64,000 bases of DNA, from assembly GCA_937766455.1 (NCBI GenBank), contig CALLXD010000016.1, positions 62,001-126,000 of the forward strand. The letters are read 5' to 3'. Under the pieces are notes generated by a model. It made no database searches. It worked only from the letters and a program-made list of their open reading frames with translations, and was not told where the DNA came from. This document shows positions 1 through 64,000 of the stretch, one piece after another (within the stretch, counting starts at the first letter, position 1; each line of letters opens with the position of its first letter). This stretch comes from Vicinamibacterales bacterium (GTDB taxonomy: Bacteria > Acidobacteriota > Vicinamibacteria > Vicinamibacterales > UBA8438). The translations under genes and the position numbers were made by a program.

Positions 1-1
1 G

Positions 2-1192
2 GTTGAGCGACGCCTCGTGGCCGACGTGCCGCTGGGCGCGATGCTCAGCGGAGGGCTCGATTCGAGCGCCATCGTGGCCCTCATGCGGCGCGCCACGGGC
101 GCCGGCATACAAACGTTCTCCATCGGGTTCGATCAGCCCGAGTATGATGAGCGTCCGTTCGCCCGGTCGGTGGCCACCGCGTTCGACACCGAGCATCACG
201 AGCTGACCATCCGACCAGACGCCGCCGCGCTGCTCCCCCGGTTGGTCTACCACTACAACGAGCCGTTCGCTGATTCCTCGGCGTTGCCCACGTGGTACCT
301 GAGTGAAATGGCGCGGACTCGCGTTACGGTGGCGCTGAGTGGTGACGGCGGAGACGAGTCGTTCCTCGGATATGACCGGTATGCGGCGTCTCGGCTCGCG
401 GCCACGCTCGACCGCGTGCCGCGTCCGGTGCGTCAGCTGCTTGCGCGGGGTGCGGGCTGCCTGACCAGCAGGTCCGCCCGATCGACGACGACCCGGCTTC
501 GGCGGTTCATGGGGGGACTGGCGACCGATCCGGTCCGCCGATACGGCCGTTGGCTCAGCGTGATGCTCGACGAGCAGAAGTTGGAGCTCTATACGGGAGA
601 CTTCGCGCGCCGTTGGTGCGGCACCGACCCCAAGACGGGTGACGGGTCGCTGGGGCTCCTCCGACAGCAGTGGGCAGAATCTGACGCGACAAGTGCGGTC
701 GAGAAGCTGGTCTACACCGACATTGCGATGTATCTGCCGGACGATCTCCTGGTCAAGATGGACATCGCGTCGATGGCCCATTCGCTCGAGGTGCGCTCAC
801 CGTTTCTTGACCATCATGTGGTGGAGTTTGCCGCCAGTTTGCCAGTGTCGATGAAGCTGCGGGGGCGGACCGCCAAGTATTTGCTGAAGCGAGCGATGAG
901 GACGCGATTGCCGCCGGCCGTGCTGGAGCGGCCCAAGGCGGGGTTCGGTGTCCCAATCGACGAGTGGTTCCGGGGGAGCCTCGGAGACACGGCGCGCGAC
1001 CTCCTGCTGGGTAAGCGGGCCACCGAGCGCGGGTACTTCGAGACAAAGACGGTGCGTCGCTATCTTGACGACCACGCCAAGGGCCGGGCCCAACACCACG
1101 CTCGACTGTGGAGCCTGGTCATGCTCGAGCTGTGGCACCAGACGTTCATCGATCGCCGGGGCGAGATGATGACGGCGCTACCGGTGTCATGA
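2..1192 (+). CDS. asnB: Asparagine synthase (glutamine-hydrolysing), C-terminal part, 5' end outside window
   Basis: Only the synthetase half is visible; the reading frame is open to the left edge, so the glutaminase domain must lie upstream. The PP-loop SGGLDSS near the start binds ATP, and the downstream SGDGGDESFLGY block is the other conserved asparagine-synthase signature. The enzyme makes asparagine, or amidates a similar acid, using ATP and ammonia. Its stop overlaps the next glycosyltransferase start (ATGA), so it heads a surface-polysaccharide operon. AsnB-like proteins in such clusters often amidate sugars or peptides instead of free aspartate, so the true substrate is uncertain. 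Confidence 0.9.
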   Translation, partial: VERRLVADVPLGAMLSGGLDSSAIVALMRRATGAGIQTFSIGFDQPEYDERPFARSVATAFDTEHHELTIRPDAAALLPRLVYHYNEPFADSSALPTWYLSEMARTRVTVALSGDGGDESFLGYDRYAASRLAATLDRVPRPVRQLLARGAGCLTSRSARSTTTRLRRFMGGLATDPVRRYGRWLSVMLDEQKLELYTGDFARRWCGTDPKTGDGSLGLLRQQWAESDATSAVEKLVYTDIAMYLPDDLLVKMDIASMAHSLEVRSPFLDHHVVEFAASLPVSMKLRGRTAKYLLKRAMRTRLPPAVLERPKAGFGVPIDEWFRGSLGDTARDLLLGKRATERGYFETKTVRRYLDDHAKGRAQHHARLWSLVMLELWHQTFIDRRGEMMTALPVS

Positions 1193-2409
1193 GCGGGCAT
1201 GCGGACCATGCACGGGTGCCTGGTCAGATCCGGGTACTCCGGGTCATTGCTCGTCTCAATGTCGGCGGGCCGGCGCGCCACGTTGCGCTGCTTAACGCAG
1301 GTATGGACACAGACCGGCGGTTCCGGTCCTGGCTGGTCACCGGCACAGAGAATCCGAGCGAAGGCACCTTGCTGGATTACGCTCAGGCCCGCGGCGTTGA
1401 GCCGGTGGTCATTCCGGAAATTCGCGGTCAGGCCTCGTTGACCCCCCGCGATTTGATGGCGTTGACCAAGCTCACGGCGCTGACGCGCCGTCTCCGGCCC
1501 CACATTGTGCACACCCATACCGCAAAGGCTGGTTTTCTCGGTCGTCTGGCCGCACGAGCGGCGGGCGTGCCGGTCGTACTGCACACCTACCATGGGCATG
1601 TCTTGAGCGGCTACTACAGCCAGGCCAAGACGCGCGCGCTTCAGCTGATGGAGCGTGGGCTGGCGCATCTGTCGGACCAACTCATTGCCGTGAGCGACCG
1701 CGTGCGCGACGATCTGGTCCAGTTTGGCGTCGCCCCCGCCGAGCGTTTTCGCGTGGTGCCGCTCGGGCTCGACCTGGCTCCGCTCTTCGACGTGAGCGCC
1801 CAACGCGGCGTGTTGCGGCGAGAACTGGGCGTGTCTCTGGATGCTCCGCTGGTCGGCATCGTGGGGCGGCTGTTTCCAATCAAGAACCACGCGCTCTTTC
1901 TCGACGCGGCGGCTCGTCTACTTGCGGAGCAGCCCGACGCCCGGTTTGTCATCGTTGGCGACGGCGCACTACGGGATGAGCTAGAGGCGCGAGCCGAGCA
2001 CCCGGACCTTGCCGGCCGTGTCTACTTCACGGGGTGGCGGCATGACCTGGCCACGGTCTACGCCGACCTGGACGTATTGGCCGTGTCATCTCGCAATGAG
2101 GGGACACCCGTGTCAGCCATCGAGGCGATGGCCGCGGGGTGCGCAGTCGTTGCCACTCGAGTCGGGGGTCTGCCAGACCTCATCGCCGATGGCCGTACCG
2201 GTACCCTGGTGCCGGCCGACGATCCGGCCGCGCTGTCCTCCGCGATTGGTCAGACGCTGAGGGATCCTCTCGGAACAAGGACGATATGTGCCGCGGCCCG
2301 GGCCGACGTTGAGCATCGCTTCATGGCCACACGGCTTGTGGACGACATGAAGGCCCTGTATCTTCACCTGCTGGCCGCCAAAGGGGTGGCCTGGGGGGAG
2401 GACACGTGA
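1189..2409 (+). CDS. GT4-family glycosyltransferase
   Basis: A 406-residue GT-B fold glycosyltransferase. I chose the ATG that overlaps the asnB stop; the longer ORF adds 27 residues without similarity. The N-domain has the acceptor-side HTHTAKAGFLGRLA motif. The C-domain begins near GRLFPIKNH and carries the nucleotide-sugar E-x7-E motif (EGTPVSAIE followed by AMAAG). There is no signal peptide, so it probably acts at the cytoplasmic face of the membrane, adding a sugar from a nucleotide donor to a lipid-linked glycan. The stop overlaps the next start (GTGA), indicating translational coupling. The sugar specificity cannot be read from sequence. Confidence 0.88.
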   Translation: MSGHADHARVPGQIRVLRVIARLNVGGPARHVALLNAGMDTDRRFRSWLVTGTENPSEGTLLDYAQARGVEPVVIPEIRGQASLTPRDLMALTKLTALTRRLRPHIVHTHTAKAGFLGRLAARAAGVPVVLHTYHGHVLSGYYSQAKTRALQLMERGLAHLSDQLIAVSDRVRDDLVQFGVAPAERFRVVPLGLDLAPLFDVSAQRGVLRRELGVSLDAPLVGIVGRLFPIKNHALFLDAAARLLAEQPDARFVIVGDGALRDELEARAEHPDLAGRVYFTGWRHDLATVYADLDVLAVSSRNEGTPVSAIEAMAAGCAVVATRVGGLPDLIADGRTGTLVPADDPAALSSAIGQTLRDPLGTRTICAAARADVEHRFMATRLVDDMKALYLHLLAAKGVAWGEDT

Positions 2410-3503
2410 CGTCTGGTGGGTTCCTTGGTGTGTTGGGATCGGCGCGCGCCGGCCTGTTGCGTCTGCTGGGCCTGGCATCGCGACGGGATATCCTGGCGAC
2501 GCAGCAACGGCTTGACGCGCTGCTTCGTGAGCATCGGCGCGCGACGGACACGGCCAAGACGTTGAAGACGCTCGCTCGGGACGTCACGGATGTGGCGGGT
2601 CGCCTGGAGCAGGTGCAGATTCAACTCGGCAGTCAGACGCGCGGTATTGACGGCCGGCTCCGCCACGTCGAGCGCAATGTGCAGTCGCTGGTTCGACACG
2701 AGTATCTCGACCAGGCGGCCTTGCCGTTTCCGCACAACGTCCTGTCGCAGCGGTTTCACGAGTGGTCACAGAACGAGGAGGACGGGATCACGCTGGCATT
2801 GATCCGGCTGGTGGGCGAGACCAATCGCCGCTTTGTCGAGATCGGCGCGGGGACCAACGGAGGGAACTCCGGGTTTCTCGCCACGAGCTGTGGCTGGACC
2901 GGGTTGATGGTCGATGGCAGTCCCGCCCGGGCAAAGAAGCTCGTCAGGCGCTTTGGCCAGTTCGGGGTGCGAGCCCTGGGGTCCTGGATCACCGTTGAGA
3001 ACGTCAACCAGCTCGTGACGGAGAGCGGCTTGTCCGGTGAGATCGATCTGCTGAGCCTGGATATCGATGGCAACGACTTCTGGGTGTGGCGTCAACTTGA
3101 TGCCTGTTCGCCTCGCATCGTCATTCTGGAATTCAATCCCGCGTTCGGTCCAGAGCGCGCCGTGACGGTGCAGTACGACGAGGCGTTCGATCGGGCGAAC
3201 TTCAAAGCGGTTACCCCTATGTTCTATGGGGCGTCGCTGACGGCATTTGAGCGGCTGGGCCGAGAGAAGGGATATCGGTTGGTGCTGGTCGAGCCGCGCG
3301 GTATCAACGCGTACTTCTTGCGTGACGACGTCGGCGCAGGTATTCCGGCGGTGTCCGCCGCCCGCGTGCATCCGGACCCCTCCATGGACGCCCAGCCGCT
3401 CTTCGCTCGGATCGCCGACGCGCAACTACCTCTGGTTGACCTCGATAGTCCCGGAGAACCCGAAGCCAGCGCCCCGAAGCGTTCGCGTGAGGACCAGCCG
3501 TAG
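2406..3503 (+). CDS. FkbM-type SAM-dependent methyltransferase-like protein with N-terminal coiled coil
   Basis: A 365-residue protein with a GTG start overlapping the upstream stop. Residues about 35-105 are rich in heptad-like Leu, Arg and Glu and look like a coiled coil. The catalytic part begins near residue 140 with VEIGAGTNGGNSGF (SAM-binding glycine loop) and continues with LSLDIDGNDFWVW and ILEFNPAFGPE, an arrangement typical of FkbM-like methyltransferases. The context suggests methylation of a surface sugar. The C-terminal 40 residues are low complexity. The general class is fairly clear; the substrate is unknown. Confidence 0.65.
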   Translation: MTSGGFLGVLGSARAGLLRLLGLASRRDILATQQRLDALLREHRRATDTAKTLKTLARDVTDVAGRLEQVQIQLGSQTRGIDGRLRHVERNVQSLVRHEYLDQAALPFPHNVLSQRFHEWSQNEEDGITLALIRLVGETNRRFVEIGAGTNGGNSGFLATSCGWTGLMVDGSPARAKKLVRRFGQFGVRALGSWITVENVNQLVTESGLSGEIDLLSLDIDGNDFWVWRQLDACSPRIVILEFNPAFGPERAVTVQYDEAFDRANFKAVTPMFYGASLTAFERLGREKGYRLVLVEPRGINAYFLRDDVGAGIPAVSAARVHPDPSMDAQPLFARIADAQLPLVDLDSPGEPEASAPKRSREDQP

Positions 3504-3509
3504 TCGAGT

Positions 3510-4589
3510 GTGAGCATGGAAGGGATTCTTGTGTCGGATCTGCTGGCGTTCTCAGCGGCGTTCGTTGCCGCGTCGACGTTGACGCCGGCCGCCCGTGACC
3601 TCGCATTCAAAGTCGGGCTCCTGGATCACCCGGGACCACGGAAGGTTCACGGCGCCCCGATGCCGCTGCTGGGAGGCCTCGCGGTGTATCTGGCCACGGT
3701 GTTCGCCATTGCGGTCTTCGTTCAGGACGCAGAGTGGTCACAGATGCTTGGGATTTTCGTCGCCTCGACAGTGGCGCTCGTGGTGGGCACCCTTGACGAT
3801 CGCGGCATGTTGCATCATCAAGTGAAGCTCATGATGGCTATGCCGTTCGCGGCGGTGATCCTCATCGCCACGGACATGCATAGCGAAGTGTTCCATTGCA
3901 TCACCGCCGTCCCGGTGTTCGGTTTCCCCGGTGCCTGGCTCGATTTCGCGTTGTCGTTCGTCTGGTTCGTCGGCATCATCGCCGCGTTCAGCATTCTCGA
4001 CCACATGGATGGCCTATGCGCCGGGGTGGCCGCGATCGTGGCCGCGTTCAGCGTGTCGTTCGCGGCGGTCGGGGGCCAACTGTTGGTGGGCACGCTGGCG
4101 GCCGCCATCTTGGGCGCTTCGCTCGGTTTCCTCCGCTTCAATGCCAAGCCGGCGCGTATCTTCCTTGGTGACGGTGGAGCGATGCTGCTCGGGCTCGTCT
4201 CCGCCACGCTGGGCATCAAGCTACGTTTTTCAGAGCTGGCTCCGACCGTCAGTTGGATGCTCCCGGTGCTCATTCTCGCCGTGCCTATTTTTGATACGAC
4301 GCTTGTCACCGTGTCGCGCATTCGACGAGGCCTGGTACCGTTCGCTTCACCTGGGAAGGATCACACGGCACATCGGCTCGTCGCCCTCGGACTCAGCCAC
4401 CGCCAGGCCGTCACGGCGATGTATGGGGTTGGGATAGCAGGTGGACTGCTGGCGTGGCTCGTCGCCCTCGTCGGTCCGGCCGCCGGACTCCCGGTTTGCA
4501 CGGGGGTCGGCCTGGCTGGACTGTGTGCGATTGTGTGGCTCGAGCGGGCGCCCTTTGAGCGGCAGGGGGCCGCACCTACAAACGTATGA
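3510..4589 (+). CDS. WecA/MraY-family polyprenyl-phosphate sugar-1-phosphate transferase
   Basis: A 359-residue polytopic membrane protein with about ten hydrophobic segments. Family marks appear in order: PRKVHGAPMPLLGG near residue 45, the LDD pair after helix 3, the DHMDGLCAG loop, FLGDGGAMLLG, and the cytoplasmic SPGKDHTAHRL loop. The family transfers a sugar-1-phosphate from a UDP-sugar to undecaprenyl phosphate, the first membrane step of O-antigen or exopolysaccharide synthesis. The usual Asn of the N-x-x-D-G loop is Ser here, and the following Gly is His, so this is a variant loop. The stop overlaps the next gene (ATGA). Confidence 0.85.
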   Translation: MSMEGILVSDLLAFSAAFVAASTLTPAARDLAFKVGLLDHPGPRKVHGAPMPLLGGLAVYLATVFAIAVFVQDAEWSQMLGIFVASTVALVVGTLDDRGMLHHQVKLMMAMPFAAVILIATDMHSEVFHCITAVPVFGFPGAWLDFALSFVWFVGIIAAFSILDHMDGLCAGVAAIVAAFSVSFAAVGGQLLVGTLAAAILGASLGFLRFNAKPARIFLGDGGAMLLGLVSATLGIKLRFSELAPTVSWMLPVLILAVPIFDTTLVTVSRIRRGLVPFASPGKDHTAHRLVALGLSHRQAVTAMYGVGIAGGLLAWLVALVGPAAGLPVCTGVGLAGLCAIVWLERAPFERQGAAPTNV

Positions 4590-5746
4590 CGCAGCGCCAC
4601 GACTCCGCACCGATCACGATCGTCGGCGGTTCGGCCACCGGGCTATTCGCGGCCGAGCGGCTGGCCCGGGCGGGCCGGCCGGTCACGTTGCTGGAGAGCG
4701 CCGATGATTGGTCCCCCGAGCCACGGACCCTGATCGTCACGCGCCGCATGCGTGATCTGCTGGGCGAGGTGGGCGACCGCTCGGTTGTCAACGCGATCAG
4801 CCGCTTCGAGCTGGTGACCGCCGGGCGGACCGCCTCCGTTGCGTTGTCGGAGCCCGACCTGATCATCGAGCGCGCGGTGCTCGTTCCTGGGCTCGCCGAA
4901 CTCGCGGTGGCGGCCGGTGTGGACCTGTGTATGGGGAGCCGCGTGTCCGGTCTCACCGCCACCGACGAGGGTGTCACGCTGGAGGTCGGCCGTCGGGGAG
5001 CGACTGAGGAACGAAAAGCCACCACGGTGGTCGGCGCGGACGGCAGCTTTAGTCGCGTGGCCCGTGCGGCCGGTTGGCCTCCCTTGACGACGGTCCCCCT
5101 CGTACAGGCCATCGTCAAGCTGCCGTCGGACTTGGCGCCCGATACCGCGCGGGTCTGGTTCCAACCGGACGATACGCCCTACTTCTACTGGCTCATTCCC
5201 GAGTCCCCTGAACGAGGCGCGCTCGGTCTCATTGGCGAAGATGGCCCTGAGACGCGCCGTTGTCTGGAACGGTTTCTTGAGCAACAGGGCCTGGAGCCGC
5301 TGGAGTTTCAAGCGGCGCGCATTCCCTGTTACACCCAGTGGGTACCGCCCCACCGCCGCATGGGCGGCGCGGACATCTACTTGGTGGGTGACGCCGCTGC
5401 GCATGTCAAGGTCACCACCGTGGGCGGAATCGTCACGGGCTTTCGTGGGGCGCTCGGGGTCGCTGACACCATTCTCCACGGTCGCACCAGTGCCGCACTG
5501 CCTCGCCTGAAGCGAGAGCTCGATTGGCACCGACTGCTGCGTCGGTCGCTGGACCGCTTCAGCGAACAGGACTACGAACTCCTGCTTGACGTGTTGAGTC
5601 CCGGCGCCAAGGGCGTGCTGGGCACCCTGACTCGCGATGAGCCCGCCAGCATCATGCTCCGTCTCTGTCTCGCCCAACCCCGCCTGATCGTGCTCGGCCT
5701 ACGCACCCTGCTGTTCGCCTCTCCCCGTTCGCCACTCGCCTCCTAG
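4586..5746 (+). CDS. FAD-dependent oxidoreductase, geranylgeranyl-reductase-like
   Basis: A 386-residue flavoprotein. The Rossmann dinucleotide motif at the N-terminus is a variant (VGGSATGLFAAERLARAG, then an acidic residue ending strand 2). The second FAD motif, LVGDAAAHVKVTTVGGI, lies near residue 268. Related enzymes reduce isoprenoid chains or hydroxylate small aromatics. Placement directly behind a polyprenyl-phosphate transferase, with overlapping stop and start, makes reduction of a polyprenyl carrier an attractive guess, but this is inference only. No transmembrane segment is evident. Confidence 0.75.
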   Translation: MTQRHDSAPITIVGGSATGLFAAERLARAGRPVTLLESADDWSPEPRTLIVTRRMRDLLGEVGDRSVVNAISRFELVTAGRTASVALSEPDLIIERAVLVPGLAELAVAAGVDLCMGSRVSGLTATDEGVTLEVGRRGATEERKATTVVGADGSFSRVARAAGWPPLTTVPLVQAIVKLPSDLAPDTARVWFQPDDTPYFYWLIPESPERGALGLIGEDGPETRRCLERFLEQQGLEPLEFQAARIPCYTQWVPPHRRMGGADIYLVGDAAAHVKVTTVGGIVTGFRGALGVADTILHGRTSAALPRLKRELDWHRLLRRSLDRFSEQDYELLLDVLSPGAKGVLGTLTRDEPASIMLRLCLAQPRLIVLGLRTLLFASPRSPLAS

Positions 5747-5894
5747 GTTGCTGGACGGCTGCTACATCGTCGTCCGGGACATTGATCTGTCGAACAACCG
5801 TGGCCTCCCGCCGCGCCGCGTCTGCTGGCGTCGGTTCTTCGCCGCCCACGGACGTCCCCTCTCGCCACGTGATTGACGCGACCGCGCGGTGACG

Positions 5895-5912
5895 GCCCGC
5901 GGCAAGCCGGGC
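5895..5912. terminator. Possible weak terminator hairpin between convergent genes
   Basis: GCCCG and CGGGC arms enclose an eight-base loop where the plus-strand polysaccharide operon and the minus-strand methyltransferase converge. It touches the methyltransferase stop codon. No T-run follows on either strand, so a role in termination is only suggested by position. Confidence 0.2.
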
Positions 5913-7303
5913 TAGAGCTTCTGACCGGTGACCGCGTAGTCGAGGAAGGTGAAGAGCAGCGTGTTGATCTTGTCGACGTTCAGGTTGAAGGTCTTGACCA
6001 GTGCTGTGACGTCGTCGGAAGCCGCTGTGGTCAACTCGACCCGCTTGAGTTTGGCCTCTTCGTCGGCGGGCGAGCTGAACTGCACATCGAGGCGCTGAAA
6101 CCCGCTGGCTTCCAGTAGAAAGCGAAGGGTGTCGGGTGGAATCGGGCGTTCGTGGGTGATGTCTCTCAGGTAGGGCCCGAAGAACGCGGACCAGGAATCG
6201 ACGTTCAGGGTTTCCAGGATGATCGTCGAGTCGGGACGCAGTTTGTGGTACGCCACTTCGAGGAACCGTAGCAGGTAATCTGACGTAAAGTGCTCAACGA
6301 CCTGGGTAGCAATGATGCCGCCCAGGGAGGCGTCAGGCAGAGAGAGCAGGTACCCGACCGCGTCGCCTTCGGCGACGTCGAGACCCCGATCGCGGCAGAC
6401 GGCCACCATCTCCAGATTGGCGTCCAGTCCCCGCGCGCTGATCCCACGGTCGCGGAGCATGCCAAGAAATTCACCTCGTCCACATCCGATGTCCAGCACG
6501 TCAGCGGCGCCCGTGAACCGCTCGCAGTAGCCTTCGAGGCGGCTGGCGATATCCGCCTCGCTGCCCCGGAATGCCTGCTCGAAACCGACGTACTTGTACG
6601 CATCCAGAGCATTGGAACCGGAGGCCGGGCGGGCCCGCGTTGTCAGGGGCGCGCTGGTCGGAATGGCTGCGGCGTCCGCGGCCAATGCGTTGGCACCGCC
6701 GGCTGAGGGTTCCGTGATCAACCGCTCCAGCTCGCGTTTCATCGCAACCTGTCGTTGCTGAACCAGCCCCACTGTGCGTTCGAGCAGACGGACCGGATTC
6801 TCGTTCACCCGCCGAATGAGACCGGTGACTTCGCGATCCTTGGTGTCGACGTACGGGGTGATTTGCTGCGCCCAGACGACCAGGGCGGATTGAAAGGTGC
6901 GAAGCGCGTCGCACTCGTCGCGCAGCAACGTCACCGTGGCGCTGAGCGACTGGGCCGCCTGGCGCTCGGTTTCGGCGGCGGCTGTCAGTTGGTTGATGAG
7001 TGTCCGATTGATCTTGTCCTGCCGGGTCACGACCGGTCCGAGGATGGACCAAACCAGACGCCGTGCCCAGCCGGATATGCCTCCGCCGTCGGCTGGTTGG
7101 GCGGGCACGTCCGAGAGCAAGCCGGCCGCAGCATCCAACTCCGTGGTGCCAAGCACGGGAGGAGCCGGCGGCACCTCGGGCAGTGCCTGAATCGCGCGGT
7201 CGAGGGCTGTCAGCGCGTTGTTGTAGAGCTGATCTGCCGTTTTGCGCTCGCGGGTGAGCCGACTCAGATCGGTGGCGCTGAGGGTGCGATCGGGGTCGGT
7301 CAT
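5912..7303 (-). CDS. Class I SAM-dependent methyltransferase with long N-terminal coiled coil
   Basis: A 463-residue protein. Residues 1 to about 220 are a charged, largely helical region with probable coiled coil. The methyltransferase domain starts with VLDIGCGRGEFLGML (motif I), followed by the acidic LDANLEMV, a post-I QVVEHFTSDY segment and ILETLNVDSW. This arrangement matches methyltransferases in O-antigen and capsule clusters that cap or modify glycan chains, where a coiled coil can act as a molecular ruler. It lies 26 bases behind thiG on the same strand, probably by chance, while the polysaccharide genes converge on it. The exact substrate is unknown. Confidence 0.75.
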   Translation of the reverse strand: MTDPDRTLSATDLSRLTRERKTADQLYNNALTALDRAIQALPEVPPAPPVLGTTELDAAAGLLSDVPAQPADGGGISGWARRLVWSILGPVVTRQDKINRTLINQLTAAAETERQAAQSLSATVTLLRDECDALRTFQSALVVWAQQITPYVDTKDREVTGLIRRVNENPVRLLERTVGLVQQRQVAMKRELERLITEPSAGGANALAADAAAIPTSAPLTTRARPASGSNALDAYKYVGFEQAFRGSEADIASRLEGYCERFTGAADVLDIGCGRGEFLGMLRDRGISARGLDANLEMVAVCRDRGLDVAEGDAVGYLLSLPDASLGGIIATQVVEHFTSDYLLRFLEVAYHKLRPDSTIILETLNVDSWSAFFGPYLRDITHERPIPPDTLRFLLEASGFQRLDVQFSSPADEEAKLKRVELTTAASDDVTALVKTFNLNVDKINTLLFTFLDYAVTGQKL

Positions 7304-7329
7304 CGTGTATTCCGGACGTCCTGTTAGGG

Positions 7330-8133
7330 TCAGGAACCCGTGACCAGCCCATCCGGTGGGCTGCTGGCGGTGGCATAACGCTTCCGCGGCATCCGACCGG
7401 CGAGATAGGCTTGCCGACCGGCCACGACGCCGAGCTTCATCGCTTCGGCCATAGCCACCGGGTCTTGCGCGGCCGCGATGGCGGTATTCATCAGGACCCC
7501 GTCGACACCGAGCTCCATGGCGACCGCCGCATCCGATGCGGTGCCAACGCCGGCGTCCACGATGACCGGGACCCCGGCGAATTCCTTGATGATCTGAATG
7601 TTGTTCCGATTCTGAATGCCGAGCCCAGAGCCAATCGGCGCGCCGAGTGGCATGACCGCGGCCGCGCCCGCCTCCTCGAGCTGGCGGCAGATCACCGGGT
7701 CGTCAGTCGTGTAGGGCAGGACCACAAAGCCCTCCTTGACGAGCACCCGTGTCGCTTCGAGCAGCGCTGCGTTGTCAGGGAACAGCGTGCGCTCGTCGCC
7801 GATGACCTCAAGCTTGACCCACTCAGACAGACCTACCTCACGCCCGAGGCGGGCCGTGCGGATGGCGTCGTCCGCGGTATAACAGCCAGCCGTGTTGGGT
7901 AGCAGCGCGTAGCGCGTCGTGTCGATGTAGTCGAGCAACGATTCCTTACTGCGGTCGGTCAGGTTGACCCGTCGTACGGCCACGGTGACCATGTCAGCCC
8001 CCGACGCGGTATGGGCCTGCCGCATGATCTCGTTCGTCGCGTACTTTCCGGTACCGACGATGAGCCGTGACGAGAATGTCCTGCCGGCGATGATGAGCGC
8101 GTCGCTATCCATGTCGGGTCGTGTGTGTGTCAC
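7330..8133 (-). CDS. thiG: Thiazole synthase
   Basis: A 267-residue TIM-barrel enzyme that builds the thiazole phosphate of thiamine from deoxyxylulose phosphate, dehydroglycine and ThiS-thiocarboxylate. The Schiff-base lysine is in [10 protein letters not shown]. The [11 protein letters not shown] and [11 protein letters not shown] loops hold the phosphate. The ORF opens with GTG; an ATG seven codons in (8112) fits the family start better, and neither has a good Shine-Dalgarno sequence. The gene follows thiS by 34 bases. Other thiamine genes are not in the window. Confidence 0.95.
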
Positions 8134-8167
8134 CGATGTGTCACCGCGTGATGAGGACTGGTTCAGG

Positions 8168-8368
8168 CTAGCCGCCGCCGACGAAATTTACGATTTCGAC
8201 CTGGTCGCCCGACTGCACAACGGTCGAATTGAAGCCGTCGCGCTTCACGATAGTGAGATTGTGTTCGACGGCCACGCCGCGGGGGTCGATGTCGAGCGTC
8301 GCCAGCAAATCGTCGATGGTCAACGGCTCGGCGAGCTCGTACGGGTCGCCGTTCAAGGTGATTCGCAA
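8168..8368 (-). CDS. thiS: Sulfur carrier protein ThiS
   Basis: A 66-residue ubiquitin-fold carrier ending in GGG, whose terminal glycine is adenylated and thiocarboxylated to donate sulfur to ThiG. It begins MRITLNGDP from a TTG codon, with AGGA nine bases upstream supporting this rare start. Length and the N-terminal strand match the family. It is the first gene of a short minus-strand operon thiS-thiG. No TPP riboswitch consensus was found in the 280 bases upstream. Confidence 0.9.
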
Positions 8369-8498
8369 CGCTACCGTCCTGGCTCGTCGTGTGACCGAAG
8401 CCTGTCAGCAGCCTATCGTGTCGGCGATCTTGAAGTCAAGGGTAAGCGATTGCTCAAACAGGAGTTACGAGGATCATGCGGCGGTTCGACGGCTCATA

Positions 8499-8526
8499 TT
8501 GACTTGCAGCGAGCGCCTCCTATACG
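8499..8526 (+). promoter_or_regulatory. Candidate sigma-70 promoter for the nqr operon
   Basis: TTGACT (-35) and TATACG (-10) are separated by 16 bases in the 281-base gap between the divergent thiS and nqrA. It faces nqrA and would give a leader of roughly 115 bases that contains the T-run hairpin and the Rex palindrome. Prediction by eye only. Confidence 0.5.
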
Positions 8527-8562
8527 ATGCCTGTTACACTGGTCGCTTGGTACGAGTGTGAG

Positions 8563-8589
8563 CCGCTAGCGCAGGCGGTGATTTTTTTT
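8563..8589 (+). terminator. Possible attenuator: short GC hairpin followed by eight T
   Basis: CCGC and GCGG arms with an eight-base loop are followed by GA and an uninterrupted run of eight T. The shape is that of a weak intrinsic terminator lying between the candidate promoter and nqrA, so it could attenuate the nqr transcript. The stem is only four clean pairs, so confidence is low. Confidence 0.25.
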
Positions 8590-8593
8590 GACT

Positions 8594-8619
8594 TAGCTTG
8601 AGAAATTTTTCACAAGCTA
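8594..8619. promoter_or_regulatory. Rex-type redox operator upstream of nqrA
   Basis: A 26-base palindrome with one mismatched pair. Its core TTGAGAAATTTTTCACAA (8598-8615) matches the published Rex operator TTGTGAA-N4-TTCACAA at all but one base. Rex is a repressor that senses the NADH/NAD+ ratio and often controls respiratory NADH dehydrogenases. The site lies 31 bases before the nqrA start, in a leader where a bound repressor could block transcription. No rex gene is present in this window. Confidence 0.65.
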
Positions 8620-8649
8620 GGAGCGTGCCAGGTTACTGCCACCAATCAC

Positions 8650-10020
8650 ATGGGTCTCCACACCATTCGCAAGGGGCTGCGGCTCCCCATCGTGGGTGAA
8701 CCCGAGCAGTCCATTGAGACGGCCCGGACGCCGCGCCGGGTGGCGTTGCTGGGGGACGACTACGTTGGGTTGCGACCGACGATGCACGTCGCCGTCGGTG
8801 ACGATGTTCGCCGGGGCCAACTGCTTTTTGAGGACAAGAAGCGGCCTGGCGTCCGGTTCACTGCACCGGGGTCTGGACGTGTGTCCGCCGTGAACCGCGG
8901 CGACCGGCGCGCGTTCCGCTCGTTGGTCATCGACCTCAGCCGAGACGAGCGAGAAGGGCGCGGCGAGGCTGTCAGGTTCAGCGCGTTCAGCGGGCGGCAC
9001 CCGGGTGAACTCAGCCGCACCGACGTGCGCGCCCTGCTGGTGGAGTCCGGGCTATGGGTGGCGCTTCGGTCGCGCCCGTTCAGCCGCGTCGCCGATCCGG
9101 AGATGCAGCCGCACGCCATCTTCGTGACCGCCATCGACACCGAGCCGCTCACCCCGGATGTAGACGTCGTGCTGGAGGGTGCGCACGGTGCATTCGAGCG
9201 TGGCGTGGCCGCGCTGGGACGGCTGACTGACGGTACCGTCTACGTGTGCACGGCACCGGGAAGCGCCGTGCCCGTGCGCGAAAACGAGCAAATCCGGCGG
9301 GAGGAGTTTGCTGGCCCACACCCGGCTGGTACGGCCGGCGTGCACATCCATCGGCTGGATGCCGTCGACCGCGGGAAGCTGGTGTGGCACGTTGGCTACC
9401 AGGACGTGGTCGCGATGGGACGGTTGTTCGAGTCCGGCGAATTGTCGGTTGACCGGGTGGTGGCGCTGACGGGTCCTGCGCAGCCCCGCCCGCGGCTTGT
9501 TCGCACGCGACTAGGCGCCGCGACGGATGACCTGCTGGTGGACGACGCGGTCGCAGGGGAGACCCGGGTCGTGTCCGGTTCTGTCTTGACAGGGCGAGCG
9601 GCCTCGGGCGACGTGGATGGCTTTCTGGGCCGATATCACCGCCAGGTGTGCGTGATTATTGAAGGACGCGCGCGTGAGTTCTTTGGCTGGGTGTCTCCCG
9701 GTGCGACGAAGTTCTCTGCGTCGCGGGCCTTTCTGTCTGCGCTCAGACCAGGCCACCGGTTCGGATTCTCGACCACAACCCATGGTTCGGTGCGCGCGAT
9801 CGTGCCTATCGGGCTGTATGAAAAAGTGCTGCCCATGGACCTGTTGCCGACGCCGCTTTTGCGGGCGCTGGTCATGCAGGATGTCGAGCGTGCCGAAGAG
9901 CTGGGGTGTTTGGAGCTGGACGAAGAGGATCTGGCGCTCTGCACATTCGTGTGCCCCAGCAAGATCGACTACGGCCGGTCGTTGCGTGGTGTGTTGAATA
10001 CCCTCGAGGCTGAGGGCTGA
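8650..10020 (+). CDS. nqrA: Na+-translocating NADH:quinone reductase subunit A
   Basis: A 456-residue soluble subunit without transmembrane helices. The start IRKGLRLPIVGEPEQ is the standard NqrA opening, followed by the barrel-sandwich segment around GDDVRRGQLLFEDKK. NqrA contributes to quinone binding on the cytoplasmic side of the NQR complex, which couples NADH oxidation to sodium export. It is the first of six contiguous nqr genes. The Shine-Dalgarno is poor; AGGAG occurs only about 28 bases upstream, next to the Rex-like palindrome. Confidence 0.96.
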   Translation: MGLHTIRKGLRLPIVGEPEQSIETARTPRRVALLGDDYVGLRPTMHVAVGDDVRRGQLLFEDKKRPGVRFTAPGSGRVSAVNRGDRRAFRSLVIDLSRDEREGRGEAVRFSAFSGRHPGELSRTDVRALLVESGLWVALRSRPFSRVADPEMQPHAIFVTAIDTEPLTPDVDVVLEGAHGAFERGVAALGRLTDGTVYVCTAPGSAVPVRENEQIRREEFAGPHPAGTAGVHIHRLDAVDRGKLVWHVGYQDVVAMGRLFESGELSVDRVVALTGPAQPRPRLVRTRLGAATDDLLVDDAVAGETRVVSGSVLTGRAASGDVDGFLGRYHRQVCVIIEGRAREFFGWVSPGATKFSASRAFLSALRPGHRFGFSTTTHGSVRAIVPIGLYEKVLPMDLLPTPLLRALVMQDVERAEELGCLELDEEDLALCTFVCPSKIDYGRSLRGVLNTLEAEG

Positions 10021-10021
10021 G

Positions 10022-11242
10022 ATGAAATTACTGCGAACGCTGCTCGACAAACAGGCCCACCACTTCGAGAAAGGTGGGCGGCTGGCGCGGCTCTACCCGC
10101 TCTGGGAGGCCCAGGACACCATTCTGTACACACCCGGCGAGGTGACCCGGTCGGCGCCGCACGTGCGCGATGCGCTCGACATGAAACGGTTGATGATGAT
10201 CGTGGTCGTCGCCCTGGCCGGTTGCCTCTATATGGCGCTGTACAACACCGGCTACCAGGCGCACCTGGCCATCGCTGCCGGCGCCGCCCCGCTCGACGTG
10301 TGGCAGACGGACGCCATGCGGTCGATGGGGTTGCCGTTCGCGCCTGACGACCTGTGGGCCTGTCTGGTGCACGGGGCGCTCTACTTTCTGCCGGTCCTCG
10401 TGGTGACGTTCGCGGTCGGTGGGTTCTGGGAAGGCCTATTCGCCAGTGTGCGCGGACATGAGATCAACGAGGGGTTTCTCGTGACCGGCATGCTGGTGCC
10501 GCTCACGCTCCCCGCCACCATTCCGCTGTGGCAGGTCGCACTGGGCGTGACATTCGGCGTCGTGATCGGTAAGGAGATCTTCGGCGGCACCGGTATGAAC
10601 GTGCTGAACCCGGCACTGACCGCCCGCGCGTTCCTGTTCTTCGCGTATCCGGCCCAGATGTCAGGCGATGCCATCTGGATCGCGGCCGGCACCTCGCCAG
10701 ACGGGGTCAGTGGCGCGACTATCTTGGCCGTGGCCACGGAGACCGGGCTGGCGGGGGTGACCGACACGCTTGACCCGTGGCAGGCGTTTATCGGACTGAT
10801 GCCGGGATCGATGGGCGAGACCTCGGTGTTGGCGTGTCTGGTCGGCGCCGTCGTGCTGATCGCGACCGGCATCGGGTCGTGGCGCATCATGGCCAGCGTG
10901 CTCGTGGGCACGCTGGGAACGGCGCTGCTGCTCAATACGATCGGCTCGGCGACCAACCCCTACTTCGAGGTCACGCCAGTCTGGCACTTCCTCCTGGGTG
11001 GCTGGGCATTCGGCACCGTCTACATGGCAACCGACCCGGTGTCGGGACCGTCGACACCGACCGGGCACTATTTCTATGGGTTTCTCATCGGATTCATGGT
11101 GGTGCTCATACGCGTCGTGAACCCGGCCTATCCCGAAGGGATGATGCTGGCCATTCTGTTCATGAACCTGTTCGCCCCGCTGATCGACTACGTGGTCGTA
11201 CAGGCCAACGTGCGCCGAAGGAGGGTCCGCTATGCAGGGTAG
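10022..11242 (+). CDS. nqrB: Na+-translocating NADH:quinone reductase subunit B
   Basis: A 406-residue membrane subunit with about ten transmembrane segments. It carries covalent FMN: the acceptor threonine is Thr233 in the SGAT motif, the target of ApbE encoded downstream. The conserved FGGTGMNVLNPALTARAF block is present. NqrB forms the sodium channel region and binds quinone and riboflavin. It starts one base after the nqrA stop and overlaps nqrC by 11 bases. Confidence 0.97.
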   Translation: MKLLRTLLDKQAHHFEKGGRLARLYPLWEAQDTILYTPGEVTRSAPHVRDALDMKRLMMIVVVALAGCLYMALYNTGYQAHLAIAAGAAPLDVWQTDAMRSMGLPFAPDDLWACLVHGALYFLPVLVVTFAVGGFWEGLFASVRGHEINEGFLVTGMLVPLTLPATIPLWQVALGVTFGVVIGKEIFGGTGMNVLNPALTARAFLFFAYPAQMSGDAIWIAAGTSPDGVSGATILAVATETGLAGVTDTLDPWQAFIGLMPGSMGETSVLACLVGAVVLIATGIGSWRIMASVLVGTLGTALLLNTIGSATNPYFEVTPVWHFLLGGWAFGTVYMATDPVSGPSTPTGHYFYGFLIGFMVVLIRVVNPAYPEGMMLAILFMNLFAPLIDYVVVQANVRRRRVRYAG

Positions 11243-12014
11243 CGTCGGTTACAACCTGGGCTTCGCGGCGGCCGTCTGTTTCGTGTGCGCCATCGTGGTG
11301 TCGACGTCGGCGGTCTCGTTGGCGGACCGACAGGACCGGAACGCGGCGCTGGACAAGCAGAACAACGTCCTGGTCGCGGCCGGACTCGCGACCGATGACG
11401 AGGCGCTCGGGGCCGTCGAGGTCGCGCGTCGATTCGAGCCGATCACACAAGTCATCGTTGAGACGACCACGGGCGACGTCAGTGACGGCGTGGAGCTCAC
11501 CGCGTTCGACCAACGTGCAGCGTCCATTGATGTGGCGCGCAGCCGGCCGGCTCCGGATAACTCGGCCCGAATCATGCGCATCCCGCACCAGGCTCTGGTC
11601 TACGAGATTCGAGATGAGGCTGGCGCGCTCGAGATGGCGGTCCTGCCCATTGAAGGACTCGGGCTCTGGGGGACCCTCTACGGGTTCGTGGCGCTCGAGG
11701 GCGACCTGCGCACCATCCGTGGCCTGACCTTCTACGAGCACAAAGAGACACCGGGTCTGGGCGGGGAAGTCGATAACCCCCGCTGGAAGGGGCTCTGGAT
11801 CGGCCGGTTGGCGTTCGATGACGACCTGACCCCGGTGATCGCCGTGGTCAAGGGCACCGCTGGCCCGGTGAGTGACGCACCGTACGAGGTCGACGGGCTA
11901 TCAGGCGCAACCATCACAAGCCGAGGCGTCACGAACCTGTTGCAGTTTTGGCTCGGTCCGGACGGGTTCGGTCCGTACTTGACGCGGTTGCGGGACGAAG
12001 GAGGAGCGCTCTGA
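11232..12014 (+). CDS. nqrC: Na+-translocating NADH:quinone reductase subunit C
   Basis: A 260-residue subunit with one N-terminal transmembrane helix and a periplasmic FMN-binding domain. The flavinylated residue is Thr227 in [17 protein letters not shown] sits upstream of the ATG and supports this start, which overlaps nqrB. The flavin relays electrons between the iron centre in NqrD/E and FMN in NqrB. Its stop shares one base with the nqrD start (TGATG). Confidence 0.96.
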
Positions 12015-12634
12015 TGTCGAAATCACGCGAGGCGCTGATCGATCCGCTGTTCAACAACAACCCGATTGCGCTGCAGGTGCTGGGCATCTGTTCAGCCTTG
12101 GCCGTGACGACGAAGATGGACACCGCGCTGGTGATGAGCGCGGCGGTGATCTTTGTGCTGCTGTTCTCGAACCTGTTCATCAGCGTGTTGCGGAATCAGA
12201 TTCCGACGAGCATCCGCATCATCGTGCAACTGGTTATCATCGCGTCATTGGTCATCGTGGTCGACGAAGTGTTGAAGGCGTACCTGTTCGACATTTCGAA
12301 GCAACTCTCGGTGTTCGTCGGACTCATCATTACCAACTGCATCATCATGGGGCGAGCCGAAGCGTATGCCATGCAGAACCCGCCTGGCATGAGCGTGATC
12401 GACGGCCTCGGCAATGGGCTTGGCTACGGCGTCATTCTGGCCGGCACGGCGGTGCTCCGCGAACTGTTCGGTTCCGGATCCCTCTTCAGCGTGCAGCTGC
12501 TGCCACTTGTGAGCGAAGGCGGTTGGTATACCCCCAACGGGCTCATGGTGCTGTCACCGGGAGCCTTCTTCATCATCGGATTCTTCATCTGGGGCATCCG
12601 GACGTGGAAGCCCGAGCAGGTAGAGCAGGATTAG
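12014..12634 (+). CDS. nqrD: Na+-translocating NADH:quinone reductase subunit D
   Basis: A 206-residue, six-helix membrane protein. Conserved cysteines in [10 protein letters not shown] (helix 1) and [12 protein letters not shown] (helix 4) match the residues that, with NqrE, hold an intramembrane iron centre. The start is the ATG in TGATG after GAAGGAGGAG; the longer ORF in the track is an artefact of open frame. NqrD and NqrE are homologous inverted subunits. Confidence 0.96.
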
Positions 12635-12643
12635 GGGTCTCAT

Positions 12644-13258
12644 ATGGAGCACTACCTGAACCTGGCCGTCAAGGCGATTTTCGTCGAGAACATCGCGCTC
12701 GCGTTCTTCTTGGGCATGTGCTCGTTTTTGGCGGTGTCGAAGCGGGTCTCGACCGCGCTCGGTCTGGGACTCGCGGTCATCTTCGTGCTGACCGTGACCG
12801 TCCCGATGAACAACCTGGTCTACGTCTATGCGCTGAAGCCGGGTGCCTTGGCCTGGGTGTCACCGGCGCTCGCCTCGAAAGATCTGTCCTTTCTCGGTTT
12901 CCTGACCTTCATCGGCACCATCGCGGCGCTCACTCAGATTGTCGAGATGACGCTCGACAGGTTTGCTCCCGCGTTGTACGCGGCTCTTGGGATTTTCCTG
13001 CCGCTGATTGCGGTCAACTGCGCCATTCTCGGGGCGTCGCTCTGGATGATGGAGCGCAACTACAACCTGGCGGAAAGCGCGGTCTTTGGGTTTGGTTCGG
13101 GTGTGGGATGGGCGCTGGCCATCGTGGCGCTGGCCGGTATTCGCGAGCGGCTTCGATATAGCAATCCACCTGAAGGACTGCGTGGGCTCGGACTGACGTT
13201 CATCATCGTGGGCCTGATGGCCATTGGCTTCATGGCGTTCGCGGGGGTGCAACTGTGA
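12644..13258 (+). CDS. nqrE: Na+-translocating NADH:quinone reductase subunit E
   Basis: A 204-residue, six-helix subunit homologous to NqrD. The paired cysteines appear in [12 protein letters not shown] and [10 protein letters not shown], completing the four-cysteine iron site at the NqrD/NqrE interface. It is preceded by AGGGG eight bases before the ATG and overlaps nqrF by four bases (GTGA). Confidence 0.96.
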
Positions 13259-14481
13259 CGACGGTCGTCCTCGGAGTCGGCATGTTCACGTTCACCATCG
13301 TCACCCTGGTCGGGCTGTTGATGATGGCGCGGCGCCAACTGGTGGCCACCGGAGACGTCACCATCACGGTGAACGGCGACCCTGAGAAGGCCCTGTGCAC
13401 CAGCGCCGGAAGCACGCTGCTCGGAACACTGGCTGCGAATCGCATTTTCATACCTTCGGCCTGCGGCGGCAAGGGGAGCTGCGGAGTCTGCACGCTCAAG
13501 GTGAAAGACGGCGGCGGCGCGATCTTGCCCACGGAGTTGAGTCACATCTCCCGCGGCGACGCACGCGACGGTGTCCGGTTGTCCTGCCAGGTGAAGGTGA
13601 AGCAGGACATGTCGATCGAGTTGCCGCCTGAGGTGTTCAGCGTCAAGCAGTGGCGCTGTAAGGTGCGGTCGAACGATAACGTCGCGACCTTCATCAAGGA
13701 GCTGGTGTTGGAGTTGCCGGAGGGCGAGTCCGTGCCGTTCCGGGCGGGTGGGTATATCCAGATCGAGGCGCCCGTGAGCACCGTCAAGTACGCGGACTTC
13801 GCTGTCGACGACGAGTATCGGGCGGACTGGGACAAGTTCAACTTGTGGCGATACGTCTCCACCCTGGACGAGCCCGTGACTCGGGCGTATTCGATGGCCA
13901 ACTTCCCGGAGGAGCGCGGCATCATCATGCTGAACGTCCGGGTGGCCTCGCCGCCGCCGCGCGCGCCGGAAGGTACCCCGCCCGGGAAGATGAGTTCGTA
14001 TATGTTCAGCCTCAAGCCGGGAGACGAGGTGACCATCTCAGGACCGTTCGGGGAGTTCTTCGCGAAGGAGACCCAGGCTGAGATGATGTTCATCGGCGGC
14101 GGCGCAGGTATGGCGCCGATGCGGTCCCATATTTTCGACCAATTTCGGCGCTTGAGTACGTCCCGGAAAGTCTCCTACTGGTATGGCGCCCGCAGTCTGC
14201 GCGAGGCCTTCTACGTGGATGACTTCGACGGCATCGCGACGGACTGCGACAACTTCTCCTGGCATCTCGCCTTGTCGGAGCCACAGCCGGAGGACGACTG
14301 GAGCGGCTACACCGGATTCATTCATCAGGTGGCGCTGGACAACTATCTCAAGGATCACCCGGCGCCCGAAGACATCGAGTATTACTTGTGCGGGCCGCCC
14401 ATGATGCTCAAAGCCTGCATGGGCATGCTTGATTCGCTCGGGGTCGAGCCGGAGAACATCCTCTTCGACGACTTCGGGTAG
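13255..14481 (+). CDS. nqrF: Na+-translocating NADH:quinone reductase subunit F
   Basis: A 408-residue electron-entry subunit. It has one N-terminal membrane helix; a ferredoxin domain with [10 protein letters not shown] and a fourth Cys in RLSCQVKV for the [2Fe-2S] cluster; an FAD domain with the RAYSMANFP motif; and an NADH domain with [12 protein letters not shown] and a C-terminal CGPPMM motif. Electrons pass NADH to FAD to [2Fe-2S]. The GTG start overlaps the nqrE stop, and the length is normal for the family. Confidence 0.97.
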
Positions 14482-14504
14482 GTCATCCACCCGCTCATCC
14501 GCCC

Positions 14505-15581
14505 ATGACTGCCGATCGCGCGGTCCCGGCGTTTCCCCTGCTGGCCACGCTGTGCCTGGCCAGTGTGGTGGCCTGTGGTCAGGCGACCCGACCGTCAGAC
14601 CGTCCGGCAGCCCTGCTCATCGAATTGTTTGATGGGGCCACGATGGGTACCACCTACACCGTCCGGGTCGTGTCCGCGGAAGCGTGGAGCGAGGCGCGAC
14701 GCGACCGGATCGGCACTCGCATCCAGATGGCCCTCGACGACGTGGAATCGGCCATGTCGCACTATCGACCCGATTCGGAAGTCTCCCGCTTCAACGAGAC
14801 CCGGTCGACCGAGCCGTTTACGCTGTCCCCGGCCACGTTCGAAGTCGTGCGCGTCGCGATCGAGCTGAGCGAGATCAGCGACGGGGCGCTGGACATCACG
14901 GTCGGCCCCTTGGTCAACGCGTGGGGCTTTGGCCCAACGGAGCCAGAGACGCTCCCGCCCGATGCGGACCTGTTGTCCCGACTACGGGCTCGCGTCGGAT
15001 TCAGCAAGCTCGAATTGGATGCAGCGGCGTCCACCGTGCGGAAGACGGACCCCGCGCTGGAGTGGGATCTGTCCTCGGTGGCCAAGGGTTACGGCGTCGA
15101 TCGCGTTGCGTCCGCGCTCACGGAGGAAGGTGTGACCCGATTCATGGTGGAAGTCGGGGGAGAAATTGTTGCGTCCGGTGCCAATCATCTGCATGGCCCC
15201 TGGCGGATCGGAATAGAACGTCCTGCCGACGGTGGTGGTATCCAGCGGGTGGTGCCGCTGTCCGGTCACGCCCTGGCGACGTCAGGCGATTATAGGAACG
15301 TCCGAGAGGTGGCTGGACGCCTGGTCTCGCACACCATCGATCCGCGCACCGGTCGCCCGATTGACCACCACTTGGCATCGGTGAGCGTCATCGCCGACAC
15401 CTGCCTGTTGGCTGACGGCGTGGCGACCACGCTCGAGGTGCTCGGCCCAGACGAGGGCTACGCCCTGGCGATCGAGCGCGGCTGGGCCGCCCTGTTTCTT
15501 ATGCGCGACGGTGACACCATCACGTCCCGCGTGACCCCAGAGTTCGATCAGCTGGCCCCGGCCGGCGCTACAATGGACTAG
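14505..15581 (+). CDS. apbE: FAD:protein FMN transferase
   Basis: A 358-residue lipoprotein. The N-terminal signal ends in a lipobox-like SVVAC. Family motifs include ATMGTTYTV, the SSVAKGYGVDRV block and HTIDPRTGRPIDHH. ApbE attaches FMN from FAD to threonines in NqrB and NqrC on the periplasmic side, so its position 23 bases after nqrF is functional. A Mg2+-binding region with a conserved Asp/Thr near the C-terminus (IADTCLLADGVATT) is intact. Confidence 0.95.
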   Translation: MTADRAVPAFPLLATLCLASVVACGQATRPSDRPAALLIELFDGATMGTTYTVRVVSAEAWSEARRDRIGTRIQMALDDVESAMSHYRPDSEVSRFNETRSTEPFTLSPATFEVVRVAIELSEISDGALDITVGPLVNAWGFGPTEPETLPPDADLLSRLRARVGFSKLELDAAASTVRKTDPALEWDLSSVAKGYGVDRVASALTEEGVTRFMVEVGGEIVASGANHLHGPWRIGIERPADGGGIQRVVPLSGHALATSGDYRNVREVAGRLVSHTIDPRTGRPIDHHLASVSVIADTCLLADGVATTLEVLGPDEGYALAIERGWAALFLMRDGDTITSRVTPEFDQLAPAGATMD

Positions 15582-15583
15582 TC

Positions 15584-15769
15584 ATGGCAACCTTTCTGCT
15601 GACCCTCGGCGGGATGGCCTTCATCATGGTCATCATGGCGGTCGGCGTCCTGGTGACCGGTCGGTGCCTGCGCGGGTCGTGCGGCGGTCCGGACGCGGTT
15701 GGCCCGGATGGCGAGCCACTCAATTGCGCCGCGTGCCCCAACCGAAAAACGAGGATCAGCGCCTCGTAG
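15584..15769 (+). CDS. nqrM: NQR maturation protein NqrM (DUF539-like)
   Basis: A 61-residue protein with one N-terminal transmembrane helix (residues about 3-26) followed by a small cysteine domain containing RGSCGG and NCAACPN. This is the layout of NqrM, which is needed to insert iron into the NqrD/NqrE cysteine site. It lies two bases after apbE, the usual nqr-apbE-nqrM order. The small size could have led to it being skipped in automated calls. Confidence 0.85.
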   Translation: MATFLLTLGGMAFIMVIMAVGVLVTGRCLRGSCGGPDAVGPDGEPLNCAACPNRKTRISAS

Positions 15770-15784
15770 GCACCCCTGTTTCGG

Positions 15785-16369
15785 ATGGACGATACACCCA
15801 CTGCGTGCCCCCCCGCCCTCGACTGGATTCGACGCGAGACCGAAACCCTCGGTTTCGATCTGGCGTCGCAACCGAAGACCGGTGCGATGCTCGCCGCCCT
15901 GGTCGCCTCGAAGCCGGGCGGCCGGTTTCTCGAACTCGGGACCGGAACGGGGTTTGCGACCGCATGGCTGCTAGCCGGGATGGACGGAGCGTCCAGTCTG
16001 GACACTGTCGACATCGACCCCGAAGTGGTGGAGGTGGCGAAGCGGTATCTGAGCGACGACCGGCGGGTGTCGTTTCACGTGATGGACGGCGACGCGTATC
16101 TCGACGGGGTGTCGGATCAGTTCGATCAGGTCTTCGCCGATGCATGGATTGGCAAGTTCACACAGAGCGATGAGGTCCTGGCCCTCGTGCGCCCTGGCGG
16201 CTTCTACGTCGTCGACGACCTTCTGCCCCAATCCAACTGGCCCGCCGGACGTCAGGACACAGTGGCCACGCTGGTCACCGACTTGGAACGTCACGGTGAG
16301 TTCGTCCAGGTCGCCCTGGCGTGGGGCTCAGGCCTGCGGATACTCGTGCGACGTGCCGCCGGCGAGTAG
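15785..16369 (+). CDS. O-methyltransferase, class I SAM-dependent
   Basis: A 194-residue enzyme of the catechol/caffeoyl-CoA O-methyltransferase type. Motif I is FLELGTGTGFATAWLL, followed by DTVDIDPEVVE, a central DQVFADAWIGKF and a VVDDLLPQSNW segment. It starts 16 bases after nqrM and may be cotranscribed, but nothing ties it to NQR function. The substrate is unknown. Confidence 0.82.
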   Translation: MDDTPTACPPALDWIRRETETLGFDLASQPKTGAMLAALVASKPGGRFLELGTGTGFATAWLLAGMDGASSLDTVDIDPEVVEVAKRYLSDDRRVSFHVMDGDAYLDGVSDQFDQVFADAWIGKFTQSDEVLALVRPGGFYVVDDLLPQSNWPAGRQDTVATLVTDLERHGEFVQVALAWGSGLRILVRRAAGE

Positions 16370-16501
16370 CGGCGCCAGAGACGGGCGCGAATCCGGCTTG
16401 CGGATGTGGGCACACTGGTCCACCATTGGGCCCTGGAGATTTGTCACGGGCGGCCCCCTTCGCGGTGTGGCCCGCGTCGCCCGGCTTGACAGGGAGGACC
16501 G

Positions 16502-16966
16502 ATGACACGCTTCGCACTGCTTCGGTGGGTTTGCTGCGCGCTCGTGGTGGTTGGGGCACGTCCGGCGTCGGCGCAGGGACTGACCCCGGACGAGCATGGC
16601 TTTATCGTTGCGGCCCCGGGCGACATGGTACCGCCGGAAGGAAGCCGGTCAGTCCGCGTGCTGGGTACCGCTGGCGAGCCCGGCATGTACGTGACGCGCA
16701 TCACGTTCGCCGCCGGCACTGGCACCAAGCCGCATTCTCATGACCAGGGTCGGTACATCACGGTCCTGAAAGGCACCTGGTGGGTGGCGCTGGGACCTGA
16801 CGCGTCGACGTATAAACCTGAGACGATGCGGCCGGTGCCGGCTGGCAGCTTTCTCTACGAACCGCCACACGGCATTCACTACGACCAGGCGCGTGACGAG
16901 GCCGTCACCGTGCAGATTACCGGGGTGGGACCGGTGAAGACCGAGCGCTACGAAACCGTCCCCTAG
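16502..16966 (+). CDS. Secreted cupin-domain protein
   Basis: A 154-residue protein with a Sec signal peptide ending at RPASAQ. A single cupin barrel follows, with metal-ligand motifs around TKPHSHDQGRYITVLKG and a second motif near FLYEPPHGIHYD. GGGAGG precedes the ATG. The stop codon TAG is formed by the duplicated target TA plus the first base of the adjacent IS630 element; since the uninterrupted target would also read TAG, the protein is not truncated. The ligand or activity is unknown. Confidence 0.8.
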   Translation: MTRFALLRWVCCALVVVGARPASAQGLTPDEHGFIVAAPGDMVPPEGSRSVRVLGTAGEPGMYVTRITFAAGTGTKPHSHDQGRYITVLKGTWWVALGPDASTYKPETMRPVPAGSFLYEPPHGIHYDQARDEAVTVQITGVGPVKTERYETVP

Positions 16967-16997
16967 TCCCCTGGAACAGAATTCTCTAGGACAAATG
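16966..16997 (+). repeat. IS630 left terminal inverted repeat
   Basis: Begins GTCCCCTGGA directly after the duplicated TA, and pairs with the right end at 18115-18146. Confidence 0.88.
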
Positions 16998-17022
16998 GTC
17001 CCCTGTGTGATCTAACAGGAGC

Positions 17023-18126
17023 ATGGCAAAAATCGGACGGCCCCGAGCCGAAGTGGTGCTCACCGCAGGTGAACGGGCGGACCTGATCCGCCTGACCAAG
17101 CGCGCGCGGGTGAATCGCGCGATCGCGTTGCGCGCGCGCATCGTGTTGGCCTGCGTCGGCGCCTCGGACACGGAGGTGGCCCGCCGCCTTCGCACGACGA
17201 AGACGACCGTGGCGAAATGGCGCGGGCAGTTCGTCGCCCGTCGCCTGGACGGACTGTACGACGAGCCGCGTGTGGGAGCGCCACGCACCATCGCTGACGA
17301 GACCGTCGAGGCGGTCATCGTCAAGACCCTGGAGACGACGCCGTCGGGCGAAACGCACTGGAGTACCCGGTCGATGGCCAGGGCCACGGGCCTGAGCCAC
17401 AGCACGATCGGGCGCATTTGGCGGACGTTTCGCCTGCAGCCCCATCGGGTCGAGTCGTTCAAGCTCTCGCCCGATCCGCAACTCGTCGACAAGATCCGCG
17501 ATGTCGTCGGCTTGTATACGAATCCGCCGACGAATGCCGTGGTGTTCGCCGTCGATGAGAAGTCGCAGATTCAAGCGCTCGAACGCGCGCAGCCCGTGCT
17601 GCCCATGGATATCGGTCAGCCCGAGCGGCGGACGCACAACTACATCCGCCACGGGACGCTCGATCTCTTCGCGGCGCTCAACGTCGCCACGGGCGAGGTC
17701 CTGGCGCGGTGTAAGGCCCAGCATCACGCGCAGGACTTTGTCGCCTTTCTGCGCGAAATTGAGGCGACCGTCGAGCCGACGTTGGACATCCATGTCGTGC
17801 TGGACAATCTGTCGGCGCACAAAGCGCCGCCCGTGCGGCGTTGGCTGGTTCGCCATCCGCGGGTCCAGTTTCATTTCACGCCGACCTACGCCTCGTGGCT
17901 CAACCTCGTGGAGCGCTTCTTCGGCTTGCTCACCGAAAAAGCCTTGAAACGCGGTTCGCACACGAACCTTGCGCAACTCCGAGCGGCCATCCTCGCGTAC
18001 GTCGAGGCCCACAACGATCGCGGCACGCCCTTCAAGTGGATTAAGACCGCGGACGAGATCCTCGACAACATGCGACGTTTCGGCCTTCGCGTGCAGCAGG
18101 TCCATGGTCAAGGGCATTTATCCTAG
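17023..18126 (+). CDS. IS630-family transposase
   Basis: A 367-residue transposase in one open frame. The N-terminal helix-turn-helix (residues about 15-75, with SDTEVARRLRTTKTTVAKW) and a second winged-helix segment precede the DDE nuclease. Catalytic residues are visible in FAVDEKSQ, VVLDNLSAH and LNLVERFFG. CAGGAG lies just before the ATG. The stop codon falls inside the right terminal repeat. Being intact, with clean ends and target duplication, it looks recently inserted and potentially active. Confidence 0.93.
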   Translation: MAKIGRPRAEVVLTAGERADLIRLTKRARVNRAIALRARIVLACVGASDTEVARRLRTTKTTVAKWRGQFVARRLDGLYDEPRVGAPRTIADETVEAVIVKTLETTPSGETHWSTRSMARATGLSHSTIGRIWRTFRLQPHRVESFKLSPDPQLVDKIRDVVGLYTNPPTNAVVFAVDEKSQIQALERAQPVLPMDIGQPERRTHNYIRHGTLDLFAALNVATGEVLARCKAQHHAQDFVAFLREIEATVEPTLDIHVVLDNLSAHKAPPVRRWLVRHPRVQFHFTPTYASWLNLVERFFGLLTEKALKRGSHTNLAQLRAAILAYVEAHNDRGTPFKWIKTADEILDNMRRFGLRVQQVHGQGHLS

Positions 18127-18146
18127 AAATCAAAGATCCAGGGGAC
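18115..18146 (-). repeat. IS630 right terminal inverted repeat
   Basis: Ends TCCAGGGGAC immediately before the second TA. It is the reverse complement of the left end at 24 of 32 positions and contains the transposase stop codon. Confidence 0.88.
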
Positions 18147-18164
18147 TAGTCCCCGGCAACCAGG

Positions 18165-19547
18165 TCAGGCCAGCGTCCGAAGCAGTTCGAGAAGCTGTTC
18201 GTCGTGTTCCGGCGCGACGGTCCGTAGGTCTACCAGCACCCGGTCGTCTTCGATCCGCGTGATGACGGGTGGACGTCGCTGGCGAAGCCGCCGTTGGAGC
18301 CAGGATGCGGAACGCCCTCTGGCGGTGAGACGAACCAGGCGGGTCGGGATCTCCGAGCCAGGCGCTCCCCCACCGCCCACCGTCGAGACTCCCGCGATCA
18401 CGTCAGGCTCGAATAGCGGGTGTCCGGACAGATTGTCAGCGAGCGCTGTGGCCCGGCGTGCAACCACCTCGACCGTGGCGTGAAGCATGCGAGCCACCGG
18501 TACCGTCGCCTCGGCGCGTCCGCGCGCATACTCGAGCAACGTCGCTTCAAGTGCCGCATAGGTCATCTTGTCGACGCGGAGCGCGCGCATCAGCGGGTGG
18601 CTGCGGATACGCGTCACGAGGGCCTGGTCCCCCACGATGATGCCCGCTTGAGGACCACCCAGTAGCTTGTCTCCGCTGAAGCAGCAGACAGAGGCGCCGG
18701 CCGCGACGCTGGCGGCCACCAGCGGTTCTCCGATGCCGGCCACCGCCTGCGCGTGCAGCAGGTTACCGCTGCCCAGGTCTTCGACGACCGGGATCGCAAA
18801 TCGTCGACCAAGTGCGACCAGGTCGTCGAGCGCCGGCCGCTCCGTAAATCCCTCGATCCGAAAATTTGACGGGTGCACGCGGAGGATGACCGCCGTGCGG
18901 TCGCTGATCGCGGCGGCATAGTCCGCGGTGCGGGTCTTGTTGGTGGTACCGACCTCTCGGACGTCGGCACCGGATAGGCGCATGACGTCAGGAATCCGGA
19001 AGCCGCCACCGATCTCGACGAGTTCGCCGCGTGACACGATCGCTTCGCGTCCGCTCGCGAGTGCCGCGAGGATCAGCAACACGGCCGCGGCATTGTTGTT
19101 GACCACGGCAGCGGCTGGCGCGCCGGTGACCTGGGCCAGCAGCCGCTCCGCGTGCACGCTCCGGGAACCGCGCTGTCCCTCGGCCAGGTCGTACTCGAGG
19201 TTGGTGTAGCCGGCCGCCACGTCGGCGACGCGCCGGGCTGCAGCCGCGGCTAGCGGAGCGCGTCCCAGATTCGTATGGACGATGACGCCTGTCGCGTTGA
19301 TCACTGGTACCAAGGAGGGGGCAAACGCGAGCTCGAGGCGTCGCGCGGTCCTTCGCTCGATTACCTGGGCTGCGTCTTCACGGTCGCCAGCCGGAGGCGT
19401 GGGACCGCCGAGTTCCTGGCGGAGCGTGTCGGTGACGGCTCTGACCGCGGCCAGGACCGCGGAGGAGCCGTATTCGGCCTCCAGGCCAGAGAGACCCGTT
19501 CGCTGCAACAGTTCGTCGATAGACGGAAGGATGCGGGGTGTCGTCAT
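18165..19547 (-). CDS. selA: L-seryl-tRNA(Sec) selenium transferase
   Basis: A 460-residue PLP enzyme that converts Ser-tRNA(Sec) to selenocysteinyl-tRNA using selenophosphate. The PLP lysine is in CFSGDKLLGGPQAG. Other family blocks are INATGVIVHTNLGRAPL and ELVEIGGGFRIPDV. Its presence implies the genome decodes UGA as selenocysteine, though selB, selC and selD are not in this window. An IS630 copy sits 17 bases beyond its stop and leaves the gene intact. The start has no clear Shine-Dalgarno. Confidence 0.94.
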   Translation of the reverse strand: MTTPRILPSIDELLQRTGLSGLEAEYGSSAVLAAVRAVTDTLRQELGGPTPPAGDREDAAQVIERRTARRLELAFAPSLVPVINATGVIVHTNLGRAPLAAAAARRVADVAAGYTNLEYDLAEGQRGSRSVHAERLLAQVTGAPAAAVVNNNAAAVLLILAALASGREAIVSRGELVEIGGGFRIPDVMRLSGADVREVGTTNKTRTADYAAAISDRTAVILRVHPSNFRIEGFTERPALDDLVALGRRFAIPVVEDLGSGNLLHAQAVAGIGEPLVAASVAAGASVCCFSGDKLLGGPQAGIIVGDQALVTRIRSHPLMRALRVDKMTYAALEATLLEYARGRAEATVPVARMLHATVEVVARRATALADNLSGHPLFEPDVIAGVSTVGGGGAPGSEIPTRLVRLTARGRSASWLQRRLRQRRPPVITRIEDDRVLVDLRTVAPEHDEQLLELLRTLA

Positions 19548-19697
19548 GGCTTACGGGTGGGGGGCGACACGGCGACTCCTTGTGGACTGGTCGAGCAGCC
19601 CGGGACTGGCCGGAAGCCAATCCGCTGGTGCTCCCGAGAGGCGACTCGTCTTGCCGCGTCGCGGCGGTTCAGGATACCATCACGTCGCCCACGACCC

Positions 19698-20150
19698 ATG
19701 AGCAAGTCTTCCGGCCCTCCAGTAGACACATCGCAGGACGACGGCGGCGCGTTGAACTATCGACCGTCCGACCGATTCTGGCCGTACGCCGACGTGTCCG
19801 AAGAGCCGAGCAGCGCTGAACTCGCACGCCTCGACCCTGACCTGCGGAAGATCCTGCTTGGAGATAGCGCCGACCGTCCGTTTTCCGTGACCCTCGTCTT
19901 CCCTGTGTTCGAGGGGCCACACTTCGAGCGGGCGGTCGAGTTGGCGCGGGCATCCACTGAGTATCGGTCCACCGGGACCGGACTCGCGTTGCGGCATCGC
20001 GCCAGATTTGTGCCGAGTCAGGCATTGGACCTCCGCACGTTGTTCGAGTTGGTCGGGCCGGTGGAGTCCTGCGAGGTGTTGATCGACGATCGGCCGGTGC
20101 CGTACGCGCGTGAGCTGTGGCTCCCGCTCTTCTGGTTTCTGATTCGATGA
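19698..20150 (+). CDS. Conserved-looking hypothetical protein
   Basis: About 150 residues from the ATG at 19698; the track ORF extends further upstream, antisense to selA, and that part is not credible. It opens with a polar disordered stretch (to about residue 25), then SDRFWPYADV, an acidic loop, and a VTLVFPVFEGPHFERAVEL segment suggestive of an alpha/beta fold, ending in a hydrophobic WLPLFWFLIR. No family was recognised. The stop overlaps the next start (ATGATG), so the two genes are probably translated together. Confidence 0.6.
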   Translation: MSKSSGPPVDTSQDDGGALNYRPSDRFWPYADVSEEPSSAELARLDPDLRKILLGDSADRPFSVTLVFPVFEGPHFERAVELARASTEYRSTGTGLALRHRARFVPSQALDLRTLFELVGPVESCEVLIDDRPVPYARELWLPLFWFLIR

Positions 20151-20476
20151 TGGCCCGCCGGTTAGGGGAAGACGAGACGCCTTCGCGGCTTTCAGACAGC
20201 GAGAGTGACTTGCGCAGGCTGCAGGCGGATATGGAGCGTCTGGAAAAGGAATACCAGCTGTTCTTTGCCGACCAGCGGCAACGTCCACCGAATGCTTTGC
20301 GGTTGAGTGTGGAACGATTGGTTCGACGCTTGGACCTCGCGTCTATGCAGAGCTCCAGTGATCGTTTCCGCCTGGAGACGCTTCAGCATCGGTTTCGGAC
20401 ATTTACGAACCTGTGGGACCGAGGGGTACGCGCCCGTGAAGAGGGCCGCCCTGGGCCGTTCTCCAGGTCGACCTGA
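20147..20476 (+). CDS. Hypothetical coiled-coil protein
   Basis: About 109 residues, highly charged and helical. Residues 20-45 form a coiled-coil candidate (ESDLRRLQADMERLEKEY), followed by a Pro-Pro break and a second Arg-rich helix pair (LSVERLVRRLDL, LQHRFRTFTNLWDR). It overlaps the preceding unknown gene by four bases and ends 67 bases before purH. No function can be assigned; the Arg-rich helices might bind nucleic acid, but that is speculative. Confidence 0.55.
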   Translation: MMARRLGEDETPSRLSDSESDLRRLQADMERLEKEYQLFFADQRQRPPNALRLSVERLVRRLDLASMQSSSDRFRLETLQHRFRTFTNLWDRGVRAREEGRPGPFSRST

Positions 20477-20543
20477 CCACTGATTGGTCGTCGCCGACGT
20501 GAACACCGGCGGCGCCGGATATTACCGAGAGAGGGCGAGCGAG

Positions 20544-22145
20544 ATGCGAGCACTGTTGAGCGTGTCGGATAAATCGAATCTGGTGGACTTCGCCCGTGGT
20601 CTGCTGTCGCGAGGCTACGAGCTCGTGTCGACCGGAGGCACGGCCCGGGCCCTGGCGGACGCGGGGCTCTCGGTGACCGCGGTGTCGTCCGTGACCGGAT
20701 TTCCCGAGATGATGGATGGACGGGTCAAGACGCTGCACCCCGCCGTGCACGGGGGGATTCTGGCGCGCCGGGATCGGCCCGATGACCTGCAGGCGATCGC
20801 CGACCAAGGCATCAGCCCGATCGACGTTGTTGTGGTGAACCTGTACCCGTTCGCCCGCGCGGCCGCCGACCCCAGCACGACCGTGCCAGCGCTCATCGAA
20901 GAGATCGACATCGGTGGGCCGACGCTCATTCGGGCTGCCGCGAAGAATTTCCGGCACGTGCTCGTGGTCGTGGATCCTGCCGACTACGACGGCGCGATGG
21001 CGCAGCTCGACCAGTCGGAGGGGCCCTCAGACGGTTTCCGTCTGTCGTTGGCGGCCAAGGCGTTTGCGCACACGCGGTCCTACGATGGCACCATCGCCGA
21101 GACCCTGTCTGGGGTTGAGGTGACCGATGGCGCGTTCTCGCGTGGTACGGCGCGTGCCGACCTCACGCCGGAGTCATTGGACCTGCAGGTCCAACGCCAG
21201 CGGGTGCTGCGGTATGGTGAGAATCCTCATCAAACTGCCGCGCTCTACGCCGACGGGGCCCTGGGGTTTGGCGGCGCGGATGTTGTGCAAGGCAAGGCGC
21301 TGTCATTTACCAATTTGCTGGACCTCGACGCCGCGGCCCGTTTGAGCACGGAATTCCAGGAGCCGGCCGCCGTGGTTGTCAAACACATGAACCCCTGCGG
21401 CGTTGCGACGGCCGCGACGCTGCACGACGCCTATGTGGCCGCCCGCGAGGTCGACCCGCTGTCGGCGTTCGGGGGCATCGTCGGCCTCAACCGACCGATC
21501 GATCGGGACACGGCCACCGCCATCACATCGACATTCATCGAGGCGGTTGTTGCGCCGGACGCGGATGCGGAAGCGCGTGCAGTGTTTGCCACGAAGAAGA
21601 ACCTCCGGCTGGTGTTGGTGGACTGCGGCGCCGGGGCGACTGACCCCCGGATGAACCGCGAAGTGCGGTCGATCCTCGGTGCGATCCTGGTGCAGGAATA
21701 CGACCGGGTGGTCGAGGCGGCCGAACCTTGGGGTGGAAAGGCATGGAGCGATGGCGCGGAGGATTTTCGCGTCGTGACCTCCCGCCAGCCCACCGCTGAA
21801 GAGTGGGCGTCCCTTCGTTTGGCGTGGCGCGTATGCGCACACGTGAAGTCGAACGCCGTGGTGTTCGCGACAGCGGACCGGTTGGCGGCGATTGGGGCCG
21901 GCCAGACGAGTCGGGTCGACGCCGTCAAGGTGGCGACCATGAAAGCCACCACGGACCTGACCGGCACCGCCGCCGCGTCGGATGCGTTCTTCCCGTTTCG
22001 CGACGGTCTGGACGCGATCGCTGCCGCGGGTGCCAGCGCGGTGGCTCAGCCCGGAGGATCGGTCCGGGACGAGGAAGTGATCAACGCGGCGAATGAACAC
22101 GGCATCGCGATGGTATTTACAGCCCGCCGCCACTTCCGTCACTAA
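20544..22145 (+). CDS. purH: Bifunctional AICAR formyltransferase / IMP cyclohydrolase
   Basis: A 533-residue enzyme for the last two steps of purine synthesis. I chose the ATG of [13 protein letters not shown], which matches the family start; the track adds 20 upstream residues. The N-terminal IMP cyclohydrolase (MGS fold) shows STGGTARAL and [15 protein letters not shown]. The C-terminal formyltransferase shows KHMNPCGVA and KSNAVVFA. Length is normal. A long inverted repeat follows the stop directly. Confidence 0.96.
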
Positions 22146-22252
22146 GTCTGTCGCGGCGAGGTGTTCGTCTGGCGGCGTTGCTTCCTCGGTCGCAGCCCGC
22201 CCGGCTGCTCCCTCGTCGCGCCTGGCCAGACGAACACCTCGCCACGACAGAC
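22146..22252. repeat. 27-28 bp inverted repeat with nested hairpin, directly after purH
   Basis: Arms at 22146-22172 and 22226-22252 are complementary at 26 of 27 positions, with one more pair inside. The 51-base loop holds a second perfect hairpin, GCAGCC-CGCCC-GGCTGC. No T-run follows, so it is not a classic terminator. It could act as a transcript-end or mRNA-stabilising structure for purH, or be one copy of a dispersed palindromic element. The rest of the gap to 22422 holds a small GGGGC-TGT-GCCCC hairpin and nothing else recognised. Confidence 0.8.
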
Positions 22253-22422
22253 CTGGCTTCGATTCCTCAGGTGGGGCTGTGCCCCTCGCCCCCCGGATTA
22301 GCCAGGTGGACGCCCAGCACGAGAACCGACCTCCGACATGTTGAGTCTCCCGCGGCCGAGTGGCTGGGAGCGTTCGCCAATCACATCCAGTTGGGACAGC
22401 CTGTGGGTGCGAAGAGCCGGGC

Positions 22423-23622
22423 CTATGGTGAGCGCTTGATCTGGGCGGGCGGCGAGTGAGCGGGGGAGCCGTATGCGGCCGCCGCTGGTAGTGTGATCAG
22501 TACCAGGAACAGCATCAGGAACTCAGAATCGCCGAAGTTGTATTCGAACATCCCACCGGTGAGCATGCCCGCGACAGCCGCCAGCCCGGCGGCCGCCAAT
22601 GCGCGGCTGGCAGGGGTGCGCATCCTCCGAAACAGGTCGAGTATCGCCATGCCCAGGAACAGCAGCCAGGCCCCGAGGGTGGGCAGCCCACGCTCGGCCG
22701 CGATCTGCAGAGGGACGTTGTGTAGATGCGGGTTCTCGTCCTGCACGGCGCCGGGGTCTCGATACTCCGCGTACACCTCTTTGACCATGTCCGGGCCGAC
22801 ACCAGTGAATGGGTAGTCGCCGATTATCCGGAGCCCAGACCGACTCATCGCGAAGCGGTCACGCACGGTCGGGTCCTCCATGTCGAAGCTCGAATAGAGA
22901 CGAGCCGTGATCTGCGGGGGGGCGACGACCACGAAGAGTGCCGCGGCCATCGGCGCCACCACCACCAGGCGAAAGTCCCTTAGCACGCACAGCACGACGA
23001 TTGCCGCCGCCGCGCCGATCATGTAGCTCCGGGTCAGGGTGACCGCCAGCGCCGCCAGGAGGGCTGGCAAGACCAGCAGCGACCATACGCGCTCGCGGCG
23101 GTCGAAAAGGGCCCGTGCTCCGGCGAGGGCAATCACCAACGTGAGCAACCCGGAGTACGTCATGTAGTGCCCCATGGAGCCGGTGGGGCGTTGACCGAGG
23201 TTGTCGTACTCCAGGATGCCGTATTGCACGACACCAAGAACCGCGGTCGCAGCGCCGGCCGTCACAATCACCGTGGCGACTGTTTGGGCGCGTTGGCCCC
23301 GTGCGAACCGAAAGACCACCGGGACGACAAGGAACAGGAGGACCTCTTTGGCATCAATGAGGCTGGCGGGGGGGTCGAGTGAGAACGCGACCGACACCAT
23401 GGTGAGCGCGGCGTAGAGGATGAGCGCGGCGACAAAGGGAGGGGCATGCGGTCGCTCTCGTTGCGTGACGAGCACGGCAACCCAACAGCCAAGCGTGATG
23501 GTCAGCAGTATCTGTGAGGCGGCGATCGACACCGGCAGCGCGGCGACGAAGGCCAGCAGCGCATACAGGCCAGCGGTCTCCAACGTGGAGCTGCCGTCAT
23601 CGGCATCCGGCAGGAGACTCAT
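22423..23622 (-). CDS. O-antigen ligase / polymerase-like membrane protein
   Basis: A 399-residue protein with about ten to twelve transmembrane segments. The large periplasmic loop carries the Wzy_C-type signature: FTGVGPDMVKEVY, then HLHNVPLQIAAERGLP. Such proteins polymerise or transfer lipid-linked glycans at the periplasmic face. It might work with the polysaccharide genes at the start of the window, 17 kb away. Whether it is a ligase or a polymerase cannot be told from sequence. Confidence 0.78.
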   Translation of the reverse strand: MSLLPDADDGSSTLETAGLYALLAFVAALPVSIAASQILLTITLGCWVAVLVTQRERPHAPPFVAALILYAALTMVSVAFSLDPPASLIDAKEVLLFLVVPVVFRFARGQRAQTVATVIVTAGAATAVLGVVQYGILEYDNLGQRPTGSMGHYMTYSGLLTLVIALAGARALFDRRERVWSLLVLPALLAALAVTLTRSYMIGAAAAIVVLCVLRDFRLVVVAPMAAALFVVVAPPQITARLYSSFDMEDPTVRDRFAMSRSGLRIIGDYPFTGVGPDMVKEVYAEYRDPGAVQDENPHLHNVPLQIAAERGLPTLGAWLLFLGMAILDLFRRMRTPASRALAAAGLAAVAGMLTGGMFEYNFGDSEFLMLFLVLITLPAAAAYGSPAHSPPAQIKRSP

Positions 23623-23732
23623 AGCCGCAGTGTGTTGTCGCTAGTCGAAGTGTGGGGCGCGCGAGTCGCGCGAATGCTGGTATCTCGGGCCGTCTGTCGG
23701 GCTACGCCGCGCGGCGGCCCGGCCGGTCTGCG

Positions 23733-23903
23733 TCACGGTTCGATCGTCGCCTCATCGATGAGCATGACTGGGATGTCGTCCTTGATCGGATAGACCCGGT
23801 GGCAGGTGGCGCACTTCAGCGCCGCATCGTCATGCACCAGGACGACCGGGGTCTTGCACTCGGGGCAGGCAAGGATGCTTAGAAGCTCGGCGTCAACGCC
23901 CAT
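23733..23903 (-). CDS. Trm112-family small zinc protein
   Basis: A 56-residue protein with ACPECK and CATCHRVYPI cysteine pairs, followed by DDIPVMLIDEA, the standard layout of bacterial Trm112/YcaR-like proteins. The ATG at 23903 has GGAGGAG six bases upstream, so it is preferred over the TTG at 23918 in the ORF track. Trm112 proteins activate methyltransferases in eukaryotes and archaea; bacterial versions are poorly understood. It is divergent from the TPR gene. Confidence 0.85.
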   Translation of the reverse strand: MGVDAELLSILACPECKTPVVLVHDDAALKCATCHRVYPIKDDIPVMLIDEATIEP

Positions 23904-23933
23904 GGGGTTCTCCTCCAACTTGGACAGGGCAAA

Positions 23934-23961
23934 ACTATACCAGACTGCTCCGGGTTGTCCC
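23934..23961 (-). promoter_or_regulatory. Possible promoter for the Trm112-like gene
   Basis: On the minus strand TATAGT (-10) is preceded at 16 bases by GGGACA, which keeps the ACA half of the -35 consensus. The position, about 30 bases before the start codon, is suitable. By-eye call. Confidence 0.3.
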
Positions 23962-23991
23962 GTGTCCTCTCCTGTGGAACAATCTGGCTCT

Positions 23992-25845
23992 ATGCGGGTT
24001 ATGGTCTGTTGCCTCTCTACGGTCGGCGTCTTCGCCCTGGGAGCGTCGGTACACGCGCAGGCGGTCGAGTCTGGTCAGCCCTCCACCGAGGAGCGGGCCG
24101 AGGCCTATCACGCGTTTATCGAGGGGCGCTCGCACGAGAGCGCGGGTGATACCGATGCCGCGGTGGCCTCCTACACGCGGGCGGCCCAACTCGACCCGAC
24201 GGCGTCAGATATCTGGGCGGAACTGGCCGGCCTCTACGCTCGGCGGAGCGAGGCGGAGCTGGCCATCGAGGCCGCCACAGCGGCCCTTGAGCGTGAACCG
24301 GACAACCTTGAAGCACATCGGATCCTCGGACTCGTGTACGCCGCAAGAGTGGGAGCCCGCACTGGCGGCGATGAAGCGGACCTCGACCGCGCCATCGAAC
24401 ATCTCGAACGCGCTCGGAAACCTCTCTCGCCGGACCCGGCCCTGTACCTCACGCTGGGCCGTTTGTATCTCACGACAGAGAACCCGGACCAGGCGATTGC
24501 AATCCTGACCGAGGTCATCGAGGCCGAGCCACAGTTCGCTGATGCCCTCGCGTTGTTGGCCCAGGCCCACGAGAGCAAGGGCGATTGGGACGAGGCGTCC
24601 GCGGTCTACGAGCGCGCGGTCCTTGTCGGACCCCAGCGGGCGCGATATCGGCGGCAACTCGCCAACGCGCTGATCAACGCGGACCAGCCGCAGCGTGCGC
24701 TTGAGGTGTTGCGGGACCTGGTCGGGTTCCGGCCCGACGATGCCGCCGCCTGGTTTACCCTGTCTGGACTGGAATTCCAACAGCGGAATCCCGGGGAGGC
24801 GGAGCGGGCCGTTCGACGAGTGATCGAGCTCGAGCCCGAGGGGCTACGCGGGCCGTACTTGCTGACCCAGATCCTTGCCGCCCAGAGTCGGTATCAGGAA
24901 TTGACCGAGGTGCTCGGTCCGATTATCGAGCGGGCCGCTCTGGCCAACGTCGACCCCAACCAGGTAGCGAGCCTGTTGCAGCGGCTGGGCGCGGCCCATG
25001 AGCAACTTGGTGACCATGACGCTGCGATTCGGGCGTTGAGTTCAGCCCGCGACCTCAGCCCATCGGATCTCGGAGTCCAGGCCCAATTGGCCCAGACCTA
25101 CATCGCGGCCCAGCGTTTCGACGAGGCGGGAGAGGTTGTCGACCAGGCAAAACTCCAGCGCCCGGACAATCTGATGTTGTCGCGACTGGAAGCGATGACC
25201 CTGTCGGCGCAAGGTGAAGTTGGTGACGCGGTGGAAGTGCTGAAGGGCGCGCTCGAACAGCACCAAGAGCAGCCGGCGGCGCATGTGGCCCTCGCAAACC
25301 TCTATAGCGAGCACGACCAGGTCGACGATGCGGTGGAGGTATTGCGGGACGCGGAGACGCAGTTTCCGAACAATACGCAGGTCCTGTTTCAGTTGGGTGC
25401 CGTCCTCGAGCGCGGGCAGCGCTACCCGCAGGCTGAGGCGGCATTTCGGCGGGTCCTGGAGCGCGAGCCGGACGACGCGCAGACCTTGAACTATCTGGGC
25501 TACATGCTGGCAGAACGAAACGAGCGTCTGGACGAGTCGGTTGAGCTGATCCAGCGCGCGCTTGAGCTCGATCCGGACAACGGGTCCTACTTGGACAGTC
25601 TCGGGTGGGCGTATTTCAAGAAAGATGAACTGGACCTGGCCGAAACCGCCCTGCGGCGAGCCGGAGACCAGCTGTTGCGCAACTCGGTCGTGCAGGATCA
25701 TCTGGCGGACCTCCTCTTCAAAATCGAACGGTATGCCGAAGCCGTCACGGCCTGGGAGCGTGCGCTCGCCGGAGACCGTGACGGGGTGGACGTGTCCGGG
25801 ATCGAGCGAAAGCTGGGCGACGCGCGTGCGCGTCTGCGTCGCTGA
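23992..25845 (+). CDS. Secreted tetratricopeptide-repeat protein
   Basis: A 617-residue protein with a signal peptide cleaved near VHAQA, followed by at least twelve tandem 34-residue TPR units recognisable by A-x-x-x-Y/L and the terminal P of each repeat (for example AVASYTRAAQLDP, AAFRRVLEREP, LIQRALELDP). The ORF-track start at 23806 runs antisense through the Trm112 gene, so the internal ATG is used. It is a scaffold, probably periplasmic, and lies just before the LolB-like lipoprotein gene, which suggests a role in envelope lipoprotein handling. Confidence 0.85.
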   Translation: MRVMVCCLSTVGVFALGASVHAQAVESGQPSTEERAEAYHAFIEGRSHESAGDTDAAVASYTRAAQLDPTASDIWAELAGLYARRSEAELAIEAATAALEREPDNLEAHRILGLVYAARVGARTGGDEADLDRAIEHLERARKPLSPDPALYLTLGRLYLTTENPDQAIAILTEVIEAEPQFADALALLAQAHESKGDWDEASAVYERAVLVGPQRARYRRQLANALINADQPQRALEVLRDLVGFRPDDAAAWFTLSGLEFQQRNPGEAERAVRRVIELEPEGLRGPYLLTQILAAQSRYQELTEVLGPIIERAALANVDPNQVASLLQRLGAAHEQLGDHDAAIRALSSARDLSPSDLGVQAQLAQTYIAAQRFDEAGEVVDQAKLQRPDNLMLSRLEAMTLSAQGEVGDAVEVLKGALEQHQEQPAAHVALANLYSEHDQVDDAVEVLRDAETQFPNNTQVLFQLGAVLERGQRYPQAEAAFRRVLEREPDDAQTLNYLGYMLAERNERLDESVELIQRALELDPDNGSYLDSLGWAYFKKDELDLAETALRRAGDQLLRNSVVQDHLADLLFKIERYAEAVTAWERALAGDRDGVDVSGIERKLGDARARLRR

Positions 25846-25885
25846 CCTTCGGCGCCGCGCCCACGGCCACGAGTCGTGGCGACCG

Positions 25886-26728
25886 ATGGCCTGTCTGCGT
25901 GTTCTCTCCCTCGTTGTCCTCCTGCCAGTCCTCTGTGCCGGCTGTGCAAGTAGCCGACTCCGGCTTCCGGACGGGCCGGGTACGCCAGTCCTCGACTTCA
26001 TGCCGCTGTTCGATGCCGCGGTCGCCCAATGTGACCAGATACAGCATGTCGATGCCCTGATCCGGCTTCGCGGGCGGGGGGGCGGCATTGGCTTGAATAC
26101 CCGTGTCCGCGTGCGGGCCGGGCTGTCGGCGCCGGGGTCGGTGCGGCTCGAAGGGATGGCGCCATTTGGCGGGCCGGTGTTTGTGTTAGTGGCTCAGCCT
26201 GGCGAGGCGACACTGTGGCTGACCCGAGACAAACGGGTGGTGCGAGACGTGCCGGCCGAAGACATGTTGGAGAGTCTCGTCGGCGTGTCGTTGAGTCCTG
26301 CCGCGTTGCGGTCGGTGCTGACAGGTTGTCTGGTCGCCGATCGACGGCCGATGACGGCGCGCGCCATTGGCGACTGGGTCGCCGTTGATCTTGCCGGTGG
26401 AGCCGTCGCATATCTGGAGCGCATTGACGGCGCATACCGCCTGACCGCTGGGAGTCGCGACGGGTTGGCGATTTACTACGACCAGTTTCTGGGTGGGCTC
26501 CCTCGGGAGGTGCGCGTGATCTCCCAGACGGGAGCGGACGCTGATTCCGAGCCTCAGACGGATCTCACCGCATCGCTTTCGCAGGTCAATACGAACGTCG
26601 CGCTGCCGGCGTCTGCGTTCGACATCGACATCCCGCCAGACGTTATACCCATGACGCTACGGGAACTGCGCGGGGCCGGGCCGCTAGACGCGCCAGTCGA
26701 GCCATCCACGTCCTCGGATTCACGATGA
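25886..26728 (+). CDS. LolB-like outer-membrane lipoprotein
   Basis: A 280-residue lipoprotein. The signal ends in LCAGC, with the lipidated Cys at about residue 19. The remainder has alternating strands (GLNTRVRVRAGL, GSVRLEGMAPFGGPVFVL) like the LolB/LolA lipocalin-like half-barrel. Order lolB-ispE-prs is well known from gammaproteobacteria, and the same order here supports the call, though sequence similarity by eye is weak. Such proteins receive lipoproteins at the outer membrane. The stop overlaps ispE (ATGA). Confidence 0.6.
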   Translation: MACLRVLSLVVLLPVLCAGCASSRLRLPDGPGTPVLDFMPLFDAAVAQCDQIQHVDALIRLRGRGGGIGLNTRVRVRAGLSAPGSVRLEGMAPFGGPVFVLVAQPGEATLWLTRDKRVVRDVPAEDMLESLVGVSLSPAALRSVLTGCLVADRRPMTARAIGDWVAVDLAGGAVAYLERIDGAYRLTAGSRDGLAIYYDQFLGGLPREVRVISQTGADADSEPQTDLTASLSQVNTNVALPASAFDIDIPPDVIPMTLRELRGAGPLDAPVEPSTSSDSR

Positions 26729-27623
26729 CCGTCGGACCGCTTCGGGTGCGGGCGTATGCCAAGATCAATCTCGATCTTCGGGTTGGGCCGCGCGGTGGCG
26801 ACGGCTACCACCAGCTGACGACCGTCCTGCAATCCGTCTTGCTTCACGACACCGTGACCCTCCGGGCGGTTGACGGCCCCTGTCGAGTCCGTTGCGCCAC
26901 GGAGGGCGTCCCTCTCGATCGGGCCAACCTGGTCTGGGTCGCCGCTGCGGCGTTGTGGAGCGCGATCGGGCGACGCGGTGAGCCTGGGGGGGCCGAGGTC
27001 ACGATCGCCAAGCGCATCCCGGCGGAGGCCGGCCTGGGTGGCGGTACGTCGGATGCGGTGTCCGCGCTGGCAGCGCTGTCGCGCATCTGGGGTGTGTCGC
27101 CGTCTCCACAGTGTCTCCGAGAGGTAGCGGCCGAAGTGGGCGCAGACGGACCGTTCTTCCTGGTTGGTGGTACTGCGCTTGGGGTGGGACGGGGGGATGC
27201 CGTCTATCCGCTGGCGGAGATCGCACCGCAATGGACGCTGATTGTCACGCCCGCGCGGGGGGTGCCGACGGCCCTCGCGTACGAGTGGTTGGACCGTGAC
27301 ATCGACGCATCAGCCACGCGAGTGCGGGCGCGCGGCGGGCGTCCCCTTTTGCCGGTCCAACGCTGGATTGGACCGCGTTGACGAACGACCTCGAGCGGCC
27401 GGTCACGCGACGGCGCCCTGAAATCGGTGAGGCCACGCGGGCATTGCGCCGCCACGGCGCCGTCGTGGCGGCGATGACCGGAAGCGGGTCGGCCGTGTTC
27501 GGTCTGTTCACGAGTCGGGCCCGTGCCAGTCGCGCGGCTGGCGCGATTGCGCGACCAGATTGGCAGGTGATCGTGACGCGGACCATCGACCGAGGAGCGA
27601 TCGCTCGGGACTCGCGGACGTGA
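26725..27623 (+). pseudogene. ispE: 4-diphosphocytidyl-2-C-methylerythritol kinase, frameshifted in this sequence
   Basis: The first 218 codons hold the GHMP-kinase start (RAYAKINLDLRVG) and the ATP loop AEAGLGGGTSDA. The frame then breaks, and the C-terminal GHMP domain (TNDLERPV, AAMTGSGSAVFGLF) continues in the -1 frame from about 27345. The break lies at or near the homopolymer run CCCCTTTT, where one missing base would restore the frame. The joined protein (about 300 residues) has normal length. IspE is essential in the MEP isoprenoid route, and ispD/ispF are intact nearby, so a sequencing error is more likely than a true pseudogene. Confidence 0.85.
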
Positions 27624-27638
27624 CGCGGCACTGCGCGC

Positions 27639-27667
27639 TTGCTCGCCCAGCCTCACCAGGATAAAAT
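27639..27667 (+). promoter_or_regulatory. Candidate promoter for tRNA-Gln and prs
   Basis: TTGCTC and TAAAAT are separated by 17 bases in the gap after ispE. It faces the tRNA 143 bases downstream. This is the best promoter-like pair in the 186-base gap. Confidence 0.45.
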
Positions 27668-27809
27668 GTCGGATTGCGCGGGTGCCCAGGAGGTTCGCCA
27701 GGGCCAGCGTTCGTCTCTACGCGTGCATGCCCGGGCGTGCACACGACTGAGTGCGACTGAAGCGGCCGGACGGGACATGCGCGGAACCGCGCACGGGGCA
27801 CGGGATTGT

Positions 27810-27884
27810 TGGGGCGTGGCCAAGCGGTAAGGCGCGGGACTTTGAATCCCGTAATCGAAGGTTCGAATCCTTCCGCCCCAGCCA
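27810..27884 (+). tRNA. tRNA-Gln (anticodon TTG)
   Basis: Cloverleaf with TGGGGCG/CGCCCCA acceptor pairs, anticodon arm GGGAC-TTTGAAT-CCC with anticodon TTG, and T arm GAAGGTTCGAATCCTTC. The CCA end is encoded. It lies between ispE and prs. Confidence 0.95.
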
Positions 27885-27924
27885 CAACTACGGATGCCGG
27901 CATCGTTCTCAGCAGGGAGGACGG

Positions 27925-28899
27925 GTGCCGGTCACAGAGCGGCGACACACGGTCATGCAAAACGGGCAACTGAAGCTGTTTTCCGGTACCGCGCACCCTG
28001 CATTGGCGCAGGAGATTGCCACCTACCTTGGCGTGCCAATGGGGCGGGCAAGTCTTCGACGATTCTCCGATACAGAGGTGTCGTTTCAGATCGATGAGAA
28101 CATTCGGGGCACCGACGTTTTTATCCTGCAACCGACGTGTACTCCCGTTGATCCGAACCTCGTCGAGCTGTGCGTGATGATCGACGCGTTCCGTCGCTCG
28201 TCGGCGGCCCGGATCACGGCGGTCATGCCCTACTACGGCTATGCCCGCCAGGATCGGAAAGACAAGCCGCGAGTGCCAATCTCGGCCAAGCTTGTCGCCA
28301 ATCTGGTGAGCGCCGCCGGCGCCAATCGCATCCTGACGATGGACCTGCACAAGGCGCAGATCCAGGCGTTCTTCGACATCCCCGTTGATCATCTCTTTGC
28401 CGCGCCGGTCTTCATTGATTACCTCGCGGGTCGGAAAGAGCCTGAGGTCACCATCGTGTCGCCAGACGCCGGAGGTGTGGAACGAGCGCGCGCCTACGCG
28501 AAGCGGCTCGGTGCCGATCTTGCCATCATTGATAAACGGCGCTCTGCGGACGGAACCGCCGAGGTGATGCACGTCGTGGGAGAGGTCGAAGGCCGTGTGT
28601 GCATCATCCAGGATGACATTGTCGACACCGCCGGCACGATGACGCAGGCTGCCTCGGCGCTGCGTGCGAATGGGGCGGCGCGAGTGATGGCCTGCGCGGT
28701 GCACGGCGTGCTCTCCGGCCCTGCGTACGAGCGTATTCACGAATCGGAGCTCGAGAAACTCGTCGTTACGAATACCATTCCCCCCAAGCCCGAGTTCGCC
28801 GCGTCGGACAGGATTGAAATTTTGTCCGTTGCCCCGCTCCTGGGAAAAGCGATCCAGAGCATTCATCAGGAGACCTCCGTGTCGTCGTTGTTTGTGTGA
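27925..28899 (+). CDS. prs: Ribose-phosphate pyrophosphokinase
   Basis: Makes PRPP from ribose 5-phosphate and ATP. The GTG at 27925 has GGGAGG five bases upstream; an alternative ATG ten codons later (MQNGQLKLFSGTAH) is closer to most family starts. The PRPP-binding loop VCIIQDDIVDTAGTM and the ATP-contact block MPYYGYARQDRKDKPR are intact. Length about 324 residues is typical. It precedes rplY-pth, a common bacterial order. Confidence 0.94.
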   Translation: MPVTERRHTVMQNGQLKLFSGTAHPALAQEIATYLGVPMGRASLRRFSDTEVSFQIDENIRGTDVFILQPTCTPVDPNLVELCVMIDAFRRSSAARITAVMPYYGYARQDRKDKPRVPISAKLVANLVSAAGANRILTMDLHKAQIQAFFDIPVDHLFAAPVFIDYLAGRKEPEVTIVSPDAGGVERARAYAKRLGADLAIIDKRRSADGTAEVMHVVGEVEGRVCIIQDDIVDTAGTMTQAASALRANGAARVMACAVHGVLSGPAYERIHESELEKLVVTNTIPPKPEFAASDRIEILSVAPLLGKAIQSIHQETSVSSLFV

Positions 28900-28934
28900 C
28901 GACGACTCGGTTCGGTGATCCCGCAGGTTTTGCC

Positions 28935-29612
28935 ATGAACACCAATTTGAATACCGAGGCCCGACCGGGCCGTGGAAAGAACAACGCTCGCGCGCTTCGT
29001 CGCAGCGGGCGGCTTCCGGCGGTGGTCTACGGAAGTCACGGTGCCGATTCGGACGCCAAGGCGATCGCGATTAGCGTCGACCCGGCCGAGGTCACAAAGA
29101 TTCTGCGATCCGATAGCGGCGTCAACACGATCATCGGGTTGAGTGTTGACGGCGCCGACTCGCATCAGGTCCTGATAAAGGACTATCAAGTGGGTCCGCT
29201 GAGTCGCGCGCTCCTGCATGTGGATTTCTATCGGGTGGCCATGGACGAGGTGCTGACGGTGACGGTGCCGGTCGTGCTGACCGGCGAAGCCGAGGGGGTC
29301 AAGGTGCAGGGAGGGCTCATTGACTTCGTCCAGCGCGAGGTGGCCATCTCGTGTCTGCCATCAGAGATTCCTGAGCACCTCACGATCGACGTGTCGCCGT
29401 TGACCATTGGCCAGGGGGTGCGCCTTGGCGACCTCATGGAGGGCGTGTCCTGGACGGCGGCAAGCGACACCGACACGCTGCTGGTGCACGTCATTGCGTC
29501 GAAGCTCGAGGAAGAGGTCAGCGAGACCGAGGCAGAAGAGGGCGACGCCGCAGCTGCTCCGGACGGCGATGCCGACCCAGCGGCCGACAAGGGCGGGAAG
29601 TCAGGCGACTGA
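28935..29612 (+). CDS. rplY: 50S ribosomal protein L25 / general stress protein Ctc
   Basis: A 225-residue long-form L25 (CTC family). The N-terminal 5S rRNA-binding domain contains NNARALRRSGRLPAVVYG; a C-terminal beta domain follows. The last 25 residues are an acidic Glu/Asp/Ala tail. The ATG at 28935 gives the usual family start; a GTG 13 codons upstream overlaps the prs stop but has no Shine-Dalgarno. Confidence 0.92.
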   Translation: MNTNLNTEARPGRGKNNARALRRSGRLPAVVYGSHGADSDAKAIAISVDPAEVTKILRSDSGVNTIIGLSVDGADSHQVLIKDYQVGPLSRALLHVDFYRVAMDEVLTVTVPVVLTGEAEGVKVQGGLIDFVQREVAISCLPSEIPEHLTIDVSPLTIGQGVRLGDLMEGVSWTAASDTDTLLVHVIASKLEEEVSETEAEEGDAAAAPDGDADPAADKGGKSGD

Positions 29613-29674
29613 GCGGGCCCTCGGACGCCGGGGCCGGGAACGACTGCGCGAATCGTGCGGACAGGTCACCTGGG

Positions 29675-30283
29675 GTGAAACTTATTGTCGGGCTCGGAAA
29701 CCCGGGTTCCGAATACAGCGGCACACGCCACAATATCGGATTTGAGGTGGTGGACGAGGTGGCACGCCGCTGGGGCGTGACGTTTCAGTCGGCGCCGACT
29801 GACGGGGTCCTTGCCAGGTCGCACGGGTTGCCGGGCGGGGCTCCGGCCGCGATTCTGCTAAAACCGCTCACCTTCATGAATCGCAGCGGGCAGGCTGTGG
29901 GGGGCACGCAGCGTTACTATCGCGTTGAGTTGTCAGACCTGTTGGTCGTCACTGAGGATGTCAACCTGCCGCTCGGTCGGCTCCGCGCGCGGCGCCAGGG
30001 GTCAGCGGGTGGTCACAATGGCCTCCGGTCCGTCATCGAGTGCCTGGGGACCCACACGTTTTCTCGTCTCCGGATCGGGGTTGGCCGCGGTGACCCTCGT
30101 CGTGGCCTGGCGGGTCGGGTGTTGTCCCGGTTTGACGCTGAGGAGCGCCCGGCGATGAACGAGGCGGTAGGACGCGCGGCCGACGCCGTGGAGGTGTTCA
30201 CTGAGCTCGGGGTCGAGCCCGTGATGAATCGATTTAACCGAACCGAAACGGATGCGACAGAGGTCGACCAGGGCGACGCTTGA
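29675..30283 (+). CDS. pth: Peptidyl-tRNA hydrolase
   Basis: A 202-residue enzyme that frees stalled peptidyl-tRNAs. It begins KLIVGLGNPGSEYSGTRHNIGF, which includes the catalytic His. The Asn-containing KPLTFMNRSGQAV and GSAGGHNGLRS motifs are present. The GTG start is set by the family N-terminus. It stands between rplY and rpsF. Confidence 0.95.
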   Translation: MKLIVGLGNPGSEYSGTRHNIGFEVVDEVARRWGVTFQSAPTDGVLARSHGLPGGAPAAILLKPLTFMNRSGQAVGGTQRYYRVELSDLLVVTEDVNLPLGRLRARRQGSAGGHNGLRSVIECLGTHTFSRLRIGVGRGDPRRGLAGRVLSRFDAEERPAMNEAVGRAADAVEVFTELGVEPVMNRFNRTETDATEVDQGDA

Positions 30284-30397
30284 CCACTGTGCCACTTCTC
30301 GGGTACGCTCAGCGGTTCCAACACGGTGAGTCGGGTTACTCGCCGACCATTCACCTCCTTGCCGCCATTGGGCGGCCGTCAGTCCAGAAGGAGCAGC

Positions 30398-31075
30398 ATG
30401 TCACCAGAACGACAGTACGAACTTATATATATCGTGGCACCGGTTGCCACGGATGCCGAGGTGGAGACACTTCAGGCCGAAATCGACGGCCACGTTGTGG
30501 CTCTTGGCGGCACCGTTGACAAGACGGAGGTCTGGGGCCGGCGAAAGCTCGCCTACCAAATCGGCGACTACGGAGAGGGCATTTACATCTGCCAGCTGGT
30601 CACCGGGCCGGGTGAGATGGTCGGTGAGTTGGAGCGCCGGCTGAGAGTTCGCGACCAGGTGTTGCGGCATCTCATCGTCCGGGTCGACGAGGACTTGCGC
30701 AAGGCACGTAGGCTGAAGGACAAGAAAAAGGCCACCGTCGATCGGCGTCGCGCGGCCCGAGGTCTTCCTCCGTTGCCGACGCCCTCAGCGGTGACCGAGA
30801 CGGCAGCGGCGGTTGAGACGCCGGCGGCAGCGGCGGCGGCACCCGCCACCCCGAAGACGGACGCGGCAGCCGCCACTCCGGAAACGGACGCGGCACCCGC
30901 CACTCCGGAAACGGACGCGGCACCCGAGACGGCGCCAGAGGCGCCACCGGCCACCGCGCCCGAACCGTCTGAAGCGACATCGGAACCTGCAGACGACTCT
31001 ACCGAGACGGCCACACCGACTGCGGATGCGGCGTCGACTGACGCTCCCGCGCAGACACCGGAGGTGAAGGAATGA
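30398..31075 (+). CDS. rpsF: 30S ribosomal protein S6 with long Ala/Thr/Pro/Glu-rich C-terminal tail
   Basis: AAGGAG precedes the ATG at 30398, which is 24 codons inside the track ORF. The first 100 residues are a normal S6 ([22 protein letters not shown]). The following basic [18 protein letters not shown] stretch leads to about 95 residues of Ala, Thr, Pro and Glu with tandem ATPETDAAP repeats. Most S6 proteins are 95-135 residues, so the 225-residue length is unusual. The tail is predicted to be disordered. The stop overlaps rpsR. Confidence 0.93.
30843..30923 (+). repeat. Three 27-bp in-frame tandem repeats in rpsF
   Basis: Units start at 30843, 30870 and 30897. The second and third are identical, and the first differs at a few bases. 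Each encodes nine residues of the ATPETDAAP type. Length variation between strains would be expected. Confidence 0.9.
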
Positions 31076-31341
31076 GGGGCGCTGGAGCAGGTAGAGGTAA
31101 ACCGAAGACCGACCGGCCACGGCGGGGCATGTTTCGGCGCAAGCGGGTCTGTCGTTTCTGCGTCGACAAGATCGATTTCATCGACTACAAGGAAGTCCGC
31201 GTGCTGATTGCGAGCATTCCCGAGCGTGGGAAGATTCAGCCACGTCGGTTGTCAGGCACCTGCGCGAAGCACCAGCGCAAGTTGCAGACGGCTATCAAGC
31301 GGGCTCGGCAGCTGGCACTGATTCCGTACGTGACCGATTGA
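31072..31341 (+). CDS. rpsR: 30S ribosomal protein S18
   Basis: 89 residues. It has the zinc-type cysteines VCRFC and a later [10 protein letters not shown], and the conserved [12 protein letters not shown] block. The ATG overlaps the rpsF stop (ATGA). It binds S6 in the platform of the 30S subunit. Confidence 0.95.
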
Positions 31342-31363
31342 CGATTGAAGATTGAAGATTGAC
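31336..31363 (+). repeat. Four tandem GATTGAM heptamers across the rpsR stop
   Basis: GATTGAC-GATTGAA-GATTGAA-GATTGAC run without gaps from the last sense codon of rpsR through its stop into the spacer. The rest of the 149-base gap before rplI shows nothing else I can name. Confidence 0.7.
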
Positions 31364-31490
31364 GCGCTCGGCACCCTTCTGATCTCGCATCGCGATTGCG
31401 CGGGGCGGGCTAATTCATACGGGACCACGGCGGACCCCTTCCAAGGGACTTGGGTCGGTGGACTCGTGAGTCGCGAACGGAGCAAGACAG

Positions 31491-32045
31491 ATGTCTGTGC
31501 AGGTGATTCTCAGGGAACCCATCGACAACCTCGGGAGTCGTGGCGACATCGTCAAGGTCGCCAACGGGTACGCGCGCAACTACTTGCTTCCTCGCAAGCT
31601 CGCGTTGCCCGTGACCGAGTCCAATCAACGCCGCGTCTCGCGCGAGCGGGTGGTCGCTGACGCCCGGGACGCTGCGGAGAAAGAGGCTGCGGAGGCATTC
31701 GCCAGTCGCCTGAGCCAGGCGGTCTGTATCATTGGTCGACGGGTCGGGCAGACGAACACGATGTACGGCTCGGTGACCAATGGCGATGTCGCGGCCAGCC
31801 TGGCGGCGCAATCGTTTGAGGTGGACCGCCGCAAGATCCTGCTCGTTGACCCGATCAAGCAGCTTGGCGCCCATACCGTTCGTATCAGGGTGCATCGTCA
31901 GGTGACCACGGAGGTCACCGTGCACGTTGTCGAAGAGGGCAAGGAGAACGATCCCATCGTGGCCCCCGTTGCCGCCCCGAGCGCCGAGCCTGTCGACGCC
32001 GCGGAGCCAATCGACACCACCGAGCCTGAAACGACCGACGGGTAG
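31491..32045 (+). CDS. rplI: 50S ribosomal protein L9 with acidic C-terminal extension
   Basis: 184 residues. The N-domain (LREPIDNLGSRGDIVKVANGYARNYL) and connecting helix are typical, and the C-domain contains GSVTNGDVAASL. The final 35 residues are a Pro/Ala/Glu/Thr tail beyond the usual 148-150 residue length, similar in style to the S6 tail. Gene order rpsF-rpsR-rplI-dnaB is conserved in many bacteria. Confidence 0.94.
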   Translation: MSVQVILREPIDNLGSRGDIVKVANGYARNYLLPRKLALPVTESNQRRVSRERVVADARDAAEKEAAEAFASRLSQAVCIIGRRVGQTNTMYGSVTNGDVAASLAAQSFEVDRRKILLVDPIKQLGAHTVRIRVHRQVTTEVTVHVVEEGKENDPIVAPVAAPSAEPVDAAEPIDTTEPETTDG

Positions 32046-32095
32046 CGCGCGGGGCGCGGTGCGGCCCGATCGTCGTACCGCCCCGGACGAGCGCC

Positions 32096-33460
32096 ATGTC
32101 CGAGCCTGATTCCTCTGCCCCCGCCGAGCGCTCGCTCCCGCACAATCTTGAGGCGGAGCGCAGCGTCCTTGGGGCGATCCTGATCCACAACGACGCCTTC
32201 AATCAGGCGGCGGAGCATCTCGACTCCGAGGACTTCTTTCGAGACGCGCATCGGCGCGTCTTCGACAAGATGGTCAACCTCAACGAACGCGGCGATGCGA
32301 TCGACCTCGTGACGTTGAAGGACGAACTCGGGCGGTCTGGTGACCTGGACGCGGTCGGCGGGCCGGCCTACATCGCGAGCCTCGTCGACGGCGTGCCACG
32401 GTCTACGAACGTTGAATACTACGCACAGATCGTCAAGGAGAAAGCGACCCTCCGCAATCTCATCTTCTCCGCCAACCGCATTCTCGATACGGCCTACAAC
32501 GCCCAGGAGGACGCCGATGCGCTGCTTGACAGCGCCGAGCAGGAGATATTCTCAATCGCCGATGAGAACCTGCATACCGGATTTGTGCCGCTACGGGCTC
32601 TGGTGCAAGACAGTTTCGAGACCATCGAGAAACTGCAGCAACACAAGGGCGTCGTCACTGGGGTGCCGAGCGGGTTCGACGACCTCGACAAGTTGACCTC
32701 GGGCTTCCAACCGTCGGACCTCGTGATCATCGCGGCCCGGCCGTCGATGGGGAAGACCGCGTTCGTGTTGAACATCGCGCAATATCTCGGTGTACAGAGC
32801 GACAAGTCGATCGGGGTCTTCAGCCTGGAGATGTCGAAAGAGCAGCTGTTTATGCGGATGCTCACGACCGAAGCGCAGATCGATTCGCAGAAATTCCGCG
32901 GCGCCATCTTGAGCGAGCGCGAGTACGGCGAGTTGTCGGCGGCCCTGGGTCGGCTTGGCGACGCGAAAGTGTTTATCGACGACAGCGCGTCGATCAGCGT
33001 GCTCGAAATGCGCGCGAAATCACGACGGCTCAAGTCTGAGCACGGTCTGGACTTGATCATCGTCGACTACATCCAGCTCATGCAGGGGCGAGGGCGGTTC
33101 GAAAACCGAACCCTGGAGTTGGCGGCGATTTCACGGTCGCTCAAAGGGCTGGCCAAAGAGCTCAGCGTGCCGGTGATCGTCCTCTCGCAGCTGAGTCGGG
33201 CGACGGAATCTCGATCAGACCGGCGGCCCCAGCTGTCTGACCTGCGAGAGTCCGGTGCGCTCGAGCAGGACGCAGACCTGGTGATGTTCATCTATCGCGA
33301 AGAGATGTATGAGCGCACGCCGGAGGAGAAGAAGCCGGAGAACGAGAACATGGCCGAGATCATCATCGGCAAGCAGCGCAACGGACCGACCGGCACGGTG
33401 AAGCTCGCTTTTCTCAAGCAACAGACCCGGTTCGCCAATCTGACCACATCCTACGAATGA
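32096..33460 (+). CDS. dnaB: Replicative DNA helicase
   Basis: A 454-residue hexameric helicase that unwinds DNA at the fork. The N-terminal primase-interacting domain starts PHNLEAERSVLGAIL. The RecA-like motor has Walker A ARPSMGKTAF near residue 218, DLIIVDYIQLM (Walker B), and the DLRESGALEQDADLV segment with the arginine-finger region near the end. No intein is present; the length is standard. Confidence 0.97.
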   Translation: MSEPDSSAPAERSLPHNLEAERSVLGAILIHNDAFNQAAEHLDSEDFFRDAHRRVFDKMVNLNERGDAIDLVTLKDELGRSGDLDAVGGPAYIASLVDGVPRSTNVEYYAQIVKEKATLRNLIFSANRILDTAYNAQEDADALLDSAEQEIFSIADENLHTGFVPLRALVQDSFETIEKLQQHKGVVTGVPSGFDDLDKLTSGFQPSDLVIIAARPSMGKTAFVLNIAQYLGVQSDKSIGVFSLEMSKEQLFMRMLTTEAQIDSQKFRGAILSEREYGELSAALGRLGDAKVFIDDSASISVLEMRAKSRRLKSEHGLDLIIVDYIQLMQGRGRFENRTLELAAISRSLKGLAKELSVPVIVLSQLSRATESRSDRRPQLSDLRESGALEQDADLVMFIYREEMYERTPEEKKPENENMAEIIIGKQRNGPTGTVKLAFLKQQTRFANLTTSYE

Positions 33461-33497
33461 GGACGGGACCTGTCCCGCCCCGGAGATCGCCAACGAC

Positions 33498-34652
33498 GTG
33501 GTCAGACCCACCTACGCCCAGATCGATCTCGACGCGATCCGCGCCAATTTTCGGTCGGTGCTGTCGCATGTCGGAGGCCCGTCCGGCGGCGTCGAGGTGA
33601 TTGCAGTCGTCAAGGCGAATGGCTACGGTCACGGCGCGGTTCCGGTGGCCCGAGCGCTGGAAGCGGCGGGGGCCACGATGCTCGCGTGCGCGGACATCGA
33701 AGAAGGGGTCGAGCTGCGGCGGGGGGGCGTTCACATCCCCATCCTCGTGTTTGGCGCGCTCAGCGTCAGCGATCTCGATGGCGTGTTCAGTCACGAGTTG
33801 ACGCCCACGATTTCGTCTCCGTTCGCGGCACGGGCGTTACGCGCTGAAGCGTCGCGCCGCGGGACGCGTATTCGCTGTCATCTCAAGATCGACACCGGGA
33901 TGAATCGGCTGGGATTCCGGTACGACAACCTCGCCGACACCGTGCCGATGGCGCTGGCGGGGGCCGGTCTGGACATCGACGCCGTGTATACCCATTTCGC
34001 GACGGCTGAGGACCTGGCGCACCCGCTCTTCGACACGCAGCGTGAGCGATTCGACGCCGCGCTGGGCACGTTGGCGGAGTTGGGGATCCGCCCGCGTAGA
34101 CGGCATGCCGGCAACAGCGCCGCACTGCTGCGCGATCATGCTACCTGGTTCGATGCGGTGCGGCCGGGGTTACTGCTATATGGTGTGGCGCCACCCGTGT
34201 GGTCCGGGCGGCTGTCGTTGAAGCCAGCCATGACACTGCATAGCCGTGTCGTCGCGGTGAAGGGCATGCGCGCCGGAGAGACGGCGGGGTACGGGGCACG
34301 CGATGCTGTGACCCGGCCGACGACCATCGCCGTTGTTCCCGCCGGGTACGCCGACGGGCTTGATGTGCGACTCGCCGGACGTGGCTCGGTGCTCGTGCGA
34401 GGACGTCGAGTACCCATCGTCGGTTCGGTCTGTATGGACTCGATCACGATCGACGTCACCGGTCTTGATGTGTCGCCAGGTGATGAAGTTGTCTTACTCG
34501 GGTCCCAGTCTGGCGGGATGATTGGAGCCGACGAGGTGGCGGCGACGATAGGCACCGTGCCACACGAGATTCTGTGTCGCACGGGGAGCCGCATCGTCCG
34601 GAGCTACGACGCAGGCGGCGGAGCCCCCGAGAGCGATGCAGAGACACCATGA
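33498..34652 (+). CDS. alr: Alanine racemase
   Basis: A 384-residue PLP enzyme that makes D-alanine for peptidoglycan. The PLP lysine is in VVKANGYGHGA near residue 38, and the second catalytic Tyr lies in the AGYGARD segment. The GTG start gives RPTYAQIDLDAIRANF, the usual opening. The stop overlaps radA (ATGA). Confidence 0.96.
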   Translation: MVRPTYAQIDLDAIRANFRSVLSHVGGPSGGVEVIAVVKANGYGHGAVPVARALEAAGATMLACADIEEGVELRRGGVHIPILVFGALSVSDLDGVFSHELTPTISSPFAARALRAEASRRGTRIRCHLKIDTGMNRLGFRYDNLADTVPMALAGAGLDIDAVYTHFATAEDLAHPLFDTQRERFDAALGTLAELGIRPRRRHAGNSAALLRDHATWFDAVRPGLLLYGVAPPVWSGRLSLKPAMTLHSRVVAVKGMRAGETAGYGARDAVTRPTTIAVVPAGYADGLDVRLAGRGSVLVRGRRVPIVGSVCMDSITIDVTGLDVSPGDEVVLLGSQSGGMIGADEVAATIGTVPHEILCRTGSRIVRSYDAGGGAPESDAETP

Positions 34653-36013
34653 AAGGACCCAACACCGTCTTCGTCTGCCAGAGCTGTGGAGCGCAATCGC
34701 GGAAGTGGTTGGGGCGCTGCGCCGATTGCTCGGAGTGGAACTCCCTTGCCGAGGAACGGGTCACGCCAGCCGCGGCCGGCAAGACGGGGAGGCCGGCGCT
34801 CACGGGTGAACGGGCTACCCTTTTTGCTGAGATCGACACGCGTGACTCGGCGCGTCTGTCGAGCGGCGTGAGCGAACTCGATCGAGTGCTGGGTGGCGGG
34901 CTGGTGCCGGGCTCGATGGTGCTTCTGGGAGGAGAGCCGGGAATCGGGAAGTCGACCTTGCTGCTCCAAGCGGCGGGACGCGTCGCCGCCCAGGGACGGC
35001 CAGTCCTGTATTGCTCTGGTGAAGAGTCTCCCCACCAGGTGCGGGCGCGTGGCGACCGTCTCGGTGTGACGGAGGCACCGCTCTTTCTGCTGGCGGAGAC
35101 CTGTCTTGAGCGGGTGCTTGAGGAATGGGAACGTGTATCGCCGAGCATGGTGGTCGTCGACTCGATTCAAACCGTGTTTTCTTCGAAACTCGAGTCTGCA
35201 CCGGGCACGATCGGACAGGTGCGCGAAGCGGCGACGCAATTATTGTTCATGGCGAAGGGGCGCAACGTCCCGGTTCTTATTGTGGGTCACGTCACCAAGG
35301 ACGGCGGGCTGGCCGGACCAAAGGTTCTGGAGCACGTGGTCGACACGGTGCTCTACTTCGAAGGAGACCGTCACCACGCGCATCGCGTGGTGCGGGCGGT
35401 CAAGAATCGGTTCGGTGCTGTGAGCGAACTCGGGGTGTTCCGGATGACCGCCGGGGGCCTCGAGACCGTCGAGAATCCATCGAAACTCTTCTTGTCGGAA
35501 CGCAAGGCCGATGTCCCCGGCTCGGTTGTGCTCTGCGCCATCGAGGGCACGCGCCCGATTCTCCTTGAGGTGCAGGCGCTGGTTGGCACCGGCGCCTACG
35601 GCAACGCGCAGCGAGTGACGAGCGGCGTTGACCGACAGCGCCTGTCATTGTTGTTGACCGTGCTCGAGAAGCGCGCCGGGCTGCACCTGAGCGGCGAGGA
35701 CGTCTTCGTCAACATACCGGGCGGTCTCCTCGTGAACGAGCCCGCCGCCGACCTCGCCATCGCCGCCGCCGTGGCGTCGAGTATGCGCAACCAGCCGGTG
35801 CCGCCACAGGTTGCGCTGTTCGGCGAGATCGGGTTGGCGGGTGAGGTCAGGGGCAGTAACCACGCCGGACTGCGCGTCCGAGAAGCGGCACAGCTCGGTT
35901 TCACGCGGTGCATCGTGCCGTCAGGAAACGTTGGGGCTGATGTGACCGGGACCGGCTGCGAGGTGCACGGCGTGGACACGGTGGAAGATGCACTGGGGGT
36001 GTTGTTCACGTGA
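34649..36013 (+). CDS. radA: DNA repair protein RadA
   Basis: 454 residues. It comprises an N-terminal four-cysteine zinc finger (CQSCG, CADC), a RecA-like core with Walker A GGEPGIGKST near residue 95, the RadA-specific KNRFG motif, and a C-terminal Lon-protease-like domain (NIPGGLLVNEPAADLAIAAA). It promotes branch migration in recombination. The ATG overlapping the alr stop is chosen over the longer ORF. Confidence 0.96.
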   Translation: MKGPNTVFVCQSCGAQSRKWLGRCADCSEWNSLAEERVTPAAAGKTGRPALTGERATLFAEIDTRDSARLSSGVSELDRVLGGGLVPGSMVLLGGEPGIGKSTLLLQAAGRVAAQGRPVLYCSGEESPHQVRARGDRLGVTEAPLFLLAETCLERVLEEWERVSPSMVVVDSIQTVFSSKLESAPGTIGQVREAATQLLFMAKGRNVPVLIVGHVTKDGGLAGPKVLEHVVDTVLYFEGDRHHAHRVVRAVKNRFGAVSELGVFRMTAGGLETVENPSKLFLSERKADVPGSVVLCAIEGTRPILLEVQALVGTGAYGNAQRVTSGVDRQRLSLLLTVLEKRAGLHLSGEDVFVNIPGGLLVNEPAADLAIAAAVASSMRNQPVPPQVALFGEIGLAGEVRGSNHAGLRVREAAQLGFTRCIVPSGNVGADVTGTGCEVHGVDTVEDALGVLFT

Positions 36014-37203
36014 CCAAGGTGGCGGCTATCATCGCGGCCGGCGGGCGCGGCACGCGCATGGGCGGTGAGCGTCCAAAGCAGCATCTGCTGTTGGGCGGCC
36101 TGACGATCCTGCAGCGCACGGTTGCAGCCTTCGACCGCTCGGAGCGGATCGACGAGATTGTGCTCGTGGTGCCGCGCGGACCATCGACCGGGGCCCCGGA
36201 GGTGACCATCGCACATGGCACGCCGCTCCGCATCGTGGTCGGTGGGGCCCGGCGCCAGGATTCCGTGGCCCTGGGGTTCGCCGCGGTGTCGGCCGACTGT
36301 TCCGTGGTCGTGATTCACGACGCAGCCAGGCCATTCTGCGCCTCCGAGGTGATCGCCCGGGCGATCGATGCGGCGGAGCGCCACGGCGCGGCGATCGCCG
36401 CGATCGAGACGTATGACACCGTGAAGCAGCTTGCCCCGGACACAGACGACGGGCGGTTTGTCGGTCGGACGGTGGCCCGAGAGACCATCGTGTTGGCTCA
36501 GACGCCGCAAGCATTCCGTCGTGACGTGCTGGTCGATGCGATTCGCCTGGGTCGTGGCGGTGTCGACGCGACAGACGAGGCCTCTCTGGCGGAGCGCGCG
36601 GGCCATCGCGTAGCGCTGGTTGACGGCGATCCCCGCAATATCAAGATCACGACCCCCGACGACCTGACCACGGCGAAACAGATCGTGAGAGGAACGGACG
36701 ACATGACATCCGCGCGCGTGGGGTTTGGGTACGACCTGCATCGGTTGGTTGAAGGTCGACCGCTCATTCTTGGAGGAGTGCCGATTCCGCATGATCGGGG
36801 GTTACTGGGACACTCAGACGCTGACGCGGTGTGCCACGCACTGACCGACGCCATATTGGGTGCGGCGGCGGCCGGAGACATCGGCCGGCACTTTCCGGAC
36901 ACCGACCCACGCTGGCAAGGCGCGGCGAGTCTCGATCTCCTCAAGGCTGTGGTCGACCTGGTACGAGCTCGTGGTTTCGCTGTAGTGAACGTTGACGTCG
37001 TGATTGTGGCGGAGCGCCCGAAGATCGCGCCCTTCGTGGGGCGCATGCGTGACGTACTGGCGGCGGCGGTCGGCGTAGACGCGGCGCAGGTCAGCGTCAA
37101 GGGCAAGACGAACGAAGGGGTGGACGCGACCGGTCGCGGTGAGGCGATTGCCGCGCATGCCGTGGCCCTGCTGTGCTCGTCCCCAGAAACGGGGTCGCAG
37201 TAG
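36010..37203 (+). CDS. ispDF: Bifunctional MEP cytidylyltransferase / 2,4-cyclodiphosphate synthase
   Basis: A 397-residue fusion. IspD (about residues 1-230) has the CTP loop AAGGRGTRMGGERPKQ and the VHDAARPF motif. IspF (about 235-397) has the zinc-binding GFGYDLHRL and LGHSDADAV motifs and the terminal VSVKGKTNEG. It catalyses the third and fifth steps of the MEP isoprenoid pathway, bracketing the IspE step encoded at 26.7 kb. The GTG start overlaps the radA stop. Fused IspDF occurs in several bacterial groups. Confidence 0.95.
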   Translation: MTKVAAIIAAGGRGTRMGGERPKQHLLLGGLTILQRTVAAFDRSERIDEIVLVVPRGPSTGAPEVTIAHGTPLRIVVGGARRQDSVALGFAAVSADCSVVVIHDAARPFCASEVIARAIDAAERHGAAIAAIETYDTVKQLAPDTDDGRFVGRTVARETIVLAQTPQAFRRDVLVDAIRLGRGGVDATDEASLAERAGHRVALVDGDPRNIKITTPDDLTTAKQIVRGTDDMTSARVGFGYDLHRLVEGRPLILGGVPIPHDRGLLGHSDADAVCHALTDAILGAAAAGDIGRHFPDTDPRWQGAASLDLLKAVVDLVRARGFAVVNVDVVIVAERPKIAPFVGRMRDVLAAAVGVDAAQVSVKGKTNEGVDATGRGEAIAAHAVALLCSSPETGSQ

Positions 37204-37207
37204 CGCC

Positions 37208-37942
37208 ATGGAACGCAGCATGACTGTGTACGGCGTGAATGCGGTGATCGAAGCCCTGCGCTCTGGTCAGGTACGCGCCGTGCGGGTTGCCGCCGACGGG
37301 GGCCGGCTGGCGGAGGTGCGGCGGCTGGCGACGGCTCACGGGGTCCCCGTGGCACGGGTGGCCGTGGAGGCGCTGGACCGGGTCGCCGGTGGGGCGGTGC
37401 ACCAGGGCGTGGCGGCCGATGTGGCAGCGTCTGAGCCGCTCGCTCTCGAGGAGTTAATCAGCCAGGCAGCAGATCCCGCGCTGCTGCTCGTGTTGGACGG
37501 GATCGAGGACCCACAGAATGTGGGTGCCATCCTTCGTGCCGGTGATGCGGCTGGGGTCGACGGTGTCGTCCGTCAGACGCGCCGGGCCGCGCCGCTGGCC
37601 ACAGTCGCGAAAACATCCGCGGGGGCGGTGGCCCACGTGAAACTCGCATCGGTGGTGAACATCGCGCGGGCACTGACCCAGTTGCAAGCGGCGGGGATAT
37701 GGACGGTGGGACTTGCCGCGGATGGTGACGACATCTACGGCGATTTCGACCTGACCCTGCCGACCGCCCTCGTACTGGGCAGTGAGGGACAGGGGTTGCG
37801 ACGTCTCGTACGGGAGCGCTGCGACCGCGTCGCGTCGATCCCGATGTGCGGGCGTGTTAACAGCCTGAATGTAGGGGTGGCGGCCGGCGTCGCACTGTTC
37901 GAGGCGGTTCGTCAGCGTCAAGGTGGCCGACGTGGCGAATAG
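37208..37942 (+). CDS. rlmB: TrmH-family rRNA 2'-O-methyltransferase (RlmB type)
   Basis: 244 residues. The N-terminal substrate-binding domain begins VYGVNAVIEALRSG. The SPOUT knot motifs are DPQNVGAILRAGDAAG, LVLGSEGQGLRRLV and SLNVGVAAGVALFE, matching RlmB, which methylates G2251 of 23S rRNA. The ATG at 37208 fits the family start. An ispF-rlmB neighbourhood is common. Confidence 0.9.
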   Translation: MERSMTVYGVNAVIEALRSGQVRAVRVAADGGRLAEVRRLATAHGVPVARVAVEALDRVAGGAVHQGVAADVAASEPLALEELISQAADPALLLVLDGIEDPQNVGAILRAGDAAGVDGVVRQTRRAAPLATVAKTSAGAVAHVKLASVVNIARALTQLQAAGIWTVGLAADGDDIYGDFDLTLPTALVLGSEGQGLRRLVRERCDRVASIPMCGRVNSLNVGVAAGVALFEAVRQRQGGRRGE

Positions 37943-37978
37943 GTCAAGAGCGACATTTTCAACCTGCGTGGCACGGGT

Positions 37979-37989
37979 TGTGCTAGTAT
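37979..37989 (+). promoter_or_regulatory. Extended -10 promoter of the tRNA-tuf1 operon
   Basis: TTGTGCTAGTAT contains the extended -10 element TGCTAGTAT, ending 15 bases before the first tRNA. No good -35 is visible at 17 bases, which is tolerable for extended -10 promoters. Confidence 0.45.
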
Positions 37990-38003
37990 CTCCGTTTGGT
38001 CCG

Positions 38004-38080
38004 GCTGGCGTAGCTCAGTCCGGTAGAGCAGCTGATTTGTAATCAGCCGGTCGGGGGTTCAAATCCCTCCGCCAGCTCCA
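38004..38080 (+). tRNA. tRNA-Thr (anticodon TGT)
   Basis: Acceptor GCTGGCG/CGCCAGC, anticodon arm CTGAT-TTGTAAT-CAG, T arm GGGGGTTCAAATCCCTC, encoded CCA. First of four tRNAs in the thrU-tyrU-glyT-thrT-tufB order known from E. coli. The 275 bases to the next tRNA hold no gene I can support. Confidence 0.96.
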
Positions 38081-38355
38081 AGGGAAACAGCGACAGGTCA
38101 CTGATGAGTGACCGCGCGCGGTGGGTCGAGGTAGGCCGCGCCGCCGCTTCTCGGGGCATGCAGGTCCGGTGTGTTGGTGGTCGCGCGTGCGCCATCCGGT
38201 GCCGCCAGGGAGTGTTCCGAGTGCCAGGTGCCGCAGCAACGTCGGCACTGGTATCACGGGGCCGCAACCGACGGCAGGCGAGACGAGTGAGCGACATAAG
38301 GGTGTGCGCGCCGTGGAGGATGGCGTAGTGGAGATGCGAGCGAACTAGCATGTTC

Positions 38356-38442
38356 GGCGAGGTTGCGGAGCGGTCAAACGCAACAGACTGTAAATCTGTC
38401 GGCCTAGCGCCTTCGGAGGTTCGAATCCTCCCCTCGCCACCA
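38356..38442 (+). tRNA. tRNA-Tyr (anticodon GTA)
   Basis: Class II tRNA with a long variable arm (GGCCTAGCGCCTTC region). Acceptor GGCGAGG/CCTCGCC, anticodon GTA in GACTGTAAATC, encoded CCA. Confidence 0.96.
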
Positions 38443-38594
38443 GCCTGTGCCTGCCGTAGCGGCACGGGTCGGCAGGAGCGCCTGGGGCGACAAGGCACGT
38501 CGGCGACAGACGCGGGTTCGCCAAGGGTTGAACTGATAGGACGTAGCGGCATCGGCGGGTGTGTCCGTCAACTGAAGGGGCAAGGTTCGCGAAG

Positions 38595-38669
38595 GCGGGA
38601 GTAACTCAGTGGTAGAGTCACAGCCTTCCAAGCTGTTGGTCGCGGGTTCGATCCCCGTCTCCCGCTCCA
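38595..38669 (+). tRNA. tRNA-Gly (anticodon TCC)
   Basis: Acceptor GCGGGAG/CTCCCGC, anticodon arm CAGCC-TTCCAAG-CTG, T arm GCGGGTTCGATCCCCGT, encoded CCA. Confidence 0.96.
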
Positions 38670-38701
38670 GACCTCGCCCGTGGGTGCGCCGCGACAGACG
38701 G

Positions 38702-38777
<76 letters not shown>

Positions 38778-38860
38778 ATCTGGACCAGACCCCGGTAGGG
38801 TCGATGGGCTGGCGTGAGGGGTCGTTACAGTAGCGTCATCTAGTAGGAGCGAGCGGACAT

Positions 38861-40048
<1,188 letters not shown>

Positions 40049-40125
40049 CTCCCCGCCGCGCCCAGGCGCGGTTCGCGGGTTAGCGTCGGGAGAGGTCGGG
40101 GCGAAGCCCCGTAGGGAAAAAAGTA

Positions 40126-40275
40126 ATGCGGGACATCATTTCGCTGGCGTGCACCGACTGTAAGCGTCGCAACTACAGCACGACCAAGAACAAAAGAAAG
40201 ACGACGAGCCGGCTGGAGTTCAAGAAATACTGCCGGTTCTGTCGATCGCACACGCTGCATCGGGAGTCCAAGTAG
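40126..40275 (+). CDS. rpmG: 50S ribosomal protein L33
   Basis: 49 residues, below the ORF-track cutoff. It starts [19 protein letters not shown] and has a second cysteine pair, [10 protein letters not shown], so it is the zinc-binding form. It lies between tuf1 and tRNA-Trp, as in many bacteria. A CGGGGCGAAGCCCCG hairpin sits 14 bases before the start codon. Confidence 0.95.
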
Positions 40276-40326
40276 AGAAAGAGCGAGGGGCCGTGGTCAC
40301 TTGGGTGGTTGCGGCTGCACGCACGT

Positions 40327-40402
40327 AGGCCAGTAGCTCAATTGGCAGAGCACCGGTCTCCAAAACCGGGGGTTGGGGGTTCGATTCCCTCCTGGCCTGC
40401 CA
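40327..40402 (+). tRNA. tRNA-Trp (anticodon CCA)
   Basis: Acceptor AGGCCAG/CTGGCCT, anticodon arm CCGGT-CTCCAAA-ACCGG, T arm GGGGGTTCGATTCCCTC, encoded CCA. It sits between rpmG and secE. Confidence 0.96.
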
Positions 40403-40444
40403 GATTCCTCCGGCGAAATGTGGTGACCGGGGGCGACGGTGGTT

Positions 40445-40670
40445 CGGGGTGAAGCCCCGCTGGTGCGTAGGAATGTCAACGCCGCGCACAGGCGCGGCCG
40501 GGGTGGGGCAATTTGGGGCCCTGCGGAGCGCCGGCCAGGGGATCGAAGCGAAGCCCTGCTGGTGTGCAGGAAGGTCAAACGCCGCGCACATGCGCGGCGC
40601 GTCGGGGCGGAGTGGGGCATTCGGGGTCCCCACGGAGCGCCGGCGGGGGTGCGGGGCGCAGCCCCGTCAA
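40445..40670 (+). repeat. Two imperfect ~100-bp direct repeats in the trpT-secE spacer
   Basis: Copies begin at 40451 and 40550 (GAAGCCCYGCTGGTGYG), share the GCCGCGCACANGCGCGGC palindrome and GGAGCGCCGG, and end in GC-rich hairpins, including CGGGGTGAAGCCCCG at 40445 and CGGGGCGCAGCCCCG near 40651. The 292-base spacer (40403-40694) contains no gene beyond this. Confidence 0.75.
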
Positions 40671-40694
40671 GTTAATGAAGGGGTCGGTCAGTCA

Positions 40695-40946
40695 GTGAAG
40701 ACAGCACGACTCGAACACACGAGAGACGCTTCCTCCCAGGTGACAGGCTGGATCAGTCGGTCACGTGTTTTCCTCGCTCAGGTCAAGAACGAGATGGAGC
40801 GGGTGACGTGGCCCACCCGGAAAGAGGTCTACGCGACCACCGTGGTTGTCATGTTGACGTCCGCATTCTTTGGTCTCTACCTGTCGGCTATCGACGTGGT
40901 GCTAGTGAGATTCGCCAGATTCCTGTTCAATGCTGTTTGGAGCGCA
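40695..40946 (+). CDS. secE: Preprotein translocase subunit SecE
   Basis: About 84 residues from a GTG start. The conserved cytoplasmic helix is VKNEMERVTWPTRKEV, followed by one transmembrane helix (VVVMLTSAFFGLYLSAI). SecE clamps the SecY channel. No stop codon separates it from nusG in this sequence; the frame runs on into NusG. A single missing base near 40940 would restore the usual overlapping stop and start (AATGA), so the end given here is nominal. Confidence 0.85.
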
Positions 40947-41490
40947 ATGACCGACGTCATCACCAAGCAGTGGTACATCGTCCATACCTACTCGGGATTC
41001 GAGAACAAGGTGTCGGAGTCGCTTCAACAGCGGGTGCAGCGCCTATGGACTCGAGGCGGAGATCGGCGAGGTCTTGATTCCGACCGAGGACGTCGTGGAG
41101 ATGCGCGGCGGGAAGCGCGTGGTCAGTTCGAAGCGATTCTTTCCAGGCTACATCCTGGTCGAAATGCAGATGTCGGACCACGCCTGGCATGTCGTGCGAA
41201 ATACGCCGAAGGTAACCGGGTTCGTGGGAGCCGGATCGAAGCCGACGCCGCTGACTCGGGAGGAAGTCGACCAGATTCTGAATCAGGTGACTGAGGCGGC
41301 CGAGAAGCCGAAGCCCAAGTACACCTTCGACAAGGGCGACCAGGTTCGAATCAACGAGGGACCGTTTACCAGCTTTAACGGCGTCGTTGATGACGTGAAT
41401 TTGGACAAGAACACCGTCAAGGTGATGGTGACGATTTTCGGTCGGGCCACGCCTGTCGAGCTCGATTTCCTGCAGGTCGAAAAGTTATAG
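40947..41490 (+). pseudogene. nusG: Transcription antitermination factor NusG, one frameshift
   Basis: The NGN domain starts [17 protein letters not shown]. After LQQRVQ the frame breaks at about 41040, where one extra C in CAGCGCCTATGG displaces the expected [13 protein letters not shown]. The rest ([11 protein letters not shown], the KOW segment [19 protein letters not shown]) is clean to the stop. The joined length of about 180 residues is normal. NusG binds RNA polymerase and links it to Rho and ribosomes; being essential, the break is probably a sequence error. Confidence 0.88.
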
Positions 41491-41502
41491 AGGTCGGACG
41501 AC

Positions 41503-41928
41503 ATGGCGAAGAAGGTCATCGGGATGGTCAAGCTGCAGATAGCGGCCGGGAAGGCGACGCCGGCTCCGCCGGTCGGCACCGCGCTCGGTCCCCACGGCGT
41601 GAACATTATGGATTTCTGTAAGGCCTTCAACGCCAAGACTGCGAGCCAGGAAGGTCTCATTATTCCGGCTGTAGTCACGATCTACGCGGATCGGACGTTG
41701 AGCTTTATCACCAAGACGCCGCCAGCCGCGGTGTTGCTGAAGCGCGCCGCGAACATCGCGAAGGGATCGGGCGAACCGAACCGGAACAAGGTGGGCAAAG
41801 TCACTTTGTTACAGGTCGAGGAGATCGCGAAGACGAAGATGCCAGACCTGAACTGCGGCGATCTGGCCGGCGCGGTGAAGGTGGTGTCCGGAACGGCCCG
41901 CTCCATGGGTCTCGAAATCGAAGGCTGA
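41503..41928 (+). CDS. rplK: 50S ribosomal protein L11
   Basis: 141 residues with the standard [23 protein letters not shown] start, and the conserved PPA(A) hinge in [10 protein letters not shown]. It forms the GTPase-associated centre with L10/L12. It is 12 bases after nusG, in the order rplK-rplA-rplJ-rplL-rpoB-rpoC. Confidence 0.97.
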
Positions 41929-41947
41929 CCGCAGGGGGCGCGACAAT

Positions 41948-41988
41948 GCGGCCCCGAGGCCCCAGCGTGGGGCGCTGAGGGGGGCCGC
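41948..41988. promoter_or_regulatory. Nested GC hairpin in the rplK-rplA spacer
   Basis: Outer arms GCGGCCCC/GGGGCCGC enclose an inner GCCCC-AGCGT-GGGGC hairpin, in an unusually long 106-base spacer. L1 is a known translational autoregulator of this operon in other bacteria, so a regulatory RNA role is possible; the primary sequence was not matched to a known L1 site. Confidence 0.4.
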
Positions 41989-42034
41989 TGAGCAGCCGCG
42001 CGGGGTTCTGGGCATTGTTCAGACTGAGGAAAGA

Positions 42035-42742
42035 ATGGCGAACAAGGGCAAGAAATTCAAAGCGGCGGGAGAGCAAATCGAGGATCGCGAGTATGACCTC
42101 GCAGAGGCGGTCCCGTTGATGCAGAAGGTGCGTTTCGCCGGGTTTGACGAATCTGTGGAGATGGCGCTCCGTCTTGGCGTGAACCCAAAACACGCGGACC
42201 AGATGGTGCGGGGCACCGTCATTCTTCCGCATGGGCTCGGTCGCTCCAAACGGGTGCTGGTCGTCGCTGGAGGCGAGAAGCAGAAGGAGGCCGAGGGCGC
42301 CGGCGCGGACGTGGTCGGCGGAGAAGAGGTGGTGGCCCGGATCGAGGGTGGCTGGTTGGATTTCGACGCCGTCGTCGCTACCCCCGACATGATGCGTGTG
42401 GTCGGAAAGCTTGGGAAAGTGCTCGGCCCGCGTGGCTTGATGCCAAACCCCAAGACCGGCACCGTGACCTTCGACGTGGCCAAGGCGGTGACTGAAATCA
42501 AGGCCGGCAAAGTCACCTATCGGGTGGACAAAGCCGGGGTGGTGCATGCCCCCATTGGGAAGGCATCCTTCGATGCCGACCGCCTGGTCGAGAACGCCCA
42601 GGCGCTGGTGGACAGCATCATGCGCGCCAAGCCGTCGGCCGCGAAAGGCAAGTATGTGCGCAGCGTGACCCTGTCATCGACCATGGGGCCTGGCATCAGG
42701 GTTGACGCGGCATCTGCCGAGAGCTCCGAGGCTACCGCCTGA
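42035..42742 (+). CDS. rplA: 50S ribosomal protein L1
   Basis: 235 residues, two-domain L1. The 23S rRNA-binding motifs [21 protein letters not shown] and [11 protein letters not shown] are clear. GAGGAA precedes the ATG. It forms the L1 stalk at the ribosomal E site and commonly represses its own mRNA. Confidence 0.97.
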
Positions 42743-42809
42743 GGATCTCGGCGGATACGCGTCGCAGAGACACGAACCCAGCAGCTCAATCAGAGGAATA
42801 GACAGTCGA

Positions 42810-43334
42810 ATGCCGGTCACAAGAAGCGTCAAGGAACAAACGGTCAAGGAGCTCGGCGCGGCGCTTGCCAACGCCGACAGTGTCGTCCTGCTGGACTTCA
42901 CCGGGCTCGACGTGCCGCAAGACACCGAGTTGCGCCGACAGGTTCGCGCGGCCAGCGGGCAATACCGCGTGGTCAAGAACCGGTTGGCGAAGATCGCCGT
43001 GACCGGTACGGCCTTCGAACCGCTGCGTGACTCGTTTCGAGGCACGACCGCGATCGCTTTCAGCGACGACGACCCCGCAAGTCTCGCGAAGGCGTTGGTG
43101 ACGTTCGCAAAAGACGCGCCCGAACTCAAGGTGAAGGCAGCGATGGTGTCAGGGCGCGAACTGGCGCCGGCCGACGTCGAACGCCTTGCGACGCTGCCCA
43201 CGAAACCAGAGTTGCAGGCCACGCTGCTCCGGCAAATGCAGGCGCCGATGGTCCAGCTCTTGGGAGTGTTGAGCGCTGTGCCGCGAGATCTGCTCAGCGT
43301 GCTCGTTCAAGCAGAAAAGAAAAAATCGGAATGA
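42810..43334 (+). CDS. rplJ: 50S ribosomal protein L10
   Basis: 174 residues from the ATG of MPVTRSVKEQTVKELG; the track start 36 codons earlier overlaps rplA and is not used. GAGGAA precedes it. L10 anchors L12 dimers through its C-terminal helix (LLSVLVQAEKKK). Confidence 0.96.
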   Translation: MPVTRSVKEQTVKELGAALANADSVVLLDFTGLDVPQDTELRRQVRAASGQYRVVKNRLAKIAVTGTAFEPLRDSFRGTTAIAFSDDDPASLAKALVTFAKDAPELKVKAAMVSGRELAPADVERLATLPTKPELQATLLRQMQAPMVQLLGVLSAVPRDLLSVLVQAEKKKSE

Positions 43335-43385
43335 CAACCTCGGGTCGCACAGACGTCGACCCGTATGTAACCGTGCAGGAGTGAC

Positions 43386-43775
43386 ATGCCAATGGCTGAC
43401 GTGACGCAGGAACAAGTCGTCGAGTACATCAAAGGAATTTCGGTGCTGCAGTTGTCCGAGCTGGTCAAGACGCTCGAGGACGAACTCGGGGTGTCTGCGG
43501 CGGCGCCGGTCGCCGTTGCCGGTGCCGCGGCGCCGGGTGCAGCAGCTGAGGCGCCCGAAGAGCAGACCGAGTTTGCCGTGACGCTCACCGAGGTGGGTGC
43601 GAAAAAGATCAATGTGATCAAGACCGTTCGCGAGGTCACCAGTCTCGGGTTGAAGGAAGCGAAGGATCTGGTCGAGAGCGCGCCCGTTACGGTCAAGGAA
43701 GGCATTCCCAAGGACGAAGCGACCGCTATCGTCGAGAAGTTCGAGGCCGTGGGTGCCAAGGCCGAGGTGAAGTAG
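43386..43775 (+). CDS. rplL: 50S ribosomal protein L7/L12
   Basis: 129 residues: an N-terminal dimerisation helix, an Ala/Gly hinge ([19 protein letters not shown]), and the factor-binding C-domain with [13 protein letters not shown] and [20 protein letters not shown] lies well placed for the first ATG. Confidence 0.97.
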
Positions 43776-43796
43776 TCGTCGTTTCTTTTACGGCCG

Positions 43797-43816
43797 CGGC
43801 GGGTGGTCGCCCGTCG
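43797..43816 (+). terminator. rplL-rpoB intercistronic hairpin (attenuator-like)
   Basis: CGGCGGG-TGGTCG-CCCGTCG, a seven-pair stem with one G-U pair, 22 bases after the rplL stop. A partial attenuator between rplL and rpoB is well known in E. coli. No T-run follows here, so its strength is uncertain. Confidence 0.4.
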
Positions 43817-43911
43817 TGCGAGTGGTGGCGTGACTGACCGGGACGGGGTGTGCTCCGTTCCGTTGGTCGCGGTTTCGTCAAGACCCGGCGCTGGTCCGAG
43901 GGTGTTGCAGA

Positions 43912-52417
<8,506 letters not shown>

Positions 52418-52446
52418 CGGTCGAGACCGTTTAACGTCCTTGCCCT

Positions 52447-52468
52447 GGGTATATGTATCGTGATACCC
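52447..52468 (+). other. Small hairpin after rpoC
   Basis: GGGTAT and ATACCC arms with a ten-base loop lie 30 bases past the rpoC stop. No T-run follows. Possibly the 3' end of the rpoC transcript. Confidence 0.3.
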
Positions 52469-52697
52469 TCGCAAGGTTATATCGGAGTTGGGACACCCTA
52501 TCTAACTTCGATCCGCTCCGAAAGAGGCCGTGTGACCCACGGATTTTGCCGACGCCGCGGGCGTCGCGAAGGGTCGCCGCAATGCGCAATTCGCCTCTTG
52601 CCAGCGTGGAAGCAGTCGCCTCGTCTCGCTATTGAGCGTGGTCGAGCGCGGCGCTCCTTCACGGCGCGCACACATTAATAGGGTCAAACCGCCCCAG

Positions 52698-52734
52698 GTG
52701 CCAAGCCGATGGCTTTTAGGCTTGGGGCACTTTT
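52698..52734 (+). terminator. Hairpin with T-run before rpsL (terminator or attenuator)
   Basis: CCAAGCC/GGCTTGG pair perfectly over seven bases with an 11-base loop, extended by GTG/CAC across a two-base bulge, and followed by TTTT. It is 60 bases before the rpsL start, so it could end the rpoBC transcript or attenuate the str operon. In the rest of the 377-base gap (52418-52794) I see only the small hairpin at 52447 and no gene. Confidence 0.45.
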
Positions 52735-52794
52735 ACGTAGGCGCCCGCACCCGCCGAGCGCGGCGTCGTGGCGTCATAGACGCAGGGAGTAGTA

Positions 52795-53169
52795 GTGCCG
52801 ACGATCAGCCAGCTCGTTCGGAAGGGACGGTATCGGGCCGAGACCAAGACTAAGAGCCCTGCGTTGCAGCGATGCCCGCAGCGGCGAGGAGTCTGCGTCC
52901 GCGTGTTCACCCAGACCCCCAAGAAGCCGAACTCGGCGTTGCGCAAGGTCGCCCGCGTGCGACTCACGAACCAGATCGAAGTGACTAGCTACATCCCCGG
53001 TGAAGGGCACAACCTGCAGGAGCACTCGCTCGTGCTGCTCCGCGGCGGGCGGGTGAAGGATTTGCCGGGCGTGCGGTATCACGTTATACGCGGGACGTTG
53101 GATACCACCGGCGTGGACGGACGTAAGCAGAGCCGGTCGAAGTACGGGACGAAGCGGCCCAAGGCGTAA
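52795..53169 (+). CDS. rpsL: 30S ribosomal protein S12
   Basis: 124 residues from a GTG start. The decoding-site loop [11 protein letters not shown] and the [13 protein letters not shown] loop carry the wild-type lysines whose mutation gives streptomycin resistance, so the sequence predicts sensitivity at this gene. First gene of the str operon rpsL-rpsG-fusA-tuf. Confidence 0.96.
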
Positions 53170-53239
53170 GACCGTCACTGGTTCCCACGGGTGTACCCGC
53201 GGGGTGGGGCTTGCCGGCCCCGTGAACGACTGAGTTGGG

Positions 53240-53256
53240 GTGGGGCCAGGCCCCAC
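53240..53256 (+). promoter_or_regulatory. Hairpin in front of rpsG
   Basis: GTGGGGC-CAG-GCCCCAC, a seven-pair perfect stem with a three-base loop, ends 16 bases before the rpsG start. S7 regulates its operon by binding the S12-S7 spacer in E. coli; this hairpin is in the equivalent place, but no S7-site consensus was matched. Confidence 0.4.
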
Positions 53257-53272
53257 GTGAGGAAGTAAAGCC

Positions 53273-53746
53273 ATGCCACGCAGACGCGAAATTACGAAGC
53301 GCCAGGTGCCACCGGATCCGATCTATAACAGCACGCTGGTGACCAAGTTTGTGCGCACGGTTATGAAAGACGGCAAGCGGAGCACGGCCGAGGGCGTGTT
53401 GTACGGAAGCCTGGAACTCGTCAAGGAACGAACCGGTGAGGATCCGCTCAAGGTGTTCAAGAAGGCGCTCGAGAACGTCAAGCCGAGCCTTGAGGTGAAA
53501 TCGAGGCGTGTGGGTGGTTCGAACTATCAGGTGCCTATAGAGGTCAATCCGAACCGTCGCATGTCGCTCAGTATGCGTTGGTTGTCCAGCTACGCGCGGT
53601 CACGCGGTGACGGCAAGACCATGAAGGAAAAGCTGGCCAATGAGTTCATTGACGCATCGAACCTACGCGGCGCATCTGTGAAGCGGCGCGAAGACACCCA
53701 CCGGATGGCGGAAGCCAATAAGGCGTTCGCTCACTACCGCTGGTAG
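53273..53746 (+). CDS. rpsG: 30S ribosomal protein S7
   Basis: 157 residues with the conserved PRRREITKR start, [17 protein letters not shown], and the [17 protein letters not shown] beta-hairpin. GAGGAAG precedes the ATG. Primary assembly protein of the 30S head. Confidence 0.97.
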
Positions 53747-53830
53747 CGGCCGGCACACAACTCAGGACGCACGAGGAATAGTGGTAACCGCACAGTTGGC
53801 GATGGTCTCGCCGGTCGCCGACGTCAATGT

Positions 53831-53853
53831 TTCGAGACGCAAGCCGTCTCGAA
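53831..53853 (+). promoter_or_regulatory. Perfect 9-bp hairpin upstream of fusA
   Basis: TTCGAGACG-CAAGC-CGTCTCGAA lies 24 bases before the preferred fusA ATG. If translation truly starts at the upstream GTG (53781), the hairpin would be coding. As a spacer element it may modulate fusA translation. Confidence 0.45.
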
Positions 53854-53876
53854 CGGCCAAGGTCATGCCAAGAGTG

Positions 53877-55979
53877 ATGTCGAGACAGGTCCCGCTCGCA
53901 CGGTCGCGGAACATTGGCATCATGGCCCACATTGATGCCGGTAAGACGACCACGACGGAGCGCATCCTGTTCTATACCGGCATCACCTACAAGATCGGTG
54001 AGGTCCATGACGGGACCGCGGTCATGGACTGGATGGCCCAGGAGCAGGAGCGGGGCATTACCATCACCTCCGCGGCCACGACCTGCATGTGGCGCGACCA
54101 CCGAATCAATATTATCGATACCCCTGGACACGTCGACTTCACGGCAGAAGTGGAGCGGTCGCTCCGCGTGCTTGATGGTGCGGTGGCGGTGTTTGACGCC
54201 GTCGGTGGGGTGGAGCCGCAGTCAGAGACGGTGTGGCGGCAGGCCGACAAGTATCGTGTGCCTCGAATCTGTTTTGTCAATAAGATGGATCGGATCGGGG
54301 CTGATTTTGACCGCACAGTCACGCAGATTCGCGAGAAGCTCGAGGCGAACCCGGTAGCGGTTCAACTCCCGCTCGGGGCTGAGGCCGGATACGCCGGAAT
54401 CATCGACCTGGTGCGGATGAAAGCGGTGCGGTATCACGACGAAGCGTTGGGCGCCGACCCGACGATTGAGGACATTCCGGCGGATCGCATGGCGGCCGCG
54501 GTGGCCGCGCGGGAAACGTTGCTCGAGAAGGTCTGCGAAGTCGACGACCAGTTGCTGGAGAAGTATCTCCAGGGTACGCCCCTCGATGATGCCGAGGTGA
54601 TCGCTGCTCTCCGGCGTCGCACGGTGGAGTCGGTGCGCGGCGAGGCCGCTCCCTTTGTGCCCGTGCTCTGTGGCAGCGCGTTCAAGAACAAGGGCGTGCA
54701 GCCGTTGATCGACGCGATCGTCGACTTTCTCCCCTCGCCCGAGGATGTGCTCCCGGTGGTTGGTGCCGACCCCACCGACGAGAGCATCGCTCTCGAACGA
54801 CCGTCGGCCGACGACGCGCCGTTCTCGGCACTGGTATTTAAGATAATGACCGACTCGTATGTCGGTCAGCTTTCGTTTATTCGGGTGTATTCCGGTGTGA
54901 TGTCCACCGGGACGACGATTTACAACCCACGGCTTGGTCGGAAGGAGCGCATCGGTCGGCTCCTGAAGATGCACGCCGACAAACGGGAAGAAATCGACAC
55001 GGTGTACGCCGGAGACATTGCCGCCGCGGTGGGCCTGAAGAACGTCGCGACCGGGGACACAATCTGCGACGTGAAGCGGCCCGTTGTCCTCGAGAGGATG
55101 GAGTTCCCGAAGCCGGTCATCACGCTGGCCATCGAACCGAGAACGAAGGCTGACCAGGAGAAGCTGGGGATGGGACTGGCCAAGCTGACCAGCGAGGACC
55201 CGACCTTCGAGGTTCGCACCGACGATGACACTGGCCAGGTCGTCATCTCTGGTATGGGCGAGCTCCACCTGGAGATCATCGTCGACAGGCTCCGGCGAGA
55301 ATTCGATGTCGCGGCAACGGTAGGCCGGCCCCAGGTCGCATATCGCGAGACCCTGACCAAGGCATCTGAGGGCGAGCACCGGCATGTGAAGCAGACCGGC
55401 GGACGTGGCCAATACGGACATGTCAAGCTGCGTATCACGCCCGGAGAGTCCGGCGCCGGCGTCGTGTTCAAGAATGAAATTTTCGGTGGTTCAGTGCCGC
55501 GGGAGTTCATCGCGCCGATTGAGGCTGGTGTCAGAGAGTCCGTGACCACGGGCGTTCTGGCTGGCTACCCGATCGAGGATGTTACGGTCACGCTGTACGA
55601 CGGCTCCTCGCATGACGTCGACTCCTCCGAGGTGGCGTTCAAGATCGCGGGCTCCATGGCGTTTCGTGACGCGGCCCGCCGCGCCGCGCCCATGCTGCTG
55701 GAACCGGTCATGAAGGTCGAGGTCGTGGTGCCCGAGGCCCACATGGGCGACGTCATTGCCGACCTCAACAGCCGGCGCGGCAAGGTCCGCTCGATGGAGG
55801 CGCACGGTAGTACGCAGATCATCAATGCCCGCGCCCCGTTGGCTGCCATGTTCGGTTATGCCACCGAACTGCGGTCTCGGACGCAGGGCCGCGCAACCTA
55901 CACAATGCACTTCGACCGCTACGAGCATGTCCCCCCGGTCGTCAGCGAGGAAATCGTGGCGCGGATCCAGGGAAGGTAA
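53877..55979 (+). CDS. fusA: Elongation factor G
   Basis: 700 residues. The ATG at 53877 gives the canonical [29 protein letters not shown]. The track start (GTG 53781) has a good GAGGA but adds 32 residues unlike EF-G and spans a perfect hairpin, so I prefer the later start while noting the doubt. Motifs: G1 AHIDAGKT, G3 DTPGHVDF, G4 NKMD; the domain IV block [21 protein letters not shown] is intact. It drives ribosomal translocation. Confidence 0.95.
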
Positions 55980-55991
55980 CAGGTAATCGCC

Positions 55992-57179
<1,188 letters not shown>

Positions 57180-57223
57180 CGCGCGGTCACACCTCATACA
57201 CATCGAAGAAGGCTCAGACCACC

Positions 57224-57556
57224 ATGTCAATGTTTAGCGACAAAATCCGGATCCGTCTCAAGGCGTACGACCACCGGGTGCTCGATCAGTCGACATCAGA
57301 AATCGTCGACACGGCGCGACGCACCGGTGCGCGCCTCGCGGGCCCGATTCCGCTTCCGACGGATCTCAACAAGTGGACCGTGCTGCGCTCCCCGCACGTC
57401 GATAAGAAGTCGCGAGAACAGTTCGAGATTCGAACCCACAAGCGACTGATCGATATTTTTGAACCGACGCCGCAGACGGTTGACGCGCTCATGAAGCTCG
57501 ACCTGCCGGCCGGGGTTGACGTGGAAATCAAGGCGTTCGGCAAAGACAACAAGTAG
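57224..57556 (+). CDS. rpsJ: 30S ribosomal protein S10
   Basis: 110 residues: [17 protein letters not shown] start, GPIPLPT loop, [14 protein letters not shown]. It leads the S10 operon and is also the NusE antitermination partner of NusB/NusG. Confidence 0.97.
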
Positions 57557-57571
57557 AACGGACGAACGATC

Positions 57572-58243
57572 ATGGTGACCGGAATCCTCGGACGCAAAAT
57601 CGGCATGACACAGGTGTTTGGTGACGACGGCGTCGTCACGCCTGCCACTGTCATCAAAGCTGGGCCCTGTGTGGTCGTGCAGCGGAAGACGGTGGAGCGG
57701 GACGGCTACGAAGCGGTGCAGCTTGGCCTCGTCGAAAGCGGTCCGGCCAAAGTGAACAAGCCCACAGCCGGCCACTACAAGAAGGCCAAGGTGCCGCCGA
57801 CGCGGTTGCGTCGGGAATTCCCCATCAGCGAAGGGGGCGAGACGCCGGCCGAAGGCGAGCAGGTCGCGGCGACGCTCTTTGCCGACGGAGATCGAGTGGA
57901 CGTCACGGGCGTGAGCCGAGGTAAAGGCTTCCAGGGCGTCATGAAGCGGCACGGCTTCTCAGGCGGCGGCGCCAGCCACGGGTCGATGTTTCATCGTGCG
58001 CCTGGTTCTATCGGCGCCTCGTCGTATCCCTCGCGCGTTATTAAGGGTATGCGTGGGCCGGGTCGCATGGGTGGCGACCGCGTGACCGTGCGGAATCTGC
58101 ACGTGGTGCAGGTAGACGCCGCCGAACATGTGTTGGTGGTCAAAGGTGCTGTGCCAGGAGCGCCGGGTGGATACGTAATGGTGCGCAAGGCGATAGCGGG
58201 CGGCCGAGGGTCGGCGCCCGCGCCTGCGGCACCCAAGCAGTAG
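57572..58243 (+). CDS. rplC: 50S ribosomal protein L3
   Basis: 223 residues. [13 protein letters not shown] start and [15 protein letters not shown], with the [17 protein letters not shown] loop whose Gln/Arg tip reaches the peptidyl-transferase centre. A short Pro/Ala tail follows. Confidence 0.97.
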
Positions 58244-58270
58244 TCGACGTAGCAACGGATGGATTGCACC

Positions 58271-58894
58271 ATGACTGTGGACGTCGTTGATTCGCGAAAC
58301 GAGAAAGTCGGGGCCCTTGAGGTCAGCGACGAAGTGTTCGGTGGCCGAGTGAACACCGACGTGATCTGGGAGGCGGTTGTGCATCAACTCGCCTCCGAGC
58401 GTCGCGGCACGGCTGCCACCAAGACCCGAGGCAAGGTCAGCGGGACCGGCAAGAAGCCGTGGCGCCAGAAAGGGACGGGGCGCGCGCGGGTAGGCGAGGC
58501 CCGGAACCCGCTGTGGCGTGGTGGTGGCGTCGTGTTCGGTCCGCACCCGCGCAGCTATGCCTACCCACTGCCCAAGAAGGTCATTCGGGGCGGGTTGCGA
58601 GCGGCATTGACCCAGAAGTTCAAGGAGGAGGGCATCCTCGTTGTCGACCAGCTCTCCGCCGAGGAGCCACGGACGCGGCACGCGACTGAGTTGCTGAATC
58701 GACTCGATCTCTCGGGTAAGACGCTGTTCGTCGACGTGAAGCCGGACGCGAACCTGGCACTCGCCGTACGCAACATCAGTGGGATCCGTATCTCGTCGAC
58801 CAACCAGGTGAGCGCCCGGGATGTCGTCGATGCCGGACGGGTCGTCATGACCCGGGCCGCACTCGAGCGACTTGAGCAGGTGCTAGCATCATGA
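58271..58894 (+). CDS. rplD: 50S ribosomal protein L4
   Basis: About 207 residues from the ATG with GGATGGA upstream; the track ATG four codons earlier lacks a site. The extended tunnel loop is KVSGTGKKPWRQKGTGRAR, followed by VFGPHPRSYAYPLPKK. L4 also represses the S10 operon in E. coli. It overlaps rplW by four bases. Confidence 0.96.
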   Translation: MTVDVVDSRNEKVGALEVSDEVFGGRVNTDVIWEAVVHQLASERRGTAATKTRGKVSGTGKKPWRQKGTGRARVGEARNPLWRGGGVVFGPHPRSYAYPLPKKVIRGGLRAALTQKFKEEGILVVDQLSAEEPRTRHATELLNRLDLSGKTLFVDVKPDANLALAVRNISGIRISSTNQVSARDVVDAGRVVMTRAALERLEQVLAS

Positions 58895-59181
58895 AAGCAA
58901 CCGAAGTCATTCGGCGCCCGCTCATTACCGAGAAAACGACGCTTCAGCGTGAGGACGGGCTGACCATTGTGCTCGAGGTGGCGATGCGGGCCACGAAAAT
59001 TGAAATTAAGCAGGCTGTCGAACACCTGTTGGGCTCGAAGGTGGCGAGTGTGCGCACGGCCATCAACCACGGCAAGGTGAAGCGGCAGGGACGTTTCTTT
59101 GGGCAGCGGCCGGATTGGAAAAAGGCGTATGTGCGCCTCCGAGCCGGTGAGAAGGTGCCTGAATTCCTTGAGGGTGCGTAG
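58891..59181 (+). CDS. rplW: 50S ribosomal protein L23
   Basis: 96 residues: VIRRPLITEKTTLQ start, AVEHLLGSKVASVRTA, and a basic loop GKVKRQGRFFGQRPDWKKAYV. It docks trigger factor and SRP at the tunnel exit. Confidence 0.96.
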   Translation: MKATEVIRRPLITEKTTLQREDGLTIVLEVAMRATKIEIKQAVEHLLGSKVASVRTAINHGKVKRQGRFFGQRPDWKKAYVRLRAGEKVPEFLEGA

Positions 59182-59225
59182 GCTAGTCGCAGTGTGCGGG
59201 TGACGGCGAACACCGAGTCAAGACC

Positions 59226-60056
59226 ATGGCAATTCGTAAATACAATCCCACATCACCGGGTCGGCGTTTTCAGACGGTGGCGGTGTTCGATGAGATCACC
59301 GAGACAAAGCCCTATAAGCCGCTGACCGAACCGCTCACCAAGAGCGGTGGCCGGAACAATCAGGGCCGGATCACGATGTGGCAACGGGGCGGTGGGCACA
59401 AGCGTACCTATCGCGTGATCGATTTCAAGCGCGACAAGCCGGATGTGCCCGGCAAAGTGGCGACGATCGAGTACGACCCCAACCGGTCGGCCCGGATCGC
59501 GTTAGTGGCGTATGCGGATGGCGAGAAGCGCTATATCCTCCAGCCCGTCGGTGTGAAGGTGGGCGACGCCGTCATTGCGGGTGACCGCGTGGATATTCTG
59601 CCGGGCAACGCGTTGCCGCTGAAGAATATTCCGCTCGGCACGCAGTTGCACAACGTGGAGATGAAGCCGGGCAAGGGCGGTCAGATTGCGCGCAGTGCAG
59701 GTTCTTCGGTGCAGCTGATAGCCAAAGAGGGTAACTACGCCTCGCTGCGGATGCCCTCCGGCGAGGTCCGGCGCATTCTTAAAGAATGCGTGGCCACCGT
59801 TGGCCAAGTGGGCAATGTCGATCATGAGAACATCTCGATCGGCAAAGCGGGGCGCTCGCGATGGCTAGGCCGGCGACCCAATGTGCGTGGCGTCGCGATG
59901 AACCCCGTTGACCATCCGTTGGGCGGTGGTGAAGGCAGTACCGCTGGGGGGCGCCATCCGGTGTCACCGTGGGGCCAGCCGAGCAAGGGTTATAAGACCC
60001 GGGGTCGGAAGCCGTCCGACAGATTCATCACGCAACGTCGGAAGCGACGGAAGTGA
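59226..60056 (+). CDS. rplB: 50S ribosomal protein L2
   Basis: 276 residues: [13 protein letters not shown] start, the [19 protein letters not shown] block, and the essential [16 protein letters not shown] loop near the peptidyl-transferase centre. No anomaly. Confidence 0.97.
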
Positions 60057-60097
60057 CCGAGCAGAGGCTGAATGACGGGAATTAAGACGAGGCGTGT

Positions 60098-60388
60098 ATG
60101 AGTCGATCGCTGAAAAAAGGACCGTTCGTGGACCTGCCACTGCTGGAGAAGATCGAGGTCATGAACCGGGCAGGTGACCGGAAGGTGATCAAGACGTGGT
60201 CGCGGCGCTCCACGGTGGTGCCGGAGATGGTCGGACATACCATCGCGGTGCACAACGGCAAGAAATTCATCCCGGTGTATCTCACTGAGAACATGGTGGG
60301 CCACAAGCTCGGCGAATTTTCGCCGACGCGCCTGTTTCGTGGACACACGGGCAAGCGTGACAAGGCCGCACCGGTCAGGAAGGGCTGA
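60098..60388 (+). CDS. rpsS: 30S ribosomal protein S19
   Basis: 96 residues: [11 protein letters not shown] start and [20 protein letters not shown]. Binds S13 in the 30S head. Confidence 0.97.
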
Positions 60389-60393
60389 GGGCG

Positions 60394-60936
60394 ATGATTG
60401 AAGGGCGGGCCACGGCCCGATACGTCCGGACCTCGGCTCAAAAGGCCGGTCTCGTGATGGATCTGATACGGGGGAAGAACGTCGACTTGGCGCTCTCCAC
60501 GTTACGTTTTTCTGGGAAGCGTATTGCCAAGGATATCGAGAAGGTTCTGCGGTCTGCGGTGGCCAACGCGCAGCAGAAGGATGGCGCCAGCGGCGACGCC
60601 GACCGGATGTTTGTTGCGGGCTGTTACGCGGACCAGGGACCGTCACAAAAGCGGATCCGTCCCGCGCCCATGGGCCGCGCGTTTCGCATACAGAAGCGCA
60701 CGGCCCATCTGACGGTCCAGGTCGAGGAGCGTCCTCAGGCGGTGGTCCGGGTGCCGGCGCGGCCCCCCGAAAGCGGCGCCGATGCCGCTGCGACCGACCG
60801 CCCGGAGAAACCCGCCCGACGTAAGGCGCGGAAATCGCCGCAATCGTCGGCGAGCGAGAGCGATGCCATGAAGGCGACGGCTACGACGGAGGACACGGCC
60901 GCTCCGACCGAGTCCGCCACGAAGGAGTCCGACTAG
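60394..60936 (+). CDS. rplV: 50S ribosomal protein L22 with C-terminal tail
   Basis: 180 residues. The core (ARYVRTSAQKAGLVMDLIRGK, then the tunnel hairpin QKRIRPAPMGRAFRI) ends near residue 112. A tail of about 65 residues rich in Ala, Lys, Ser, Thr and Glu follows, beyond the usual length of about 110-120. The tail starts with basic runs (PEKPARRKARKS) and ends acidic. Confidence 0.95.
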   Translation: MIEGRATARYVRTSAQKAGLVMDLIRGKNVDLALSTLRFSGKRIAKDIEKVLRSAVANAQQKDGASGDADRMFVAGCYADQGPSQKRIRPAPMGRAFRIQKRTAHLTVQVEERPQAVVRVPARPPESGADAAATDRPEKPARRKARKSPQSSASESDAMKATATTEDTAAPTESATKESD

Positions 60937-61617
60937 ATGGGGCAGAAGGTTCACCCGTACGGGTTCAGGCTGGGCTTCAACAAGACCTGGCGATCACGCT
61001 GGTACGCCGACCGCGACTACGCGAAGCTGCTGCACGAGGATCTCGCTTTGCGCGCAGATCTCAAGAAGCGTTTCGCGCACGCCGGGGTATCGAAGATCGA
61101 GATCGAGCGCGCGGCCAACAAGCTGAAGATTGACATCTGCACCTCGCGACCCGGCATCATCATCGGGCGCAAAGGCACCGAGGTCGATAAGCTGAAGACG
61201 GAGATTCAGCAGCGGACCAAGCGTGAGGTCTTTATCAATATTCAGGAAATTCAAAAGCCTGAGCTCGATGCGCAGCTGATCGGCGAATCGGTGGCCCTGC
61301 AACTCGTAAAGCGCGTCGCATTCCGACGTGCGATGCGGAAAGCGGTGGAATCCGCCCTTCGGTTCGGGGCTCGGGGTATCAAGATTCGAGTCGGTGGCCG
61401 GTTGAACGGCGCTGAAATCGCTCGGAACGAGTGGTACCTCCACGGACAGCTACCCCTTCAGACCCTGCGGGCGGATATCGACTACGGATTCGCCGAGGCT
61501 CACACCACCTACGGGCAGCTGGGCGTGAAGGTGTGGCTCTACAAAGGGGATCGGCACGAGCCCCAACTGGCCCGTGATGAAGAGTACAAGGCACCACGTC
61601 GGGGTGGCCGGGCCTAG
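60937..61617 (+). CDS. rpsC: 30S ribosomal protein S3
   Basis: 226 residues. [16 protein letters not shown] start, a type II KH domain with [14 protein letters not shown], and the C-terminal [17 protein letters not shown]. It starts directly at the rplV stop. Confidence 0.97.
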
Positions 61618-61647
61618 GGCCGGCAGCGATTACGAGGGTATTTCGTC

Positions 61648-62073
61648 ATGTTGATGCCAAAGAAGGTCAAGCATCGGAAGCAACATCGTGGTCGTATGAC
61701 CGGCAAGGCCTGGCTCGGCTCGTCAGTGTCATTCGGTGACTACGGGTTGCGAGCGCTGGAGCCGTGCTGGCTCACGGACCGCCAGATCGAAGCCGCGCGG
61801 GTCGCTATGACTCGTTTCATCAAGCGCGGTGGAAAAATCTGGATCCGGGTGTTCCCAGACAAACCGATCACCAAGAAACCGCAGGAAACCCGGATGGGTA
61901 AGGGTAAGGGTTCACCTGAGGGGTGGGTCGCGGTGGTCAAGCAAGGCCGCATTCTCTTTGAGATGGAGGGCGTCGATGCGGCCACTGCCCGCCAGGCCAT
62001 GAAGCTTGCCTCGGCGAAGTTGCCCATTCATACCAGATTCGCCACTCGCTTTGGCGAAGGCGAGGTGTCATGA
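61648..62073 (+). CDS. rplP: 50S ribosomal protein L16
   Basis: 141 residues: [17 protein letters not shown] start, [15 protein letters not shown], and [16 protein letters not shown]. The conserved arginine loop contacts A-site tRNA. It overlaps rpmC by four bases. Confidence 0.97.
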
Positions 62074-62294
62074 CCAAGGTCGCTGAGTTGCGTGAGCTTG
62101 GTGTGCCGGACCTCGAGCGGCGTGAGGGCGAGCTGGCTGAGGAAATATTTCGGCTGAGGTTGCAGCATTCGATGGGGCAGCAGGAAGCGGCCCGGAAGCT
62201 GACAGACAGTCGGCGCGATTTGGCCCGGGTGAAGACGCTCCTGAGAGAGAACGCTCTGTCGGCGTCGACCCCGGCCTCAACGACCGAGGCGTAA
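62070..62294 (+). CDS. rpmC: 50S ribosomal protein L29
   Basis: 74 residues. A helical hairpin with [11 protein letters not shown]-like sequence ([15 protein letters not shown]) and the following [13 protein letters not shown]. Start in ATGA overlap. Confidence 0.95.
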
Positions 62295-62308
62295 GCGGAC
62301 GCAGAGAT

Positions 62309-62563
62309 ATGGGAACCAAGGCAGAAATTCAAGGCGTCGTGGTAAGCGACAAGATGGACCAAAGTATCGTGGTGGCGGTGGAGCGCAAGGTGCGCCACCC
62401 GCTCTACGGCAAGATTCAGCGCCGTACGTCGAAATTCATGGCGCACGACGCAACCAACGACATCAAGGTCGGCGACACCGTGGCCCTCGTCGAAACGCGT
62501 CCGTTGAGCCGCCGCAAGCGCTGGGCGGTGACGCGAGTCATCCAGCGGTCGCAGGTCATCTAG
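62309..62563 (+). CDS. rpsQ: 30S ribosomal protein S17
   Basis: 84 residues: [19 protein letters not shown] and [18 protein letters not shown], then [15 protein letters not shown]. Standard OB-fold protein. Confidence 0.96.
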
Positions 62564-62596
62564 CGGGTAGCAGCAGGCTGTAGAGCGAGACCGACC

Positions 62597-62965
62597 ATGA
62601 TCCAGATGCAGACGACCCTTGAGGTCGCAGACAACTCCGGAGCCCGCAAGCTCGCGGTCATCAATCCGATTGGTGGTGCGACCGGCCGGTTCGCAGGCCT
62701 CGGTGACGTTGTCACCGCGTCGGTCAAGGAGGCCGTGCCTCGTTCGGCCGTCAAGAAGGGCCAGGTCGTTCGGGCGGTCATCGTCCGGACCGCCAAGGAG
62801 TACCGTCGGCGGGACGGTAGCTATATTCGCTTCGACCGAAACGCGGCCGTGCTGGTAAACGAACAGGGAGAGCCGGTAGGCACCCGCGTCTTTGGCCCGG
62901 TGGCGCGTGAGCTCCGGGAGCGCAAGTTCATGAAAATCATCTCCCTCGCGCCGGAGGTGCTGTAG
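62597..62965 (+). CDS. rplN: 50S ribosomal protein L14
   Basis: 122 residues: [19 protein letters not shown] start and [24 protein letters not shown]. Normal length. Confidence 0.97.
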
Positions 62966-63007
62966 AGAAGGAGGCGGAACTTGTTCCTCTGACTTCTGGA
63001 GCTAACC

Positions 63008-63340
63008 ATGTCGAGCATTCAAACCCCGATCCGGAAAAACGACAACGTGATTGTCGTCACCGGAAAGGACCGTGGCAAGCGGGGACGCGTACTGCGTTTG
63101 GTGCCGGGTAAGAACCGGCTCATCGTGGAGGGTGTGAACTTCATGAAGCGTCACACCAAACCGAACCCCGGGCAGAACGTGAAGGGCGGCGTGGTCGAGA
63201 GCGAGGCACCGCTCCATGCGTCCAATGTGCAGATTGTCTGTCCCGAATGTAGCGCGCCGACCCGCATAGGCCGGCGTCTACTCGGCGACGGTCGGAAAGT
63301 CAGGATTTGTCGCAAGTGCGACGGGGTCGTCGACCGATGA
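63008..63340 (+). CDS. rplX: 50S ribosomal protein L24
   Basis: 110 residues. KOW motif [21 protein letters not shown] and a C-terminal zinc-like pair pattern ([20 protein letters not shown]). Overlaps rplE by four bases. Confidence 0.96.
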
Positions 63341-63879
63341 ACCGATTGCAAGAGCGATATCACAAGACGGTTGTCCCCGCGCTCACGAAGGAGTTTGGGT
63401 ACACGAACACGATGGCGGTGCCGAAGATACAGCGCGTCGTCGTGAACATGGGCATCGGCGATGCCACACAGAACGCCAAGCTGATTGATATCGGCAGCGG
63501 TGAACTGGGTCAGGTGACCGGCCAAAAACCGGTGACGACCAAGGCGCGCAAGTCCATCGCCCAATTCAAGGTCAGGCAAGGTCAGGCCATCGGCGCGATG
63601 GTGACACTGCGCCGGGACCGCATGTATGAGTTTCTGGACCGGCTGATCGGGATTGCCTTGCCTCGCGTTCGAGACTTCCGTGGCGTGTCCCCCACCGGGT
63701 TCGATGGGCGCGGCAACTACACACTGGGTCTGCGCGACCAGTTAATGTTTATTGAAATCGACTACATGACGGTCGACAAGTCACGCGGCATGAACGTGTC
63801 GGTGGTGACGACCGCCAAGACTGACGAAGAAGGCCGGCGATTGCTCAAGCTTATGGGCATGCCGTTCCGAGCAAACTAG
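63337..63879 (+). CDS. rplE: 50S ribosomal protein L5
   Basis: 180 residues from the ATG overlapping the rplX stop. [14 protein letters not shown] start, [33 protein letters not shown], and [18 protein letters not shown]. Binds 5S rRNA. Confidence 0.97.
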
Positions 63880-63891
63880 GCTGGGGCTGAT

Positions 63892-64000
63892 ATGGCTACG
63901 ACCGCGAAAATCGCCAAAGAGAAGAAAACGCCGAAGTTCAAGGTGCGGTCACGGAACCGGTGCCAACTGTGCGGCCGGCCACGTGCCTTTTTACGCAAGT
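63892..64000 (+). CDS. rpsN: 30S ribosomal protein S14, zinc type, cut by the window edge
   Basis: The first 36 codons are visible. They carry [13 protein letters not shown], the first cysteine pair of the zinc-binding S14 form. It begins 12 bases after rplE. The rest lies outside the window. Confidence 0.9.

Follow-up and report, generated by a model that had tools for sequence, protein, structure and literature searches.

The window, the 64-kb stretch of DNA that was analysed as a whole, carries what appears to be a complete nqrABCDEF-apbE-nqrM operon, preceded by a leader with a promoter, an intrinsic terminator and a candidate operator of the redox repressor Rex (Table 1). The last ORF is probably nqrM, a name given from the features of the family. 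Downstream of the operon, an IS630-type transposase-like ORF was recognised by eye at 17023–18126.

Table 1. Coordinates of the nqr operon and its leader elements in the window.
Feature	Position	Strand	Basis
nqr operon promoter	8499–8528	+	−35 TTGACT 8499–8504, −10 TACGAT 8523–8528, 18-nt spacer; consensus scan
Terminator hairpin GCCGC-TAGCGCAG-GCGGT	8562–8579	+	Terminator scan; whole stem-loop GCCGCTAGCGCAGGCGGT
Terminator T8 run	8582–8589	+	Sequence reading and terminator scan
Linker GACTTAGC, 8 nt, T-run to operator core	8590–8597	+	Sequence reading
Candidate Rex operator	8594–8619	+	Core TTGAGAAATTTTTCACAA 8598–8615; conservation, controls, T. maritima crystal operator
nqrA	8650–10020	+	NCBIfam NF003759, 612.8 bits vs cut-off 505
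nqrB	10022–11242	+	NCBIfam equivalog model, over cut-off
nqrC	11232–12014	+	NCBIfam equivalog model, over cut-off
nqrD	12014–12634	+	NCBIfam equivalog model, over cut-off
nqrE	12644–13258	+	NCBIfam equivalog model, over cut-off
nqrF	13255–14481	+	NCBIfam equivalog model, over cut-off
apbE, FAD:protein FMN transferase	14505–15581	+	NCBIfam NF007774, E 3.6e-83, under the model's cut-off
Probable nqrM, 61 aa	15584–15769	+	ORF directly behind apbE; CLRGSCGG..CAACP cysteine pattern

The candidate operator is the palindrome TAGCTTGAGAAATTTTTCACAAGCTA, which lies 35 nt ahead of the nqrA ATG. The initial annotation had placed a palindrome in the nqrA leader, with a core one base away from the Rex consensus TTGTGAA-N4-TTCACAA; reading of the positions and comparison with the consensus bear out the palindrome, its location and the single deviation. 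Of the TTGACT/TATACG promoter proposed at the same time, the −35 element stands, whereas TATACG (8521–8526) is two bases off the conserved −10 hexamer TACGAT. All 22 nqr leaders tested have TACGAT, TAGGAT or TGCGAT together with a TGACT-type −35, 52–129 nt upstream of the palindrome, which in each of them lies downstream of the conserved −10, the start sites being predicted from sequence. For the window we infer a transcription start near 8535. Counted from there, the palindrome occupies about +63 to +81 of the nqr transcript, and would therefore not be an operator at the promoter.

Between the promoter and the palindrome, a terminator scan detected an intrinsic terminator that was absent from the initial annotation. 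A GC-rich hairpin is followed directly by a T-run, and compensatory change is seen among relatives, in which two stem pairs are altered on both sides. An Rfam search of this leader, including matches at a loose E-value, returned no known RNA or riboswitch. Two further candidates were rejected by eye. Antitermination by base pairing between palindrome and hairpin loop could draw on CTAGC/GCTAG in the window, but these are missing in relatives; a second promoter formed from TTTTGAC and the palindrome has no fitting −10 at 16–19 nt.

The core occurs as a single exact copy in the 3.45-Mb genome assembly (85% complete), and a search of the whole assembly for TTGWGAA-N4-TTCACAA with up to one mismatch yielded nothing besides the nqr site. 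Across the order, TTGAGAA-N4-TTCACAA has 72 matches in 62 of 162 genomes. The same pattern read backwards gave 0 matches in these 162 genomes, and 0 in the 28 genomes of the family. A symmetric search of the family genomes (TTGWGAA-N4-TTCWCAA) found the asymmetric form alone, with the perfect TTGTGAA-N4-TTCACAA at 0. All exact sites but one (71/72) precede nqr, nadA (quinolinate synthase), nuoA or the Alternative Complex III operon. The gene downstream is nadA in 32 cases, nqrA in 17, nuoA in 17 and actA (Alternative Complex III) in 5, and one site (L258) is without assignment; the nqrA count includes one leader read by eye (L285) and one joined to the end of nqrF (L121). In the latter (G016, C124), the promoter, terminator and operator of nqr are intact and lead straight into the nqrF end, which reflects either the loss of most of the operon or an assembly join. 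The orientation is identical in 71/71 assigned sites, with TTGAGAA towards the promoter. Close variants (TTGAGA-N6-TCACAA) stand ahead of nqrB in four leaders and of nqrA in two more, and relaxed matching at nadA adds TTGCGAA and TTGAGCA variants.

Within the family, most genera have the palindrome in the leader of nqrA or nqrB. The core is kept while the flanks have diverged, the outer TAGC/GCTA arms are retained in part only, and the symmetry is interrupted by the same base throughout, A at position 4. Conservation in front of nqrA in related genomes, on which the initial proposal hinged, is thus observed; the further copies that it envisaged at redox genes exist in relatives, at nadA, nuoA and actA, and in the window's own genome the nqr site stands alone. 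In genus g2, the promoter, hairpin, a T7 run and the palindrome all lie between nqrA and nqrB instead. Other classes of Acidobacteriota have the perfect TTGTGAA-N4-TTCACAA ahead of nqrA (G373, G075), nuoA (G100, G112) or actA (G199), and it also precedes nqrA in one Thermoanaerobaculia and one Planctomycetota MAG. Two other sets of loci were seen on the way. In family f39 (L211, L214, L230), TTACATTGAGAAATTTTTCACAA is followed by a GATAAT-like box, an arrangement conserved outside the order. In a genome without a Rex match (G107; L200, L245, L246), TTGTGAACGCGTTCACAA occurs eight times and probably belongs to another regulator or a repeat.

The targets differ in architecture. At nuoA and actA the operators adjoin the −10 box, nearly all of them without a terminator, and a Rex dimer bound there would act as a conventional block to initiation. 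The operator-bearing nadA often lies behind a CofH/MqnE-type radical-SAM gene (L189–L192, L129–L132; names by eye) that is co-directional with it, so that terminator and operator together separate two co-directional genes. NadA of the order falls into two types, with about 70% or about 45% identity to the query, and in the leaders read the terminator–operator pair occurs with the first type only. The window's genome has a different NadA, with only 43% identity, so nqr may be its principal Rex target of exactly this kind.

A Rex homologue, whose absence would have spoken against the initial proposal, is encoded on another contig (G000:C42:60500–61111; 237 bits with NCBIfam NF003995, cut-off 126), next to a gene that we take from its sequence to be moaC. 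Its best PDB matches are Thermus Rex. In register with the description of Thermotoga maritima Rex, it has R48, K49, S52, G58, R60, G61 and Y64 in the wing and recognition helix, the residues named as DNA contacts of that protein (PMC8836258). Rex is present in 141 of the 162 genomes of the order and in 96/100 good genomes, and because it is so widespread, its co-occurrence with the site is uninformative (54/62 genomes with the site versus 87/100 without). No palindrome was found in the scanned loci around rex that would point to autoregulation.

A crystal structure of T. maritima Rex with NAD+ and DNA contains the bound operator ATTTGAGAAATTTATCACAAAA, with the site TTGAGAAATTTATCACAA (PMC8836258). 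This site shares its TTGAGAA half with the window core, and the two are one base apart. Since the crystallised operator shares the half-site, the base that deviates from the consensus is compatible with Rex, and it can be read as a fixed, documented Rex half-site rather than as noise. The targets serve the oxidation of NADH, the onward transfer of its electrons or the synthesis of NAD, and form a plausible NADH-linked Rex regulon. With the rex gene, the conservation at nqr, the other NADH/NAD targets and the Thermotoga half-site all pointing the same way, the palindrome at 8594–8619 is very probably a Rex operator, as had been proposed. What has to be corrected is its setting, about 60–80 nt beyond the predicted start and in a pair with an intrinsic terminator. 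A symmetric dimer gives no account of the asymmetry and locked orientation, with TTGAGAA always promoter-proximal; the locked half-site could tune the strength of a roadblock from one side or weaken a hairpin in the leader RNA.

For the pairing with the terminator, hairpins with a T-run were scored against shuffles of the same upstream DNA. A terminator precedes the operator in 11/17 nqrA leaders (1.15 expected from shuffles), in 4/4 nqrB leaders (0.49 expected; 1.6 for nqrA and nqrB together) and in 25/32 nadA leaders (1.80 expected), the joint expectation for the three genes being 3.4; the leaders sampled are related, so that these counts are not independent events. The corresponding values are 1/17 for nuoA (0.43 expected) and 0/5 for actA (0.15 expected). 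Six of the seven nadA leaders that fell under the hairpin threshold still have a T-run at 12 nt; five of these have good hairpins with slightly different ends, and the sixth (L284) is rich in N.

The spacing between terminator and operator is nearly constant. From the last T to the operator core there are 12 nt in 31/31 nadA leaders with a T-run in a first sample, and 8–10 nt in all 15 terminator-scored nqr leaders (nqrA, 8 nt in eight leaders, 9 in two and 10 in one; nqrB, 10 nt), with the T-run spanning about −16/−17 to −9/−13 relative to the core. A second nadA sample, which leaves out three loci, has the T-run 11–12 nt upstream in 20 of 21 operator leaders (0–2 mismatches; 11 nt once). None of the six nadA leaders without an operator in this sample contains a run of four T within 420 nt. 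If the leaders were independent, the chance of this association would be about 2e-5 (7/C(27,6)), a figure that serves as an indication and not as a test, four leaders of family f14 being near-identical. In single-sequence folds, the arms of the nadA hairpins still pair although their sequences vary, for example GCCAAGCTTCAC/GTGGAGCTTGGC, GTCAAACTCCATC/GATGGGGTTTGAC and GGCGCCGACTC/GGGTCGGCGCC. An inner stem-loop, GGC-GAYA-GCC, recurs in the terminator hairpins of nadA leaders of families f2, f6, f10, f12 and f13 (e.g. L191, L192, L264, L269) and matched no Rfam family; a search of 20 nadA loci against Rfam gave no match except to nearby cobalamin riboswitches. Terminator and operator thus go together in presence, absence and distance, and we lean slightly towards the view that they work as one device.

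We suggest the following mechanism, in which Rex binding, the response to NADH, stalling, the effect on termination and the direction of control are all predicted from sequence. The operator would place nqrABCDEF-apbE-nqrM under NADH/NAD+ control from downstream of the promoter, where it would complete a composite stop device as its second half. By position 8589, transcription from near 8535 would have yielded the GC hairpin together with its U8 tract, with the operator 8 bp further on. As described in work on EcoRI Q111, a tight roadblock stops the active site of the polymerase roughly 14 bp before it. Such a halt point would lie inside the U-tract, and repressor roadblocks downstream of start sites are established for CodY, CcpA, PurR and GalR (PMC10310618), on which grounds we propose that Rex makes the terminator conditional. 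At low NADH, NAD+-bound Rex on the operator would halt RNA polymerase with its active site within the U-tract, from which the terminator would release it, possibly with help from Mfd, the factor to which roadblock termination is ascribed, possibly alongside Rho (available part of PMC10310618). As NADH rises, Rex would leave, the polymerase would cross the U-tract faster and a larger share would read through; more Na+-NQR would then be made and NADH oxidised. The polymerase would already overlap the operator at the usual release point, and Rex could in principle act slightly before termination rather than at it. nadA would use the same device, and nuoA and Alternative Complex III would have ordinary promoter-proximal Rex operators. 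Taken as a whole, control of the nqr operon by a Rex operator and a conditional terminator is in our judgement the best explanation of the locus, and we hold it with moderate confidence.

Operator and terminator might instead act separately. Rex would then block the elongating polymerase by itself (with Mfd), and the terminator would be an attenuator, either constant or under some other control, or would mark the end of a small leader RNA. Six nqrA leaders, from genera g5 and g9, keep the operator and have no T-run, so the pair is not obligatory; operators without a terminator are also the rule at nuoA and actA, and simple roadblock repression is well known (PMC10310618). However, separate action would leave unexplained why near-constant spacings recur in two unrelated leader types, 8–10 nt at nqr and 12 nt at nadA, and why genera g2 and g7 have rebuilt the same design and spacing with unrelated hairpin sequences. 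The complete lack of T-runs from the six operator-less nadA leaders speaks against it as well, and we regard separate action as rather unlikely, though it is the most serious competitor of the conditional terminator.

A regulator of the CRP/FNR family in place of Rex, for instance of the HcpR type with a TTGTGA-N6-TCACAA site, is improbable. The motifs of CRP/FNR and HcpR-type proteins overlap the Rex consensus. In Shewanella, Crp acts on NADH dehydrogenase genes (PMC12210985, in the part available). The conserved core, however, retains TTG..CAA, and in place of the TGTGA required by CRP it reads TGAGA or TGCGA: the TGTGA in both halves that marks CRP and HcpR sites is not seen, the proximal half being TGAGA in 72/72 exact sites, by choice of the pattern, and TGCGA or another non-T form in relaxed matches. 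The targets are genes of NADH oxidation and NAD synthesis, with hcp not among them, and the exact half-site has been crystallised with Rex (PMC8836258).

Still less probable is a role of the palindrome at the RNA level, where it would form a hairpin and act jointly with the terminator as a leader riboregulator. It would always be transcribed, in one orientation, its would-be stem has a constant A-A mismatch, and it does fold; but its core is nearly invariant without compensatory change, the start codon lies anywhere from −1 to >200 nt away, and neither the window leader nor, apart from nearby cobalamin riboswitches, the 20 nadA loci gave an Rfam match. Being transcribed after the terminator, it would also be unable to steer the terminator as RNA. 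A functionless chance match, of which 0.77 are expected per 64-kb window at up to three mismatches, is already refuted by the comparative data, namely conservation at the same genes across many families and the absence of control matches, and its likelihood is negligible.

Rex sites upstream of NADH dehydrogenases are of a known kind. Ravcheev et al. 2012 is reportedly the main comparative study of Rex. The initial annotation knew of no description for this lineage, and our outcome in the open-access literature was the same: we found no description there of Rex with nqr or of Rex in Acidobacteria, and an earlier report of Rex at nqr in other phyla is possible. In that literature, which leaves most subscription journals outside, we likewise found no account of the use at Na+-NQR, of the locked half-site or, above all, of the fixed pairing with a terminator. 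In a phylum that has been little studied, the operators would bring Na+-NQR under Rex-mediated NADH/NAD+ control, and in relatives also complex I, Alternative Complex III and NAD synthesis. Should operator and terminator indeed be coupled, a repressor would act simply on elongation and render an intrinsic terminator conditional without a switch in the RNA. Because the spacings are near-constant and variants with and without a terminator occur naturally, this is directly testable by transcription assay, and there is reason to seek the same terminator pairing with other repressors. Roadblock strength can depend on orientation, as for Rap1p and dCas9 (PMC10310618), and the locked operator offers a natural case for asking whether this applies to a dimeric roadblock.

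The locus shares with the Rex operators at respiratory genes of Streptomyces, Bacillus (ndh) and Thermotoga the 18-bp TTG-N-GAA-N4-TTC-N-CAA core, a Rex in the genome, and NADH dehydrogenase and NAD genes as targets, and with the crystallised Thermotoga operator the TTGAGA half-site (PMC8836258). Unlike these, the asymmetric half-site is fixed in one orientation order-wide, the site lies far downstream of the start and behind an intrinsic terminator, and Na+-NQR and Alternative Complex III are among the targets. As in roadblock repression by CodY, CcpA, PurR, GalR and LacI (PMC10310618), a repressor site in the transcribed leader would meet the elongating polymerase; here, in contrast, it stands at a near-constant spacing behind an intrinsic terminator, and the stall would fall on the U-tract. 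The NAD+-I riboswitch (nadA motif) of Acidobacteria is a tandem bulged stem-loop RNA that acts on translation (PMC10702441) and has in common with our leaders the control of nadA from the leader in the same phylum; its Rfam model matched neither the nqr leader nor the 20 nadA loci. Tentatively, and with slightly less than even confidence, we propose a new type of attenuation, an NADH-gated terminator that would serve nqr and nadA throughout an order of Acidobacteriota, in which Rex occupancy would set the efficiency of termination and the orientation-locked asymmetric operator would be part of the design. With attenuators and terminator riboswitches it shares a promoter, a short leader, an intrinsic terminator and an operon whose readthrough would be controlled. 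No aptamer, leader peptide or alternative fold was found and, unlike in those systems, sensing is proposed for a DNA-binding protein whose site of action lies beyond the terminator.
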